57,624 nt of DNA from Chthoniobacteraceae bacterium (GTDB lineage: Bacteria > Verrucomicrobiota > Verrucomicrobiia > Chthoniobacterales > Chthoniobacteraceae): positions 1 through 57,624 of the forward strand of contig CANJNZ010000023.1 of NCBI GenBank assembly GCA_947476045.1, in the 5' to 3' direction. The position numbers were made by a program, and so were the translations under genes. Of this stretch, positions 1 to 57,624 are shown piece by piece. The notes below the pieces were generated by a model, which saw only the letters and a list, made by a program, of their open reading frames with translations, had not been told where the DNA came from and did not search any database. The first letter of the stretch is position 1; the number at the start of each line of letters is the position of its first letter.

Positions 1-227
1 CAAAGCGCCGCGTAGTCGGCGCGACCACTCACGCACCACCGTCTGTCGCACCGCATACGCGGTGCATGGATGCCTGCGTCGAATCCGTGGGCTGCGTCGC
101 TTCGCTCCTTGCACACGGCTACCGTTGTTGCTGGCGCTACGCGCCAATCTTTTCCAGCAATGTGACTGTAGAAATCGTATTAGACGGAAGACCCTCATTG
201 AGCCGCCACCCCGTAGCCACAGGCGGG
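1..227. other. Geneless left edge with strong hairpins
   Basis: No convincing gene is seen downstream of lpxA. The stretch holds two perfect inverted repeats: GCGCCG/CGGCGC at 5-22 and GCACCGC/GCGGTGC at 48-65 with a 4-base loop. A third short stem (GTAGCC/GGCTAC) lies near 213-231, next to the lpxA stop. None is followed by a T-run, so a rho-independent terminator is not clear. The hairpin-rich make-up resembles dispersed REP-like elements, which is an inference that needs a genome-wide comparison. Confidence 0.35.
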
Positions 228-1001
228 CTACTTGATGATTCCGCGCGCGCTTTGCGCGACGAATCCGATGACGTGCTCGACTTCGGGCAGGTCGGGAAGT
301 TGAGCGCGCATTTGCTCGATAGCTTGCGCGACGTTGAGGTCGCCGCGATAGAGGATGCGGTATGCTTCCTTGAGCGCACGGGCGGCTTCGGCGCTGATGC
401 TGTGACGCTCCAGACCGACTTTGTTGATGCCGCGCACGCGGGCGGGGTTGCCGTCGGCGATCATGAATGGCGGAACGTCCTGCACGATTTTCGAGCAGCC
501 GCCGGTCATGGCGAGTTTGCCGATGTGGCAGAACTGATGGACCGCCGTGAAGCCGCCGAGGATGACGTGGTCTTCGACGGTGACGTGTCCGGCGAGGGTG
601 CCGTTGTTGGAAAACACGACGTCGCTGCCGACGGTGCAGTCGTGCGCGATGTGGCAGTAAGCGAGGAAGTGGTTGCGACTGCCGATGCGTGTGCTGGCGC
701 CCGGTGCGGTGCCGCGATTCACGGTGACGAATTCGCGGAAGGTGTTGCCGTCGCCGATTTCGAGATGGGTGGGCTCGCCGGCGTATTTCAAATCCTGAGT
801 GCGCTGGCCAATGGCGGCGAAGGAGAAGAATTGATTGCCGGCACCTATCCTCGAAGGGCCGCTGAGTGATACGTGGTGCTGGAGCCAGCAGTCGTCGCCG
901 AGCACGACATCGGGGCCGACGACGCAATAAGGCCCGACCTCGCAACCCGAACCAATTTGGGCGCGAGCATCAATGACCGCTGTTGGATGAATCTTCCCCA
1001 T
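228..1001 (-). CDS. lpxA: UDP-N-acetylglucosamine acyltransferase LpxA
   Basis: First committed acylation of lipid A synthesis: transfers a 3-hydroxyacyl chain from ACP to UDP-GlcNAc in the cytoplasm. The 257-aa product is near the family's usual length of about 260. Its N-terminal two thirds are hexapeptide-repeat left-handed beta-helix. The segment CHIAHDCTVGS at residues 116-126 contains His120, which matches the catalytic His125 of the E. coli enzyme. The C-terminal part is the usual helical region (EAARALKEAYRILYR). The gene starts 3 bases after the stop of the lpxC/fabZ fusion, so the two are almost certainly co-transcribed. It shows that the cell makes a lipopolysaccharide-type outer membrane. 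Confidence 0.97.
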   Translation of the reverse strand: MGKIHPTAVIDARAQIGSGCEVGPYCVVGPDVVLGDDCWLQHHVSLSGPSRIGAGNQFFSFAAIGQRTQDLKYAGEPTHLEIGDGNTFREFVTVNRGTAPGASTRIGSRNHFLAYCHIAHDCTVGSDVVFSNNGTLAGHVTVEDHVILGGFTAVHQFCHIGKLAMTGGCSKIVQDVPPFMIADGNPARVRGINKVGLERHSISAEAARALKEAYRILYRGDLNVAQAIEQMRAQLPDLPEVEHVIGFVAQSARGIIK

Positions 1002-1004
1002 GGC

Positions 1005-2312
1005 TCAGCCATCCATGAGTCCGAACATGATGTCGGCTTCGCTCACGACTTCGCCATTCACGATGCACTGGCATCGGACTTTCGCGACGACACGTTTTTT
1101 TGAAATGACATCCACTTTGATGAAGAGCGTGTCGCCCGGCACGACGGGTTTGCGGAATTTCACCGAGTCCGCGCTCATGAAGTAGCCGATCTTCCCTGCA
1201 TTTCCCGGCTGACCGAGCAAAAGGATACTGCCGACCTGCGCCATCGCCTCCACTTGCATCACGCCCGGCATGATGGGGTGACCGGGGAAGTGACCTTGGA
1301 AAAACGGCTCGTTGATCGTGACGTTCTTCACGCCCGTGCAGTGCGTTTCGCTCACGCTCACGATGCGATCCACCATGAGGAACGGATAGCGGTGCGGGAG
1401 CAGTTTCATCACGTCATTCACGTCGAGCACATCGCCGCCCTTTGGCGTGACGGTCGGCGGCACGAGCGCGATGTTCTTCGCGAATTGCTTCGCCACTGCC
1501 TTCGCCAAATCCGTGTTCGGGCCGTGGCCGGGCTTTACCGCGATGACGTGTCCTTTGATCGCCCGCCCGAAAAGCGAGAGGTCGCCGATGATGTCGAGAA
1601 TCTTGTGGCGCACGAACTCGTCCTTGAATCGCAGCGGCTCCTTTCCGAGCACCTGCTCGCCGCGAATCACGACGGCGTTTTCCAAGCTGCCGCCCTTGAT
1701 GAGCCCCTTGTCCATCAACGGCTTCACGTCCTCGTAAAAAACAAACGTCCGCGCGTTAGCGATTTCCTTTTTGTAAATCGCGGGCGTGATTTCCGTGGAG
1801 AAGAACTGCGTGAAGCGCCCATCCGGCCCCACGTTCGTGCAGGAAATGCGGAAGGCGCTGTCGGGCACGATGGTCATCAGCGAGCCGCTGCGGGTCTCGA
1901 TGTGAATGGGCTCGGTGATTTCGTAATACGCACGCGGCACCGGCTGCTCGACGATGCCCGCCTTGGCGATCAACTCCACATATTGCTGAGCAGAACCATC
2001 GCCAATCGGCGGCTCCCCCGAGTCCATTTCGATGAGGCAATTATCCACGCCCATGCCGACCAGTGCGCTGAGAACGTGTTCGACGGTATGCACGCGCGCA
2101 TTGCCCTCGGCGATGGTCGTCGCGCGCTCGACCGTTTTTACGTGCTCGATTTTTGCATCAATGATCGGCTCATCCGGCAAATCACTGCGTTTGAATTTCC
2201 GCCCGTGGCCGGCAGGTGCAGGATGGAGTGTGAGGACAACTTTTTCCCCGGTGTGGAGCGAACTGCCTGCTACGGAGACGCTTTGCCCAAGGGTGCATTG
2301 ATTTTGGATCAT
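1005..2312 (-). CDS. lpxC/fabZ: Bifunctional LpxC deacetylase / FabZ 3-hydroxyacyl-ACP dehydratase
   Basis: A natural fusion of two enzymes. Residues 1 to about 290 are LpxC, the zinc UDP-3-O-acyl-GlcNAc deacetylase of lipid A synthesis, with zinc ligand motif HTVEH (75-79) and RHKILDIIGD (His236, Asp240). Residues about 298-435 are FabZ, with LPHRYPFLMVDR (305-316), catalytic His341 in HFPGHP and Glu355 in QVEAMAQ. Such fusions are known from Bacteroidetes and Verrucomicrobia. Joining the two couples lipid A output to supply of acyl chains. It lies between a cyclic-nucleotide-binding-fold gene and lpxA in one orientation. All key residues are present. Confidence 0.97.
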   Translation of the reverse strand: MIQNQCTLGQSVSVAGSSLHTGEKVVLTLHPAPAGHGRKFKRSDLPDEPIIDAKIEHVKTVERATTIAEGNARVHTVEHVLSALVGMGVDNCLIEMDSGEPPIGDGSAQQYVELIAKAGIVEQPVPRAYYEITEPIHIETRSGSLMTIVPDSAFRISCTNVGPDGRFTQFFSTEITPAIYKKEIANARTFVFYEDVKPLMDKGLIKGGSLENAVVIRGEQVLGKEPLRFKDEFVRHKILDIIGDLSLFGRAIKGHVIAVKPGHGPNTDLAKAVAKQFAKNIALVPPTVTPKGGDVLDVNDVMKLLPHRYPFLMVDRIVSVSETHCTGVKNVTINEPFFQGHFPGHPIMPGVMQVEAMAQVGSILLLGQPGNAGKIGYFMSADSVKFRKPVVPGDTLFIKVDVISKKRVVAKVRCQCIVNGEVVSEADIMFGLMDG

Positions 2313-2384
2313 TCGTTTGGTTGCGGAAAATGCGCGCCCTTATGAGTGAGCGCACCGCTTCACGGCAAGCGCGAACGTCCAGCC

Positions 2385-2852
2385 CTACGCCGGCCCCAGC
2401 AGCGTATCCACGTAGCGGGCATTCGTGCGGCGCAGGCGCTCGCCGATTTCACGCACGGTGCCGAGGAGAAATTTGAACGCCGCATTCGGATACACGCCTG
2501 CGAGTGCGCGGAGGACTCCTTCATTGATCTTCAGCAGCACACACGCGGTCAGCGCCTGGACATCCGCACTGCGCGGGCGATGATCGAAAAGCGCAAGCTC
2601 GCCGATGATGTCGCCCGGCCCCATCTCCGCCAGTTCCACGAGGTCATTTCCGCGATGCGTGACGACCCTGCATTTTCCCTCCACGAGGAAAAACATGAAG
2701 TTCCCCTCCTCGCCCTGCCTCACGACGACATCCGCAGGCTGGAAAGTCGTGGGGTCGCCGAGTTCTATCAACGCCTCGATTTCGTCATCGGTGAAATCGT
2801 GGCAGATGGCGATGGCCTTGAGCTTGTCGTGAAGTGGATGGTTGGCGCTCAT
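2385..2852 (-). CDS. Stand-alone cyclic nucleotide-binding domain protein
   Basis: The 155-aa protein is little more than one CRP/PKA-type cyclic nucleotide-binding beta-barrel followed by a C-terminal helix. The phosphate-binding cassette is GDIIGELALFDHRPRSA, with the Gly-Glu and Arg residues that contact cyclic phosphate in canonical members, so ligand binding is plausible. There is no DNA-binding or catalytic domain, so it may act by protein contact. It is 72 bases upstream of lpxC/fabZ in the same orientation and could share its transcript. A paralogue of the same size is encoded at 8854-9318. Function unknown. Confidence 0.85.
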   Translation of the reverse strand: MSANHPLHDKLKAIAICHDFTDDEIEALIELGDPTTFQPADVVVRQGEEGNFMFFLVEGKCRVVTHRGNDLVELAEMGPGDIIGELALFDHRPRSADVQALTACVLLKINEGVLRALAGVYPNAAFKFLLGTVREIGERLRRTNARYVDTLLGPA

Positions 2853-3126
2853 AGTGTGGATAGGACTACGACCGATCCCACCGCATCAAGCAAGAATCGC
2901 TTTTACAAATTTGCCATCCCACGCCCCTCCGCGAACGCCGTGCCCGCCGTGCGTGCGCCTTCGTGACTTTGTGCGAGGCTCCATTCGCCCCGCAAAAAAA
3001 CAAAGCCCGCACAGCGATGGCCGTTCGGCTTGGTGGTTTTGATGTGTTGTTTTTTGCGCTCCAAGGAGTGTTTCGTCTAAAATCAGCCACCCGGAGCCGT
3101 GGCGGGTGGCGTTTTTTGCACAAAAT
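2853..3126. other. Geneless stretch upstream of the 21-bp array
   Basis: No open frame here has support beyond chance. The stretch includes A- and T-rich patches near 2994-3003 and 3046-3056, and a terminator-like hairpin at 3086-3117 listed separately. Any promoter for the leftward cyclic nucleotide-binding gene should lie here, but no clear -35/-10 pair was found. Confidence 0.4.
3086..3117 (+). terminator. Rho-independent terminator-like hairpin, orphan
   Basis: A perfect 7-bp stem GCCACCC (3086-3092) / GGGTGGC (3104-3110) with an 11-base loop is followed by G and six T residues (3112-3117). This is the form of an intrinsic terminator for rightward transcription. No rightward gene lies upstream, since the nearest one is leftward. 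It could end an unannotated small RNA or block read-through into the 21-bp array. Confidence 0.5.
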
Positions 3127-3504
3127 GCCTCCCCGCATCCCAAAAAGGTCTCCCTTTTTGCAAAAAAGGCCGACCTTTTCCAAAATCGGGGCGACCTTTT
3201 CTGGAATCGGACAGACCTTTTTGCCAATCGGGGCGAGCCGATACCGCATCCGGTAGAGCCGATGTCACAACCGCTCTACTGGATTGCGAACCCGCGTCAC
3301 CCGATTTCGCAACCGTGTAGTCCAAATCGGAATCGGTGTAGTCCGAATTGAAATCCATGTAGTCGGAATCGGAATCCGTATAGTCGGAATTGAAATCCAT
3401 GTAGTCGGAATTGAAATCAGTATAGTCGAGATCGGAATCCGTGTAGTCCGATCTGGCATCCGTGGAATTGGAATTGGCATCCGTATCCCCAGATTGGGCG
3501 ATCG
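3127..3504. repeat. Degenerate 21-bp tandem repeat array (about 18 units)
   Basis: From 3127 to 3504 the sequence keeps an unbroken 21-bp register. In the right half (3316-3483) units begin TGTAGTC or TATAGTC and end GAATCCG, AAATCCA or similar. In the left half (3148-3252) units carry GACCTTTT and end AATCGG. Because 21 is a multiple of three, every frame yields heptapeptide repeats (VVGIEIH-like on plus, DYTDSDS- and KGRPFLQ-like on minus), but none has a credible start signal or a conserved flank. A 7-bp sub-period is hinted at within units (GGAATCG next to GAATCCG). I treat it as non-coding repeat. There are no spacers, so it is not CRISPR. Confidence 0.85.
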
Positions 3505-3549
3505 CTCATCCGAGTATCTTCCTCAACCCGTCCAAGTAGCCTTCCCTGC

Positions 3550-3660
3550 CCGCCGTAGAGCACCAACGGTGCGAATCCATGCCAGCCTAGGGCATCGCCC
3601 TAGGTTTCCGAACGGAATGAAACAAAGCCCTGTAGGTGCGCGGCACATTGGGGCGAACCG
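3550..3660. repeat. REP-like palindromic element (two hairpins)
   Basis: Two perfect inverted repeats sit 13 bases apart: GCACC-AAC-GGTGC at 3560-3572 and CCTAGGGC-ATC-GCCCTAGG at 3586-3604, an 8-bp stem with a 3-base loop. GC-rich sequence follows. The arrangement resembles dispersed extragenic palindromes that are often mis-annotated as small proteins. Assignment to a repeat family needs a genome-wide search. The rest of the stretch to 3832 shows no gene. Confidence 0.55.
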
Positions 3661-3832
3661 CCGATGACGCTCCAATCCACCAAGACGAAAACGCAAAACC
3701 TTTCCACTCGACAGAAAACTCCCGCTCCACTTCGCTTCGCCTCCGCGAGCGCAACCTCCTTGATACAAATGCCCATCCACCACCACCACCTGCCCGTTCG
3801 CGGCAGAGATGGATGTTAGACGACTTAACTCT

Positions 3833-4630
3833 ATGCAAACATTTCTCCTAACTTGGAACCCAAAGAAGTGGACTTGGAGCACACTCGACACCGACTATGA
3901 CCGCGCTCGCAAGCAAGGCTTTCTCGACAGCCGATGGAGTTGCGGACGTAGCAAACGCATCCGCTCCGGAGACCGTATCTATCTGCTTAGACAGGGTCAG
4001 GAGCCACGCGGCATCGTTGCTTCCGGCTTTGTCACCTCCGACGAGCCTTTTGCCGCCGACCACTTCACCGATAACGGCCGATCAGCGCTCTATGTTGACG
4101 CCCGCTTCGACGTTCTTCTGCATCCCGATCACGAAGCAATTCTTGCTCGTGCCAGTCTCGACTCTGGTGCACTCGCCGACATCCACTGGGACACGCAGGT
4201 TAGCGGTATCATTATCGCACCCGATGCCGCTGCCGAACTTGAGGAGCTTTGGCGTTCCTTCCTCACCGAGCGTGGTTATTCGCCCATTGTCCTCGCCGAA
4301 GAGATTTCCACAGCAGAGCGATTTTGGGAGGGTGCCTTACGCCGCATCACCGTCAACGCATACGAGCGCGACCTCAACGCCCGGCGCGCATGTATCGCTC
4401 ACTTCGGCACATCTTGCCGTGTATGCGGTTTCGATTTCGCAGCGACCTACGGTGAACTTGGTAACGGCTTTATTCACGTTCACCACACGCGCCCACTCTG
4501 CGAGGTTCGCACTGGCTACGCCGTTGACCCGAAGCGAGACTTAGTTCCTGTTTGTCCAAACTGCCATGCGATGCTTCATCACACTTCGCCTCCGCTAACT
4601 GTCGCCGAGTTACAGAAACGCCTCAAGTGA
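3833..4630 (+). CDS. EVE-HNH endonuclease, putative modification-dependent restriction enzyme
   Basis: The 265-aa protein joins an N-terminal EVE/PUA-like domain (residues about 1-140, opening MQTFLLTWNPKKW and including GDRIYLLRQG) to a C-terminal HNH nuclease (about 185-255). The nuclease has CRVCGFDF, HVHHTRPL, and DLVPVCPNCHAMLHH, which gives the zinc cysteines and the His-Asn-His core. EVE-HNH proteins such as VcaM4I cut DNA carrying modified cytosine, so this is probably a type IV-like defence enzyme against modified phage DNA. The ATG at 3833 is preferred over 3809 because it starts at the EVE fold. Base use is less GC-biased than in neighbours, it stands alone, and repeats precede it, which suggests acquisition by transfer. 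Confidence 0.82.
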   Translation: MQTFLLTWNPKKWTWSTLDTDYDRARKQGFLDSRWSCGRSKRIRSGDRIYLLRQGQEPRGIVASGFVTSDEPFAADHFTDNGRSALYVDARFDVLLHPDHEAILARASLDSGALADIHWDTQVSGIIIAPDAAAELEELWRSFLTERGYSPIVLAEEISTAERFWEGALRRITVNAYERDLNARRACIAHFGTSCRVCGFDFAATYGELGNGFIHVHHTRPLCEVRTGYAVDPKRDLVPVCPNCHAMLHHTSPPLTVAELQKRLK

Positions 4631-4696
4631 TGTAATGAAGGTCGTATAATTGCGCATATTCCCTTTTGAAAAAGCCCCACGACGTCTGCGACCACC

Positions 4697-6139
4697 TCAG
4701 GCAAGGATGCCTTTGACTATTTTGCCTTCGTTAGTCGGGCCGATGAGGCGGTTGTTGAGGCCCTGATAGCGGTAGTTCATTTGATACGGATCAAAACCGA
4801 GCTGGTGTAAAATGGTCGCCTGCAAATCGCGGACGCCGACTTTGTTCTCGGCGATGTGATAGCCGAGTTCGTCGGTCGCGCCGTAGTTGATCCCGCGTTT
4901 GATGCCGCCGCCGGTCATCCACATCGTGAAGCAATGCGGATGGTGGTCTCGCCCGAGGGCCTTGCTGCCGCCGCGTGCTTCGTTCATCGGCGTGCGACCA
5001 AATTCCCCGCCCCACACGACCAGCGTGCTGTCGAGCAAACCGCGCTGTTTCAAATCCTGCACGAGCGCGTAGCACGCACGATCCGTTTCGAGGCATTTCT
5101 TCGGGAAAGCGCTCATCAAGTCGTCGTGCGCTCCGGTGCCGTGGATGTCCCAGCCCCAGTCGAAGAGCTGCACAAAGCGCACGCCCTTTTCGATGAGACG
5201 GCGCGCGAGCAGGCAGTTGTTGGCAAAGCTCCCCTCACCCGGCTTTGCGCCATACATCGCGAGCGTCTCCGGCGTTTCCTTTGCGATGTTGAACGCATCC
5301 GGCACGCTCGCCTGCATCCGGTAGGCGAGTTCGTATTGCTCGATGCGCGTGATGGTCTCCGGATCGCCGAACAATTCCGCCTCGCCTTGATTGATCTTTT
5401 TCAACGCATCCAGCGAACGGCGGCGCGTCTCGCGACTCATCCCGGCGGGGTCGCTCACGTAAAGCACCGGATCGCCGACCGCGCGACACTGCACGCCTTG
5501 ATAAGCACCGGGCAAAAATCCATTCGCCCAGCACGCCTTGCCGCCCGTGGGATCGCTGCCGCCGCTGAGCAGCACGACGAAGCCGGGCAAATCCTGATTT
5601 TCCGTGCCGAGCCCGTAAGTCACCCACGAGCCCATCGAGGCCGAGCCGTTGCGCATGTTGCCGGTGTAGATCATCAATTCCGCTGGCGCGTGGTTGAATT
5701 GATCGGTGTTCATCGAGCGGATGACGCAGAGGTCGTCTGCCATCTTCGCCATAAACGGGAGCTTCTCGCTCACCCACGTCCCGCTCTGCCCATATTGCGC
5801 AAATTTGTAGGGCGAGCCGAGCAGCTTGGGCTTGCCCTTGATGAATGCGAACTTCTCTCCCTTGAGGAAATTCTCCGGGCAATCCATCCGGTCTTTCGCT
5901 TTCAGCTCCGGCTTCCAGTCGAACATATCGAGCGATGGCGGCGCACCGCTCATGGAGAGATAAATCACCGCCTTCGCCTTCGAGGGCAGCGGCGGCGCTT
6001 TCATCGCGAGCGGATTTCCCGAAGACGCCGCGCTTGCGTGGCCGATGAGTGATTGCAGTGCAATCGCACCAAGACTGAACTGCCCCGTAGTGTTCAGAAA
6101 TTGGCGGCGTGTCTGCGAGTGGAGCTGGTGGAGATTCAT
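4697..6139 (-). CDS. DUF1501 family secreted protein (Tat signal)
   Basis: A 480-aa protein of the DUF1501 family, which is abundant in Planctomycetes and Verrucomicrobia and structurally related to sulfatase/alkaline-phosphatase folds. The N-terminus has a twin-arginine signal (RRQFLNTTG at 11-19, then a hydrophobic stretch ending GHASA), so it is probably exported folded. Visible family features include the APPSLDMFDWKPE opening, WGGEFGRTPM, and GRDHHPHCFTMWMTGG near the C-terminus. The gene starts 4 bases after the DUF1549/DUF1553 gene, the standard pairing in these phyla. The substrate is unknown. A role in polymer breakdown is often suggested from context only. Confidence 0.93.
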   Translation of the reverse strand: MNLHQLHSQTRRQFLNTTGQFSLGAIALQSLIGHASAASSGNPLAMKAPPLPSKAKAVIYLSMSGAPPSLDMFDWKPELKAKDRMDCPENFLKGEKFAFIKGKPKLLGSPYKFAQYGQSGTWVSEKLPFMAKMADDLCVIRSMNTDQFNHAPAELMIYTGNMRNGSASMGSWVTYGLGTENQDLPGFVVLLSGGSDPTGGKACWANGFLPGAYQGVQCRAVGDPVLYVSDPAGMSRETRRRSLDALKKINQGEAELFGDPETITRIEQYELAYRMQASVPDAFNIAKETPETLAMYGAKPGEGSFANNCLLARRLIEKGVRFVQLFDWGWDIHGTGAHDDLMSAFPKKCLETDRACYALVQDLKQRGLLDSTLVVWGGEFGRTPMNEARGGSKALGRDHHPHCFTMWMTGGGIKRGINYGATDELGYHIAENKVGVRDLQATILHQLGFDPYQMNYRYQGLNNRLIGPTNEGKIVKGILA

Positions 6140-6143
6140 GCGG

Positions 6144-8696
6144 TTAGTTTTTCATCAGGACGCCATCGAGACTCAGCAGCGTGTTCGAAACGACCGTCCA
6201 CGCCGCAAGCTCGGCGGCATCCACGCCTTGCGGCAGAGGCAGCGCGGCATTCGTGGCGAGTTGCGTGGCGGCGGCGGTGTTGCCTTTGTAGTTCGCGAGT
6301 TCGGCGTCGTAGAGTTCGCGAAGCGCGGCGACTTGCGCATCGGTCGCCGGACGACACAGACAAAGCTCAAGCGCCCAACGGATGCGCGACGCAGCGTCCC
6401 CTTTCGCATCGCTCACGATGCGACGCGCGAGCGACTGCGCACACTCGACAAATACTGGATCATTCAGCGTGACCAGCGCCTGCAACGGCGTGTTCGTTGG
6501 CATCCGGCGAATGGTGCAACTTTCGCGACTCGGCGCGTCGAAGGTGAACATCGTCGGATTCGGCGCAGTGCGTCGCCAGAACGTGTAGAGTCCGCGACGA
6601 AAACGATCCTCGCCCTTGCTGGTCGGGTAGCCGTTTTGCCCGCCATTGAAAGCAACGCTCCACAGTCCGTCAGGCTGCGGCGGATAGACGCTCGGGCCGC
6701 CAATTTTCCGGCTGAGCAATCCCGACAGTGCCAGCGCCTGATCGCGCAACGCTTCCGCTTCCAACCGCCGCCGAGGGTAATGTGAGAGCCAGCGATTGCG
6801 CACATCTTTTTGCGCAGCAACAGCGCTCACCTTCGACGACTGGCGATACGTTTGCGAAGTGACGATGAGCCGCAGCAGCGCCTTCATATCCCAGCCAAGC
6901 CCGCCGTCTGCCTTCGGCGTTTGAAATTTCACGGCAAGCCAGTCGAGCAACTCCGGGTGACTCGGAAACTGTCCCTGCGTGCCGAAGTCCTCCTCCGTCT
7001 CCACGATCCCCGTGCCAAAAATCTGCGCCCAAAAACGATTCACCGCCACACGCGCAGTCAGCGGATTGTCCGCGCTGAAAATCCAGCGGGCGAGCGCGAG
7101 GCGGTTCATCTCCTCGCCCTGCGCGAGTTTCGGCGGAGGCGCAAACGCGACCGGAATAGCGGCGGCAACCTCATCGCCGGGCGCGAGGAAATTCCCCTTG
7201 TTTAGCAAAAATGTTTTGCGGCGCTTGTCCGCCGTGCGCTCGCGCATGATGGGCAGTTCCACCGATTTGATTTTCGCCATCTGCGCCCGCTTGCCTTCGA
7301 TTTCCTTCGCAGCGGCGGCAAAGATTTTCGACTTCGGTCGGAAGAATTCATTCAGTTCCGTGCGCTGCTGCTGCGAGCGCTCGCTCGGCTCCAGTGCGAG
7401 CGTAGCCGCGATGTTTGCGGGAAGGTCGCGTTCCTTCGTGGGCGGGAGCACATCGGCGAGCGGCGCAATTTTCGCCTCCCACTGATGCAACTCCGCCTCG
7501 AACGCCGCCGACGCAACGCCGCCCCTCGCCTCGATTGCTGCGATCTCCCCATTCAGCTTCGCGCGCTGCTCCTCCTCGCCCTTCGTCTTCACCGGCATCC
7601 GCGGCGACTCGTCCTCGCGGTCGGCATCCTCCGTTTGATTAAACACGGCGAAGAGCTGGTAATACTCCTTCTGCGAAATGGGATCGAACTTGTGCGAGTG
7701 GCACTGCGCGCAACCCGCCGTCAGCCCCATCCACACCTGCATCGTCGTCGCTACGCGATCCTTCACCGCCGCCACGCGGTATTCCTCATCGTCCGTGCCG
7801 CCCTCCACATTCGTCATCGTGTTGCGATGAAAACCCGTCGCCACCATTTGCTCCGGTGTCGCCCCCGGCAGCAAATCACCAGCGAGCATTTCCGTGCTGA
7901 ACTGATCATACGGCACGTTGCGATTCAGCGCGCCAATCAACCACTCGCGCCACGGCCACACGTTCATGCGGAGTTGATCCGAGCCGTATCCCCGCGAGTC
8001 CGCATAGCGAGCGAGGTCGAGCCACATGCGCGCCCACTTTTCGCCGTAGGCGCTCGATGCGAGCAGCCTGTCCACTTCGTGCTCGTAGGCGTCTGCTGTG
8101 TTATTGATGAAAGCGGACATCTCTTCCGCCGTCGGCGGCAGCCCCGTGAGGTCGAGCGAAACACGCCGCAGCAACGTCATTTTATCCGCCTCGGGCGATT
8201 GCCGAAGACCCTGCTCCGACACTTTCGCCGTGATGAAATTGTCCACCTCATTGCGTGTCCTCGCACCCGGCGGCTGCACAAACACGTCAATCTGCTGCGG
8301 TTTTACAAACGCCCAATGCTGCGAATAGTCAGCACCCTGCGCGATCCATTTGCGCAAAATCTCCGCCTCGGCGGCAGTCAGCGGCTTGTCCTCCTTCGGC
8401 GGCGGCATCATCTCCTCCTCGTCCTTGCTCGTGATGCGCAGCATCATCTCACTCTTCGCAGGGTCACCCGGCACCACCGCGCGGAAACCATCGCGATCCA
8501 GCAGTGCATCCTCCCTCACATCCAGACGCAACTTTGCCTTGCGCGCCTTTTCATCCGGCCCGTGGCAGTGAAAGCACTTGCTAGAAATCACAGGCAGCAC
8601 ATCGCGCCGGAAATCCACGCCCTTGCCCGCCCCCGGCTCCGCAAGAGCGAAGGCAGGGAGTAAAGCGACAACAAGCGAGGCTAAGCGTAACGACAT
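6144..8696 (-). CDS. PSD1-type protein: cytochrome c-like, DUF1549 and DUF1553 domains
   Basis: An 850-aa exported protein. A signal peptide (MSLRLASLVVALLPAFALA) is followed by a planctomycete-type cytochrome c domain with heme site CFHCH at 41-45, a DUF1549 region (about 145-350) containing a second CAQCH motif, and a DUF1553 region (about 540-800). The ATG at 8696 is preferred to the TTG at 8702 because it gives a clean signal peptide. It forms an operon with the DUF1501 gene downstream. The two heme sites suggest electron transfer in the periplasm, but the reaction is unknown. It is divergent from the cyclic-nucleotide-binding-fold gene at 8854. Confidence 0.93.
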   Translation of the reverse strand: MSLRLASLVVALLPAFALAEPGAGKGVDFRRDVLPVISSKCFHCHGPDEKARKAKLRLDVREDALLDRDGFRAVVPGDPAKSEMMLRITSKDEEEMMPPPKEDKPLTAAEAEILRKWIAQGADYSQHWAFVKPQQIDVFVQPPGARTRNEVDNFITAKVSEQGLRQSPEADKMTLLRRVSLDLTGLPPTAEEMSAFINNTADAYEHEVDRLLASSAYGEKWARMWLDLARYADSRGYGSDQLRMNVWPWREWLIGALNRNVPYDQFSTEMLAGDLLPGATPEQMVATGFHRNTMTNVEGGTDDEEYRVAAVKDRVATTMQVWMGLTAGCAQCHSHKFDPISQKEYYQLFAVFNQTEDADREDESPRMPVKTKGEEEQRAKLNGEIAAIEARGGVASAAFEAELHQWEAKIAPLADVLPPTKERDLPANIAATLALEPSERSQQQRTELNEFFRPKSKIFAAAAKEIEGKRAQMAKIKSVELPIMRERTADKRRKTFLLNKGNFLAPGDEVAAAIPVAFAPPPKLAQGEEMNRLALARWIFSADNPLTARVAVNRFWAQIFGTGIVETEEDFGTQGQFPSHPELLDWLAVKFQTPKADGGLGWDMKALLRLIVTSQTYRQSSKVSAVAAQKDVRNRWLSHYPRRRLEAEALRDQALALSGLLSRKIGGPSVYPPQPDGLWSVAFNGGQNGYPTSKGEDRFRRGLYTFWRRTAPNPTMFTFDAPSRESCTIRRMPTNTPLQALVTLNDPVFVECAQSLARRIVSDAKGDAASRIRWALELCLCRPATDAQVAALRELYDAELANYKGNTAAATQLATNAALPLPQGVDAAELAAWTVVSNTLLSLDGVLMKN

Positions 8697-8853
8697 GAGC
8701 AAAGAAAAGGTAATCAGTCTTTCGCAATTATGTGAGGAGTATTTTCACAATGCACCACGCCCATATGGATGGGGTAAACGCCACATATTACGTCATTCGG
8801 CAATTTTCACCCGCCGCTTGCCACTTTTCAAAGGTCCTCCTATTTTCTGCCAC

Positions 8854-9318
8854 ATGGAATACGACACGCTCCGCGCCATCTCCTTTCTCAGCGAACTTAC
8901 CGACGACGAACTCGCAGAATTCTCAAAGCTCGTCACCGTCTCAGAATACAGACCCGGCGAACGTATCCTGGAAGAAGGCTTCGCGCCCACCGCATTTTAC
9001 ATCGTCACCGACGGCGTCGTCCACGTCCGCCGACGCGCCAACACGCGCGAAATGCTCCTCGCCCGCCTCGGCACCGGTGCATTCTTCGGTGAGATCAACC
9101 TTCTCGATCCCGGCCTCGCCACCGCCAGCATTTACGCGATGAAAGCCACGCGTCTGGCCATCATCCCCTACGACAAATTCCGCAACTACATGGAAACCAA
9201 CCCCACGGCCGGCTACAAAATCGCCAGCGGTCTCATGGTCGAAATGTCCCGCCGCCTCCGCGCCACCAGCGCCCGTCTCGTCAATTCCGTCTTCTGGTCC
9301 GACAAGGCAGGCACCTGA
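8854..9318 (+). CDS. Stand-alone cyclic nucleotide-binding-fold protein
   Basis: The 154-aa product is a single cyclic nucleotide-binding barrel plus C-terminal helix. It ends with the same pattern as the 2385-2852 protein (MSRRLRATSARLV here, IGERLRRTNARYV there), so the two are paralogues. The cassette reads GAFFGEINLLDPGLATAS: the Glu is kept but the Arg that binds the cyclic phosphate is missing. It may not bind cAMP or cGMP. I start at ATG 8854 (MEYDTLRAISFL) because it matches the domain start and the paralogue's length; the upstream frame is not domain-like. No effector domain is present. Confidence 0.85.
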   Translation: MEYDTLRAISFLSELTDDELAEFSKLVTVSEYRPGERILEEGFAPTAFYIVTDGVVHVRRRANTREMLLARLGTGAFFGEINLLDPGLATASIYAMKATRLAIIPYDKFRNYMETNPTAGYKIASGLMVEMSRRLRATSARLVNSVFWSDKAGT

Positions 9319-9420
9319 TTTTGAGGGGCGTATCCTTGGAGCCGTTTTCTACGCGCAGTGAGGTTGCCTTGCGTCAAGGACTCTGCTCTATCTCCATTTT
9401 TCTAAACCTACACCCACTAC

Positions 9421-10059
9421 ATGAACAAATATCTGACTGAGTTAATCGGCACCTTCTTCCTCGTTCTCACCATCGGCTGTAATGTGCTCGGTGGAAACCC
9501 GCTCGCACCCGTAGCCATTGGCGGCGTGCTGATGGTGATGATTTTTGCCGGAGGACATATTTCTGGCGGGCACTTTAATCCTGCCGTGACGCTGGCGGTG
9601 ACCTGCCGGGGCAAATGCACGCCACAGGATGCGGTGGCTTACATTTTTTCCCAAGTGGCGGGTGCAACTGGTGCGGCTTTCACGGCCAAGTATCTCTATG
9701 CGGAAGCCGCTGTGAAAGTCGCTGCCGCTGCTCCTGGTGCTTTTAACACAGGCCCGGCATTTGTCGCAGAATTGGTGTTCACTTTCGCACTCGCGTGGGT
9801 GGTGCTGAATGTCGCGACCTCGAAGGACACGGCGAACAACAGTTTCTACGGCCTCGCGATTGGCGGCACGGTGATGGCGGGGGCGTTCAGCGTCGGCAGC
9901 ATTTCCGGCGGTGCCTTCAATCCAGCGGTCGCCGTAGGTGCGGCGCTTATGGGCCTCATCCAGTGGGGAAATATCTGGGTGCATCTGCTTGCTGACTTCA
10001 TCGGCGGCTTGATGGCGTGCTGCGCTTTCAAGACACTGAGCAAGGAAGACGCGGCGTAA
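9421..10059 (+). CDS. MIP family channel (aquaporin/glyceroporin-like)
   Basis: A 212-aa inner-membrane channel of the major intrinsic protein family with six predicted helices and two half-helix loops. The first NPA lies at 53-55 (GGHFNPAVTLAV) and the second at 167-169 (GGAFNPAVAVG). In classical water and glycerol channels the second NPA is followed by Arg of the selectivity filter; here it is Val170. Selectivity may therefore differ, with a wider or less polar pore. The leader contains a small stem CCTTG-CGT-CAAGG near 9368-9380. It is a single-gene unit, convergent with the gene at 10072. Confidence 0.92.
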   Translation: MNKYLTELIGTFFLVLTIGCNVLGGNPLAPVAIGGVLMVMIFAGGHISGGHFNPAVTLAVTCRGKCTPQDAVAYIFSQVAGATGAAFTAKYLYAEAAVKVAAAAPGAFNTGPAFVAELVFTFALAWVVLNVATSKDTANNSFYGLAIGGTVMAGAFSVGSISGGAFNPAVAVGAALMGLIQWGNIWVHLLADFIGGLMACCAFKTLSKEDAA

Positions 10060-10071
10060 AAACGGCTGACG

Positions 10072-13000
10072 CTACTTTTTCAGCGAGGCGAGATACTCGA
10101 CGAGATTCACGAGGTCGTCCTGCGTGAATGCTTGATTGAGTCCGCTCGGCATCATTGAGGTCGCAAGCTTGTCGCGCTTAGCGATGTTGCTCTTGGTAAA
10201 TTTTTGCGTCACGCCACCGGGGAGTGCGAGGACAACCTCCTGCGCCGTCTCGCTGCGAACAATGCCCATCGCAGCACCGCCATCTTTCAGCGAAAGCTGC
10301 GTCGTTTCAAATCCCATGGTGACTCCGGCGTTTGGATTGATAATGGCATCGTAAATCGCCTCCTTCGGGAGCTTCGCGCCAATCTCGCTGAGTGCTGGTG
10401 CGAAATCCACACCCACCGCGCCGATGCGGTGACACGTGACACACGATGACTCAATGCGCTCGGCGACGGTCTTACCCTTGGCGATGTCGCCTTGGATTTT
10501 CACCAGCTCAGCGATGGGTGCGAGCGGCTTTCCTCCAAGGTCTGCGGGTTTTGGAAAAAGCTGATCAATTTCCGCTTGGAGCGATGCGTATTGCACAAGG
10601 CGCAGCGCCGAAGCGGCAGTGGGTTTCAGTTCCTCCGCAAGCTGTCCGTCTTTGGCAAGCTTCACCAGCGCCTGCGCACCGGCTTGCGTGCGTGCGAGCG
10701 CGGTGACGGCAGCTTTCCGCCGCTCGATATTCGCCTCGGCATTGCCAACAGTTCCGCTCACGCGCGAGATGCCTCGCTGCGTTCCACTGAGCACGAGCAG
10801 ATTGAAAACCTCGTTGATTTTCCCGGCATCAAGCGCGGCGTTCACGGCTTTCTCCGACGAAGGATCCGCAAGAGCGAGCTTCACCGCTTCGACTGCCGCA
10901 GGGTCGCTCCCAATCGCGAGCGCCGTGTCGAACAATTCCCGCGCCATCCCAGGCACACCGAAGTCGCGCACCAGTTCGACAAACTGCGCAGTGCCCTTGC
11001 TCTTCGCGAGCACGCCCTTGAGAGCCTCTGTGACTGCGGGCGAGTTATTGCCCTTCAAACGCATCGTCGCCTCGCGGGAAATTTCGTCCGCCTTGCCAGA
11101 CGTGGCGAGCAGCACGAGCGCCTTTGCTTTTTCATCGCTCGCCGGGAGGAAATCGAACGCGCGCAGGTAGCGCGGCTTTTCCTCGGCGGAAATGGATTCG
11201 TCGCTCAGGATTTTCGCGAGCAATCCAGCGGATTTCGCAGCGCGTGTGCGCCAGATAATGTCGCGGCCTGCTGGCGTGTTCCATTTGTCGCCTACCACTG
11301 CGAGCCACGCATCCAAGCAGGCGTCGTCGTTTCCGGCGGAGCCGATGCCGAGCGCTTCGAGATACCAGCGATCCTTCCCGTCGTGCTGCTGCGCGAGTGC
11401 CGTCCAGAGTTTGGCGATGTCCTTCCCGCCGTGAAGCGAGACCGCGACTTCGCGGCGAACGGCGCTGTTGTCGGTAAGGATTTTTGAGACGAGCGCGGCA
11501 TTGCCGTCGAGCGGCGTGGTATCGAGACCGCGCGTCGCGTGCATCATGCGGATGAGCCGGATGGCGAAGCAGCGCACATCGCTGTCCGCATCGGCCAGTC
11601 CGGCGGTGAGGTATTTGATCTCGCTGCCTTTGATTTGCGCGAGGACGCCGAGCGCACGTGCACGGAGACGTGGATTTTCGTTTTTCCAAAGCGTGAGCAG
11701 CGCGGTTTCGGATTTCCCACCCATCGCATTCAGCGCGCTCCATGCAGTGGCTTGCGTCACCTTGTTCGGTGAAGTCAGCGCCTTCACACAGCCTTCGGCA
11801 GTGGTGAAATCCGGCGCTACGATTTTCATTTTCACAGCGGAGGAAGCGACGCGGTAGATACGCCCCATCATACTGCCCTTCACGTTGTCACCCATGTTGT
11901 GACCGCCCACGCCGGGGTCATACCAATCGGCGACGAAAAGCGATCCGTCCGGCGCAATCGCGCAATCGCTCGGGCGATACCACGAGTCCTTGCTCGTGAG
12001 AATATCCACCATTGTCGCCTTGTAGCCCGCGCCGTCTTTTTCCACAGGATACGCCCGCACCGTGCGCGGCCCCGCATCGCAGTGGATGATTTGATTCGTG
12101 AACTGCGCGCCGAGCGCCGCGCCTTCATTTACGAGGATTCCCGTGGGCGAGCCCTGTCCCGTTTGTAAAAGATTCGGCACTACGCCGGGATCATTGAGAT
12201 GCCAGTGACGCAGCGGCGTTTCCTTTTCGATGTTTGTGCGTTTCGACTGCCAGCCCGCGCCGGTCATCTCGTCCGTGTAACCGAAATTTCCGTAGTCCAT
12301 CACGTAGTTGATGCGCACACCCTTGTTGCCGTCGTCGTCATTATCGCTCTGCCACATCGCGCCAAATGAATCCACCGCAACCTCGTAGTTGTTACGAAAA
12401 TTATGCCCGAGCACCTCCACGTTACTCGCCTTGCCAGCGGCCAGATCAATGTCGCAGCGAAACACCATACCCTGCCGGTAGGGCGTGCCTTTGTTCGTCA
12501 CTTCGTGTCCTGCGATGTCCTTCACAATTTTGCCATCGGGCCAGAACAACTCAGTGATCGAGTTCCCTGCATTGAAGTAAAACTTTCCATCCGCCCCGAA
12601 GACGAACGAGTGAATTTGATGATCGTAATTCCAGACGCCGCCGATCTTGAAAAGCACCACGGCCTCGTCCGCCACATCGTCGCCGTCCTTGTCCGTGAGC
12701 AGCCATACATTCGGCGCAGCGCTCACGATCACCTTCGTCCCCTTCGTCTGCGGCAGCACGCAGATGCCGAGCGGATTCGTCAGGTCTTTGCTTTGGTAAA
12801 AAGTCTTCTCCTTGTCCGCGAGACCGTCGCCATCCGTGTCTTCGAGAATCACCACGCGATCCCCCTCCGCGCGCTGCTGCATCCAACGACGGTAATTCAC
12901 GCATTCCGTCGCCCAAACACGTCCCTTCGGATCCACCTCGATGTTCGTGGGATTCTGAATCATCGGCTCCGCTGCAAAAAGCGAAGCGGTCAGCCCAGGC

Positions 13001-13125
13001 GCGGCGGTGAACGCCTCCATGTTCGCCTTCGCTTTCTCCAGCCCGTAGCGCGCATCCACAGCAAATGAAACGGCAGTCAGGCAAAAAACATTGGCGATGC
13101 TGGTGAGGAAAAAGTTTGGTTTCAT
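10072..13125 (-). CDS. PVC-type heme-binding dehydrogenase-like protein (CxxCH)
   Basis: A 1017-aa exported protein of the PVC membrane-bound dehydrogenase type. A signal peptide (start MKPNFFLTSIANVFCL) leads to a beta-propeller related to soluble glucose dehydrogenases (about residues 40-400, with IEVDPKGRVWATE and GDGLADKEKTF). A helical HEAT-like region follows (about 410-800), and then a C-terminal cytochrome c-like module with SCVTCHRIG near residue 895 and the family's FAPALSEIG. The start at 13125 gives the signal peptide; the longer frame to 13374 has none. It lies 62 bases after a PQQ-like propeller gene, probably in one operon with an alcohol dehydrogenase. The substrate is unknown. 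Confidence 0.93.
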   Translation of the reverse strand: MKPNFFLTSIANVFCLTAVSFAVDARYGLEKAKANMEAFTAAPGLTASLFAAEPMIQNPTNIEVDPKGRVWATECVNYRRWMQQRAEGDRVVILEDTDGDGLADKEKTFYQSKDLTNPLGICVLPQTKGTKVIVSAAPNVWLLTDKDGDDVADEAVVLFKIGGVWNYDHQIHSFVFGADGKFYFNAGNSITELFWPDGKIVKDIAGHEVTNKGTPYRQGMVFRCDIDLAAGKASNVEVLGHNFRNNYEVAVDSFGAMWQSDNDDDGNKGVRINYVMDYGNFGYTDEMTGAGWQSKRTNIEKETPLRHWHLNDPGVVPNLLQTGQGSPTGILVNEGAALGAQFTNQIIHCDAGPRTVRAYPVEKDGAGYKATMVDILTSKDSWYRPSDCAIAPDGSLFVADWYDPGVGGHNMGDNVKGSMMGRIYRVASSAVKMKIVAPDFTTAEGCVKALTSPNKVTQATAWSALNAMGGKSETALLTLWKNENPRLRARALGVLAQIKGSEIKYLTAGLADADSDVRCFAIRLIRMMHATRGLDTTPLDGNAALVSKILTDNSAVRREVAVSLHGGKDIAKLWTALAQQHDGKDRWYLEALGIGSAGNDDACLDAWLAVVGDKWNTPAGRDIIWRTRAAKSAGLLAKILSDESISAEEKPRYLRAFDFLPASDEKAKALVLLATSGKADEISREATMRLKGNNSPAVTEALKGVLAKSKGTAQFVELVRDFGVPGMARELFDTALAIGSDPAAVEAVKLALADPSSEKAVNAALDAGKINEVFNLLVLSGTQRGISRVSGTVGNAEANIERRKAAVTALARTQAGAQALVKLAKDGQLAEELKPTAASALRLVQYASLQAEIDQLFPKPADLGGKPLAPIAELVKIQGDIAKGKTVAERIESSCVTCHRIGAVGVDFAPALSEIGAKLPKEAIYDAIINPNAGVTMGFETTQLSLKDGGAAMGIVRSETAQEVVLALPGGVTQKFTKSNIAKRDKLATSMMPSGLNQAFTQDDLVNLVEYLASLKK

Positions 13126-13187
13126 GGTGTGCGTAGGAAATCCGAGATGGTGCGGAGACTTTGGATAAATCGGGGGATTCTCGCGAT

Positions 13188-14294
13188 TCACTTCGCGCCA
13201 ATACAGTATACAGTGCCGTCCTCCGCGCCGATGACGATGGTGCCGTTGGCGATGGCGGGGCTGGCGGTGAGGGGCGCGCCGGTTTCGTAGCTCCATCGCT
13301 GTTTGCCATCGGCCAGTTCCACGCAGTAGAGGCGGCCGTCGCGGCTGCCGACGAGGATGCCGCCGTCTTTGCAAAGCACGGGCGAACTGTCCACGTCGCC
13401 ACGCGTGGCGAAGACCCAGCGGGCCTCGCCTTTCACACGATCAATGCAGTGCAGGCGCTTGTCGCGGCTGCCGATGATCACGGCGTCGGCGCTGAGCGCG
13501 GGGCTGCTGTAGTAGGAGAAGCTGCGGTCGTGATACGTCCATTTTGTCGCGCCGGTGGCGGTGTCGAATGCGAAGACTTTCTTTGATTCGTTGCCGAGAT
13601 AAACCATCGCGCCGTCGGCGGCGACACTGCCTGCGATGTAGCTTTCGGCGTCAATCTTCCTCACTTCCTTGTGCTCGCGGAGTGAGACGATGTGAAGTTG
13701 CGCGTCGCATCCGCCAAAGACTGCGTGTCCGTCGCCGGTGAGCGCGGGCGTGCCGTTGATGAAATTTTCCGTCTCCACTTTCCACAGCACCTTGCCGCTC
13801 GTCGCGTCGAGCGCGTAGAGGCTGTAATCGTAGCTGCCCACGAGCACCCACTTCGCGTCGGACGCCGGGTCTTTCACCCAACTCGCGCCGGCAAGGACTT
13901 TGTCGTTCGTCTCGTGCGCCCATTTCTTTGCGCCGGTGGCGGCGTCGAGCGCGTAGAGTTTTCCGTCGCTGCTGCCGATGTAGCAGAGGCCGTCGAGAAT
14001 GAGCGGCGTCGCCTCGATGGGACCTTCGGTTTTGAAAGTCCAAGATTCCTTGCCATCAGCGAGGTTCAGCGCGTGGACGATGCCGCCGTCATCGCCAAAA
14101 TAAACGCGCCCACCCGCGATGGCCGCGCTGCCTTTCACCGGCGAACCGGCCTTGAACGTCCATCGCAAAACAGCCTCGCCAGGCGCCGCGTCCTCGGAGC
14201 GGCCATTCAGCGAAGGATTCCCGCGATGCATCGGCCAGTCGGCGGCGAGCAGCGACGTGTGAAAGATGAGCAGCGCGCTAAAGCAGGCTCTCAT
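13188..14294 (-). CDS. Secreted PQQ-like beta-propeller repeat protein
   Basis: A 368-aa protein with a signal peptide (MRACFSALLIFHTSLLA) and the family opening WPMHRGNPSLNGRS. Repeated propeller blades of the form GSSDGKLYALDAATG and GSRDKRLHCIDRVKG run through the protein, about seven or eight in all. Such repeats occur in quinoprotein dehydrogenases and in BamB-like scaffolds. No cysteine disulfide or quinone site can be shown, so a catalytic role is not established. The start overlaps the end of the alcohol dehydrogenase gene by 17 bases and the PVC-type dehydrogenase gene follows, which suggests co-expression. A second, unlinked protein of this class is at 55968-57266. Confidence 0.88.
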   Translation of the reverse strand: MRACFSALLIFHTSLLAADWPMHRGNPSLNGRSEDAAPGEAVLRWTFKAGSPVKGSAAIAGGRVYFGDDGGIVHALNLADGKESWTFKTEGPIEATPLILDGLCYIGSSDGKLYALDAATGAKKWAHETNDKVLAGASWVKDPASDAKWVLVGSYDYSLYALDATSGKVLWKVETENFINGTPALTGDGHAVFGGCDAQLHIVSLREHKEVRKIDAESYIAGSVAADGAMVYLGNESKKVFAFDTATGATKWTYHDRSFSYYSSPALSADAVIIGSRDKRLHCIDRVKGEARWVFATRGDVDSSPVLCKDGGILVGSRDGRLYCVELADGKQRWSYETGAPLTASPAIANGTIVIGAEDGTVYCIGAK

Positions 14295-15441
14295 AGATTT
14301 TCGCGAAATCGGCGGCGTTCACTGGGCGCGGGTTGAAATTGGCGGTCCACTGGCGGGCGGCTTCCTCGGCGAGCATGGGGATTTTTTCGGCGGTGACGCC
14401 GAAGCTGCGCAGCGGTGCGGCGAGACCCGCGAGGGTGAGGAGTTTTTCAAGCGCATCAGCGAGGGACTCGGCATCGGGCACGCCGGCAGCGGCGCAGAGT
14501 TCCGCGTATCCGGCGCGGGCGGTGGGATCGGCTGCGTTGAAGCACACGACGGACGGGAGCACGAGGCCGACGGCCTGTCCGTGAACGATGTCGAAGTGCG
14601 CGGTGAGCGGGTTTGCGAGGCTGTGCGCTGCGCCGAGCATGGATGTTTCGATGGCGAGTCCGGCGTAAGCTGCTCCGAGTTGCATCCGCCCGCGCGCGGC
14701 GAGGTCGGAGGGCGAGGCGAGGACTTTTGGAAAGGCCGTGAAGGCGAGGCGGAAAGCCTCCCTCGCCAGCATGGTGGAAAGCGGCGTGGCCTTTTTAGTG
14801 ACGGCGGCTTCCACTGCGTGCGAAATGGCGTCAATGCCCGTGCAGGCGGTGACGCGCTGTGGCTGGCTGAGCGTCAGTTCGGGATCGAGAATTGCAATGC
14901 GCGCGGCGGCTTTCGCGTCGAGACACGCCATCTTTTGGTGCGTCGCTTCATCGGCGATGATTGCGGCGCTCTGGCACTCGCTGCCAGTGCCGGCGGTGGT
15001 CGGGATGGCAATGAGCGGGAGCATGGGCTTGGTCGCTTTGCCAACGCCCCAGTAGTCTTTCATTTCGCCGCCGTTGGTGAGGATGAAATTGCAGCCCTTC
15101 GCCGTGTCCATGCTGCTGCCGCCGCCGAGACCGACGATGCAGTCCACTTTTCCAGCGCGTGCGATTTCCACACAACGCGCGACATCGCCGGTCGTGGGAT
15201 TTTCGCGCACCACATCGTCCACGATCACAGCGAGACCCGCCGCCTCCAGCGCGATCTGCGCGTGGTTCGCGTGACCAGCGGCGACGATCCCCTTGTCCGT
15301 CACCAAAAGCACGCGTCGCCCGCCGAGCGAAGCCGCCAGTTCCCCCACCCTGCCCAGTGTGCCCGCACCGCAAACCAGCCGCGTCGTGGGCTGCCAGTCG
15401 AACGGCGCTAGGAGTTGTTCGAGAGTAGCGTGTGGTTGCAT
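14278..15441 (-). CDS. Iron-containing alcohol dehydrogenase
   Basis: The 387-aa cytoplasmic enzyme belongs to group III metal-dependent alcohol dehydrogenases, which oxidise alcohols or reduce aldehydes with NAD(P). Visible features are the nucleotide-binding GLGGGSSMDTAKG and PTTAGTGSE, and the metal ligands in GIDAISHAVEA, AAHSLANPL and FDIVHGQAVG. ATG 15441 (MQPHATLEQLL) is taken as start because the upstream extension is not family-like. It is first in a probable three-gene operon with a PQQ-like propeller and a heme dehydrogenase-like protein. The partners are exported and this enzyme is not, so any shared pathway would link periplasmic and cytoplasmic steps. The substrate is not predictable. 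Confidence 0.93.
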   Translation of the reverse strand: MQPHATLEQLLAPFDWQPTTRLVCGAGTLGRVGELAASLGGRRVLLVTDKGIVAAGHANHAQIALEAAGLAVIVDDVVRENPTTGDVARCVEIARAGKVDCIVGLGGGSSMDTAKGCNFILTNGGEMKDYWGVGKATKPMLPLIAIPTTAGTGSECQSAAIIADEATHQKMACLDAKAAARIAILDPELTLSQPQRVTACTGIDAISHAVEAAVTKKATPLSTMLAREAFRLAFTAFPKVLASPSDLAARGRMQLGAAYAGLAIETSMLGAAHSLANPLTAHFDIVHGQAVGLVLPSVVCFNAADPTARAGYAELCAAAGVPDAESLADALEKLLTLAGLAAPLRSFGVTAEKIPMLAEEAARQWTANFNPRPVNAADFAKIYESLL

Positions 15442-15799
15442 CGTGGGCGTTTCGACTCGTTGTCGCAGTGGATGTTCAAGCCGCGACGGGGTGAAATCCT
15501 TAGCACTCTCAAAAACAGATACGAATGGTTTTGACCACGAATGATGCGGATGATCACAGGTTTTCCTCGTAAAGAAGCGCTCCACTCAATGTGTTTACCC
15601 TAGGACTCCTCGCATAAAGCCTTGCCACTCCATCATCAATGTAAGCGTGAAGATTCAACGAATTACGCCAAAAGAACTCTCAGCTAAAGGGCACCACGCC
15701 TGCTATACCCGTTTCTGCAATGTCACATCTTCTTCACCATCTACAGGGGAAATCACTCTTGTTTTCACTGGTGTCTGCACTATTGTCCAACGCTCGCGC
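15442..15799. other. Geneless divergent intergenic region
   Basis: 358 bases between the leftward alcohol dehydrogenase operon and the rightward secreted protein. It must hold promoters for both directions, but no convincing -35/-10 pair or terminator was found. An open frame continues upstream of 15800 to 15647 but looks non-coding and would bury the signal peptide. Composition is more AT-rich than the flanks. Confidence 0.4.
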
Positions 15800-16684
15800 A
15801 TGAAATTGACGCCCATATCCCTCATCACCCTCTGCCTCACATGGGCCGGCATTGCCGTGGCGCAGTCGCCCTACCAGAGCAGCGCTGATTTTTCCAAATA
15901 CGCGATGAAATTGCGCGAGCAGTCGCTGATGCAGCTTGAGCCCCAGGTCATCATTCCCACGGAATCGAATAAAGCCGGTGTCGGCGGGCTTTACCCTTGG
16001 AAACTGAACATCGTGGCCACCATCTTCTGGGTCGGCGAATCAGCCACAACCAACAATCCCGTCCACAATTTCTCCAGTTCCTGGGATAAGGAATGGTGGC
16101 GCAGCTATGGCGGCTTCGACAACCCCGATCGCGCCGCCCGTCGCGGTCTGCCTGATGGCGGCTCTGTGCCCGGCAATTTCAACCCGCAGCAAAACCCGTT
16201 TTACTTCGCCCTTCCCTACAACGACGTGACAAGCGGGCACCATAAAACCGAGGCGCGTTTCATTCCGTGGTTCAGGCAGACCTTTGAGTCAGACGGAAAA
16301 TCCGTCTGCCGCGACCGCTGGATCGCTGTCAAAAAAGGCAACCGCGTCTGTTACGGACAGTGGAGCGACTGCGGCCCTTTCCGCACGGACCATTTCAACT
16401 ACGTCTTCGGCCCGGAAAGACCCACTCCCAACCTCAACCAAGCTGCGGGCCTCGATGTTTCGCCGGCGATTCGCGACTACCTCGGACTCGCCAACACCGA
16501 TGTGGTGGACTGGAAATTTGTCGAGTTCCGCGACGTGCCAATCGGCCCGTGGTCGCGCTATGGCGAAAACAACACTTTTGTGATCGAGTCGCGCCGCACG
16601 CAGACCCGCGTCGTTCAGGCTGAAAAGCGCGCACCAAGCGTCCGCGAGGCCGCAAAAGACGCCCCGGTGGTCGTCACGCAGTAA
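15800..16684 (+). CDS. Secreted protein, double-psi barrel-like, function unknown
   Basis: A 294-aa exported protein with a clear signal peptide (MKLTPISLITLCLTWAGIAVAQ), which is why the start is placed at 15800. I do not recognise the full-length family. The central part (FYFALPYND, then CRDRWIAVKKGNRVCYGQWSDCGPF, which includes two cysteines, then AAGLDVSPAIRDYLGL) has the order of elements seen in RlpA-like double-psi beta-barrels: a GPF turn after a strand, then a DVSPA-type helix before a leucine-glycine. That would suggest cell-wall or polysaccharide binding. This is inference from pattern only. The gene is monocistronic, 75 bases before valS. Confidence 0.65.
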   Translation: MKLTPISLITLCLTWAGIAVAQSPYQSSADFSKYAMKLREQSLMQLEPQVIIPTESNKAGVGGLYPWKLNIVATIFWVGESATTNNPVHNFSSSWDKEWWRSYGGFDNPDRAARRGLPDGGSVPGNFNPQQNPFYFALPYNDVTSGHHKTEARFIPWFRQTFESDGKSVCRDRWIAVKKGNRVCYGQWSDCGPFRTDHFNYVFGPERPTPNLNQAAGLDVSPAIRDYLGLANTDVVDWKFVEFRDVPIGPWSRYGENNTFVIESRRTQTRVVQAEKRAPSVREAAKDAPVVVTQ

Positions 16685-16759
16685 GGCGACTGCAAATCCC
16701 CCTGCACTTGCGCTTGCCGTTTTCCGTGCCCTCGGCATCTTCGCGCCCCTTTTCCAGCC

Positions 16760-19576
16760 ATGTCTGAAATTCCAAAGACCTACGAGCCCGCCGCCATCGA
16801 AACGAAATGGTATTCCCATTGGGAAAATACCGGCTGCTTCGCCGCAGACCCTGCGTCACCGAAGCCCGCCTATTCCATCGTCATTCCGCCGCCGAATGTC
16901 ACCGGCGTGCTCACGCTCGGGCATGTGCTGAACAACACCATCCAGGACATCCTCGCACGCCGCGCGCGCATGACGGGGCACGAGGTGCTGTGGCTGCCGG
17001 GCACCGACCACGCGGGCATCGCGACGCAGAACGTCGTGGAGAAAACGCTCCGCAAGGAAGGCGCGATGAAGCATCGGGACGACCTCGGACGCGAGGCGCT
17101 CGTCGGGAAAATCTGGGAGTGGAAGGAAAAATACGGCGGCATCATTTTGAAGCAGCTCCGCGCGCTGGGCGCCTCGTGCGACTGGTCGCGCACGCGGTTC
17201 ACGATGGACGAGGACTACTCGCGCTGCGTGTCCCGCGTCTTCGTGGACCTCTACAAAAAGGGCCTCATCTACCGCGGCAAACGCATGGTGAACTGGTGCC
17301 CCGCCTCGCTCACCGCGCTCTCGGACGAAGAGGTGATCATGAAGGAGCAGAAGGGCTTCATGTATCACTTCCGCGTCGAGGTCGTGGAGGAGCCGGGCAC
17401 ATTTCTCACCATCGCGACCACGCGCCCCGAAACGATCCCAGCGGACACCGCCGTGGCCGTGAACCCGAACGACCCGCGCTACACGCATCTCATCGGCAAG
17501 CACGTCTATCGCGCACTGCCGCTCGAAGTGCCGAAGGAACAGCGCCGCATCCCGATCATCGCGGACGATCACGTCACGTTCGACTTCGGCACCGGCGTGC
17601 TGAAAGTGACGCCGGCGCACGACAAGGCGGACTTTGAAATCGGCCTGCGGCACAAGCTGCCGGTGATTGACGTGCTCACACCCGACGGCCGCATGACCGC
17701 CGAAGCCGGCGCGGACCTCGCGGGCCTCGAACGTTTCGCCGCGCGGAAAAAGGCGCACGAAATCCTCGAAGCCGCCGGCGCATTGGAAAAGGCCGAGCCC
17801 TACGTGAACAACGTCGGCTTCAGCGAGCGCGCCGACGTGCCGATCGAACCGCGCCTCAGCGAGCAGTGGTTTTTGAAATACCCGAGCGTCGCCGAATCGC
17901 AGGCCTGCGTGGCGGACGGACGGATGAAGTTTTTCCCCGACCGCTGGGCGAAGGTGTATGACCACTGGCTGAACGGAATCCAGGACTGGTGCATCTCGCG
18001 CCAAGTGTGGTGGGGGCATCGCGTGCCAGTGTGGACGCGGAATTGGGAGAAAACCAGCGAGCCAGACCTCGAAAAACTTCGAGCCGCTGCATTGTTTGCC
18101 GCACTTCAAAAGCAATCAACGGTGTCGCTCAGTCTTGCGGGTGGGGACTCGTGGATTGGGCCAAGCAGTGGGGATCGTCCATTCACTGTGGCCACATTTT
18201 CACCTGATGAAGAAAAGCGCCTAACTCAGCTCGGCTTCAAGCAGGACCCCGACGTGCTCGACACGTGGTTCAGCTCGTGGCTGTGGCCCTTCGCCACGAT
18301 GGGCTGGCCAGAGAAGACGGACACGCTCGCGAAATTTTACCCGACCACCGACCTCGTCACCGGGCCGGACATCATCTTCTTCTGGGTCGCGCGCATGATC
18401 ATGGCGGGCTTCGAGTGGATGGGCGAACTGCCGTTCAAGAACGTCTATTTCACCGGCATCATCCGCGACAAGCAGGGCCGCAAAATGTCGAAGTCGCTCG
18501 GCAATTCGCCGGACCCGCTCGACCTCATCGCGAAGTTCGGCGCGGATGCGCTACGCTTTGGCGTGATGCGCAGCGCGCCGCTCGGCTCCGACATTCTTTT
18601 CGACGAGAAGAACGTGGAGCTCGGCCGCAACTTCTGCACGAAGCTCTGGAACGCCGCGCGCTTCCGCCAAATGCAGGGCGGCGAGACCGAGGCGGACATC
18701 GTCCCCACGCTGCTCACGAGCGACGACAAATGGATCCTCCTGCGCCTCGACGTCGCCATCGCCGAGGTGAGCACCGCGCTGGCCGAGTATCGCTTCAGCG
18801 ACGCCGCGAACGCGCTCTACCGTTTCTTCTGGAGCGAATACTGCGACTGGTATGTCGAGGCATCGAAGGCGACGCTCACGAGCCCCGACGAAGGACGAAA
18901 GGCGAACACGCTCGCCGTGATGGACTACGTCTTCTCGCACACGCTGCGGCTCTTCCATCCGTTCATGCCGTTCATCACCGAGGAACTGTGGCAGGGCATG
19001 GGCTTCGCCAAGGACATGCCCGCGAAGCAGGGCGGCGAAACGATCATGTTTGCGCCGTGGCCGAAGCCATTCACACCCGAGGAACGCGAGTATTTCGTGC
19101 TCGATGAGACCGACGAGCAATTCGCCAACGCAAAATACGAAGTGGTGAACCTCGGCCGCGGATTGCGCCGCGACTTCAACATCGCGAGCAGCAAGCGCGT
19201 GCGCTTCGTCATGAAGCCCACCGCCACGCTCGCCGATCACGAGACCGCCGTGCTGCAACTCCTGCTCAACGCCGAGCCGCTCGAAGTGAACGCCGCATTT
19301 TTACCAGCGAAAGGAACGCCCGTCGCGCTCACACCGCTCGGCGAACTCTTCCTCCCGCTCGACGGCCTCATTGATGTCGCCGCCGAACGCGAACGCATTG
19401 GCAAGGAACTCACGAAGGTCGAGGACGAACTCGCCAAAGTCCGCGCCAAACTCGCCGACCCGAACTTCGCCGGCAAAGTCCCCGCGAAAGTCCTCGAGGA
19501 TCACCAGACCCGCGAACGCGACTGGGCGGAGAAGCACGCGCAGCTCACGAAGATGCGCGAGGCGCTCGGGGCGTAA
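16760..19576 (+). CDS. valS: Valyl-tRNA synthetase
   Basis: Class I aminoacyl-tRNA synthetase that charges tRNA-Val, 938 aa. Seen are the signature PPPNVTGVLTLGHVLN at 43-58, the editing domain with TIATTRPETIPADTAVAV, the GPDIIFFWVARM segment, the KMSKSLGNSPDPL loop near residue 575, the DWYVEASK anticodon-binding domain, and a C-terminal coiled coil (about 870-938). The HIGH motif reads TLGH (52-55) instead of the usual H-x-G-H, so the first histidine is threonine. A segment before DVLDTWFSS, about residues 425-495, is less conserved and somewhat longer than usual. It is a single-copy essential gene by expectation. Confidence 0.97.
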   Translation: MSEIPKTYEPAAIETKWYSHWENTGCFAADPASPKPAYSIVIPPPNVTGVLTLGHVLNNTIQDILARRARMTGHEVLWLPGTDHAGIATQNVVEKTLRKEGAMKHRDDLGREALVGKIWEWKEKYGGIILKQLRALGASCDWSRTRFTMDEDYSRCVSRVFVDLYKKGLIYRGKRMVNWCPASLTALSDEEVIMKEQKGFMYHFRVEVVEEPGTFLTIATTRPETIPADTAVAVNPNDPRYTHLIGKHVYRALPLEVPKEQRRIPIIADDHVTFDFGTGVLKVTPAHDKADFEIGLRHKLPVIDVLTPDGRMTAEAGADLAGLERFAARKKAHEILEAAGALEKAEPYVNNVGFSERADVPIEPRLSEQWFLKYPSVAESQACVADGRMKFFPDRWAKVYDHWLNGIQDWCISRQVWWGHRVPVWTRNWEKTSEPDLEKLRAAALFAALQKQSTVSLSLAGGDSWIGPSSGDRPFTVATFSPDEEKRLTQLGFKQDPDVLDTWFSSWLWPFATMGWPEKTDTLAKFYPTTDLVTGPDIIFFWVARMIMAGFEWMGELPFKNVYFTGIIRDKQGRKMSKSLGNSPDPLDLIAKFGADALRFGVMRSAPLGSDILFDEKNVELGRNFCTKLWNAARFRQMQGGETEADIVPTLLTSDDKWILLRLDVAIAEVSTALAEYRFSDAANALYRFFWSEYCDWYVEASKATLTSPDEGRKANTLAVMDYVFSHTLRLFHPFMPFITEELWQGMGFAKDMPAKQGGETIMFAPWPKPFTPEEREYFVLDETDEQFANAKYEVVNLGRGLRRDFNIASSKRVRFVMKPTATLADHETAVLQLLLNAEPLEVNAAFLPAKGTPVALTPLGELFLPLDGLIDVAAERERIGKELTKVEDELAKVRAKLADPNFAGKVPAKVLEDHQTRERDWAEKHAQLTKMREALGA

Positions 19577-19652
19577 CCTGACATTCGCCGCACTCGACAA
19601 GAAGCACGCCGACGCTAAGAACGTCGCCCTTTCCACCTTCATAACAACACGC

Positions 19653-22016
19653 ATGAACATCCGCATCACACTCGCCGTCGCCGCACTCACACTGCCACTC
19701 TCCGCTGAAGTCGCCACCACCAAGCCGCCGCAGAAAGGCGCGATCAAATGGGATAGCATGGACCTCGGTCAGTTTTTCAGTGGTTGCTACAAAGTGGGAA
19801 ACACCACGTCTTACAAAGGTGTCGCCGTTGCGGTGGGCACGCACGAAGCGCCGGCAACGATGCTTTTTGACACGGAGCTGTTGCGCTTTCACGCAGCGTG
19901 GGAGGGCGGACTTGCGAAGTTTCCGCGCGGTCGCGGCGGTCTCGAAGGCACCATCGGCGCGGATGGAGATGTGAAACTTTCTACGGGATGGACAATTGGC
20001 GGCGGCGCGGAGATCAAAGACGACCCTCGCGAGCGTCATCAAGGACTGCTTCCCGGCGCGCACTGGCGCGGGATTTACATCAATGGCGACAAGACTGTGC
20101 TCAGCTACGCCATCGGCAAGCAGAGCATCCTCGAAGTCCCCGCCAGCGAAGTCCGCGACGGGATGCGCATCTACACGCGCACTTTCACCATCAGTGCGGG
20201 AAGTGATGTGAAGGAACTGCTCATCCTCGACGCAGGCGGCACGACCAAGGATGGCGCGGCAGGCACGATCCTCGCGGAGAATGGCGACAAGACCGCAGGC
20301 GTCGCGATTCGCGGCGGGTCTGCCGGTTTCAAATTGGTGGGCAAGGATGGCGGACGTATTGTCCTACAAATTCCAACCCTCAAAGCGCCGGCGACCTTTC
20401 AAGTGGCGTTCAGTATCGCACCAACGACGGACGCGGAAAAACTCGCGACTGCGCTACAATCGAAGGCACCACTCCCCTCGCCCGCTACTTTCACCAAGCC
20501 CGGCGCGCCACGCTGGGGCGCAGCCGTCGAGGTTGCCGGCAAACTCGGCGGCAGCGCGCAGGCCTACGCCTACGATGAAATCCCGCTGCCCAATGACAAT
20601 CCCTACAAGTCATGGCTGCGTCCCGGCGGGCACGACTTTCTCCCCGACGGCACCTGCGTGGTCGCAAACATCAGCGGCGACGTGTGGCTCGTGAGCGGGT
20701 TCGACGACAAACTGGAGCACGTGAAGTGGAAGCGTTTCGCAACGGGACTTTTTCAGCCTCTCGGCTGCAAAGTGGTGGACGGACAAATCTACGTGCTGGG
20801 CCGGGATCAAATCACGCGCTTGCACGACACAAACAAGGACGGCGAAGCCGACTACTACGAGAACTTCAACAATGCGTGCGTGGTGACGGAAAATTACCAC
20901 GAGTTCGCGCTCGATTTGCAAACCGACAGCAAAGGAAATTTCTTTTACGCAAAAGGTTCACCGTGGACGCCGACGAACACCAGCCCGCATCAGGGCACGA
21001 TGCTCAAGGTGAGCAAAGACGGCTCGAAGATGGAGATTTTCGCTACCGGCCTCCGCGCACCAAACGGCCTCGGGATGGGCCCCGGCGATGTGCTGACTTG
21101 CAGCGACAATCAAGGACACTGGATGCCGTCGAACCGCCTGAACATCGTAAAGCAAGGCGGCTTTTACGGCATGACGCCCGCAGCACACCGCGAGCTAACT
21201 TTCAAAAAAGGCGACGGTTCAGAGTTCAAGGCGAACCCATCGAGCGAAGCCGCGCGCAAGGAATTTAATACCGAGTTTTGGGGGAACTCCCCCATCCCGG
21301 CGAACGGCTACGACCTGCCGCTCATGTGGCTGCCGATGGATATTGATAACTCCTCCGGTGGCGAAGTGTGGGCGCCCGCTGGAAACAAGTGGGGGCCTTG
21401 GGGCGGCAAGATGCTGCAAATGAGCTACGGAAAATGCGCGCTCTTCGGCGTGATGCAGGAAACCGTGGACGGCGTGGAGCAAGGCGGACTCGTGCGGTTC
21501 CCGAATAAATTCAGGAGCGGCATCATGCGTGGCCGCTTCAATCCGAAGGACGGCCAGCTTTACCTCAGCGGACTGAACGTCTGGCAAAGCGACGCCGCGC
21601 AGGACGGCTGCCTCCATCGCGTTCGCTATACGGGCAAAGCCGTGACCATGCCCATCGCACTCGCAACCAAGGCGAATGGCATCGAGATCCGTTTCAGCGG
21701 AGCACTCGATGCGGCCAGCGCAGCCGATGTCGGTAACTGGGCTGTGACACAATGGAACTACAAATGGACCGGCGACTACGGCTCATCCGACTTCTCCACG
21801 CTCGATCCGAATAAGAAAGGCAAGGACATCGTGCTCGTGAGCAAGGTCACTCTCGGCGCGGATAAAAAGAGTGTGTTGCTCGAACTCGCCAACCGCGTTC
21901 CAGCGATGACGCTGCGCACCAAGTGCAACATCAAAGCCGCGGACGGCAGCGATGTGAGTTATCAGATCGATCAAGCAATCCACCGCATCCCCGGCCAAAA
22001 GCCAGCGGCCAAGTAG
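19653..22016 (+). CDS. Exported propeller protein, DUF6797-like
   Basis: A 787-aa protein with signal peptide MNIRITLAVAALTLPLSA, supporting the start at 19653. The N-terminal part (DLGQFFSGCYKVGNTTSYKG, ending near residue 250) resembles the DUF6797-type region of verrucomicrobial secreted proteins. The middle is a sugar-dehydrogenase-like beta-propeller (FLPDGTCVVANISGDVW, GLRAPNGLGMGPGDVL, PLMWLPMDIDNSSGGEVW). No CxxCH heme site is visible, unlike the relative at 10072. The C-terminus carries an Ig-like or SbsA-type domain (VTMPIALATKANGIEIRFSG). It follows valS by 76 bases but need not share its transcript. Substrate unknown; naming is from memory of the family. Confidence 0.8.
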   Translation: MNIRITLAVAALTLPLSAEVATTKPPQKGAIKWDSMDLGQFFSGCYKVGNTTSYKGVAVAVGTHEAPATMLFDTELLRFHAAWEGGLAKFPRGRGGLEGTIGADGDVKLSTGWTIGGGAEIKDDPRERHQGLLPGAHWRGIYINGDKTVLSYAIGKQSILEVPASEVRDGMRIYTRTFTISAGSDVKELLILDAGGTTKDGAAGTILAENGDKTAGVAIRGGSAGFKLVGKDGGRIVLQIPTLKAPATFQVAFSIAPTTDAEKLATALQSKAPLPSPATFTKPGAPRWGAAVEVAGKLGGSAQAYAYDEIPLPNDNPYKSWLRPGGHDFLPDGTCVVANISGDVWLVSGFDDKLEHVKWKRFATGLFQPLGCKVVDGQIYVLGRDQITRLHDTNKDGEADYYENFNNACVVTENYHEFALDLQTDSKGNFFYAKGSPWTPTNTSPHQGTMLKVSKDGSKMEIFATGLRAPNGLGMGPGDVLTCSDNQGHWMPSNRLNIVKQGGFYGMTPAAHRELTFKKGDGSEFKANPSSEAARKEFNTEFWGNSPIPANGYDLPLMWLPMDIDNSSGGEVWAPAGNKWGPWGGKMLQMSYGKCALFGVMQETVDGVEQGGLVRFPNKFRSGIMRGRFNPKDGQLYLSGLNVWQSDAAQDGCLHRVRYTGKAVTMPIALATKANGIEIRFSGALDAASAADVGNWAVTQWNYKWTGDYGSSDFSTLDPNKKGKDIVLVSKVTLGADKKSVLLELANRVPAMTLRTKCNIKAADGSDVSYQIDQAIHRIPGQKPAAK

Positions 22017-22020
22017 TCAT

Positions 22021-25000
22021 TCACGGCACCAGCCGGATGCTTCCGCCGTCGTCCGGAGTGAGATAGTATCCCGCAAAGATCGCCTCTTTCTGCAACACGA
22101 CGCCGCGATAGCTGATCGTGCTCTGTCCTCGCTTGAAGGTGCCGCTCCACATCCCCGTCGGAAGGGACACACTGCCGCGCAAAGATTGATCCAGCGCAGC
22201 GGTTGCAGGAGTGATGCGCCCGTTTGCAGCCACGACGGCGGGCCAAGTTAAAGTCGCAGTGTCATCGTTCGCATCTACCGTCGCAGCACCCGCACTCGTA
22301 TCGAGGCCGACGAGCACACGCGGAAGCGGTGCTCCAGGCGCAGGCGCGACTGGCCGGGCGTAGTGCGAGGCGGCAAACTCCACATCCAATCCCGCAGGCC
22401 AGCCTGTTGGAAATTTTCCTGTGAGCGCGGGGCGGAACCAGCGCAACGTCGCGCTGGCATCGCTTGTTGTCAGATCGGCAAACGCGACCATTCCGCTGAG
22501 CGATCCCTTGCCCGCATGCAGCAAACGAAAGAGAGGCCATGTGCCATCTCTGCGCAGCGTGGCGCCGGCGGAAATTCTAGTGCCGTCCGCCATTACGCCT
22601 GCAAGCGAGACCGCGCCGGTTTTCGAAAGAATCATGCGCGCATACCCGTCGCCTCGCGGCTGATTTGCACCAGAGGGCACCGCCGCGCTGAATCGCGTCG
22701 TGTATGCACCCAGCAGAGTATCGGGCACCTTCACGTAAGGCGCAACCGGGGTCGCCGCTGAGGAATATAGGGAACGCTCCGCTGTGAACACAGTCTGAGA
22801 ACCGCCGGTGACAGAAAGTGTGGCGTTGATCGTAGTCACAGGAGAGGCAATGGCATCCAGTTGAAACCCGAGTGTGAATGTCGTTTGCGGAACAGCGAAC
22901 TGCGCGTTGGCGCCACGGCCAAATAGCGCATTTCCCAAGGCATCCAACTTTCCAACAAAAGGCGCAACACGACCGGCTATCGTGATACTGCCGGTGAAAG
23001 TGCCATTGGGATTCAACGTCACCACCAGCAAACCAGCCTCGGCGCTCGTCCCCGGCCCGGGCACCACAAGCCCCCGATACACGCCGCGCGCAGCCGGCCA
23101 TGGCACTGGTATGAAATTGGCCGTGAGCGTCAGCGAAGCCGGCATCGTAAAAGCGAGAGTTGACTGTGTGCTGGTCAAACCGCCTGTCCATCCAGTGAAC
23201 AAATATCCCGCGGCGGGCATGGCTTTCACGGACAATTGCTCACCTAAGCTACGAACCGTGCTTCCAAGAAAACCGTTCGTCACACTTCCGCCATTCAGAG
23301 GCGATACATTCACCGCAAGCACAGCAGCCGTCGCGTTGATAATCACTCGTTTCACAGGAGCCCACTCGCCGGGATAGGTGCTGTAGAACACAGAGCGGGT
23401 GCGTAGCATCCGCTCACCCACAGCCGTGGCCGGAAACGTGAACGCCGTCGAACCATCCACATGTGTAAGCGTTGGTGAAGTGAGTTCCCCGGCATCGGTC
23501 ATGGTGATATCATCGAGATACCAGCCCACTCCGTCGTCGGTGTCCGTATAGGCGTCGAGCCCCTGTGTGTAGTCGTATAAAAAGCGAACACGAATGGCCC
23601 TGTCTGCAAATGCATTAAGCGATGCGCTCCGACTGATGAAAGCAGCTTCACCCGATGTATTCGCGCCCGTCTGTGTAAATAAATCCTGCCACGAAATTCC
23701 ATCATCCACCGAAACCTGAACACGCGCAGTCTGGCCAAATCCGGCCCAGCCCAACCGGCTCTTCCATCGAAGCTGCGATGTGCCACTTGGAACGAGTTGC
23801 CGGTTTAGCTCCAGCGTCTGCCGCGTGAAATCGGGATGCGCGAGGTGAAAGCTCTTTGTGCCGCTGGCATGCAGGGTGGAAAAAACACTGTAGCTCGCAG
23901 AGGTATTTGCGATGACGTTTGAAAGTCCGTTTTCAGCACCTTCGATCGCAATGAATGCATTCTCGGTGCTCACCTCCCAATCGTAGCCGGTCGCTCGCGG
24001 CACTGCTGCACATGTGAAATCGGCCGTGGCATTCGGTGCCACAACATCCGGGCCTGTGATATTTGCCAGCACGGTATCCGTCCCGCTTTTCACCGGATCA
24101 AACATGCGCACCGTGTATGTAAAGTTTCTCGACTGACCGCCGATGATCACGCCGTTGATTGCCACCGTTGTCGCCACATCCTGGGCAGGTGCTGGCAGAC
24201 CGCGCGGATCGTCCACAGGTTGGTCGGCGGGAATCCATGCAATGGTATTTTCACCGTAGCCGCTGAAGATCGGCTCCAGCGTATTTGCGAGCGTCTGGTT
24301 GTTTCGCGTAAGCGTCACCGTTGCACTGGAGAAATCCGCGCCCGGATAGCTGAACGACCAGCGTGGAAAGACAAGCTGGTATGGCACATAGCCGGGCGGC
24401 GGCCATGCAACGAATTCATCACGAACATTGGGTCGTGTGCCGTTGAAATTGCCGTCGAAAACCCACAACGCATTGGCTGCAAAATGAGGATTCTGCGTAG
24501 GCACATCGCCCGTCCCCATCGTCTGCGTCTGGGGATAAAGCACCCAGCGGCGGTGGCCGAGCACGTCATTCTCAGGGCCCGGATCCTCGATATAACCGGT
24601 AATGGCATCGTAACCATGGCGACCGAGGTAAAGATCGGAATTTGCCGCGGCATTTGCACCGTCCGCCGTGTAATAAGTCCATGTCGGCGGCGGGTTGTGA
24701 TTGAGGGCGTCGTTCGCACTCATCATCAAAGCTGCCTGCTGGCACTTCGCATTGTTGGTGACTGAAAACGCAACGTCCGCCGGAATACCCGCCATCGCGC
24801 GGAACCAATTCACCCGCAGGCGCACCGCATCCCGATATTCAGCCGAGGTCGTGCCCGCATTTCCTGTGAGGACATCGCCGGTAAACCCCATCGATACTTC
24901 TTCGGATGCGGAATAGACGGAATTAAAAAACACACGTGATTCCTCCCGGTTCGCTGTGTTCACCACGAAACCCGCACCCGCTAGACGCAGGGTCATCATC

Positions 25001-25095
25001 CAGCCCGCAAGAAGAGCTAAGGTGATGTTTGGGATATGACTGCGGTTTCTCACTCCATGCAACGTAGGAAGAACCGGGCCAACGGCAAGCGACAT
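22021..25095 (-). CDS. Large secreted CAP-domain protein with bacterial repeat domain
   Basis: A 1024-aa exported protein from the start at 25095; a GTG at 25053 is an alternative that shortens the signal n-region. After the signal (TLALLAGWMMTLRLAGAG region) comes a CAP/SCP-like domain (AVRLRVNWFRAMAGIP, NDALNHNPPPTWTYYT, GHRRWVLYP). A discoidin- or concanavalin-like region with GVGWYLDDITMTD follows, then a Listeria-Bacteroides-type repeat (NVSPLNGGSVTNG to SLTLTANFIP). The rest is beta-rich and probably surface-associated. Bacterial CAP proteins have mixed or unknown roles. The gene is divergent from aat with only 44 bases between starts. Its stop is 4 bases from that of the 19653 gene. 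Confidence 0.82.
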   Translation of the reverse strand: MSLAVGPVLPTLHGVRNRSHIPNITLALLAGWMMTLRLAGAGFVVNTANREESRVFFNSVYSASEEVSMGFTGDVLTGNAGTTSAEYRDAVRLRVNWFRAMAGIPADVAFSVTNNAKCQQAALMMSANDALNHNPPPTWTYYTADGANAAANSDLYLGRHGYDAITGYIEDPGPENDVLGHRRWVLYPQTQTMGTGDVPTQNPHFAANALWVFDGNFNGTRPNVRDEFVAWPPPGYVPYQLVFPRWSFSYPGADFSSATVTLTRNNQTLANTLEPIFSGYGENTIAWIPADQPVDDPRGLPAPAQDVATTVAINGVIIGGQSRNFTYTVRMFDPVKSGTDTVLANITGPDVVAPNATADFTCAAVPRATGYDWEVSTENAFIAIEGAENGLSNVIANTSASYSVFSTLHASGTKSFHLAHPDFTRQTLELNRQLVPSGTSQLRWKSRLGWAGFGQTARVQVSVDDGISWQDLFTQTGANTSGEAAFISRSASLNAFADRAIRVRFLYDYTQGLDAYTDTDDGVGWYLDDITMTDAGELTSPTLTHVDGSTAFTFPATAVGERMLRTRSVFYSTYPGEWAPVKRVIINATAAVLAVNVSPLNGGSVTNGFLGSTVRSLGEQLSVKAMPAAGYLFTGWTGGLTSTQSTLAFTMPASLTLTANFIPVPWPAARGVYRGLVVPGPGTSAEAGLLVVTLNPNGTFTGSITIAGRVAPFVGKLDALGNALFGRGANAQFAVPQTTFTLGFQLDAIASPVTTINATLSVTGGSQTVFTAERSLYSSAATPVAPYVKVPDTLLGAYTTRFSAAVPSGANQPRGDGYARMILSKTGAVSLAGVMADGTRISAGATLRRDGTWPLFRLLHAGKGSLSGMVAFADLTTSDASATLRWFRPALTGKFPTGWPAGLDVEFAASHYARPVAPAPGAPLPRVLVGLDTSAGAATVDANDDTATLTWPAVVAANGRITPATAALDQSLRGSVSLPTGMWSGTFKRGQSTISYRGVVLQKEAIFAGYYLTPDDGGSIRLVP

Positions 25096-25139
25096 TGCGC
25101 CGATTGACAGCGCGCAATTCCCGCGACACGTCTCTGAGG

Positions 25140-25712
25140 ATGATTCCAGCCGATTTACTCCTATACGCCTACCGCAGCGGGGCCTTCCCCATGGCGGCAC
25201 CCGACGGGGAGATTTCCTGGTTTTCGCCGGACCCGCGCGCCCTCATTCCTATTGATGATCGCTTTCACATCCCGCACGGCCTCGCCCGCACGCTGAAAAA
25301 GAACCTTTTTGAAATCCGCATCAACACAGCTTTCGAGTGCGTGATGAGCGCTTGCGCCGAACGGGATGAGACATGGATCGATGACAACATCCTCTCCAGC
25401 TACTTAAACCTGCATCACCTCGGCCATGCGCATTCCGTGGAGACCTGGCAGGATGGAAAGCTTGTGGGAGGACTTTATGGCGTCGCGCTGGGCGGCGCAT
25501 TCTTTGGGGAAAGCATGTATCATAAAGTCACCGATGCATCGAAAGTCGCCCTGCATGCGCTTGTCATACGGATGCGTGAGCGGTGCTTTACGCTCTTGGA
25601 CACGCAGTGGACAACCTCCCACTTACGAACGTTCGGAACCTATCAGATATCTCGCGCGAAATACCTCAAACTTCTACGCGCCGCACTGGCCGCGAAGTGT
25701 TCTTTCGCGTGA
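25140..25712 (+). CDS. aat: Leucyl/phenylalanyl-tRNA-protein transferase
   Basis: N-end rule enzyme that transfers Leu or Phe from aminoacyl-tRNA to the N-terminus of proteins beginning with Lys or Arg, marking them for ClpAP. The 190-aa protein is shorter than the E. coli protein (234 aa) and begins directly at the conserved LLLYAYRSGAFPMA. Other signatures are SWFSPDPRALIP, ETWQDGKLVGGLYGVALG, AFFGESMYH and LDTQWTTSHLRTFG. The start at ATG 25140 has an upstream GAGG. It is convergent with the pseudopilin gene, 12 bases apart. Confidence 0.95.
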   Translation: MIPADLLLYAYRSGAFPMAAPDGEISWFSPDPRALIPIDDRFHIPHGLARTLKKNLFEIRINTAFECVMSACAERDETWIDDNILSSYLNLHHLGHAHSVETWQDGKLVGGLYGVALGGAFFGESMYHKVTDASKVALHALVIRMRERCFTLLDTQWTTSHLRTFGTYQISRAKYLKLLRAALAAKCSFA

Positions 25713-25724
25713 TCACCTGCGCTT

Positions 25725-26396
25725 TTACTCCTCGAAAAAAGGATCCCACTGCTTCTTGCCCTTGGTGGTGTAGTTCTCGGTGAACTTGTTCCACTCCATG
25801 TCCGATACGTGACTGTCGGCAAATAGAACATTAATACCCGTGCGCAATCTGTGCGTGCCGTAGCTCTGTGCTGCATTCACGCTGACCGGCCCGATGGTGA
25901 CGCTTGATATGGCAAGCGCGTCGTCCCTGAAAATCGGAATCTTGCTCACCTTGACCGTGTCCACCGCCGCAGAAGCCATGATGAGCGTAGATGTCGATGC
26001 CTTCCACTTGCCATCGAACGTATCAAACAAGTTTTGATTCAAACCATAGCTGATCGGCTCCTTGCCCAGCGCGGCGGGAGAGTCCGCAGCGGGTCGCGCT
26101 GCAGTTATCTTGTCGAAAGGCGAACGGAACGATTTCCAGTCCTTCACGTAATTTTTGTAGAGTGCGTTTGCCCATTTTTCATCAACAGCAGCGTCCTTGG
26201 CGAAAAATGAACCCTTGGAGTCGCTCAGATACTGGGTGATCCCAACGCCAAGGCTTTTGAGATTATTGAGGCAGTTCGTTGCCCGTGCTCTTTCCATGTA
26301 GCTGGAGAGCACGGGAAAAAGCAGCGCCATCAGGATCGCAATGATGGATACTACGACGAGTAACTCGATGAGGGTGAAGGCGGATTTCTTTTTCAT
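25725..26396 (-). CDS. Type IV pseudopilin-like protein (prepilin N-terminal motif)
   Basis: A 223-aa protein with a class III signal: KKSAFTLIELLVVVSIIAILMALLF, in which cleavage is expected between Ala and Phe and Glu is at position +5. A long helix and a globular C-terminal domain follow. The C-terminus has INVLFADSHVSDMEW, the H-x9-DG-like ending typical of the pseudopilins that are greatly expanded in Planctomycetes and Verrucomicrobia. It is probably exported through a type II secretion or type IV pilus-like machine. The pilC gene at 38920 could supply the platform protein. The partner substrate is unknown. It is divergent from the glycosyltransferase at 26527. Confidence 0.88.
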   Translation of the reverse strand: MKKKSAFTLIELLVVVSIIAILMALLFPVLSSYMERARATNCLNNLKSLGVGITQYLSDSKGSFFAKDAAVDEKWANALYKNYVKDWKSFRSPFDKITAARPAADSPAALGKEPISYGLNQNLFDTFDGKWKASTSTLIMASAAVDTVKVSKIPIFRDDALAISSVTIGPVSVNAAQSYGTHRLRTGINVLFADSHVSDMEWNKFTENYTTKGKKQWDPFFEE

Positions 26397-26526
26397 GGGA
26401 TGCTTGGGTAATGGGAATCTAAAGGCCGCACATAGGATTGCACGCGAGTTTTTAGAAAAAAACCGTTATCTTCGCTTCGTTTCGCTGTTGTCGCTCTATG
26501 TCCTCTCCGCTACCGCTGCGCGCGAA

Positions 26527-27615
26527 ATGAAGCGCGTCCTCATTCTTACCACCGGTTTTGGCGAAGGCCACAACGCCGCCGCTCGTGCGCTAGCCGCCGG
26601 GTTGAACGACCTCGGAGCACAGGCCGAGGTGCGTGACTTGTTTCTAGAAAGCTACGGACGCACCCAGGAAGTCTCCCAGCGCCTCTACATCGAGTGCATC
26701 AATCGCGCGGCGTGGCTCTGGCTCATCGTCTATCGCTTGCTCGACTGGCTCCCACTGATGCGTTTTGTCATCGCGCCGCTGATTGGAAAAATGCAGCACC
26801 GCCTCGTGTCCGTGCTGGCAGAAATGCAGCCGCACGCCGTCGTCTCCGTGTATCCCGCCTACGGCTATGCAATCGAAAGGCTCTACCCGCGCGGCGGCGC
26901 GCCTTTCGCCAGCCACACGCTCGTCACCGACAGCATCACCATCAACTCCATCTGGCACCGCTGCACGTCGGACACATGGCTCGTGCCGAATGAAGACACC
27001 GCTGCCGTCATGCGCGCCGCCCGAGTGCCTGCGGCAAAAATCCACGTCACCGGCTTTCCTGTCCCGCTACGCTTCGCCGACGAACGCCCGACTCGCCTCG
27101 CGCCCGGCGGCACCGAGCCGCTTCGCATTCTCTACATGGCCAATCAGGCAAAAGCCGACGCCCCCGCCATCATCCGTCGCCTCCTCACACTCGACGCAGT
27201 AAGGCTCATCGTCACCGTGGGCCGCGACGCCTCACTCGGCAGACAAATCCAACGCATCGCACGCGAAGCGGGCCGCGAAGTGGAAATCCACGGCTGGACG
27301 AAACGGATGCCCGAATTGCTCATGTCGAGCCACATCTTCATCGGCAAAGCTGGCGGGGCCGCCACGCAGGAATCCCTCGCCGCACGCACGCCCATGCTCA
27401 TCACCAAAGTCGTCCCAGGTCAGGAAGAGGGAAACGCACAGCTCGTCGTCAACGGCGGCTGCGGCGCAGTCTGCCAGACCTCCAGCGCCATCGTCGCACA
27501 AATCGAAAACCTGCTCGCCGACAACTGCGCGCTCTGGCACCAATGGCACGCAGCCATCAGCAATATGTCCCGCCCCAACGCCGCCCGCGACAACGCCCGC
27601 TTTATCCTGCAATGA
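26527..27615 (+). CDS. Glycosyltransferase, MGDG synthase/MurG-like (GT28)
   Basis: A 362-aa peripheral membrane glycosyltransferase. Near the start, LILTTGFGEGHNAAARAL is the N-terminal signature of monogalactosyl/monoglucosyl-diacylglycerol synthases. The C-terminal half has FIGKAGGAATQESLAARTPML and VVPGQEEGNAQ, the nucleotide-sugar binding motif of the MurG-like GT-B fold. It is likely to glycosylate diacylglycerol or a related lipid. The start at 26527 (MKRVLIL) is chosen because the upstream frame is not family-like. Its stop overlaps the ATG of the following HAD gene (ATGA), so the two are translationally coupled. Confidence 0.88.
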   Translation: MKRVLILTTGFGEGHNAAARALAAGLNDLGAQAEVRDLFLESYGRTQEVSQRLYIECINRAAWLWLIVYRLLDWLPLMRFVIAPLIGKMQHRLVSVLAEMQPHAVVSVYPAYGYAIERLYPRGGAPFASHTLVTDSITINSIWHRCTSDTWLVPNEDTAAVMRAARVPAAKIHVTGFPVPLRFADERPTRLAPGGTEPLRILYMANQAKADAPAIIRRLLTLDAVRLIVTVGRDASLGRQIQRIAREAGREVEIHGWTKRMPELLMSSHIFIGKAGGAATQESLAARTPMLITKVVPGQEEGNAQLVVNGGCGAVCQTSSAIVAQIENLLADNCALWHQWHAAISNMSRPNAARDNARFILQ

Positions 27616-28214
27616 TCCGCACCTTCCTCTTCGACATCGGCAACGTCCTCGTTCGTTTCGATTTTTCAAAAGCCGTCCGCGCCCTCGCTTCACTCAGCGA
27701 TGTCGCCGATGAAAACGAAGTCCTCACTCGCATAGACACCGTGAAAGTCGCCTACGAAGACGGCCAGATGTCCCGCGCCGAGTTTCTTCACGAAGTCTCC
27801 CGTATTTTAAAATACCGAGGCACCGAGGAGCAGTTCATCGCCGCGTGGCAGGATATCTTCACCGCGAACGAACCCATGCACGACCTCGTCCGCAAACTGC
27901 ACGGACGCTATCCGCTCTATCTCCTCAGCAATACGAGCGACATCCACATGGAAGGTCTCTTCCGCGACTTCAACATCTTCGGCCATTTTACAGACGCGAC
28001 CTACAGCTACGTCGTGCGTGCATCAAAACCACACCCCCCGATTTACGAAATTGCCACGCGTAACCACGGCCTCGTCCCCGCCGAGACGCTCTTCATCGAC
28101 GACCTCGCTCCGAACATCGCCACCGCGAAGGAACTCGGATATCACACGCACCACTACCACCCTGACCGCCACCACGAACTCCTCGCGACACTCGACGCAC
28201 ATGGCATCGCGTAG
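27612..28214 (+). CDS. HAD superfamily hydrolase (subfamily IA)
   Basis: A 200-aa cytoplasmic phosphatase-like enzyme. Motif I is [11 protein letters not shown] at 6-16, where Asp7 is the nucleophile and the usual second Asp is Gly, a common variant in this group. Motif II is LLSNTSDIH, motif III contains the Lys of ASKPHPPIY, and motif IV is [10 protein letters not shown] helical cap lies between motif I and II ([18 protein letters not shown]). It overlaps the upstream glycosyltransferase gene by the ATGA coupling and may dephosphorylate a precursor in the same pathway (inference). Confidence 0.9.
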
Positions 28215-28260
28215 AAAACACACCGCACTCGACACACGAGCGCGCTTTCACTACGCGAAT

Positions 28261-28295
28261 CGTCATTAGTCATACGTCATTCCACATTCGTCATT
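28261..28295. repeat. Heptamer array upstream of guaA
   Basis: Five 7-bp units in perfect register, three of them exactly CGTCATT. The array ends 5 bases before the guaA ATG, exactly where a ribosome binding site would be expected. It is the reverse complement of the array that follows guaA. Confidence 0.8.
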
Positions 28296-28300
28296 TTCCA

Positions 28301-29881
28301 ATGTCCGCTCATTCCCGCATCATCATCCTCGACTTCGGCTCACAATACACCCAGCTCATCGCGCGCCGCGTCCGCGAGTGCCAAGTGTATTCGCAAATCG
28401 TCCCGTATAACACCCCCGCGAAAAAAATCGCTGCTCTCAAACCCAGCGGAATCATCCTCAGCGGTGGCCCCATGTCCGTGTATTCCAAGCACGCCCCGCA
28501 TCCCGATCGCGACATCTTCAAGCTCGGCATCCCGATGCTCGGTATCTGCTACGGCGTGCAACTCATGGCGCATTTCCTCGGCGGAAAAGTCGAGCACAGC
28601 ACCCATCGCGAATACGGACACGGACAACTCCGCGTCACCACCAAATGCCCGCTCTTCGCCGGACTCGGAGACACGATGGACGTGTGGAATTCCCACGGCG
28701 ACAAACTCACCAAACTCCCAAAAGGTTTCCGCGCCATCGCAAAAACCGACAACGCGCCTTACGCCGCTGTGCAAGACGCCAAGCGCAATTTCTACGGCCT
28801 GCAATTTCACCCCGAAGTCGTCCACACGCCACGTGGTCGCGAACTGCTGGAAAATTTCATCCACGATGTTTGCGGCGCCCAGCCTGACTGGACGATGGGA
28901 TCATTCATCGAGGAAATGTGCGCCAGCATCCGCAAGCAAGTTGGCAACGACCACGTCCTCCTCGGCCTCAGCGGTGGCGTGGACTCCAGCGTCGCCGCCG
29001 CGCTTTTGCACAAAGCCATCGGCGACCAACTCACGTGCGTCTTCGTCAACAACGGCCTCCTTCGCGCCAACGAAGCCGAGAGCGTCCAGCGCATCTTTGG
29101 CGAGCACTTCAAAATCAAACTCAAATACGTGGACGCCAGCGCCCGCTTTTTGAAAAAGCTCAAAGGCGTCACCGACCCCGAGCGCAAACGCAAAATCATC
29201 GGCAACGAATTCGTCTATGTTTTTCAAGACGCCGTGGCCGCACTGGTGCGCGGAAAAAATCCGCAATCCGCAATCCGCAATCCGCAATTCAAGTGGCTCG
29301 CGCAGGGCACGCTCTATCCCGACGTGATCGAAAGCGTCGCCATCGCCGGCAACCCCGCCTCCATGATCAAAAGCCACCACAACGTCGGCGGCCTGCCAAA
29401 GAACATGAAATTTCAACTCCTCGAACCCCTCCGCGAGTTGTTCAAGGATGAAGTCCGCGAAGTTGGCGCACAACTCGGCCTTCCAAAGGAAATCGTCCAC
29501 CGCCAGCCCTTCCCCGGCCCCGGCCTTGCTGTCCGCATCCTCGGCGACATCACCCGCGAACGCCTCCGCGTCCTCCGCGAAGCCGACAGCATCGTCGTCA
29601 GCGAAATGAAAGCCTCCGACTGGTATTATAAAGTCTGGCAGTCCTTCGCCGTCCTCCTCCCTGTGAAGAGCGTCGGCGTCATGGGCGACGAGCGCACCTA
29701 CGACAACTGCTGCGCCCTCCGCATCGTCGAGAGCCAGGACGGCATGACCGCCGACTGGGTCCGCCTCCCCTACGATCTCCTCGCCCGCATCAGCTCCCGC
29801 ATCGTCAACGAAGTCAAAGGCATCAACCGCTGCGTCCTCGACATCACCAGCAAACCTCCCGGCACCATTGAGTGGGAGTGA
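28301..29881 (+). CDS. guaA: GMP synthase (glutamine-hydrolysing)
   Basis: Converts XMP to GMP with glutamine and ATP; 526 aa. The N-terminal glutamine amidotransferase domain has [15 protein letters not shown] with the nucleophilic Cys and HPEVVHT. The ATP pyrophosphatase domain has [15 protein letters not shown]. The C-terminal dimerisation domain includes [17 protein letters not shown] and ends IEWE. Four in-frame copies of CCGCAAT (29261-29288, residues about 320-330) add roughly ten residues just before [15 protein letters not shown], a site where relatives have a short linker. All catalytic motifs remain. No clear ribosome binding site is seen because a heptamer array occupies the leader. 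Confidence 0.97.
29261..29288. repeat. In-frame heptamer array inside guaA (4 x CCGCAAT)
   Basis: Four perfect tandem copies of CCGCAAT. Three copies equal seven codons, so the frame returns every 21 bases; the array encodes NPQSAIR followed by NPQ. It lies in a surface linker of GMP synthase. Gain or loss of one or two copies would shift the frame of this enzyme. Confidence 0.9.
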
Positions 29882-29890
29882 TGTGCGGAA

Positions 29891-29925
29891 AATGACGGAT
29901 TACGGATTCCGAATGACGAATGACA
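29891..29925. repeat. Heptamer array downstream of guaA
   Basis: Five 7-bp units in register. Two are exactly AATGACG, the reverse complement of CGTCATT, and the others are near variants (GATTACG, GATTCCG, AATGACA). With 28261-28295 it brackets guaA as an inverted pair. Confidence 0.75.
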
Positions 29926-29943
29926 GGAAGCGATTGATTTCCT

Positions 29944-31539
29944 CTACTTCGTATCCGGCTCCCAGTTGCGGTTTTTCTGTGCTTCGCGGAAGCCCTGATT
30001 GGTGGGCTTGAGTTTCCAGATTTCGACTTTCTTTAGCGCGGTGGCGGCACCGATGGTGAAGGCGTTGAGGCCATTCTTGTCACGGTAGTCGGGGTATTCG
30101 GCCACTATGGCCTGACGGTCGTTCACGAAGACTTCGACGAGGAATTTATCAATGTAGATGCGCAACTCCACGTCTTCGCCTTTGGGGAGGCCGGCTACGG
30201 CAAATGGAGCTTCAGCGTTACCGAGACGAAGCATCCCGGTTTCGGGTCGGAAGATGATTGGCAGACCACCGCCTTTGGCGTCGGGGAATAACGTGAAGCC
30301 AAAGAGTTTCCGTTCGGCTTGGTCGCGAGCGATGGTGATGCGGATCTCGCTGGCGTCGCCATCAAGGGTTGCGATTCTTTTGCCCGGCGTGGCGGTGGCG
30401 AGCAGGTCAGCTTTGGGTGGATCAATGGCGACATCGTCGAGAGTGACGGGATCGTAGCGCAGGGTTTCGAGTTCACGGAGTGGCTTGATGCGCAGGGTGG
30501 AATCTTCAGCGAGGCTGAGTTCGCGTGGAAGGGATTCGATGGTGCGTCTGTCCATTGAGCCATCGTTTTTGCCGAGGCAGGCGAGCCATGCCCACATCAC
30601 GCGACGGCCATCGGGGGTGAGCAGGCTTTCGGGCGCGAAATAATCCACACGCCATTGTTTCATGCCGAAGAGACTCTGATTTTCACGGCGCCAGTTCATG
30701 CGACCGTGGATCTGCGGGACGAACTGCTCTGCTTTTTCATCCCAATCGCCAATGTAGTAGCGGCAACCGACGGAATGGCTGATGCAGAGAAGCATCCATT
30801 TTTTGCCGATGGGAAAGAAGTTCGCGCAGGAGATGTCCTCACCATAGGCGACATCGGGCAGGTTGTGTTGTAGGAATTCGCCGACATGCGTCCACGTTTT
30901 CAAATCCTTGGATTTGAGCAGCGGTGGTTTTTCGCCGCCGGAGATGGCGTAGTAAGTGTCACCAATCAGGAAACAATCGGGATCCCAGTGATTGATTTTC
31001 GCTTCGGTTCCATCGGGTTTGCGCACGTCGAGAGGAAAGGGCTTTTCCCACTCGGTGAGTTTGCGGTCTTTTGCGATGGCGATCTGGTTTCTGCCCGATC
31101 CCTGGCCGTGATAAATGGCGGCAGGCTTGCCTTCCTTCGTCAGAAAACCGGTGCCACTAAACATACCGTGGCCAGTGAATGAGGGCTGCAATTTCGTAGG
31201 CTGCCAAGTCCAGTGCAGCATGTCAGGACTGGTGACATGGATGAAAGCAAAGGACTCGTGCCCCTTCCACGGATGGGATACGATGTAGTGCATATGGTAG
31301 GTGCCATCGAGGCAGAAGGCGGCGTTCGGATCGCCTGGCGCGCTGGGAGCGCCGGGGTGCATGAGATGGAAATTTAGCGCGAGATCATCGGGGACTGCGG
31401 CGGGCTCGGGCGTAGCTTCAGCTGCATGCAGCACGGGCAGCGAGGACAGCAAAATTGCAGCGAGCAATGTGATTCGGAGCCGGGGATGAAGACCGGCATA
31501 GATGGTTTTAGCGGAGGATTTGCGCGTATTGATAAGCAT
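29944..31539 (-). CDS. Secreted glycoside hydrolase family 32-like enzyme
   Basis: A 531-aa exported enzyme: a signal region (ITLLAAILLSSLPVLHA) is followed by a five-bladed GH32 propeller and a C-terminal beta-sandwich. The nucleophile motif, usually NDPNG, reads GDPNAAF with Asp70. FSGTGF corresponds to the FSGS motif. The stabiliser motif, usually RDP, reads WDPDCF with Asp186. The acid/base motif, usually EC, is EDISCANFF with Glu234. The family hydrolyses fructans or sucrose-type substrates. The altered motifs make the exact substrate uncertain. It is divergent from the DUF1080 gene, and the two may serve the same carbohydrate. Confidence 0.85.
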   Translation of the reverse strand: MLINTRKSSAKTIYAGLHPRLRITLLAAILLSSLPVLHAAEATPEPAAVPDDLALNFHLMHPGAPSAPGDPNAAFCLDGTYHMHYIVSHPWKGHESFAFIHVTSPDMLHWTWQPTKLQPSFTGHGMFSGTGFLTKEGKPAAIYHGQGSGRNQIAIAKDRKLTEWEKPFPLDVRKPDGTEAKINHWDPDCFLIGDTYYAISGGEKPPLLKSKDLKTWTHVGEFLQHNLPDVAYGEDISCANFFPIGKKWMLLCISHSVGCRYYIGDWDEKAEQFVPQIHGRMNWRRENQSLFGMKQWRVDYFAPESLLTPDGRRVMWAWLACLGKNDGSMDRRTIESLPRELSLAEDSTLRIKPLRELETLRYDPVTLDDVAIDPPKADLLATATPGKRIATLDGDASEIRITIARDQAERKLFGFTLFPDAKGGGLPIIFRPETGMLRLGNAEAPFAVAGLPKGEDVELRIYIDKFLVEVFVNDRQAIVAEYPDYRDKNGLNAFTIGAATALKKVEIWKLKPTNQGFREAQKNRNWEPDTK

Positions 31540-31698
31540 GGTGAGGTGCGGAGTTACTAAGGGGTTTCAGCACAAGACGCAAGAACCGCTAATGAGCTAC
31601 GCCGATTCGATTCAGTCGCCACTCAACAGTCGTGCTTTTCCACATGACGTTTCTCCGCCGTTGACGGTATGCAGATGGACAGCTAGGACGCTCAATCT

Positions 31699-32985
31699 AT
31701 GAAAGTCTCCGCCTGTCTCTCCACTCTGCTCGCTCTCGCTTCGTTCGCCTTTGGCGAAAATAATGTGCCGCCTGCGGGTTTCACTGCGCTCTTTAACGGG
31801 AAGGATCTCGAAGGCTTCCGTGGCGGCGACACGGCGGATCATCGCGCGTATGCGGCGATGCCGGATGCGGAGAAGACGAAATGGACGGAGGATATGCGCA
31901 AGCACTGGAAGGTGGAAGGCGGCGAATTGCTCAACGACGGCAACGGAAAATATGCGACGACGGAAAAGGAATACGGGAATTTCGAACTGCTGGTGGACTA
32001 CAACATGGCACCGAAGGGCGACTCGGGGATTTACCTTCGCAATGTGCCGCAGGTGCAGATTTGGGATCACACGAATAAAGGTGAATTCAAGAATGGCGCG
32101 GACAAGGGAAGCGGCGGGCTTTGGAACAACAGCCCCGGCGCTCCGGGGAAAGATCCGCTGGTGCTCGCGGACAATCCCGCCGGCGAATGGAATCATTTCC
32201 GCATCGTGATGATCGGCTCGCGCGTGAGCGTGTGGCTGAATGACAAGCTGACCGTGGATCACGCGATTCTGGAAAATTTCTACGACCGCAAAACGCCGGT
32301 TCCCGCAAAGGGGCCGATCTGTCTGCAAACGCACGGCGCGCCGATCAAGTGGCGCAATGTTTTCATCCGCGAGATCGGCGGCGAGGAGGCGACGAAGATG
32401 CTCATCGAAAAAAGCGCGAAAGGTTTTGAGCCTATTTGGAACGGAAAAGATTTCGCGGGATGGGACGGGCCGGTGGATCAATACGAGGTGGTGGATGGCG
32501 CCATCGTTTGCAAGAAGGGCAAAGGCGGCACGATTTTTACGAAGGAAGAGTATTCGGACTTCGCAGTGCGGCTGGAATTCAAGCTGCCGCCAAATGGCAA
32601 CAACGGACTGGCGATTCGCTACCCCGGCAGCGGCGACACGGCCTACGAGGGAATGTGCGAGTGTCAGGTGCTGGACGATAACTACAAAGGCATAGACCCG
32701 CGTCAGGCACACGGCTCGGTGTATGGCATCGCAGCGGCGGCGCGCGGCTACCAGTATCCCATCGGCGAATGGAATTACGAAGAGGTGTGGGTGAAAGGCT
32801 CGCGCATCAAAGTGGAACTAAACGGCACGCCGATTCTCGAAACGGACATCAGCAAGATCGATCCAAAGACTTTCATGGCGGGCAAGGAACATCCTGGAAA
32901 AGACCGCACGAGCGGCCACTTCGGTTTTGCCGGACACAGCGACCCAGTGATGTTCCGCAACATCTCGCTCAAGAAACTCCAGTAG
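31699..32985 (+). CDS. Secreted protein with two DUF1080 (3-keto-disaccharide hydrolase-like) domains
   Basis: A 428-aa exported protein with signal peptide MKVSACLSTLLALASFAFG. Two DUF1080 concanavalin-like modules lie in tandem. The first is about residues 28-220, beginning GFTALFNGKDLEGF; the second is about 240-425, beginning GFEPIWNGKDFAGWDG. Matching elements are NFELLVDYNMAPKGDSGIYL and DFAVRLEFKLPPNGNNGLAI. Family members were first tied to 3-keto-glucoside hydrolysis and are common in Verrucomicrobia. The duplication suggests either two binding sites or one catalytic and one binding module. It is divergent from the GH32-like gene by 159 bases. Confidence 0.9.
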   Translation: MKVSACLSTLLALASFAFGENNVPPAGFTALFNGKDLEGFRGGDTADHRAYAAMPDAEKTKWTEDMRKHWKVEGGELLNDGNGKYATTEKEYGNFELLVDYNMAPKGDSGIYLRNVPQVQIWDHTNKGEFKNGADKGSGGLWNNSPGAPGKDPLVLADNPAGEWNHFRIVMIGSRVSVWLNDKLTVDHAILENFYDRKTPVPAKGPICLQTHGAPIKWRNVFIREIGGEEATKMLIEKSAKGFEPIWNGKDFAGWDGPVDQYEVVDGAIVCKKGKGGTIFTKEEYSDFAVRLEFKLPPNGNNGLAIRYPGSGDTAYEGMCECQVLDDNYKGIDPRQAHGSVYGIAAAARGYQYPIGEWNYEEVWVKGSRIKVELNGTPILETDISKIDPKTFMAGKEHPGKDRTSGHFGFAGHSDPVMFRNISLKKLQ

Positions 32986-33058
32986 AGTTCGGCGTCCGCG
33001 TTCCTTCACTGAAAACGATCATCGCTCGTGCTTCGGAAGCCTCTGGGTGATCGAATCA

Positions 33059-33475
33059 TCAGCCCCTTGGCGCAATGAGCGTCACCTTTGGAAAATAGGT
33101 CGAGTAACGCGCATCATCACGCGAGAGGAGTTGGTGACCCGCCACTTCAGCGTGGGCACCGATATAGAAATCCGGCAACGGCGTATCCCGCGATCCACCC
33201 CGCAGCCGGTATTCGCGATGTGCAGCGGCGGCGATGGTGGATGCTTCAAATGGGAGCGGTTCTTTCAAAAATCCCGCTTGTGCCAGCCACGCATCGAGCC
33301 TCGCCCAATCGAAATCAAAAGCTGGGGCCACCTCCGCGCAGATGATGGGGTTCACCGCTACCGCGCCACTCGTCTTTGCCTTTCGTAATTCGGTGGACGA
33401 CCACGCCAGTCAGCGCTCGTCGGCAGTCAGGATGTCCAGGAGGACATTTGTATCCACGAGAGTCGTCCCACTCAT
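33059..33475 (-). pseudogene. VapC-like PIN toxin with in-frame stop codon
   Basis: A 138-codon PIN-domain ribonuclease frame that is interrupted at codon 22 by TGA (33410-33412), while everything else stays in frame. Before the stop it reads MSGTTLVDTNVLLDILTADE with the first PIN aspartate (D8). After the stop it continues LAWSSTELRKAK, then CAEVAPAF, PDFYIGAHAE and LLSRDDARYS, so the acidic residues and fold are all present. Relatives often have Trp at the interrupted position, so one TGG to TGA change would explain it. The frame begins in a one-base overlap with the antitoxin stop (TAATG). Sequencing error is the main alternative; recoding is unlikely because TGA is a normal stop in this window. 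Confidence 0.8.
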
Positions 33476-33690
33476 TAGACCTCTCCCCGCGTCTCGCGCA
33501 TCCGCTCATCCGTCGTCAGCTTCCCTTTTGCAATGCCGCTGCTCGCCGCAAGCCATGCGTCAAACCCCGCCACCTCTGCTTCACCGCGAACCTTGCCCTC
33601 CCGCGTCTCGTGAATGAATCGCTCCAACTCCGCCAATTCCTCCACAGACAAACTGGGAACCACAGCTTCGATTTCAGCAACAGTGCTCAT
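33475..33690 (-). CDS. Antitoxin partner of a broken VapC
   Basis: A 71-aa acidic protein starting at 33690 (MSTVAEIEAVVPSLS). Its stop overlaps the start of the VapC-like frame by one base, the usual layout of type II toxin-antitoxin operons. The sequence (VEELAELERFIHETREGK, then AEVAGFDAWLAASSG) resembles small helical antitoxins found next to PIN toxins, with a C-terminal tail suited to binding the toxin. It is intact although the toxin is not, as expected if the antitoxin outlived toxin loss. The longer frame to 33744 is less likely. Confidence 0.7.
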   Translation of the reverse strand: MSTVAEIEAVVPSLSVEELAELERFIHETREGKVRGEAEVAGFDAWLAASSGIAKGKLTTDERMRETRGEV

Positions 33691-33837
33691 GCCCGCACCA
33701 TGCCCGACTTTCTGTGGAGAGTCAACGCGTGGCAGGGGAAACAAGAATCAATCCCTCGGCGCTAACGCGAATAATCTGTCTATTCCTTGTTCCGCCAAAG
33801 AAAACTCACTCGCAAATCAAATCTGTCCCTTGTCGCC

Positions 33838-34509
33838 CTATTTTGAAGCATAGCGCTCCAAGAACGCTACAAACCCATCCTCAAGCATCGCATAACTATA
33901 CTCGCCGGTCAAAAGGCCGACAGACTCGGCTTCCTCCTTTGTGATGCTCCGCAAAACTCGGTCTGGCGTTTCTGCGCTTCCAAATTCACCTATGGCGGGA
34001 TTGTCCTGATTATATTTCTTCGCGTGATACGTATACGGTTCTTTCGGAAATAAGTCGGCAACTTCTGGCCGGTGGCCTATCACGCGCCATCTACCTTCGC
34101 GAATAGCGTGAAGGGTCAATCCAAACCAACGGCCAATACTCACTGGCTCCCACTTTTTTCCAATCCTCTGCACCTTCCCTTTCAAAACTCCGAAAACGTC
34201 ACCAAACGGACCCTCATAAAATCCAAGATGAACTATGACGAAGAACCCGCCGGCTTTGGAGGGCACAGCAATCAGAACACCTCGCGATAACCGCTTCGTG
34301 ACCTTGCGTAGCACAGGTTTCAAGGCAGCCAAACTACAAGGGCTGACATCACTAAACAAATCGCTCGCATCCATGACTTCCACAAGCAGGGAACAGAATT
34401 CTTCAAAGGTTGGTTTTCGCCCAAGCTCCTTCTCGATTGCTGAGCCCAATTCAATCAAAGCAGATTTGGTATCCTCAAAGAGATGGTCTGATAATTCCTC
34501 AAGTAACAT
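33838..34509 (-). CDS. Hypothetical protein, Imm26-like region
   Basis: A 223-aa cytoplasmic protein with no signal peptide or membrane segment. The N-terminal 60 residues are helical and acidic. The middle and end (RGVLIAVPSKAGGFFVIVHL, EGRWRVIGHRPEVADLFP) resemble the Imm26 family, small beta-rich immunity or anti-toxin proteins with an opening GDVFAIPL-like strand. I hold this loosely. It sits alone in a more AT-rich patch next to the damaged toxin-antitoxin pair, without an adjacent toxin. That fits an orphan immunity gene in an accessory patch, but other functions remain possible. Confidence 0.6.
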   Translation of the reverse strand: MLLEELSDHLFEDTKSALIELGSAIEKELGRKPTFEEFCSLLVEVMDASDLFSDVSPCSLAALKPVLRKVTKRLSRGVLIAVPSKAGGFFVIVHLGFYEGPFGDVFGVLKGKVQRIGKKWEPVSIGRWFGLTLHAIREGRWRVIGHRPEVADLFPKEPYTYHAKKYNQDNPAIGEFGSAETPDRVLRSITKEEAESVGLLTGEYSYAMLEDGFVAFLERYASK

Positions 34510-34717
34510 ATCTTTTTAACATCCGAGCTTTGGTTGGTATTTAGATTGGGATGTAGCGACAAACTGATTATTTGATTTGGAGCAAACAAAACCCGAATAC
34601 TCGAATATCATTATCGGATGTGGGCTTTTTCCAGCGGCTACAGGGCCACGACAACCTGCGGGCAGCATCCGCCAACTTTGCGCTGGCGCGATAGGAGCGT
34701 TCAGTGAGGATCGGCGC

Positions 34718-35977
34718 ATGTTAAAACCGCTCCGCATTTCTCTCCTGCTGCTCACCTGCGTTGCACGCGCGGAGGATTTTCAGGGCTCGGATCACCCGCT
34801 GGAATATGATCATCCGCCGATCAGCTACTCGACGGCGCAGCCGAATGACGCCGTCGCTGCAGTGCAGCGCAAGATCGAATCCGGAGACCTGAAACTCGAA
34901 TGGGATGAAAAGTTCGGCTACCTCCCTGCCCTGCTCAAGGCGTTCGATGTTTCCAAGTCGTCGCAGATGCTTGTCTATTCCAAGTCGTCGCTTCAGCGGA
35001 AATACATCACGCCGGAAAATCCGCGTTCGCTTTATTTTAACGATGACGTGTATCTCGGCTACATCCCCGGCGCACCGGTGATGGAAGTCTCGGCAGTGGA
35101 CCCGCAACTCGGCGGGACGTTTTATTTCATCGAGCAGGAAAAGATGCGGAAGCCGAAATTCGTCCGCAGTGCCGATTGTCTCTCGTGCCACGGCGGGCAG
35201 CGCAGCCTCGGGATTCCGGGGCATTTCGTGCGCAGCGTGCCGGCGGATTCGGGCGGCGAACTCATCACGCTCGAAGAGGTTCGCGACATCACGCAATGCA
35301 CTCCGCTGAAGGATCGCTGGGCGGGATGGTTCGTCACCGGCAAGCACGGCACGCAGCCGCACCGCGGCAATCTCATCGGCGAACGCGACCTCGCGCGCTA
35401 CGCAAAGGAGCCGCTTTTCAAGGCGAACATCACGGACCTTTCGCCGATGCTCGACACGACGAAATACCACGGCAAGGGGAGCGATATCGTCGCGCTGATG
35501 GTGCTCGAACATCAGGTGCATATGCACAACTACGTCGCGCGATTAAACATCGAGGCGCAGCAAATGCACGCCGCCTACGGTCACGTGCGCTACATGAGAC
35601 CGCAGGTGGATGCATTTCTGCGCTACCTGCTTTTCACCGAGGAAGCGCCGCTCGCCGGGGCCATCGAGGGAAACCCGGAGTATGTGCGCGATTTCGCCTC
35701 GCACGCCATCAAGGACAGCAAAGGGCGCAGTCTCCGCGACCTCGATTGCAAGACGCGGCTTTTCAAATACCCGTGCAGCTTCCTCATCTACTCGACGTCG
35801 TTCGATGCGATGGCCGCGCCAATCAAGGAGGTCATTCTGCAAAAACTTCACGACATCCTGACCGGCAAAAACTCCGACGAACAATTCGCACGACTGAGCA
35901 CGAATGACCGCAAGGCGCTGCTGGAAATCCTCCGCGAGACGAAGCCGAACCTGCCGGACTACTGGCGGAAATCCTAG
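34718..35977 (+). CDS. Secreted CxxCH protein of unknown function
   Basis: A 419-aa exported protein. ATG 34718 (MLKPLRISLLLLTCVARA) follows a GAGGA ribosome binding site and gives a clean signal peptide. One CLSCH motif (in SADCLSCHGGQRSLGIPGHF, about residues 152-171) is a c-type heme site. The segment HQVHMHNYVARLNIEA contains further histidines that could be axial or metal ligands. I do not recognise a named family; proteins like it appear near planctomycete-type cytochromes. It ends 4 bases into the convergent thiE gene. The role is unknown; electron transfer is plausible. Confidence 0.8.
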   Translation: MLKPLRISLLLLTCVARAEDFQGSDHPLEYDHPPISYSTAQPNDAVAAVQRKIESGDLKLEWDEKFGYLPALLKAFDVSKSSQMLVYSKSSLQRKYITPENPRSLYFNDDVYLGYIPGAPVMEVSAVDPQLGGTFYFIEQEKMRKPKFVRSADCLSCHGGQRSLGIPGHFVRSVPADSGGELITLEEVRDITQCTPLKDRWAGWFVTGKHGTQPHRGNLIGERDLARYAKEPLFKANITDLSPMLDTTKYHGKGSDIVALMVLEHQVHMHNYVARLNIEAQQMHAAYGHVRYMRPQVDAFLRYLLFTEEAPLAGAIEGNPEYVRDFASHAIKDSKGRSLRDLDCKTRLFKYPCSFLIYSTSFDAMAAPIKEVILQKLHDILTGKNSDEQFARLSTNDRKALLEILRETKPNLPDYWRKS

Positions 35978-36642
35978 CCGCGCGCGAGGCGTGCTTTCAC
36001 CTCGCGGCAATAGGCGGCGATGTCCGGCGCTTGCAGGATGCCGCTGACGATGACCACACGCCGCGCACCTGCGGCGAGCACAGCGTCGAGATTCTCCAGC
36101 TTGATGCCTCCGATGCAAAAGATCGGGATATTTACCAACTCGTGCACACGCGCGATTTCTGCAAGGCCGATGGCGGGGCGGCCTGCTTTGGTCGGCGTGG
36201 GAAAGAGCGGGCCGAAGCCGATGTAGTCCGCGCCCGACTCGGCGGCAGCGACCGCCTGCTCAATCGAGTGCGTGCTTTTGCCGATGATGGGCGGCGGCAC
36301 TTCACCTGCGAGCGCGCGACCTGCACGCCAGCGGGCGTCGGCGATATCGAGATCGTCCTGTCCGACATGCGCGCCGTCGGCACCGACGCTGGGGACGAGT
36401 TCGGGGTGATCATTCAGGATGAACGGCACGCCCGCGCCTTGCACGATGGGCGCGACGCGATTGGCGAAGCTCTCGATGTCGTGTTCGGAAAATCCTTTTG
36501 CGCGGAGCTGAATCAAATCCACACCGCCTGCGCACATCTGCTCCGCAACAAGCTCCAAGTCGGCAGGCGCGACGTATCCGAGATCGAGAATCCCGTAGAG
36601 CCGGGCGTGGGCGAGGCGATTCGTGGCGGGCTGTTCGGTCAT
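35974..36642 (-). CDS. thiE: Thiamine-phosphate synthase
   Basis: Condenses HMP-pyrophosphate with HET-phosphate to make thiamine phosphate; 222 aa, a TIM barrel. Signatures are DLIQLRAKGFSEHDIESFA, FILNDHPELVPSVGADGAHVGQDDL, IIGKSTHSIEQA, YIGFGPLFPTPTK and IFCIGGIKLEN. These match the pyrophosphate- and HMP-binding loops of the family. It precedes tmk in opposite order on the same strand (tmk is upstream by 23 bases), so the two may be co-transcribed. Confidence 0.95.
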   Translation of the reverse strand: MTEQPATNRLAHARLYGILDLGYVAPADLELVAEQMCAGGVDLIQLRAKGFSEHDIESFANRVAPIVQGAGVPFILNDHPELVPSVGADGAHVGQDDLDIADARWRAGRALAGEVPPPIIGKSTHSIEQAVAAAESGADYIGFGPLFPTPTKAGRPAIGLAEIARVHELVNIPIFCIGGIKLENLDAVLAAGARRVVIVSGILQAPDIAAYCREVKARLARG

Positions 36643-36665
36643 CGTGTGAGTGTTCTACTTGCTCC

Positions 36666-37271
36666 CTACTGAACCACGGAGTCGAAAATTTCACGGCACT
36701 GCTGCCACACCTCTTCGGAAGAATGCGCAGCATCCACGCGGCGGATAAAAGGTCGTTCCAGCGAGAGGAAAATGCGGCGGACTTCCCGAAGGGACTGGAG
36801 TTCCTCGAAGGTATTTGGTGCATCGCCACGCGCGCGGATGCGGTCGAGTCCTCCAGCGGGATCGAAATCGAGCAGCAGGACGAGATCGGGTTTCGGAGCA
36901 AACTTTTCGTTCTCACTCAGAATCCACACCGGATCAGCTCCGCGCGCACCCTGATAGGCGGCTGTGGAAATGTAGTAGCGGTCGAGCAGGACGACTTTTC
37001 CCTCAGCCAGCGCAGGTGCGATGAGGGTTGCGATGTGCTCGGCGCGGTCTTTCAAAAACAGAGCGAGTTCCTCGTCGAGTGTGAGTCGGCCTTCGCTCAT
37101 GCTCTGGCGGAGTTTCATTCCCCACTGCCCGCGTGTCGGCTCGCCGCTGGTGACGCACGGGATGCCGCGAGCGGCGCAGTGCTCGGCGATTCGGCGAAGG
37201 ACGGTGCTTTTGCCGGCACCGTCAATTCCTTCGAGGACGACGAGCCAGCCGGGTGAATTTGGTCGCGGCAT
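36666..37271 (-). CDS. tmk: Thymidylate kinase
   Basis: Phosphorylates dTMP to dTDP; 201 aa, near the usual 205-215. The P-loop is GIDGAGKST (15-23), the DRY motif is LLDRYYISTAAYQGA, and the thymidine site includes GEPTRGQWG. The start at 37271 (MPRPNSPGWLVVLEG) places the P-loop at the usual distance; the upstream extension to 37649 is not family-like. It is followed by thiE and divergent from a GT2 gene. Confidence 0.95.
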   Translation of the reverse strand: MPRPNSPGWLVVLEGIDGAGKSTVLRRIAEHCAARGIPCVTSGEPTRGQWGMKLRQSMSEGRLTLDEELALFLKDRAEHIATLIAPALAEGKVVLLDRYYISTAAYQGARGADPVWILSENEKFAPKPDLVLLLDFDPAGGLDRIRARGDAPNTFEELQSLREVRRIFLSLERPFIRRVDAAHSSEEVWQQCREIFDSVVQ

Positions 37272-37356
37272 GGGCGCGCGGTTTAGGCGCTGCGCGCGAA
37301 TGTGGCAAGCGCCCGCGAAACGAAAGCACTTTGCGGATGGCACACGGGCGGCTTTT

Positions 37357-38265
37357 ATGCGCGCTCCAATGCACGCATACAGCCTCATCATCGCGACGTT
37401 TGAGCGCCCGGAGGATCTCGCCGTGACGCTGGCTGGCGTGGAAAAACAGACGCGCCGGCCTGCGGAGATCGTGGTCGTGGATTCATCGCGAGATGAGCGG
37501 ACGAAGAAGCTGTGCGAGGAATGGAGCACGCGACTTCCGGTGCGCTGGTTTTTTTCCGACGCGAAGAGCGCGGCGAAACAGCGCAACCAAGGCGCGGAAC
37601 TCTGCTCGCCGACGAGCGAGGTGCTGGGCTTCATGGATGATGACATCACGCTCTACGCAGATACGTGCGCGCTGGTTTGCGAAGTTTTCGATACGGACAG
37701 CGCGGGCGAAGTTGGCGGAGTTGGAGTGCGCATTGATGAAATCCAACGGGCAGCTCCGTCGCGACTCACGCGATTGTATTTTCGACTCCAAGCGGGTTAC
37801 TCGCATCCGACGTTTGGCGGGCGCTTGTTTGGCCCGGCGATCAACTGTCTGCCTTGCTACACGGAGCCTGCTGAGAACGGACTCATCCACTCGCAGTGGC
37901 TGAATTCCGGCTGCGTGTTTTACCGGCGCGAGCCGTTCTTGCGGGAGCGGTTTCCGGCTTTCGATGGCTACAGCTACATGGAGGATGTGCATTGCTCGGC
38001 GCGCATCGCAAAAACACACCGGCTCTACTTTCACGTGAACGCGCGATGCAGCCATCGCGAAGGAACCAATTCGCTGAAACGCGATATCATCGGTCTCGCG
38101 CGACAGCGCATCGCGAACCAGCGGATTGTCGCGCGCGATGTGCTCGGAATGCACGGCGCACGGCTTGCGTGGAAATTTTTCCTGCACCGGCTGTTCGCGA
38201 CATTCACAATCGTCCGGCAACGCAATCCGGGCTGGGCGCAGGACCTGCGAGGGACTTGGATGTAA
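37357..38265 (+). CDS. Glycosyltransferase family 2
   Basis: A 302-aa GT-A fold transferase. The N-terminal Rossmann half begins YSLIIATFERPEDLAVTLAG and contains EIVVVDSSRD; the metal-binding DxD-like motif is FMDDDITLYAD. A downstream YMEDVHCSARIAK resembles the ED motif of the acceptor side. The start could be 37357 or 37369 (MHAYSL); I keep the first. No membrane segment is evident. It is followed after 5 bases by a hexapeptide acetyltransferase, which suggests that the two decorate the same surface glycan. Confidence 0.9.
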   Translation: MRAPMHAYSLIIATFERPEDLAVTLAGVEKQTRRPAEIVVVDSSRDERTKKLCEEWSTRLPVRWFFSDAKSAAKQRNQGAELCSPTSEVLGFMDDDITLYADTCALVCEVFDTDSAGEVGGVGVRIDEIQRAAPSRLTRLYFRLQAGYSHPTFGGRLFGPAINCLPCYTEPAENGLIHSQWLNSGCVFYRREPFLRERFPAFDGYSYMEDVHCSARIAKTHRLYFHVNARCSHREGTNSLKRDIIGLARQRIANQRIVARDVLGMHGARLAWKFFLHRLFATFTIVRQRNPGWAQDLRGTWM

Positions 38266-38270
38266 TCGCC

Positions 38271-38849
38271 ATGCCAAATCCTCTCGTCAGCGCCCACCGT
38301 TCATTCTGCAAGCTCTGGCTGCGCGTGCTTCGCGGAGTGGTTTCGCGTTTGCAAAAAATGGGCCTGAGTCTGCGTGGTGCCAAGTTCGCAGGAAAAGTGC
38401 GCCTGCCCTTTTGGATGGAGCGTCCCGTCCATGCGGAATGCCTGTCTTTCGGCGACGGCGCTGCACTCGATGAGCGTGTCACGCTTCTCGCCACGAACAG
38501 CAGCGCGCAAATCACCATAGGCGCGCGCTGCTACGTGAACCGGAGCACGATGTTCGACGCCAGCGAGCGTATCGAAATCGGCGACGACACGATGATCGGC
38601 CCGTTTTGCTACATCACCGACCACGACCACAGCTTCGGACCCGGCGCACGACCTGCGGATGGCGCCCTCATTTCCGCCCCGGTGAAAATCGGCGCTCGCT
38701 GCTGGCTCGGTGCTCACGTGACCGTGCTTAAAGGCGTGAGTATCGGCGATGGCACAGTCGTCGGCGCAGGAAGCGTGGTGACGCAATCCCTCCCATCGGG
38801 CGTCCTCGCCGTCGGCACCCCAGCGAGAGTGGTGCGGGAATTGGCGTAA
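38271..38849 (+). CDS. Hexapeptide-repeat acyltransferase
   Basis: A 192-aa left-handed beta-helix O-acyltransferase of the maltose/galactoside acetyltransferase-like type. The pattern of triplets at six-residue spacing (ITIGARCYVNRSTMFDA, IEIGDDTMIGPFCYITDHDHSFG, VKIGARCWLGAHVTVLKGV, IGDGTVVGAGSVVTQSLP) is clear. DHDHSFG holds the probable catalytic His pair. The N-terminal 45 residues are basic and helical and may contact membrane. It is coupled to the upstream GT2, so an acetylated sugar in LPS or exopolysaccharide is likely. Confidence 0.9.
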   Translation: MPNPLVSAHRSFCKLWLRVLRGVVSRLQKMGLSLRGAKFAGKVRLPFWMERPVHAECLSFGDGAALDERVTLLATNSSAQITIGARCYVNRSTMFDASERIEIGDDTMIGPFCYITDHDHSFGPGARPADGALISAPVKIGARCWLGAHVTVLKGVSIGDGTVVGAGSVVTQSLPSGVLAVGTPARVVRELA

Positions 38850-38919
38850 TTTTACCCCGAAACGCCATAATTTCTAAAATCGGCACTGCGCTGGCACCCA
38901 GCCTGCTTTTCTCAAAGCT

Positions 38920-40137
38920 ATGCTTACATTTGCCTATCAAGCCCGTGATACAAACGGAAAAACGATCTCAGGAGTTCAGGAAGGACTGAACGAGGAGAAC
39001 GCTATCAATACATTGATGGGGCGCGGCCTCATGGTGCTATCCATCCAGCAAAAGGCCGGAGGCAAGGTCACACGTGCAAAAGCAAAAGTATCCAGCGCCG
39101 ATTTGGTCATCTTCACGCGCCAGCTCGCAACCATGGTGGATGCGGGTCTGCCACTGATTACGTCTCTCACCGCCTTGTTTGAGCAGGCGGACCCCAAAAA
39201 GCAGGCAGGCCTCCGCCGCATCATCGGTGAAGTGAGCGCATGCGTGCAGGACGGCGCAACTTTCAACGAGTCCATCGCGAAACACCCGCAAATCTTTAAT
39301 CGGCTATATATCTCAATGGTGAAAGCCGGTGAGTCCGGCGGTATGCTCGCTGAGGTGCTCGACCGGCTTGCAGGCTTCCTCGAAGACAGCGAGCGGCTGC
39401 GCAAAAAAGTGAAATCGGCCATGACTTATCCCGTCATCGTCATCTGCATTGCGCTGGCCATTACCACCTTCCTGATCGTGAAAGTCGTGCCGGTGTTCGG
39501 TTCCATCTTCGCGGACTTTGGCGCAAAACTGCCAGCTCCGACTCAGTTCCTCATCGACCTCTCGGATTTCATCCGCAGCTACTGGTATATCATCGTCGGC
39601 ATCATGGTCGGTATTTTCTACTCCATCCGCGCTTGGGTGAAAAGCAAGAGCGGTGCAGAACAATGGGATCGCTGGAAACTGAAACTCCCGGTCTTTGGTC
39701 CCCTCACTCATAAAATCTGCATGACGCGCTTCGCACGCACTTTTGCGCAGCTCATCCGCTCAGGTGTGCCCATCCTCGAAGTGCTCCATATCGTCGGCGA
39801 TACGTCGGGAAATAGCGTCGTAACCAATGCCCTTCGTGGCGTGTCAACCGACGTTGAAAAAGGCGAGCACCTGACTGCCGCGCTCAGCCGTCAGAGTATT
39901 TTCCCGCCAATGATGCTTCGCATGGTTTCCGCAGGTGAGGCCACCGGTAAAATTGACACCATGCTCGAAAAAATGGCGGACTTTTGGGACGAGGAAATTG
40001 AGGCGACACTCGCTGCTCTCACCTCTTTGCTCGAACCTCTGCTCATCGTCGTTCTCGGTATTATTGTCGGTGGTATCGTCATCGCGATGTTCCTGCCAAT
40101 CTTCAAGCTGAACGACGTGGTCTCATCGAACAAGTAG
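38920..40137 (+). CDS. pilC: Type II secretion / type IV pilus platform protein PilC (GspF)
   Basis: A 405-aa inner-membrane protein with two T2SF domains (about 68-190 and 270-395). Signatures are FAYQARDTNGKTISG at the start, FTRQLATMVDAGLPL, VKAGESGGMLAEVLDRLA, then FARTFAQLIRSGVPILEVL and SAGEATGKIDTMLEKMAD. Three hydrophobic helices are placed near 172-195, 222-245 and 375-398. It should serve pseudopilin assembly, for example of the product at 25725. No pilB or pilT lies nearby. It overlaps the convergent gene at 40123 by 15 bases. Confidence 0.95.
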   Translation: MLTFAYQARDTNGKTISGVQEGLNEENAINTLMGRGLMVLSIQQKAGGKVTRAKAKVSSADLVIFTRQLATMVDAGLPLITSLTALFEQADPKKQAGLRRIIGEVSACVQDGATFNESIAKHPQIFNRLYISMVKAGESGGMLAEVLDRLAGFLEDSERLRKKVKSAMTYPVIVICIALAITTFLIVKVVPVFGSIFADFGAKLPAPTQFLIDLSDFIRSYWYIIVGIMVGIFYSIRAWVKSKSGAEQWDRWKLKLPVFGPLTHKICMTRFARTFAQLIRSGVPILEVLHIVGDTSGNSVVTNALRGVSTDVEKGEHLTAALSRQSIFPPMMLRMVSAGEATGKIDTMLEKMADFWDEEIEATLAALTSLLEPLLIVVLGIIVGGIVIAMFLPIFKLNDVVSSNK

Positions 40138-40680
40138 CCCGCCGATACAAATCAACGTTCCATAGGCGAGCCCGGTGAAAGCTGCGGCTCGCCAGCGTTT
40201 TTCGGAGGCTGTCACCCAAGTGATTTGGTTACGAAGCGTGTAGGGCATCCCCACCCAGAACATCGCGAAAAGCACCCAGACATATACGAGCGACACGAGC
40301 AGGAGACGAATTTGCTCCGGGCGCATGAAGGCTGATTCCAGCAGTGGCTCCGCAGCGAGCAGCACGAGCGTTCCCAGTGCGCGCACGGCGAGAAAATCGC
40401 GCATGTAGAGAATGGAGAGCACCGTCGCTACCGGCGTGAGCATGAGCACAGTTTCCCGCCATGTGCTGAACTCGCCAAGATCCATCAACTTCACGAGCAT
40501 GAAAAACCATGCGCCTGCTGCGATGGATAACACCACACCCGCCTCCCTGCTGCGAGGGAAGGCGCGCAGCCAATCCTGCGCAGCCTTCGCCTTCACCAGT
40601 GCGAGCAAATGCCCGACGACCAGCAGCAGCCCCACGCCGAGCATCGTGTATTTGAGCTGGAGCCAGTCGGGATAAATCAT
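40123..40680 (-). CDS. Hypothetical membrane protein
   Basis: A 185-aa integral membrane protein with about five or six hydrophobic helices (for example YTMLGVGLLLVVGHLLALV, EAGVVLSIAAGAWFFMLV, LVSLVYVWVLFAMFWVGM). No motif that I recognise. It starts near the gap stop, 10 bases upstream of it on the same strand, and may be co-transcribed with gap. Its end overlaps the pilC end by 15 bases. Confidence 0.75.
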   Translation of the reverse strand: MIYPDWLQLKYTMLGVGLLLVVGHLLALVKAKAAQDWLRAFPRSREAGVVLSIAAGAWFFMLVKLMDLGEFSTWRETVLMLTPVATVLSILYMRDFLAVRALGTLVLLAAEPLLESAFMRPEQIRLLLVSLVYVWVLFAMFWVGMPYTLRNQITWVTASEKRWRAAAFTGLAYGTLICIGGLLVR

Positions 40681-40690
40681 CCGGCGGCGA

Positions 40691-41755
<1,065 letters not shown>

Positions 41756-41794
41756 TTAAAAATGGGCGCGCATAAAAGTAGGACACCGCCCCGC

Positions 41795-41822
41795 CGTCAA
41801 TCGTCATTCGACATTCGACAAC
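41795..41822. repeat. Heptamer array upstream of panC
   Basis: Four 7-bp units in register (CGTCAAT, CGTCATT, then CGACATT and CGACAAC). It uses the same CGTCATT core as the array before guaA and ends 28 bases before the panC start. Confidence 0.65.
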
Positions 41823-41850
41823 GATTACCCATCCGCGCTACCCCGCATTT

Positions 41851-42693
41851 GTGCGCATTCTCACTACCATCGCCGCCACCCGTCGTTACCGTGCAAAATG
41901 CACCGGCTCCGTCGTCCTCGTCCCCACGATGGGCGCGCTCCACGCCGGGCACGGAGCTTTAATCCAACGCGCCCGCAAACTCGCCGGCAAACGCGGCACC
42001 GTCATCGTCACCATCTTTGTGAATCCCACGCAATTCGGCCCGAAGGAAGACCTCTCGCGCTACCCCCGCCCCTTCGCCGCCGACGTGAAACTCGCCCGCA
42101 CCTGCGGGGCCGACGCCATCTTTCACCCCACACCCGGCGAAATGTATCCCGAAGGATTCTCCACGTTCGTGGACGAACACGCCGTCTCCCTCCCCCTCTG
42201 CGGCGCATCGCGGCCCGGCCACTTTCGCGGCGTCTGCACCGTCGTCCTGAAACTGTTCACCATCACCCAGCCCGACATCGCCGTGTTTGGGCGAAAGGAC
42301 TTCCAGCAATGCCGCGTCATCGCCCGCATGGTGCGCGACCTCGATCTCCCCGTCCGCCTCGACTTCGCCGAAACCGTCCGCGAACCCGACGGCCTCGCCC
42401 TCAGCTCGCGCAACACCTACCTCTCCCCCGCCGAACGCACACAAGCCCCCGTCCTCCGCCGCGCCCTGCTCGCCACGCACGACGCATTTGCAAAAGGCGA
42501 ACGCAGCGCCGCCAAACTCCGCCGCATCGTGGAAAAGCAAATCGCCACCGCCCCGCTCGCCCGTGTGGACTACATCGAGATAGTTGACGACGACACCCTC
42601 GCCTCCATCCGCACCGTGAAAAACCCCACCACCATCGCCCTCGCCGTCTTCCTCGGCACCACGCGCCTCATTGATAATCTGCAACTCAGGTAA
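41851..42693 (+). CDS. panC: Pantothenate synthetase (pantoate-beta-alanine ligase)
   Basis: ATP-dependent joining of pantoate and beta-alanine, the last step of vitamin B5 synthesis; 280 aa. The ATP motif is PTMGALHAGHGALI (first HxGH). TIFVNPTQFGPKEDLSRYPRP, VFGRKDFQQCRVIARMV (the GxKD-type loop) and LALSSRNTYLS (the second lobe) are present. The start is GTG at 41851; no closer ATG fits. It has no linked panB or panD in the window. Confidence 0.95.
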   Translation: MRILTTIAATRRYRAKCTGSVVLVPTMGALHAGHGALIQRARKLAGKRGTVIVTIFVNPTQFGPKEDLSRYPRPFAADVKLARTCGADAIFHPTPGEMYPEGFSTFVDEHAVSLPLCGASRPGHFRGVCTVVLKLFTITQPDIAVFGRKDFQQCRVIARMVRDLDLPVRLDFAETVREPDGLALSSRNTYLSPAERTQAPVLRRALLATHDAFAKGERSAAKLRRIVEKQIATAPLARVDYIEIVDDDTLASIRTVKNPTTIALAVFLGTTRLIDNLQLR

Positions 42694-42750
42694 CCAGTCG
42701 CCGCTCGCCTCCTGTCTTGCCATGCGACGGTGTGAGGGACACACAGACAT

Positions 42751-43794
42751 TTGGTGAAAGAAGAACCTCCAGTGAACTCCCATCGCCGCCTTCGCCTTTG
42801 GCATCCAGGTTGTTGGCTGTTCACGCTGTTGCTCGCCGCCTGCGGTTACGAAGCATGGCGCGCATACGACTACCGTGCCGCCATCCGCGAGGTTGAAGCG
42901 ACAGGATTTGCTTGGCAAAGCGAAGACACACTCAGTTTGATCCGGCAGGATTGGCGCGCTGCACTGCGCAAGGAGACGTGGACTGCACACCCGCGTATTC
43001 TAAGTCTTGGAGAGGCCCCTGACCTTGGGCGCTACAGCAGTTTAATCCACCGCCTTCGTCCAACGGATTTGAGCGCATCGAAGTGTGAAAGCATAGATTT
43101 CTTGAAGGGACTTAGCAGCCTGCAAGAACTCGAACTTCACGATTGTCATGTCATCCAAAACATAGATGGACTTGAAGGAAACACTGGGTTGCAAAAACTC
43201 ACCCTCAAAGATTGCAATGCTTTGGAAAGTGTAAGTGTGTTGAGGGAACTCACTGAGCTTCGAGACCTCGACCTTAACCGCCTCTATGATCTGCAAAGTG
43301 TAGACGCGTTGCAAAAACTCACCAAGTTGCAAAAGCTCACCATCTGCTATTGCCCCTTTGTAAAAAACGTGGATGCGCTGAGAGGCCTCAAAAGATTACA
43401 ATATCTCGACCTGAGTGGTTGCGACGCCTTGCAAACAGCGGGCGTCCTGAAGGAACTTACAGGATTACAATCGCTTAAACTAAGGGATTGTAGTGTCCTG
43501 CGAAATGTGGACGCGCTGAAATGGCTTACTGGATTGAATAATCTCGACCTCAGCGGCTGTGACGCCCTGCAAAATGTGGACGGACTGAAGGAACTCGCTG
43601 GATTGCAGTTTCTCGACCTCAATAGTTGCCACGCCCTTCAAAACGTGGACGCGCTTAAGAAGCTCACCGGTTTACAATCGCTCGATCTCAGCTTCTCCAT
43701 AAACATCTCCAACGCTGCGCTGCGTGAAGTGGGTGCCGCCCTGCCGAATACCACCATCACTTTCCCCGATGGGAGCAGAACCCCGCCGAAGTAA
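42751..43794 (+). CDS. Leucine-rich repeat lipoprotein
   Basis: A 347-aa protein with a lipobox LAAC at 28-31, so Cys31 would be lipidated and the protein anchored in the envelope. Starts at TTG 42751, GTG 42754 or GTG 42772 are all possible; none has a strong ribosome binding site. Residues 121-327 form nine leucine-rich repeats of exactly 23 residues, of the form LTGLQSLDLSGCDALQNVDALKE. This is the CC- or BspA-like class, often used for protein contact. The DNA of the repeats is closely similar, pointing to recent expansion. It lies between panC and nadB and is unrelated to both. Confidence 0.85.
   Translation: MVKEEPPVNSHRRLRLWHPGCWLFTLLLAACGYEAWRAYDYRAAIREVEATGFAWQSEDTLSLIRQDWRAALRKETWTAHPRILSLGEAPDLGRYSSLIHRLRPTDLSASKCESIDFLKGLSSLQELELHDCHVIQNIDGLEGNTGLQKLTLKDCNALESVSVLRELTELRDLDLNRLYDLQSVDALQKLTKLQKLTICYCPFVKNVDALRGLKRLQYLDLSGCDALQTAGVLKELTGLQSLKLRDCSVLRNVDALKWLTGLNNLDLSGCDALQNVDGLKELAGLQFLDLNSCHALQNVDALKKLTGLQSLDLSFSINISNAALREVGAALPNTTITFPDGSRTPPK
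43111..43731 (+). repeat. 69-bp tandem repeat encoding the leucine-rich units
   Basis: Nine 69-bp units in frame, with no length change between units. The last four are the most alike (CTCGACCTCA and GCCCTGCAAAA-type stretches recur at 69-base spacing), which suggests duplication by unequal exchange. Confidence 0.8.
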
Positions 43795-43894
43795 GGCACG
43801 GGAACTCTCCCATCTTGCTGTTCGATGCTTCGCGCGATGCGTCTTTTCCCGACGGATTCTTGTCTTTCTGCGGGGGAGTGGGCACAGAGCGGGG

Positions 43895-45475
43895 ATGCTT
43901 CAATTCGACTACGTCATCATCGGCAGCGGGATCGCGGGGCTGAGCTTTGCGCTGAAGGCGGCGCGCCGGGGGAGCGTGGCCATCATTACCAAGAAGGCGA
44001 AGGCGGAGACGAATACGGCGTGGGCGCAGGGCGGGATTGCGGCGGTGACGGATGAGGCGGATTCGTTTGAGGCGCATGTGCGTGATACGCTGGATGCGGG
44101 CGCGGGGCTTTGCGACGAGGCGGTGGTGCGCGGTATCGTGCGCGACGGGCCGGAGCGCATCCGCGAGTTGATGGAGATTGGTGTGCAGTTTGACCAACAG
44201 GCGAACGGCGCGCCGGATCTCACGCGCGAGGGCGGTCACAGCGCACGGCGCATCCTGCACGCGCGCGATGCGACGGGGCGCGAAATCGAGCGGGCGCTGC
44301 TGGATGCGGTTTCGCGCGAGCCGCGAATCACTTTGCTGGAAAATCACATGGCGGTGGATTTGCTGACGCTGCGCAAGCTCGGTCACGCAGGGCCCGACCG
44401 CTGCGTGGGTGTGTATGTTTTGCACGAGGCGACGGGCGATGTGCTGACGGTGCGCAGCGACAGGCTGGTGCTGGCGACGGGTGGTTGCGGAAAGGTGTAT
44501 CTCTACACGACGAACCCGAACATCGCGACGGGCGACGGTGTGGCGATGGCGTGGCGCGCGGGGGCGCAAATCGCAAACATGGAGTTTATCCAGTTTCACC
44601 CGACGTGTCTTTTTCACCCCGAGGCGCGCACTTTCCTCATCAGCGAAGCGGTGCGCGGCGAGGGCGGTCGGCTCGTGGATAAAGACGGGCGGGAGTTCAT
44701 GCACAAATACGACAAGCGCGGTGCGCTCGCCCCGCGCGACATCGTGGCACGTGCGATGGATGCGGAGATGAAGCGCACGGGCGCGCCGTGTGTGTTCGTG
44801 GATATTTCGCACAAGCCGGCGGAGTTCGTGCGCTCGCATTTCCCGACGATCTACGAGCGCTGTCTCGCGCTCGGCCTCGACATCACGCGACAGCCCATCC
44901 CGGTCGTCCCGGCGGCGCACTATCAATGCGGCGGCGTGGCTACGGATGCGGACGGTGCAAGCACGGTGCCGGGTCTTTTCGCCATCGGCGAAGTGGCCTG
45001 CACCGGTCTGCACGGTGCGAATCGTCTGGCGAGTAATTCACTGCTCGAAGCCGTGGTGCTCGCACATCGCGCCGCGCTCGCCCTCACCACATGGCAGCCG
45101 CCCGCCGATGCGGTGCCGGAGTTGCCCGAGTGGAAAAGCGGCGAAGCGACCGATGTGGATGAGCTGGTGGTGATTTACCACAACTGGGACGAAATCCGCC
45201 GCCTGATGTGGGACTACGTGGGCATCGTCCGCACGGACAAACGCCTCCAGCGCGCCGCGACGCGCCTGCGCAATCTGGCCGCCGAGATTCAGGAGTTTTA
45301 CTGGGACTTCAAAGTCACGACCGACCTGCTCGAACTGCGCAATCTCGTCGCCGTGGCGTCGCTCATCGTGGACAGCGCGCTGCTCCGCCACGAAAGTCGC
45401 GGCCTGCACTACACGCTCGACCATCTTGAGACGGTTGAACGCTTCCGCCGCCCGACGGTGATCGGCAAAAGATGA
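43895..45475 (+). CDS. nadB: L-aspartate oxidase
   Basis: FAD enzyme that makes iminoaspartate for NAD synthesis; 526 aa. The FAD-binding GSGIAGLSFALKAA (9-22), the TNTAWAQGGIAAV segment, the GGHSARRILHARDATGREIERALL region, the HPTCLFHPEARTFLISEAVRGEGG active-site loop, and GLFAIGEVACTGLHGANRLASNSLLEA are all seen. The start at ATG 43895 gives the Rossmann fold at the usual position. nadA and nadC are not in the window. Confidence 0.96.
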   Translation: MLQFDYVIIGSGIAGLSFALKAARRGSVAIITKKAKAETNTAWAQGGIAAVTDEADSFEAHVRDTLDAGAGLCDEAVVRGIVRDGPERIRELMEIGVQFDQQANGAPDLTREGGHSARRILHARDATGREIERALLDAVSREPRITLLENHMAVDLLTLRKLGHAGPDRCVGVYVLHEATGDVLTVRSDRLVLATGGCGKVYLYTTNPNIATGDGVAMAWRAGAQIANMEFIQFHPTCLFHPEARTFLISEAVRGEGGRLVDKDGREFMHKYDKRGALAPRDIVARAMDAEMKRTGAPCVFVDISHKPAEFVRSHFPTIYERCLALGLDITRQPIPVVPAAHYQCGGVATDADGASTVPGLFAIGEVACTGLHGANRLASNSLLEAVVLAHRAALALTTWQPPADAVPELPEWKSGEATDVDELVVIYHNWDEIRRLMWDYVGIVRTDKRLQRAATRLRNLAAEIQEFYWDFKVTTDLLELRNLVAVASLIVDSALLRHESRGLHYTLDHLETVERFRRPTVIGKR

Positions 45476-45545
45476 CTCACGGAGAACCTTGGCCCGCGAC
45501 AATCCTCAGTCTGAATCTTGATGTGAAATCGGACACACCCTGCGG

Positions 45546-46979
45546 CTACTTCACCACATTGAAGTCAGCGTCGTAACGAATGACGGTGCCGATTTTTTCT
45601 AGTTCGGGCGCGACTTGCGCTGCCTCACCAACGACAACAATCGCGACGTCCTCGGTGCTGAGATATTTCTTCGCGAGTTCCGTGACTTTCGCGGCGTCCA
45701 CGGCGGACATGCGCTTCGCATACGTTTTGTAGAAATCAGCTGGCAGTCCGTAAAACTCGATGTCCTGCACGCGCGTGGCGACGCGGCCCGCGTTCTCCAG
45801 CGAGAGGAGGTAGTTGCCGACGTTGTATTGACGCTGCAATTCCAGTTCGTCCGCGCCGACGGCTTCGTCACGCATCCGGTTCATCTCGGCGAGGATTTCC
45901 TTCACGGCTGGCGCGGTCACTTCGTTGCGCGTCTCGGCTGTGGCTTGGAAATAACCGGCGTATTGATTGTAACCAAACGCGCTGCTGCTGCCGTAGGTGT
46001 AACCGTGTTTTTCACGGAGGTTCTGGAAAAGGCGGCCGCTGAATCCGCCACCGAGGATGCTGTTCATCACATTCATCTCGGCGAGGTCAGGGTTGTTTCT
46101 AGGCGGGCCCTGACGGCAGACAATGACGTTGCTCTGCACGCTTCCGGGCCTGTCGAGCAGATGAATCGTCAGCCCTTTCACCTGTTCGGCACCGGCCCGC
46201 TTCAACATCGGCACGTCCTTCTTTTCCCAAGCACCGAATGCCTTTTCGATCTTGGGCAGAATATCAGCCGCCTTCACGTCGCCGACAATGGCGAGGCTCG
46301 CGTTGTTTGGCGCAAACCACATCGCATGATACGCAGCGACTTCATCGCGCTTAATCGCCTGCACGCTCTCCGGTGTTGTGATTTGTCCGTAGAAATGCCC
46401 CGCAAAAAGCACCTTCGTCATCAGCTTTCCCGCGAGTGCCGACGGATTTTTCTTCTGCGCCATGAGCGATGAAAGTGTGCGCTTCTGCTCCTTGGCGAAT
46501 TGCTCCGCCGGGAAAACAGGATGCATCACTGCGTCCGCGAAAAGCTCCAGCAGTGAGTCGGTGAATTTCACCAGTCCGCTCGTCGTCACCGCCATTGAGT
46601 CCGGCCCCGCACTGGCTTCGAGCGTCGCGCCGAGCGAGTCCACCGCCTTCGCAAAAGCCGACGCGTCGAGCTTCGCCGTGCCGCGATTCAGCAGTCCAGC
46701 GACGAAGTCCGCTTTGCCCGCTTTGTCGCCATCATACGAATTGCCCGCCTTCACAACGAGGCGCAGCGTGATCGTCGGCTTGCGGTCGTCCTCGATCACG
46801 AAAACCTTCAAACCGTTCGGCAGTTCTTTCGTGGTGAAATCAGGAAACGAAGCCTCGGGTGCCGGGCCCGGCTCGGGTTTTTTCGTGCGATCCACTTCCG
46901 CGTGCAGAGCTGGTGTGAAAAGGACGAGTGAGAGAAATGGAAGTATGCGGCGCATGGCGAAAATAGATTGGAGATTCAT
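45546..46979 (-). CDS. M16 family peptidase-like subunit lacking the HxxEH zinc motif
   Basis: A 477-aa exported protein; a start at 46955 (MRRILPFLSLVLFTPALHA) gives a cleaner signal peptide than the one at 46979. It has the M16 fold elements PNGLKVFVIEDDRKPTITLRLVV and the C-terminal half with NVIVCRQGPPRNNPDLAEMNVMNSILGGGFSGRLFQNLR. Where active members have HxxEH, it reads ADFVAGLLNRG, with no zinc ligands. It begins 3 bases after the active M16 gene, so it is probably the non-catalytic partner of a heterodimer, as in mitochondrial processing peptidase-like pairs. It is likely periplasmic. Confidence 0.92.
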   Translation of the reverse strand: MNLQSIFAMRRILPFLSLVLFTPALHAEVDRTKKPEPGPAPEASFPDFTTKELPNGLKVFVIEDDRKPTITLRLVVKAGNSYDGDKAGKADFVAGLLNRGTAKLDASAFAKAVDSLGATLEASAGPDSMAVTTSGLVKFTDSLLELFADAVMHPVFPAEQFAKEQKRTLSSLMAQKKNPSALAGKLMTKVLFAGHFYGQITTPESVQAIKRDEVAAYHAMWFAPNNASLAIVGDVKAADILPKIEKAFGAWEKKDVPMLKRAGAEQVKGLTIHLLDRPGSVQSNVIVCRQGPPRNNPDLAEMNVMNSILGGGFSGRLFQNLREKHGYTYGSSSAFGYNQYAGYFQATAETRNEVTAPAVKEILAEMNRMRDEAVGADELELQRQYNVGNYLLSLENAGRVATRVQDIEFYGLPADFYKTYAKRMSAVDAAKVTELAKKYLSTEDVAIVVVGEAAQVAPELEKIGTVIRYDADFNVVK

Positions 46980-46981
46980 GA

Positions 46982-48448
46982 CTACTTTTTGACTGGCGGA
47001 ATGACGGCGCGTTTGCGTTTACGAAGGTCTTCTTCACTCTGTCCCTTCCCATCGGCGGGATTGCCATCGTCGCTCTCTGCCTTCGGCTCCGGCGGCGGGT
47101 AGTGGAGGATATAGACTTTGTCGGCTGCGAAATACTTCTTCGCCACGCGCTGAAGATCCGCGCGTTTCACAGCGAGATAGCGCTCCAATTCCTTGTTCAC
47201 CTCGGCGGTGCCGCCGTGGAAAAGATGCGCATTCGCGAGATTCTTAGCACGTGCGAGCATCGTGCCGTTCTCATTGGAGATCTCATCCTCCTTTTGATTC
47301 AGAGCTTTCGCAAATTCCTCCTCGCTCACACCCTCGCTCTTCACTTTCTCCACCTCCTCGGTGATGAGCTTGTCGAGTTGCTCCAGCGTGACTCCGCGCT
47401 GGCCAGTGGCAAAAACGCCGAGCACTCCCGACTTTTCAAACAGCATCGGAAAAGCCTCCGCATTCAGAGCGACCTGCTCTTTGTCCACAAGCCGACGATA
47501 CAGCCGCGAACTGCGGCCGCTCGCCATCACGTTCGCGAGAAGGTCGAGCGCGTAGGAGTCGGGGTCATTCATCGTGCAAGCGTGCCATGCATGGAGCGAC
47601 GCGGGCAGCGGCGTTTTGTCCTCCTTCACGTCGAGAATCTGAGGTCCCTTGGGTGGCGTCACTTTCACGGTCGGGCGCGGCGGCGGCGTGCCCTTTGCAA
47701 TTCCGCCGAAGTAATCCGCAACCAGCTTCTTCGTTTCCTCGATGTTGATGTCACCCGCGATGGCGAGCGTCGCGTTGTTCGGCAGATAGTATTGTTTCCA
47801 AAACTCGCGAAACTCTTCAATCTTCGCCTGGTCAATATATTGCACCGAGCCGATGGGCGTCCACGAATACGGAGTGTCCTTGAACACAAGCCCGCACAGT
47901 TTTTCGTAAAGCGAACCGTAAGGCTGGTTGTCGTAGCGCATCCGGCGTTCCTCCTTCACCACCTTGCGCTGCGTCTCCACGCCCGTTTCATCAATGCGGT
48001 TGTGCATCATCCGCTCGCTCTCGATCCACAGTGCGAGCTTCAGTTGGTTCGATGGCAGACTAAAAAAATAATCCGTCCGATCAAAAGACGTGCTCGCGTT
48101 CAAGATACCGCCAGCACCCGAGATCAATTTGTCTATCTTCGCACGCGGGATGTTGTCGCTACCCTCAAACATCAAGTGCTCAAAAAAATGCGCGAACCCC
48201 GTGCGGTCACTGCGCTCGTCCTTGCTGCCCACGTGGTAGAGCACGTAAGTCGCGACCACTGGTGCGGCGTGATTTTCGTGAAGAATCACATGCAGCCCGT
48301 TCGGCAGATCGTATTCGGTGAAAGCGAGCGGCTTCAGCGTTGACTTCACAGCCGTGACCTTGGCGGGCGTTGCTTCGTTTTTCTTTTTCTGCGCAACGGC
48401 GGACAATGGCAGCGAGAGCGCACAGGCGAGGACGATGGTTCGGAACAT
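46982..48448 (-). CDS. M16 family zinc peptidase (active subunit)
   Basis: A 488-aa exported zinc metallopeptidase. The signal peptide MFRTIVLACALSLPLSAVAQ supports the start at 48448; the frame from 48493 would bury it. The inverted zinc motif is HFFEH in GFAHFFEHLMFEGS, with the third ligand Glu expected about 75 residues later (in QRKVVKEERRMRYD). The second half carries the R/Y-type substrate region (SGRSSRLYRRLVDKEQVAL). It is followed at 3 bases by the zinc-less partner, so the two likely act as a heterodimer. The C-terminus is charged (KKRAVIPPVKK-like). Confidence 0.95.
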   Translation of the reverse strand: MFRTIVLACALSLPLSAVAQKKKNEATPAKVTAVKSTLKPLAFTEYDLPNGLHVILHENHAAPVVATYVLYHVGSKDERSDRTGFAHFFEHLMFEGSDNIPRAKIDKLISGAGGILNASTSFDRTDYFFSLPSNQLKLALWIESERMMHNRIDETGVETQRKVVKEERRMRYDNQPYGSLYEKLCGLVFKDTPYSWTPIGSVQYIDQAKIEEFREFWKQYYLPNNATLAIAGDINIEETKKLVADYFGGIAKGTPPPRPTVKVTPPKGPQILDVKEDKTPLPASLHAWHACTMNDPDSYALDLLANVMASGRSSRLYRRLVDKEQVALNAEAFPMLFEKSGVLGVFATGQRGVTLEQLDKLITEEVEKVKSEGVSEEEFAKALNQKEDEISNENGTMLARAKNLANAHLFHGGTAEVNKELERYLAVKRADLQRVAKKYFAADKVYILHYPPPEPKAESDDGNPADGKGQSEEDLRKRKRAVIPPVKK

Positions 48449-48563
48449 GGCGGCGGATGAGACACGCGAGGGGGGCCCTTGTTCAAGCGCCATCGCAAAA
48501 AGACTGTGCGCCCTGCCAACGCTCTTGCCGCGCTACCCGCCTGCGACATAGCGTCCGCATCTC

Positions 48564-49814
48564 ATGTTGACGCTCGAAAAATTCACCATCGGAGTAGGCG
48601 ACCGCTTCGCTCATCAGGCCAAAGCCCAGCTCCGCGCCTGCCAGCTAATCGCCGCGGACGGCGTGGATGTCATTCCCGTTTGGAACAAATCCAACCGCGA
48701 ACACACCTTCATCGGCAGCGAACCTGCATCAGTGCTCGCCGCCGCGAAGGCCGCAGTCGAGGCGCTCGATTGGAAAAAGGGCTGGCACGTGGATGCCGAC
48801 CATATCCGCCTCGAAACCGTGGATCGCTTTCTCGATTCGTCTGATTTTTTTACAATAGATGTCGCCGACAGCATCGGCCAGCCGGCGGAAGCGAAGGACG
48901 TGCAGGCGTTCGTCATGCGCCACTCGGAATTGATCGGCACGCACAACATCACTGGAGTGAGCGCGGCCTTTCACACCACCGAAGAAGACATCGTTCGCAT
49001 CGCAGGCAAGTATCTCCGCGCCGCCCACGACGCAGGTGAAATTTACCGCCATATCGCGCATAAAATCGGCAAACGCCACTTCATCGCCGAGGTCTCGATG
49101 GATGAAACCGACTCGCCGCAGACACCGCCGGAACTGCTCGTCATCCTCGCCGCCCTCGCAGACGCACGAGTGCCCGCGCAGACCATCGCGCCGAAATTCA
49201 CTGGCCGCTTCAACAAAGGCGTGGACTACGTCGGCGACCTCGTGCAGTTCGAGCGCGAGTTCAACGACGACCTCGCCGTCATCGCCCACGCCGTCGCGCT
49301 CTACGGTCTGCCGAAAAATCTCAAACTCAGCGTCCACAGCGGCTCGGATAAATTTTCCCTCTACCCCATCATCCGCCGCGCCCTTGCGCGCACCGGCGCA
49401 GGCGTCCATGTAAAAACAGCGGGCACCACATGGCTGGAGGAACTGATCGGCCTCGCCGAAGCCGGCGGCGACGGCCTCGCACTCGGCAAGGAAATCTACG
49501 CCTACGCGCTCGAACACGTGGACGAACTCTGCGCGCCCTACGCCAGTGTCATTGACATAGACCGCGCCAAACTCCCCTCCTCCGCCGTCGTCAGCAAATG
49601 GAGCAGCGCGCAATTCGCCAACGCCCTCCGCCACATCCCCGGCCATCCCGAATTCAACCCCAGCCTCCGCCAGCTCCTGCACGTCTCATTCAAACTCGCC
49701 GCCAAAAAAGGCGCAACCTACCTCGACCTACTGAAAGCCAACGAAGCCATTGTCGCGAAAAACGTCTCCGAAAACCTCTACGCCCGCCACCTCCGCCCGC
49801 TCTTCGTGGGCTGA
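48564..49814 (+). CDS. Tagaturonate epimerase family protein (UxaE-like)
   Basis: A 416-aa enzyme like UxaE, which interconverts D-tagaturonate and D-fructuronate in hexuronate catabolism. Seen are EKFTIGVGDRFAHQAKAQLRAC, DVIPVWNKSNREHTFIGSEP, HVDADHIRLETVDRFLD, HFIAEVSMDETDSPQTP and IAPKFTGRFNKGVDYVGD, with His, Glu and Asp residues that could bind metal. It ends LYARHLRPLFVG, and the same 37 bases recur after the VapC gene downstream. A toxin-antitoxin module now separates it from the sugar isomerase gene that probably followed it directly. Confidence 0.88.
   Translation: MLTLEKFTIGVGDRFAHQAKAQLRACQLIAADGVDVIPVWNKSNREHTFIGSEPASVLAAAKAAVEALDWKKGWHVDADHIRLETVDRFLDSSDFFTIDVADSIGQPAEAKDVQAFVMRHSELIGTHNITGVSAAFHTTEEDIVRIAGKYLRAAHDAGEIYRHIAHKIGKRHFIAEVSMDETDSPQTPPELLVILAALADARVPAQTIAPKFTGRFNKGVDYVGDLVQFEREFNDDLAVIAHAVALYGLPKNLKLSVHSGSDKFSLYPIIRRALARTGAGVHVKTAGTTWLEELIGLAEAGGDGLALGKEIYAYALEHVDELCAPYASVIDIDRAKLPSSAVVSKWSSAQFANALRHIPGHPEFNPSLRQLLHVSFKLAAKKGATYLDLLKANEAIVAKNVSENLYARHLRPLFVG
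49776..49812 (+). repeat. 37-bp direct repeat, copy 1 (3' end of the epimerase gene)
   Basis: Perfect 37-bp match to 50611-50647. In this copy it encodes the last codons of the epimerase (LYARHLRPLFVG) and is followed by the TGA stop. Together the copies enclose the FitA/VapC module of 798 bp. Confidence 0.95.
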
Positions 49815-49856
49815 TGCGGTAGTCTCCGCACATCGCAGAACGCACCAGAAGGCTGC

Positions 49857-49884
49857 TTGCCTGAAGAGAGCTTTTTGCTACCCT
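49857..49884 (+). promoter_or_regulatory. Possible promoter of the FitA/VapC module
   Basis: TTGCCT (49857-49862) and TACCCT (49879-49884) are 16 bases apart and 10 bases before the antitoxin ATG. The match to -35/-10 is modest (four and three of six). It would let the inserted module carry its own promoter with a very short leader. Confidence 0.25.
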
Positions 49885-49893
49885 TCCGACACT

Positions 49894-50172
49894 ATGCCAG
49901 CACTCGTCATCGAATCCTTTCCCGAAGACCTCCACGCCAAACTCCGGCAGATTGCAGCCGCCCACCGTCGGTCAGTCACACAGGAAACCATCCACCTGCT
50001 CGAAAGCGCCATCGCTGCGGAGAAAAAACCCGCGCCTGCCAGCACCGCTGGGCAATCGAAATGGGCAAGCCGGAAGCTCCTGCCCGAATACGAAGCCATG
50101 ATGAAAGCGGGAGCCTTTTCAGGCGGAACCGACTCCACCCAGATCATCTCGGAAGAACGCGACGCCCGATGA
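49894..50172 (+). CDS. FitA/Phd-like antitoxin (ribbon-helix-helix)
   Basis: A 92-aa protein beginning MPALVIESFPEDLHAKLRQIAAAHRRSVTQE, which is the ribbon-helix-helix DNA-binding pattern of FitA/VapB antitoxins (short strand, two helices). The C-terminal tail (KLLPEYEAMMKAGAFSGG) would bind the toxin. It overlaps the VapC ATG by the ATGA coupling. It is expected to autoregulate the pair. The start at 49894 is the first ATG that gives the domain. Confidence 0.85.
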   Translation: MPALVIESFPEDLHAKLRQIAAAHRRSVTQETIHLLESAIAAEKKPAPASTAGQSKWASRKLLPEYEAMMKAGAFSGGTDSTQIISEERDAR

Positions 50173-50609
50173 CCGTCGCCTATTACGACACTACTTACCT
50201 GCTCAAGCTCCAGATGGCCGAGGCCGGGACTCCCGAAGTCCGTGCCCACGCCGCCACAGTATTCGAGATTCACTCCGCCCAACACGGCAGGGCCGAATTC
50301 ATCTCCGCCGCATTCCGAAAAGTGCGTGAAGGAGTTGCCACGCTCGCGGACTACCAGCGGCTCATCACCCAATTCAACGCCGACATCGCCGCCGATATCA
50401 TCCGCCTCCTCCCGCTCACCGACGCCGTCCTCGACCGCGTGGAAGCAGCATTCGCCACTGCCCCGGCCACCACCTGTCTTCGTGCCGCCGACGCCCTTCA
50501 CCTCGCCACAGCAGCGGAAAACGGCTTCTCCGAAATCCACTCCAACGACAAACACCTCCTCGCCGCCGCCCCGCTTTTCGGCCTGCGCGGCGTGAATGTG
50601 ATTCCATAA
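50169..50609 (+). CDS. VapC-type PIN domain toxin
   Basis: A 146-aa PIN-domain ribonuclease. Acidic residues of the site are visible in YYDTTYLLKL (Asp7), GRAEFISAAF (a Glu) and RAADALHLATAAENG (an Asp), with SNDKHLLAAAPLFGL at the end. It is intact and coupled to its antitoxin. The stop lies directly at the start of the second 37-bp repeat copy, so the module fits exactly between the copies. It may stabilise the region by addiction (inference). Confidence 0.9.
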   Translation: MTVAYYDTTYLLKLQMAEAGTPEVRAHAATVFEIHSAQHGRAEFISAAFRKVREGVATLADYQRLITQFNADIAADIIRLLPLTDAVLDRVEAAFATAPATTCLRAADALHLATAAENGFSEIHSNDKHLLAAAPLFGLRGVNVIP

Positions 50610-50610
50610 G

Positions 50611-50647
50611 CTCTACGCCCGCCACCTCCGCCCGCTCTTCGTGGGCT
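50611..50647 (+). repeat. 37-bp direct repeat, copy 2
   Basis: Identical to 49776-49812. Here it would encode the same last residues, followed in frame by TAA, 8 bases before the isomerase ATG at 50656. It looks like the original end of the epimerase gene left behind after the module entered. Confidence 0.95.
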
Positions 50648-50655
50648 AAACACCA

Positions 50656-51471
50656 ATGAAATCCGCCATCACCATCTGCCTTGTTCCCGAAGCTCGCAGC
50701 GGGCCGTTTGTTTTTCATGAGGGGCTTGCAGATGGTTGCGCGCGGGCGGCAGCGCTTGGCTTCGATGCGGTCGAGATTTTTCCACCGGCGGCGAATGCCG
50801 TGGACATCGCGGAGTTGCAGGGGCTGCTCGACCATCACGACCTGAAAGTCGCCGCTATCGGCAGCGGCGGCGGATGGGTGATTCACAAGTGGACGCTCAC
50901 TTCTCCCGATGCGGAAATCCGCGCGCACGCACGCGATTTCATCCGCTCGATTATTGATCTCGCTGGTGGCTTTGGTGCGCCTGCGATCATCGGTTCCATG
51001 CAAGGGCGCGTGGAAAATGGCGTCACCCGTGAGCAGGCGCTGGAGTGGCTCGGCGAAGCACTCCACGACCTCGGCGAATACGCCGCCGCCACGCACGGCA
51101 CGAAGCTCCTTTACGAGTCGCTCAATCGCTACGAGACGAATCTTTTCAACAACATCGCCGACACCGCTGCGTGGCTGCGCACGTTGAAAACGCCCCGCAT
51201 CCGCATTCTCGCCGATCTCTTCCACATGAACATCGAGGAAGCCGACCTCGCCGCCGCACTCCGCGCTGCGGGCGCACTCGTCGGACACATTCATTTCGCC
51301 GACTCAAACCGTCGCGCCATCGGCCTTGGTCACACCAACGCCGCACCCATCGTCGCCGCACTGCGCGAGATTGGTTACGACGGCTATCTCTCGGCGGAAA
51401 TCCTCCCGCTCCCCGACGCCGACACCGCCGCGCTACAGACCATCGAAAGCTTTCGCAAATTTACCGCCTGA
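50656..51471 (+). CDS. TIM-barrel sugar isomerase/epimerase family protein
   Basis: A 271-aa enzyme of the xylose-isomerase-like TIM-barrel family (hydroxypyruvate isomerase or sugar-phosphate epimerase type). Catalytic and metal residues fit GSGGGWVIHKWTLTSP, LLYESLNRYETN (a Glu), RILADLFHMNIEE (Asp, His), GHIHFADSNRRAIGLG (His, Asp) and YLSAEILPLPD (Glu). It sits between the epimerase (with the inserted module) and an RbsD/FucU gene in one direction, so it probably belongs to a hexuronate or deoxysugar pathway. The exact substrate is open. Confidence 0.88.
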   Translation: MKSAITICLVPEARSGPFVFHEGLADGCARAAALGFDAVEIFPPAANAVDIAELQGLLDHHDLKVAAIGSGGGWVIHKWTLTSPDAEIRAHARDFIRSIIDLAGGFGAPAIIGSMQGRVENGVTREQALEWLGEALHDLGEYAAATHGTKLLYESLNRYETNLFNNIADTAAWLRTLKTPRIRILADLFHMNIEEADLAAALRAAGALVGHIHFADSNRRAIGLGHTNAAPIVAALREIGYDGYLSAEILPLPDADTAALQTIESFRKFTA

Positions 51472-51480
51472 TTTCTCACC

Positions 51481-51924
51481 ATGCTTAAAACCCAGCTTCT
51501 CCATCCCGAAATCCTCCGCATCGCCGCACGCGCCGGGCATCACTCAAAAATCCTCATCGCTGATGGCAACTATCCCGCCTCCACCAAGCGCGGGCCCAAC
51601 GCGGAACTCATCTGCCTTCAACTCACGCCCGGCGTGCCCACAGTCGCGCAAGTGCTGCGTGCGTTGCTGAGCGCGCTGCCGGTGGATCACGTGAACACGA
51701 TGGGCATCCCCGCCGATGATCCCTACGCGCAAAAAGGCGAGCCGCCCGTTTGGGAGGAATACCGCAAGGTGCTCGCGAGCGAAGCGCCACACCTCTCGCT
51801 ACATCCAGTATTGAAATGGGACTTTTACGAAGCAGTCGAGTCGCCCGACCACGTGCTGACGATACAGACTGCGGATCAATCGCTTTGGGCCAACGTGCTT
51901 CTCACCCTCGGCTGCCGCACGTAG
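51481..51924 (+). CDS. RbsD/FucU family sugar mutarotase
   Basis: A 147-aa protein like FucU/RbsD, which interconvert anomers or ring forms of sugars. Features are LLHPEILRIAARAGHHSKILIAD with the catalytic His-Asp-type residues and GNYPASTKRGP, then VLKWDFYEAVES and LTIQTADQSLWANVLLTLG. It starts 9 bases after the isomerase. Together the cluster is consistent with uptake and breakdown of a sugar acid or deoxysugar. Confidence 0.9.
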   Translation: MLKTQLLHPEILRIAARAGHHSKILIADGNYPASTKRGPNAELICLQLTPGVPTVAQVLRALLSALPVDHVNTMGIPADDPYAQKGEPPVWEEYRKVLASEAPHLSLHPVLKWDFYEAVESPDHVLTIQTADQSLWANVLLTLGCRT

Positions 51925-51942
51925 CCGCGAAGAAAAATCAAT

Positions 51943-53127
51943 CTACTCCCGCTGCCAGCGGCGTGCTTTTAACTCGAAGCGCGGGAGCGAAGGCGCTCGT
52001 GTGACTGGTATGCGGAGGGTGAAGGCTGCCGTGAAGGCGCGCTCAAGTCGGCTCGCGGCGGTGTCGTCGGTGGTTTCGATGTCCACGGAGAGTTCGTGCA
52101 TTTCACCACGACTCGCGACCGTCACTCGGTATTCGGCGACTTCGGGAATCGAGCGCACGACGGCATCCACGGCGCTCGGGTAAATGTTCACACCACGAAT
52201 GACGAGCATATCGTCGGCGCGCCCTAGGATTCCGCCTTCCAGCCTGTCCGCGCCACGTCGAACGAGGTCGCCGGTGCGATAGCGAAGTAACGGCCATGCG
52301 GTGCGACCGAGTGGTGTGAGGACGAGTTCGCCGATTTCACCGACTGCGCCGGGCTGGAGCGTCTGTGGGTGGATGATTTCCGAAAAGTATCTGTCCTCCA
52401 AAATGCGCAGCGTGTTCGCTTCCCCCGTGCGTTGAAATGCCACGGGGCCGACTTCGGTCATGCCGTAGTGATCCAGCACTTCCGCACCGTGCCATGCTGC
52501 GGAGATACGTTTGCGCACTTCCGGCAGACTGCCACCGGGCTCGCCTGCGACGATGATTTTTCTCACGCAATCTGGCAACGGCAGGCGCTCGGAGGCGGCG
52601 ACCTCGGCGAGATGCAGCGCGTAGGTGGGCGTGCAGCAAAGCACTTCGGCGCGATTCTCGGCGATGGCGCGCAGTCGGGCGGCGCTACTCAGTCCGCCGC
52701 CGGGAATGCAGAGGCAGCCGTATTTCGCAGCGCCCTCGAATGCGGTCCAAAAACCGAGGAACGGGCCGAAGGAAAAAGCGAAATACACGACCGCGGCGGG
52801 CTCGATTCCACCAGCACGGTAGATGTGCGCCCAACTATCGAGCATCCAGTCCCACGACTCCGCCGTGTCGAGAATCACGAGTGGTTGCGCGGTGGTTCCG
52901 CTCGTCTGGCAAAAGTGCGTGTAGCTCGCTCGGGGAAAAGTGAGATTTGATCCGTGTGGCGGATGCGCCGCGAAGTCGGCAACGATGTCGGCTTTCGTGG
53001 TGAAAGGGACACGCGCGGTGAAGTCCGCGATGCTCGCAATTTCGCCGAAGCCAGCGAGACGTTTGCGCTGAAACGGATTCTCCGCGATGGCGGCGAGCAG
53101 CGTGCGAAGTTGGGCGAGTTGACTCAT
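51943..53127 (-). CDS. PaaK-like AMP-dependent ligase (phenylacetate-CoA ligase family)
   Basis: A 394-aa adenylate-forming enzyme of the phenylacetate-CoA ligase type, shorter than classical members (about 430). Motifs are the phosphate-binding QTSGTTAQPLV, YGMTEVGPVAF in the middle, RYRTGDLVRR and GRADDMLVIRGVNIYPSAVD near the C-terminal lid. The carboxylate substrate is not known. It is preceded by a small tyrosine-phosphatase-like gene with a 4-base overlap, so the two are coupled. Confidence 0.9.
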   Translation of the reverse strand: MSQLAQLRTLLAAIAENPFQRKRLAGFGEIASIADFTARVPFTTKADIVADFAAHPPHGSNLTFPRASYTHFCQTSGTTAQPLVILDTAESWDWMLDSWAHIYRAGGIEPAAVVYFAFSFGPFLGFWTAFEGAAKYGCLCIPGGGLSSAARLRAIAENRAEVLCCTPTYALHLAEVAASERLPLPDCVRKIIVAGEPGGSLPEVRKRISAAWHGAEVLDHYGMTEVGPVAFQRTGEANTLRILEDRYFSEIIHPQTLQPGAVGEIGELVLTPLGRTAWPLLRYRTGDLVRRGADRLEGGILGRADDMLVIRGVNIYPSAVDAVVRSIPEVAEYRVTVASRGEMHELSVDIETTDDTAASRLERAFTAAFTLRIPVTRAPSLPRFELKARRWQRE

Positions 53128-53480
53128 GCGCAGGGGAGTTCCATATGTTGCGCAACTTTCGCCTGCAACTCATCCACAAGTTCCGGCTGCATGAATTCGT
53201 AGTCGTCCGGTATATGCAGAGCCACAACCCGCTTGCCATCAAGCGCGCCTGGAAACTTGAGTCGCATCCGATTGGCGTGCGATTTCTCCATCACGAAAAT
53301 CACGTCTGCCCAGCCAATGTGTCCCTCGGTGACGACGACGCGCGCATCCGGCTGAGTGCCAGCCGAGCGGACTTCGTATCCAGCCATAGATGAAAATATC
53401 CTCTCCGCTGTGAGGCTGCGCATACGGTTTCTGCTGCATACGAATAGCAGCTTCGTGGCGTAGGCGTCGCTCGTTCGCAC
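53124..53480 (-). CDS. Low-molecular-weight protein tyrosine phosphatase-like protein
   Basis: A 118-aa protein with the phosphatase loop CSRNRMRS at 15-22 (C-x5-R-S, Cys15 and Arg21), followed by the short fold of this class. It has HIPDDYEFMQPE, where Asp may act as the general acid. It is shorter than the usual 140-160 aa. Its stop overlaps the PaaK-like start. The target protein is unknown. Confidence 0.8.
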   Translation of the reverse strand: MRTSDAYATKLLFVCSRNRMRSLTAERIFSSMAGYEVRSAGTQPDARVVVTEGHIGWADVIFVMEKSHANRMRLKFPGALDGKRVVALHIPDDYEFMQPELVDELQAKVAQHMELPCA

Positions 53481-53486
53481 CGTGGA

Positions 53487-54056
53487 TTAGTGTTTGGCCG
53501 CCTCGGCGGATGCCGGTGGTGTCGCTGGCTTTTTGGCGGGGGCGTCGGGTTTGAAAAGCGCGACCATGCTGCCGCCGATCGCGGCGATGAGGATGCCGGC
53601 CCAGAACTGCCACTTCACCTCGCTCAAACCGCCGCTCGGTGGATGCTGCCACATTGAGACGAGCGCATTCACGATGGGTGCTCCGGCGAAGATGATGGAC
53701 ATGACGACCGGGATGTAAGCCGCCTTTGGCTGTGGTGCCGCGCCGAAGGCCAGCAGCACGCCAAACGCACCGACTGCACCGACGATTCCCGCGATGAGCG
53801 ACCACATTTTTCCCGCAGCGGGATAGCCGAGGAAATTGGTGGAGGCTCCGTTCATGCGCAGCATGAAAAGCGGTGCGAGCACGGCGACGAGCACGTAGGC
53901 GAAACCGACAAAGAGAAATGCCTTCCAGCGCCCATTCGCCAAGTCAGCCATCTCGGTCTGTCCTCGATGTAAATAGACGCCATAAACGCCCCAGCAGATG
54001 ACGGTGAGAAAAGCGAAGAGGATCCAAGTCATAGATTTGTTTTGTGGTTGAGACAT
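53487..54056 (-). CDS. Hypothetical membrane protein (EamA-like)
   Basis: A 189-aa protein with five hydrophobic helices; MTWILFAFLTVICWGVYGVYL near the start resembles the first helix of EamA/DMT transporters, but the protein is about half a normal transporter and the family is not certain. The C-terminus is a flexible Ala/Pro/Lys tail. Alternative start at 54032. It lies 6 bases upstream of the phosphatase gene and may be co-transcribed with it. Confidence 0.65.
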   Translation of the reverse strand: MSQPQNKSMTWILFAFLTVICWGVYGVYLHRGQTEMADLANGRWKAFLFVGFAYVLVAVLAPLFMLRMNGASTNFLGYPAAGKMWSLIAGIVGAVGAFGVLLAFGAAPQPKAAYIPVVMSIIFAGAPIVNALVSMWQHPPSGGLSEVKWQFWAGILIAAIGGSMVALFKPDAPAKKPATPPASAEAAKH

Positions 54057-54089
54057 TGAGTGATTGCGAAGGTGTTCGGTGAAAATTCT

Positions 54090-54635
54090 CTACTTCGACG
54101 GGCGGCGTTTCCGTGGCGTCGTCTCCTTCTTTAACTCGCGAGCGGCGCTAAACTTTGCTGGCGATGGCGAGGACTTCAAGCCCACGGATGGCGGCAGTAA
54201 TTCCGCCGGTGCCTCGGCGAGTTTGGCGCGGATCAGTTCGGGAATCGGCACGGCTGCGATTTGGCCGGTTGCCTTGTCCACGCTGGCGCAGACGGTGGTC
54301 ATGCCGCCACGGGCGACCTCGACGCGGGTGAGCGTGTCTTTTTTCCAAAAGCGAAACACGTAGCGGATGCTACGCGGGCGAATCTCGGTGATGATGAGTT
54401 GCACATCCACAACCTCCTCGAAACGCAGCGGGCGCAGGTATTCGCACGTCGCGCTCACACGCGGCCAGCCTACGGCTTTCACTCCCTCCTGAGCATGGAT
54501 GCTAAAGCCGAGCGCACGGAAAAATGCGTGCTCGGTGTTCTCCATCATGCGGAAAAAATTTGCGAAATGCACGATGCCCGCCATGTCCGTTTCGGAAAAT
54601 TCGACGCGGTGTGTTAGAGTGAATTCGTAGGACAT
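54090..54635 (-). CDS. Acyl-CoA thioesterase (4HBT hot-dog fold)
   Basis: A 181-aa hot-dog fold thioesterase. The active-site helix is SETDMAGIVHFANFFRMMENTEHAFF, with the usual acidic residue and GIVH pattern. A YRFRFWK-like strand follows. The C-terminal 40 residues are a basic extension (KKETTPRKRRPSK) not found in typical members. It is likely to hydrolyse acyl-CoA or 4-hydroxybenzoyl-CoA-type esters. It is 10 bases upstream of the stop of the glycosyltransferase gene and independent of it in function. Confidence 0.9.
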   Translation of the reverse strand: MSYEFTLTHRVEFSETDMAGIVHFANFFRMMENTEHAFFRALGFSIHAQEGVKAVGWPRVSATCEYLRPLRFEEVVDVQLIITEIRPRSIRYVFRFWKKDTLTRVEVARGGMTTVCASVDKATGQIAAVPIPELIRAKLAEAPAELLPPSVGLKSSPSPAKFSAARELKKETTPRKRRPSK

Positions 54636-54645
54636 CTGGCGGAAG

Positions 54646-55971
54646 CTAAGCGGAGCCAGCGCCGGGAGAAAAGGAGGAAGTCAGCGCGCACATGCGTTCG
54701 GCGAGCTTTGCCATGGAAAAATCACGCTGCACGGCGATGCGTCCGCGCTCACCGATGGCGCGGGCTTCGTCGGGATTGCGAAGGAGATTCTCCAGCGCAG
54801 CTGCGAGATTTTCGACGGAGGCGTGTTCGTTTTCAGCGAGATCAAAAAGCACGCCGCCGCCCGTGGCTTCGATGATCTCGGGGAATGCTGACGCGCGCGG
54901 TTGCACGACTGGCACGCCCGCAGCCATCGCCTCGATCACATAAAGCCCGAACGCTTCGCTGTAAGTCGCCGGAGTGCTGAAGACATCGAGGCTCGCGAGG
55001 AATGCCGCCTTCTCATCGCGAGAGACATTCGGCAGCCACTCGACCGCATCGGCGCATCCGGCTTCGCGCAGCCGGGCCTTCAGTTTTTCCACGTAGCTGG
55101 CGTCGTCGGCAGTCATCGAGCCTGCGAAGCGGAGGCGTGCTTCGGGCATCCGTTTTTTCAAAAGGATGAACGCTTCGATGAGCAGGCCGATGCCTTTGCC
55201 CGGCACGAAGCGCGCGAGATAGCCGATGGTGGGTGACTGGTGACTGGTGACTGGTGACTGATTGAGAATTGCCACGCCATTCGGCACCACCTGGATTCTG
55301 CGCGCGGCTTCATCTGTGCTGTAGCGAAGACGTTTTGCCATCAATTCGGCGAAGTATCGGCTCGGTGCGACCCACACGCTCGCGTCGCGCATCCGCTCGG
55401 CGAGCAGCGTCCACACTTGAGCGGCGCTTGGGCCGAGGCCGTCGAGGAAAGTATCCTCGCCTTGTAGAAAACCGATCACCGGCACGCCCAGCTCCGCGCG
55501 CAGCCGACGCGCGAGTCCGGCTTGCAGCGCAGAGGAGAGCCAGATGGCGTCGGGCTTCGCTCCGTCGAACGCCACGCGCAGCCACGCAATCAGCGCCTCG
55601 ATTTCTGAAGACTGATTCCCCTCCTCGCCGCGCAACATCGAGAGCATCATCTCCGCCACCGCCGGACCGCCGGTCTTCGCTGCGCGACCCGCGAGCAATT
55701 TCAACAACCACCGCGCACTCAGCGCGCGATCCAGCCAGCGCGGCATCGCTCGGAAGATGCGCGATTTCTCGCGGAGGAAAGTGCTCACGCCCCCGAAGAA
55801 AATCGGCGACTCAGGCGAGGCGGCGTCTTCATCGAGCGTGAGCGGGAGATACATCGGCAGCATCACCGCGCAATGGCCCTGGCGGATGAGTTCCTTCGCC
55901 AGCGCATTGTCGCGCATGCACACGCCGCAGTGGTAGCTGCCCGTGCCCGGTGTGAGTAAAACGATGTTCAT
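54646..55971 (-). CDS. Glycosyltransferase family 4 (GT-B) with heptamer insertion
   Basis: A 441-aa GT-B glycosyltransferase. N-terminal lobe: TPGTGSYHCGVCMRDNALAKELIRQGH. C-terminal donor-binding lobe: IGYLARFVPGKGIGLLIEAF, then EAFGLYVIEAMAAGVPVVQP with the two conserved glutamates eight residues apart. Four perfect copies of a 7-bp repeat (55232-55259) add SPVTSHQSP at about residues 239-247, exactly at the linker between lobes. It is followed by a 4HBT thioesterase gene. Its own start overlaps the upstream PQQ-like gene by 4 bases. Substrate unknown. Confidence 0.92.
   Translation of the reverse strand: MNIVLLTPGTGSYHCGVCMRDNALAKELIRQGHCAVMLPMYLPLTLDEDAASPESPIFFGGVSTFLREKSRIFRAMPRWLDRALSARWLLKLLAGRAAKTGGPAVAEMMLSMLRGEEGNQSSEIEALIAWLRVAFDGAKPDAIWLSSALQAGLARRLRAELGVPVIGFLQGEDTFLDGLGPSAAQVWTLLAERMRDASVWVAPSRYFAELMAKRLRYSTDEAARRIQVVPNGVAILNQSPVTSHQSPTIGYLARFVPGKGIGLLIEAFILLKKRMPEARLRFAGSMTADDASYVEKLKARLREAGCADAVEWLPNVSRDEKAAFLASLDVFSTPATYSEAFGLYVIEAMAAGVPVVQPRASAFPEIIEATGGGVLFDLAENEHASVENLAAALENLLRNPDEARAIGERGRIAVQRDFSMAKLAERMCALTSSFSPGAGSA
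55232..55259. repeat. In-frame heptamer array inside a glycosyltransferase gene (4 x GGTGACT)
   Basis: Four perfect tandem copies of GGTGACT (AGTCACC on the coding strand). Like the guaA array it has 28 bases and lies between two domains. Confidence 0.9.
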
Positions 55972-57266
55972 TCGCCACGCAGATCGTAGCAGATGATGCG
56001 CGGCTTTGTCCCGCCATCACCGCGCTCGTTCTGGCTCACGTAAAGACGGCCATTCGCGAGCGCGGGCAACGTCCACGTCTCCGGCGCGTGGAAAAGCCGG
56101 CAGCGCGAACGGATTTTTGCGCCAGAGGGCGAAAGTTCGAGCCACGCGAGGTCGCCGAATTCCCCGAGGCACAGCACGCCCGCCTCCGTTTGCAAAAGAC
56201 TCGCGCGGCCAAAGTCCCCGCCGAGATCCGTGCGCCACTTTTCTTTGCCCGTCGCGATTTCGTGGCAGACAAATTCCGCCAGCCGCTCGCTCTGCCCCGC
56301 GCTGGCGTAGAGATGTCCGTCGAGCACGAGCGGCGTCATCCAGTAGATGCCCGTGTTCTCCGCGCTCCATGCGGGCTTCGCCGAAAAATCGGGCGCGATC
56401 TCCACACACACGCCGCCCGCCGTGTATGCCTCCGACACAAACACCCGCGCACCGCTTAGCACCGGCGACGACGCATTCACCGATTCCGCGACGCTCGCGC
56501 GATGCGGGAAAGCGGACAGCACTTTGCCATCGGCGGCATCCATCACGATCAGCCCGCCCGTCGGCGGTCGGCTCTCGCCACCGGCAAACGCCAGCACGCA
56601 ATCGCGCCCGTGGATTTTCGCAGGCACCGGCGAAGCGTAGCTCGCGCCCCACTCGTGCTTCGCGGCCCACAGCGTTTTGCCCGTCGCCACATCGAGCGCA
56701 ACGGTATTCGCAGGCGCACCGTCCACTTTTCCGCCCACCTGCACGATGAGCCGCTGCCCGAGCACCAGCGGCGTCGAGCCATAGCCGAAGAACGCCTTGC
56801 CCATCGCAAAATCCCGCACGCAATCGCGCTGCCACAGCACCTTGCCCGTCGCGATATCCAGCGCCGTGAGTTGCGCCGTGATGCCGAAAGTGAACACCCG
56901 TCCGTCCGCAATCACCGGACTCGTGCGCGGCCCCTCGCTCCCGCCGTAGCGCGGACGATACTGCGCCTCGTAGTCGTATTTCCACATCCCCTTCCCGCTC
57001 TCCGCGTCGAGACACTGCACGACCTCGCGTCCGTCCACCCGATGAAAAATCACACACCGCCCGCCGACAATCGCCGGCCCGCCAAACCCGCTCCCCTTTT
57101 CCACCTGCCAAAGCACACGCGGTCCGTCCTTCGGCAGCTCGCGCAAAAGCTTCGTCTCCGGCGAAGTCGCATTATCCGCCGGCCCGAGCAGCCGCGGCCA
57201 GTCAGCGGCATGGACGCCCCCGATGAAAAGACTCGCAGCAAGTAAAAGAAGCATCCTCGGTTTCAT
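55968..57266 (-). CDS. Secreted PQQ-like beta-propeller protein
   Basis: A 432-aa exported protein. The signal peptide is MKPRMLLLLAASLFIGGVHA. WPRLLGPADNATSPETKLL opens the family fold and repeated blades follow (VVQCLDAESGKGMWKYD, QLTALDIATGKVLWQRD, VALDVATGKTLWAAKHEWG). This is the PQQ-binding-like or BamB-type propeller. There is no visible heme motif. The end overlaps the glycosyltransferase start by 4 bases (ATGA), so the two are coupled. Confidence 0.9.
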   Translation of the reverse strand: MKPRMLLLLAASLFIGGVHAADWPRLLGPADNATSPETKLLRELPKDGPRVLWQVEKGSGFGGPAIVGGRCVIFHRVDGREVVQCLDAESGKGMWKYDYEAQYRPRYGGSEGPRTSPVIADGRVFTFGITAQLTALDIATGKVLWQRDCVRDFAMGKAFFGYGSTPLVLGQRLIVQVGGKVDGAPANTVALDVATGKTLWAAKHEWGASYASPVPAKIHGRDCVLAFAGGESRPPTGGLIVMDAADGKVLSAFPHRASVAESVNASSPVLSGARVFVSEAYTAGGVCVEIAPDFSAKPAWSAENTGIYWMTPLVLDGHLYASAGQSERLAEFVCHEIATGKEKWRTDLGGDFGRASLLQTEAGVLCLGEFGDLAWLELSPSGAKIRSRCRLFHAPETWTLPALANGRLYVSQNERGDGGTKPRIICYDLRGE

Positions 57267-57624
57267 TCAACAGTGATTGGTTGTCGCGCCGTCAACGCAG
57301 CCCCGTCAACACGCCATCAAACCGGGGTGAAATGCGATAGGGAAATTGTATGTTGCAATAATTGAGGGCGGGCGGAAACGCGGAGAAATCACATATACGA
57401 TTTAATGAGGAAATCACAGTTTAAAAGGTAGCTATGAGACCTATAGGTGAGTGCGCCGAAAATCTATCTTTTCTCCTCACGAGTGTCCGGCAGTAACTAC
57501 CACAGTAGTAATTGGTTGCAATCTTGCGGTGTCAAAGGGTTGAAGTCATGTTTTGCAAGTAGTTCATGGAGAGGCATTTTCTCAAATGGATGGACACTCA
57601 GAAGTTGCAAAGTTCTGTGCAGCG
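57267..57624. other. Mostly geneless right edge, possible partial gene
   Basis: The stretch is more AT-rich than the rest. No promoter or terminator is clear for the leftward PQQ-like gene, whose start is at 57266. From 57622 to 57497 the minus strand is open and would encode a C-terminal fragment ending KHDFNPLTPQDCNQLLLW before TAG. See the separate low-confidence entry. Confidence 0.4.
57497..57622 (-). CDS. Possible C-terminal fragment of a gene beyond the window
   Basis: An open frame on the minus strand enters from the right edge and ends with TAG at 57497-57499. The 41 residues visible (including PLHELLAKHDFNPLTP) look more like protein than random sequence but match no family I recognise. 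Base use is unlike neighbouring genes. It may be a real gene end or chance. Confidence 0.3.
   Translation of the reverse strand: MHRTLQLLSVHPFEKMPLHELLAKHDFNPLTPQDCNQLLLW

Follow-up and report, generated by a model that had tools for sequence, protein, structure and literature searches.

Integrative elements that enter at the 3′ ends of genes or tRNAs duplicate and rebuild the gene end, as e14 does in icd. How small toxin–antitoxin (TA) modules that lack a recombinase move from one chromosomal site to another is, to our knowledge, an open question. For restriction–modification systems, a passage of PMC3874152, citing Nobusato 2000 and Furuta 2010, states that some of them insert with long target duplications of variable length, on the order of 100 bp; a near-identical statement on restriction–modification insertion appears in a passage of PMC3031569, and in the portion of PMC2654758 available to us Nobusato is cited for restriction–modification systems only. 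No report of insertion with long target duplication was found for TA genes, which, given partial literature coverage, is weak evidence that none exists.

The window, by which we mean the whole stretch of 57,624 nucleotides that was analysed, carries a FitA-like/VapC-like module at the 3′ end of the tagaturonate epimerase gene uxaE (Table 1). Specifically, the final 37 bases of uxaE, through the first base of the stop codon, recur after the VapC gene at a spacing of 835 bp, and the two copies are identical, as a preliminary description of this DNA had claimed. Chance origin is ruled out by dinucleotide shuffles of the window, as the repeat pattern, with up to 3 mismatches allowed, has 0 occurrences in 100 of them. 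At present uxaE stops with TGA (49812–49814). Deleting 835 bp in silico, that is, the module and one copy, reproduces the uxaE ending in TAA that had been described, with the stop at 50647–50649, followed by a 6-base gap, ACACCA, and the ATG (50656) of a xylose-isomerase-like gene. The previously given distance of 8 bases to this ATG holds if counted from the repeat end and fails if counted from the stop. The top NCBIfam model for the downstream gene is 5-keto-L-gluconate epimerase, with 234.7 bits, under the cutoff of 300.

Table 1. Features of the uxaE locus, in positions of the window.
Feature	Position	Strand	Evidence
Tagaturonate epimerase gene uxaE	48564..49814	+	Pfam UxaE PF16257, 191.6 bits, cutoff 27.1; translation
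37-bp target duplication, copy 1, uxaE end	49776..49812	+	repeat search
Unique inserted DNA, 798 bp	49813..50610	+	missing at same place in G001, G006
Upstream region, TTGCC-like then GCTACC-like stretch, partly common to related modules	49851..49893	+	10-module alignment
FitA-like ribbon-helix-helix antitoxin, 92 aa	49894..50172	+	Pfam PF22513, 31.9 bits, cutoff 27
VapC-like PIN-domain toxin, 146 aa	50169..50609	+	Pfam PIN PF01850, 37.1 bits, cutoff 23.6
37-bp target duplication, copy 2, joined to native TAA and intergenic bases	50611..50647	+	junction as in G001, G006
Xylose-isomerase-like TIM-barrel gene	50656..51471	+	Pfam PF01261

The 37-bp repeat leaves the exact insertion point ambiguous, and the overall gain is 835 bp. 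The gene content of the insert is the FitA and VapC genes, which overlap by 4 bp. Residues D7, E43, D108 and D127 of the VapC-like protein, which we take to be catalytic, are invariant among 13 aligned sequences, the window's included, and toxin activity is inferred for this protein. The stretch upstream of the antitoxin gene is probably a promoter/operator, and a simple scan of 49700–50760 gives no sigma-70 site. In line with the earlier statement that the module lacks an integrase or transposase, the scanned genes of the insert (FitA and VapC) include no recombinase, integrase or transposase gene, and Phage_integrase has 0 matches on the window's contig, C23, and 12 elsewhere in the genome, G000. 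A plasmid, phage or viral contig as vehicle was considered and rejected, the VapC having no match in plasmid, phage and viral collections, and the search for donor DNA of the module found none. Elsewhere in the window, at 33110–33460 on the minus strand, a second PIN-domain match contains an in-frame TGA and is possibly a decayed toxin.

The site without the module is preserved in relatives. UxaE has a match in 58 of the 97 genomes searched, G000 included, and in the nearest relatives, G001 and G006, the UxaE protein is 96% identical to that of the window. In both, the uxaE end consists of a single 37-bp copy, TAA, ACACCA and the isomerase ATG, which is the empty site that had been expected in close relatives. 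When the window flanks are joined without the insert and aligned to these genomes, the G001 alignment is gapless for at least 2.5 kb on each side, bar one 3-bp gap approximately 1.2 kb downstream of the junction. Divergence from G001 is 3–11% per 150-bp bin within 1 kb of the junction and 6% in both adjoining bins; the sole clearly raised patch, with 10–18%, lies at 1.05–1.5 kb downstream. The G006 alignment covers approximately 1.3 kb upstream and stops approximately 140 bp downstream, beyond the junction. Because G001 aligns without gaps through the junction and shows no extra divergence beside it, the event in the window is an insertion with target duplication relative to the empty site. 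Import of a uxaE tract along with the module is unsupported, as the bins next to the junction show ordinary divergence, and an assembly artefact is unlikely, since both junctions would need to be chimeric simultaneously.

The uxaE loci of 29 relatives, 25 with approximately 1.5 kb of downstream sequence and four (L003, L006, L027, L028) with at most 316 bp, were searched for the two arrangements that the preliminary description had named as refuting. A module without the second copy does not occur there, a VapC of the window's family (A1) lying beside uxaE in 0 of the 29. Nor are two copies seen without the module: the 37-mer is recognisable, with at most 9 mismatches, as one copy each in 10 of the 29 relatives and has no match in the other 19. 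A repeat that predates the module is thus not seen in G001, G006 or these loci. The empty site in G001 and G006, together with the lack of such a VapC at the 29 loci, indicates that the module is the derived state. Among repeat-flanked modules, the window's is the only one with a proven empty site.

The preliminary description had regarded the arrangement as an oddity for a TA pair, yet straddling repeats recur at other modules. Using a profile of 13 VapC sequences, with which loci were both collected and recognised, 131 distinct modules were gathered from part of the listed VapC places, and 117 of them have enough flank; hits of fewer than 100 model positions, hits with no stop on the contig, duplicates and the 14 of 131 modules with short flanks are left out. 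A repeat is counted at a local-alignment score of at least 40 between two flanks of each module, one of 500 bp whose end lies 250 bp ahead of the toxin and one of 400 bp that follows the toxin. By this measure, a direct repeat straddles 15 of the 117 modules and is missing at 102. Pseudo-inserts in the same loci reach the threshold in 9 of 1511 cases, from 6 of 111 loci, and for mismatched pairs (n = 1755) the 99.5th percentile score is 29 and the highest score 153. Gene-bounded controls are fairer, because pseudo-inserts overlap one another in position and lack independence; 4 of 122 such controls (64 loci) carry a repeat (odds ratio 4.3, Fisher p = 0.008), and 2 of these 4 are of TA type, involving Fic/Doc and DUF5615/PIN-like genes. 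An earlier, smaller survey had found repeats at 7 of 71 testable modules, from 80 loci.

Repeats also flank toxins beyond this VapC family. Samples of 30 ParE and 30 PIN loci were used, in which flanks were too short at 5 ParE and 2 PIN loci for the antitoxin-first geometry and at 3 and 2 for the toxin-first geometry. Repeats are present at 3 of 25 ParE loci (mismatched null, 2 of 600) and 2 of 28 PIN loci (0 of 756) in the antitoxin-first geometry, and at 4 of 27 ParE loci (1 of 702) and 1 of 28 PIN loci (0 of 756) in the toxin-first geometry. In G000 itself, 4 of 25 toxin loci, the window included, reach a score of 40, and in the own-genome mismatched null 6 of 600 score at least 36, the highest being 724. 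Loci L339 and L342 of this genome look like dispersed or arrayed repeats; at L342 (G000:C26, reverse strand, approximately 1551–2795), repeats of approximately 60–77 bp lie between small genes, including one for a ParE-like toxin, in a cassette-array-like arrangement. The similar duplications that flank some other TA pairs suggest a route by which such pairs, with no transposase of their own, can become established in genomes.

By inspection, the repeat is the 3′ end of a neighbouring gene in 6 of the 15 modules, uxaE being one. At L072 of G002, a genome of the window genome's genus, it is the end of a DUF1501 gene and comprises 74 bp at 89% together with an additional piece; because DUF1501 genes form a large family of paralogues and the locus contains a third DUF1501-like fragment, this repeat could be a paralogue remnant. 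A DUF1501 search defines no empty site for G002, the paralogues being too numerous. Outside the 117, a DUF1501 locus of G007 (L074) holds a damaged module, whose copy 2 extends some bases beyond the gene end into sequence of the module's left side, which is unexpected for simple target duplication. At L132, L147 and L159, VapC-family modules directly follow apparent DUF1501 gene ends, as judged by eye. At L080 (G074), where the module sits between a type I restriction R subunit gene and a putative hsdS, the R subunit end is present in strongly diverged copies of approximately 60 bp. At L215 (G004), 40 bp repeat the end of a convergent downstream gene for a DUF1585/1592-type protein; no empty site was found for this case when one was sought, and elsewhere in G004, on C91, 121 bp of the gene end recur upstream of a further PIN-like gene, recognised by eye. 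At L212/L321 (G062), an intact ychF is accompanied by its 3′ end in two further copies, one of only approximately 14 codons, which surround the counted module and a second module, recognised by eye, with a truncated toxin; ychF, the end copies and both modules span 6536–9075 of L321. A VapC of the window's family also directly adjoins ychF at L208 and L221. Finally, at L211 (G018), the repeat is the 3′ end of an ORF without Pfam match.

The other 9 of the 15 (L205, L213, L044, L101, L036, L217, L136, L214, L153) have unclear, intergenic or dispersed repeats; that of L205 is palindromic, and that of L213 is found at four places in one 5-kb locus. The repeat flanking L217 is seen by eye twice more at another VapC locus, L226 (G008), with an apparent second TA unit between. 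In the ParE and PIN samples, gene 3′ ends are repeated at L272 (ParE; 280 bp, 86%) and L313 (PIN; 110 bp, 91%); at L268, L271 and L289 (ParE), the repeated DNA is of another kind or intergenic. At L290, 187-bp repeats (98%) span the start of a radical-SAM gene, that is, a 5′ end, copy 2 keeps the gene intact and, like that of the window, begins 1 bp past the toxin stop. Repeat lengths at the other loci, where no empty sites were found, range from approximately 30 to 280 bp. BLAST at E 1e-4 finds no sequence common to the repeats of different loci, bar dispersed or paralogous ones, a core below approximately 11 bp being beyond its reach. The hexamer TGATGC, following the coding end of the host gene, was also considered as a constant left boundary; it seemed common to the window and L072/L074 but, by eye, most other loci lack it, and the idea was dropped. 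At L093, L126, L128, L130, L138 and L153, the upstream ORFs resemble one another, by eye, in their ELVTWLVIKDGKTD-like tails, and the TGA of the tail overlaps the module's putative −35 (TTGACGG).

We favour, with a probability of roughly 0.58, an insertion with long target duplication in which a fragment was captured at a staggered break in the uxaE end, followed by fill-in, under near neutrality. Specifically, we infer that a staggered break within the last 37 bp of the chromosomal uxaE would have captured a promoter–antitoxin–toxin fragment and that fill-in at both ends would have doubled these 37 bp. The upstream copy would then complete the epimerase, with TGA as its stop, and the downstream copy would keep the junction with the following gene in its native form, so the insertion would be nearly neutral; addiction may have helped to retain the module. 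The empty site and the intact reading frames support the earlier proposal that the module entered the end of uxaE and that the duplication rebuilt the gene. That one copy completes the broken gene in the gene cases is expected of insertion with long target duplication if selection removes gene-breaking insertions. Weighing against this reading are the short 37-bp duplication, the dispersed or intergenic nature of several of the 15 repeats, the possible paralogue origin at L072, the overrunning copy 2 at L074, the modest odds ratio over gene-bounded controls, the many modules and G000 toxin loci with no repeat, and the lack of a donor in the search.

The 37-bp repeat at a gene 3′ end does look att-like, and the module might instead be the remnant of an integrative element, with the uxaE 3′ end as attB, the 37 bp as att core and a tyrosine integrase that was lost or acts in trans. 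The 12 Phage_integrase matches elsewhere in the genome could supply the latter, and the ychF locus, with two modules among three end copies, resembles tandem islands. However, the insert has no integrase and stops 1 bp past the toxin stop, which leaves no space there for further remnants, and the VapC has no match in the plasmid, phage and viral collections. Moreover, variable repeat lengths, the lack of a common BLAST-detectable sequence and the duplication of both 3′ and 5′ ends (L290) argue against one integrase core. We therefore consider an integrative remnant improbable, and the analogy to integration at tRNA ends drawn in the preliminary description is not favoured on the same grounds of length, sequence and the L290 5′ end.

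An identical structure would also result from homologous integration, in which a near relative's uxaE end, borne together with the module on a circle or fragment, recombined by a single crossover at the gene end. The copies at L080 and at L072 differ mutually, like donor and recipient ends, and the 121-bp gene-end copy near another PIN-like gene in G004 implies that gene ends may travel with modules. Yet the copies in the window are identical to each other and match G001 at 37 of 37 positions, and divergence at the junction is ordinary; in addition, the donor would need a module at uxaE already, which leaves the first insertion unexplained, and we regard this route as unlikely. In a two-step rearrangement, gene end and module would be tandemly duplicated and the second module then lost, and G027 (L078) does have part of a second VapC gene in tandem. 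Such a route is highly improbable, as the second deletion must restore the ancestral junction to the base, and G001 shows this junction to be native.

Compared with the type II modules FitAB and VapBC, the module shares a ribbon-helix-helix antitoxin, a PIN toxin and overlapping genes, and no unusual feature is seen in its proteins. Like integrative elements that occupy the 3′ end of a gene or tRNA, it duplicates and rebuilds a gene end; it differs in having an insert without integrase, and the repeats differ in their variable length, in the absence of a common sequence detected and in one 5′-end case. With respect to the long-target-duplication insertion of restriction–modification systems, the differences are that TA genes of Verrucomicrobiota are involved, that the duplication in the window is 37 bp as opposed to approximately 100 bp, and that the proof in the window comes from a single empty-site comparison. 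The likeness comprises an addiction-type gene pair, flanking direct copies of the target, the lack of an own recombinase and, if the repeats at other loci are target duplications as well, variable duplication length. It is conceivable, if doubtful, that TA modules have their own transposase-free insertion route with long gene-end duplications, common to unrelated toxins and to restriction–modification genes, which would make addiction modules host-sparing minimal mobile elements. Insertion with long target duplication, if true, would also explain how TA modules can lie inside operons without broken genes. Taken together, the exact empty site, the family-wide enrichment of repeats and the reused ychF end make the insertion model of restriction–modification systems testable for TA modules.
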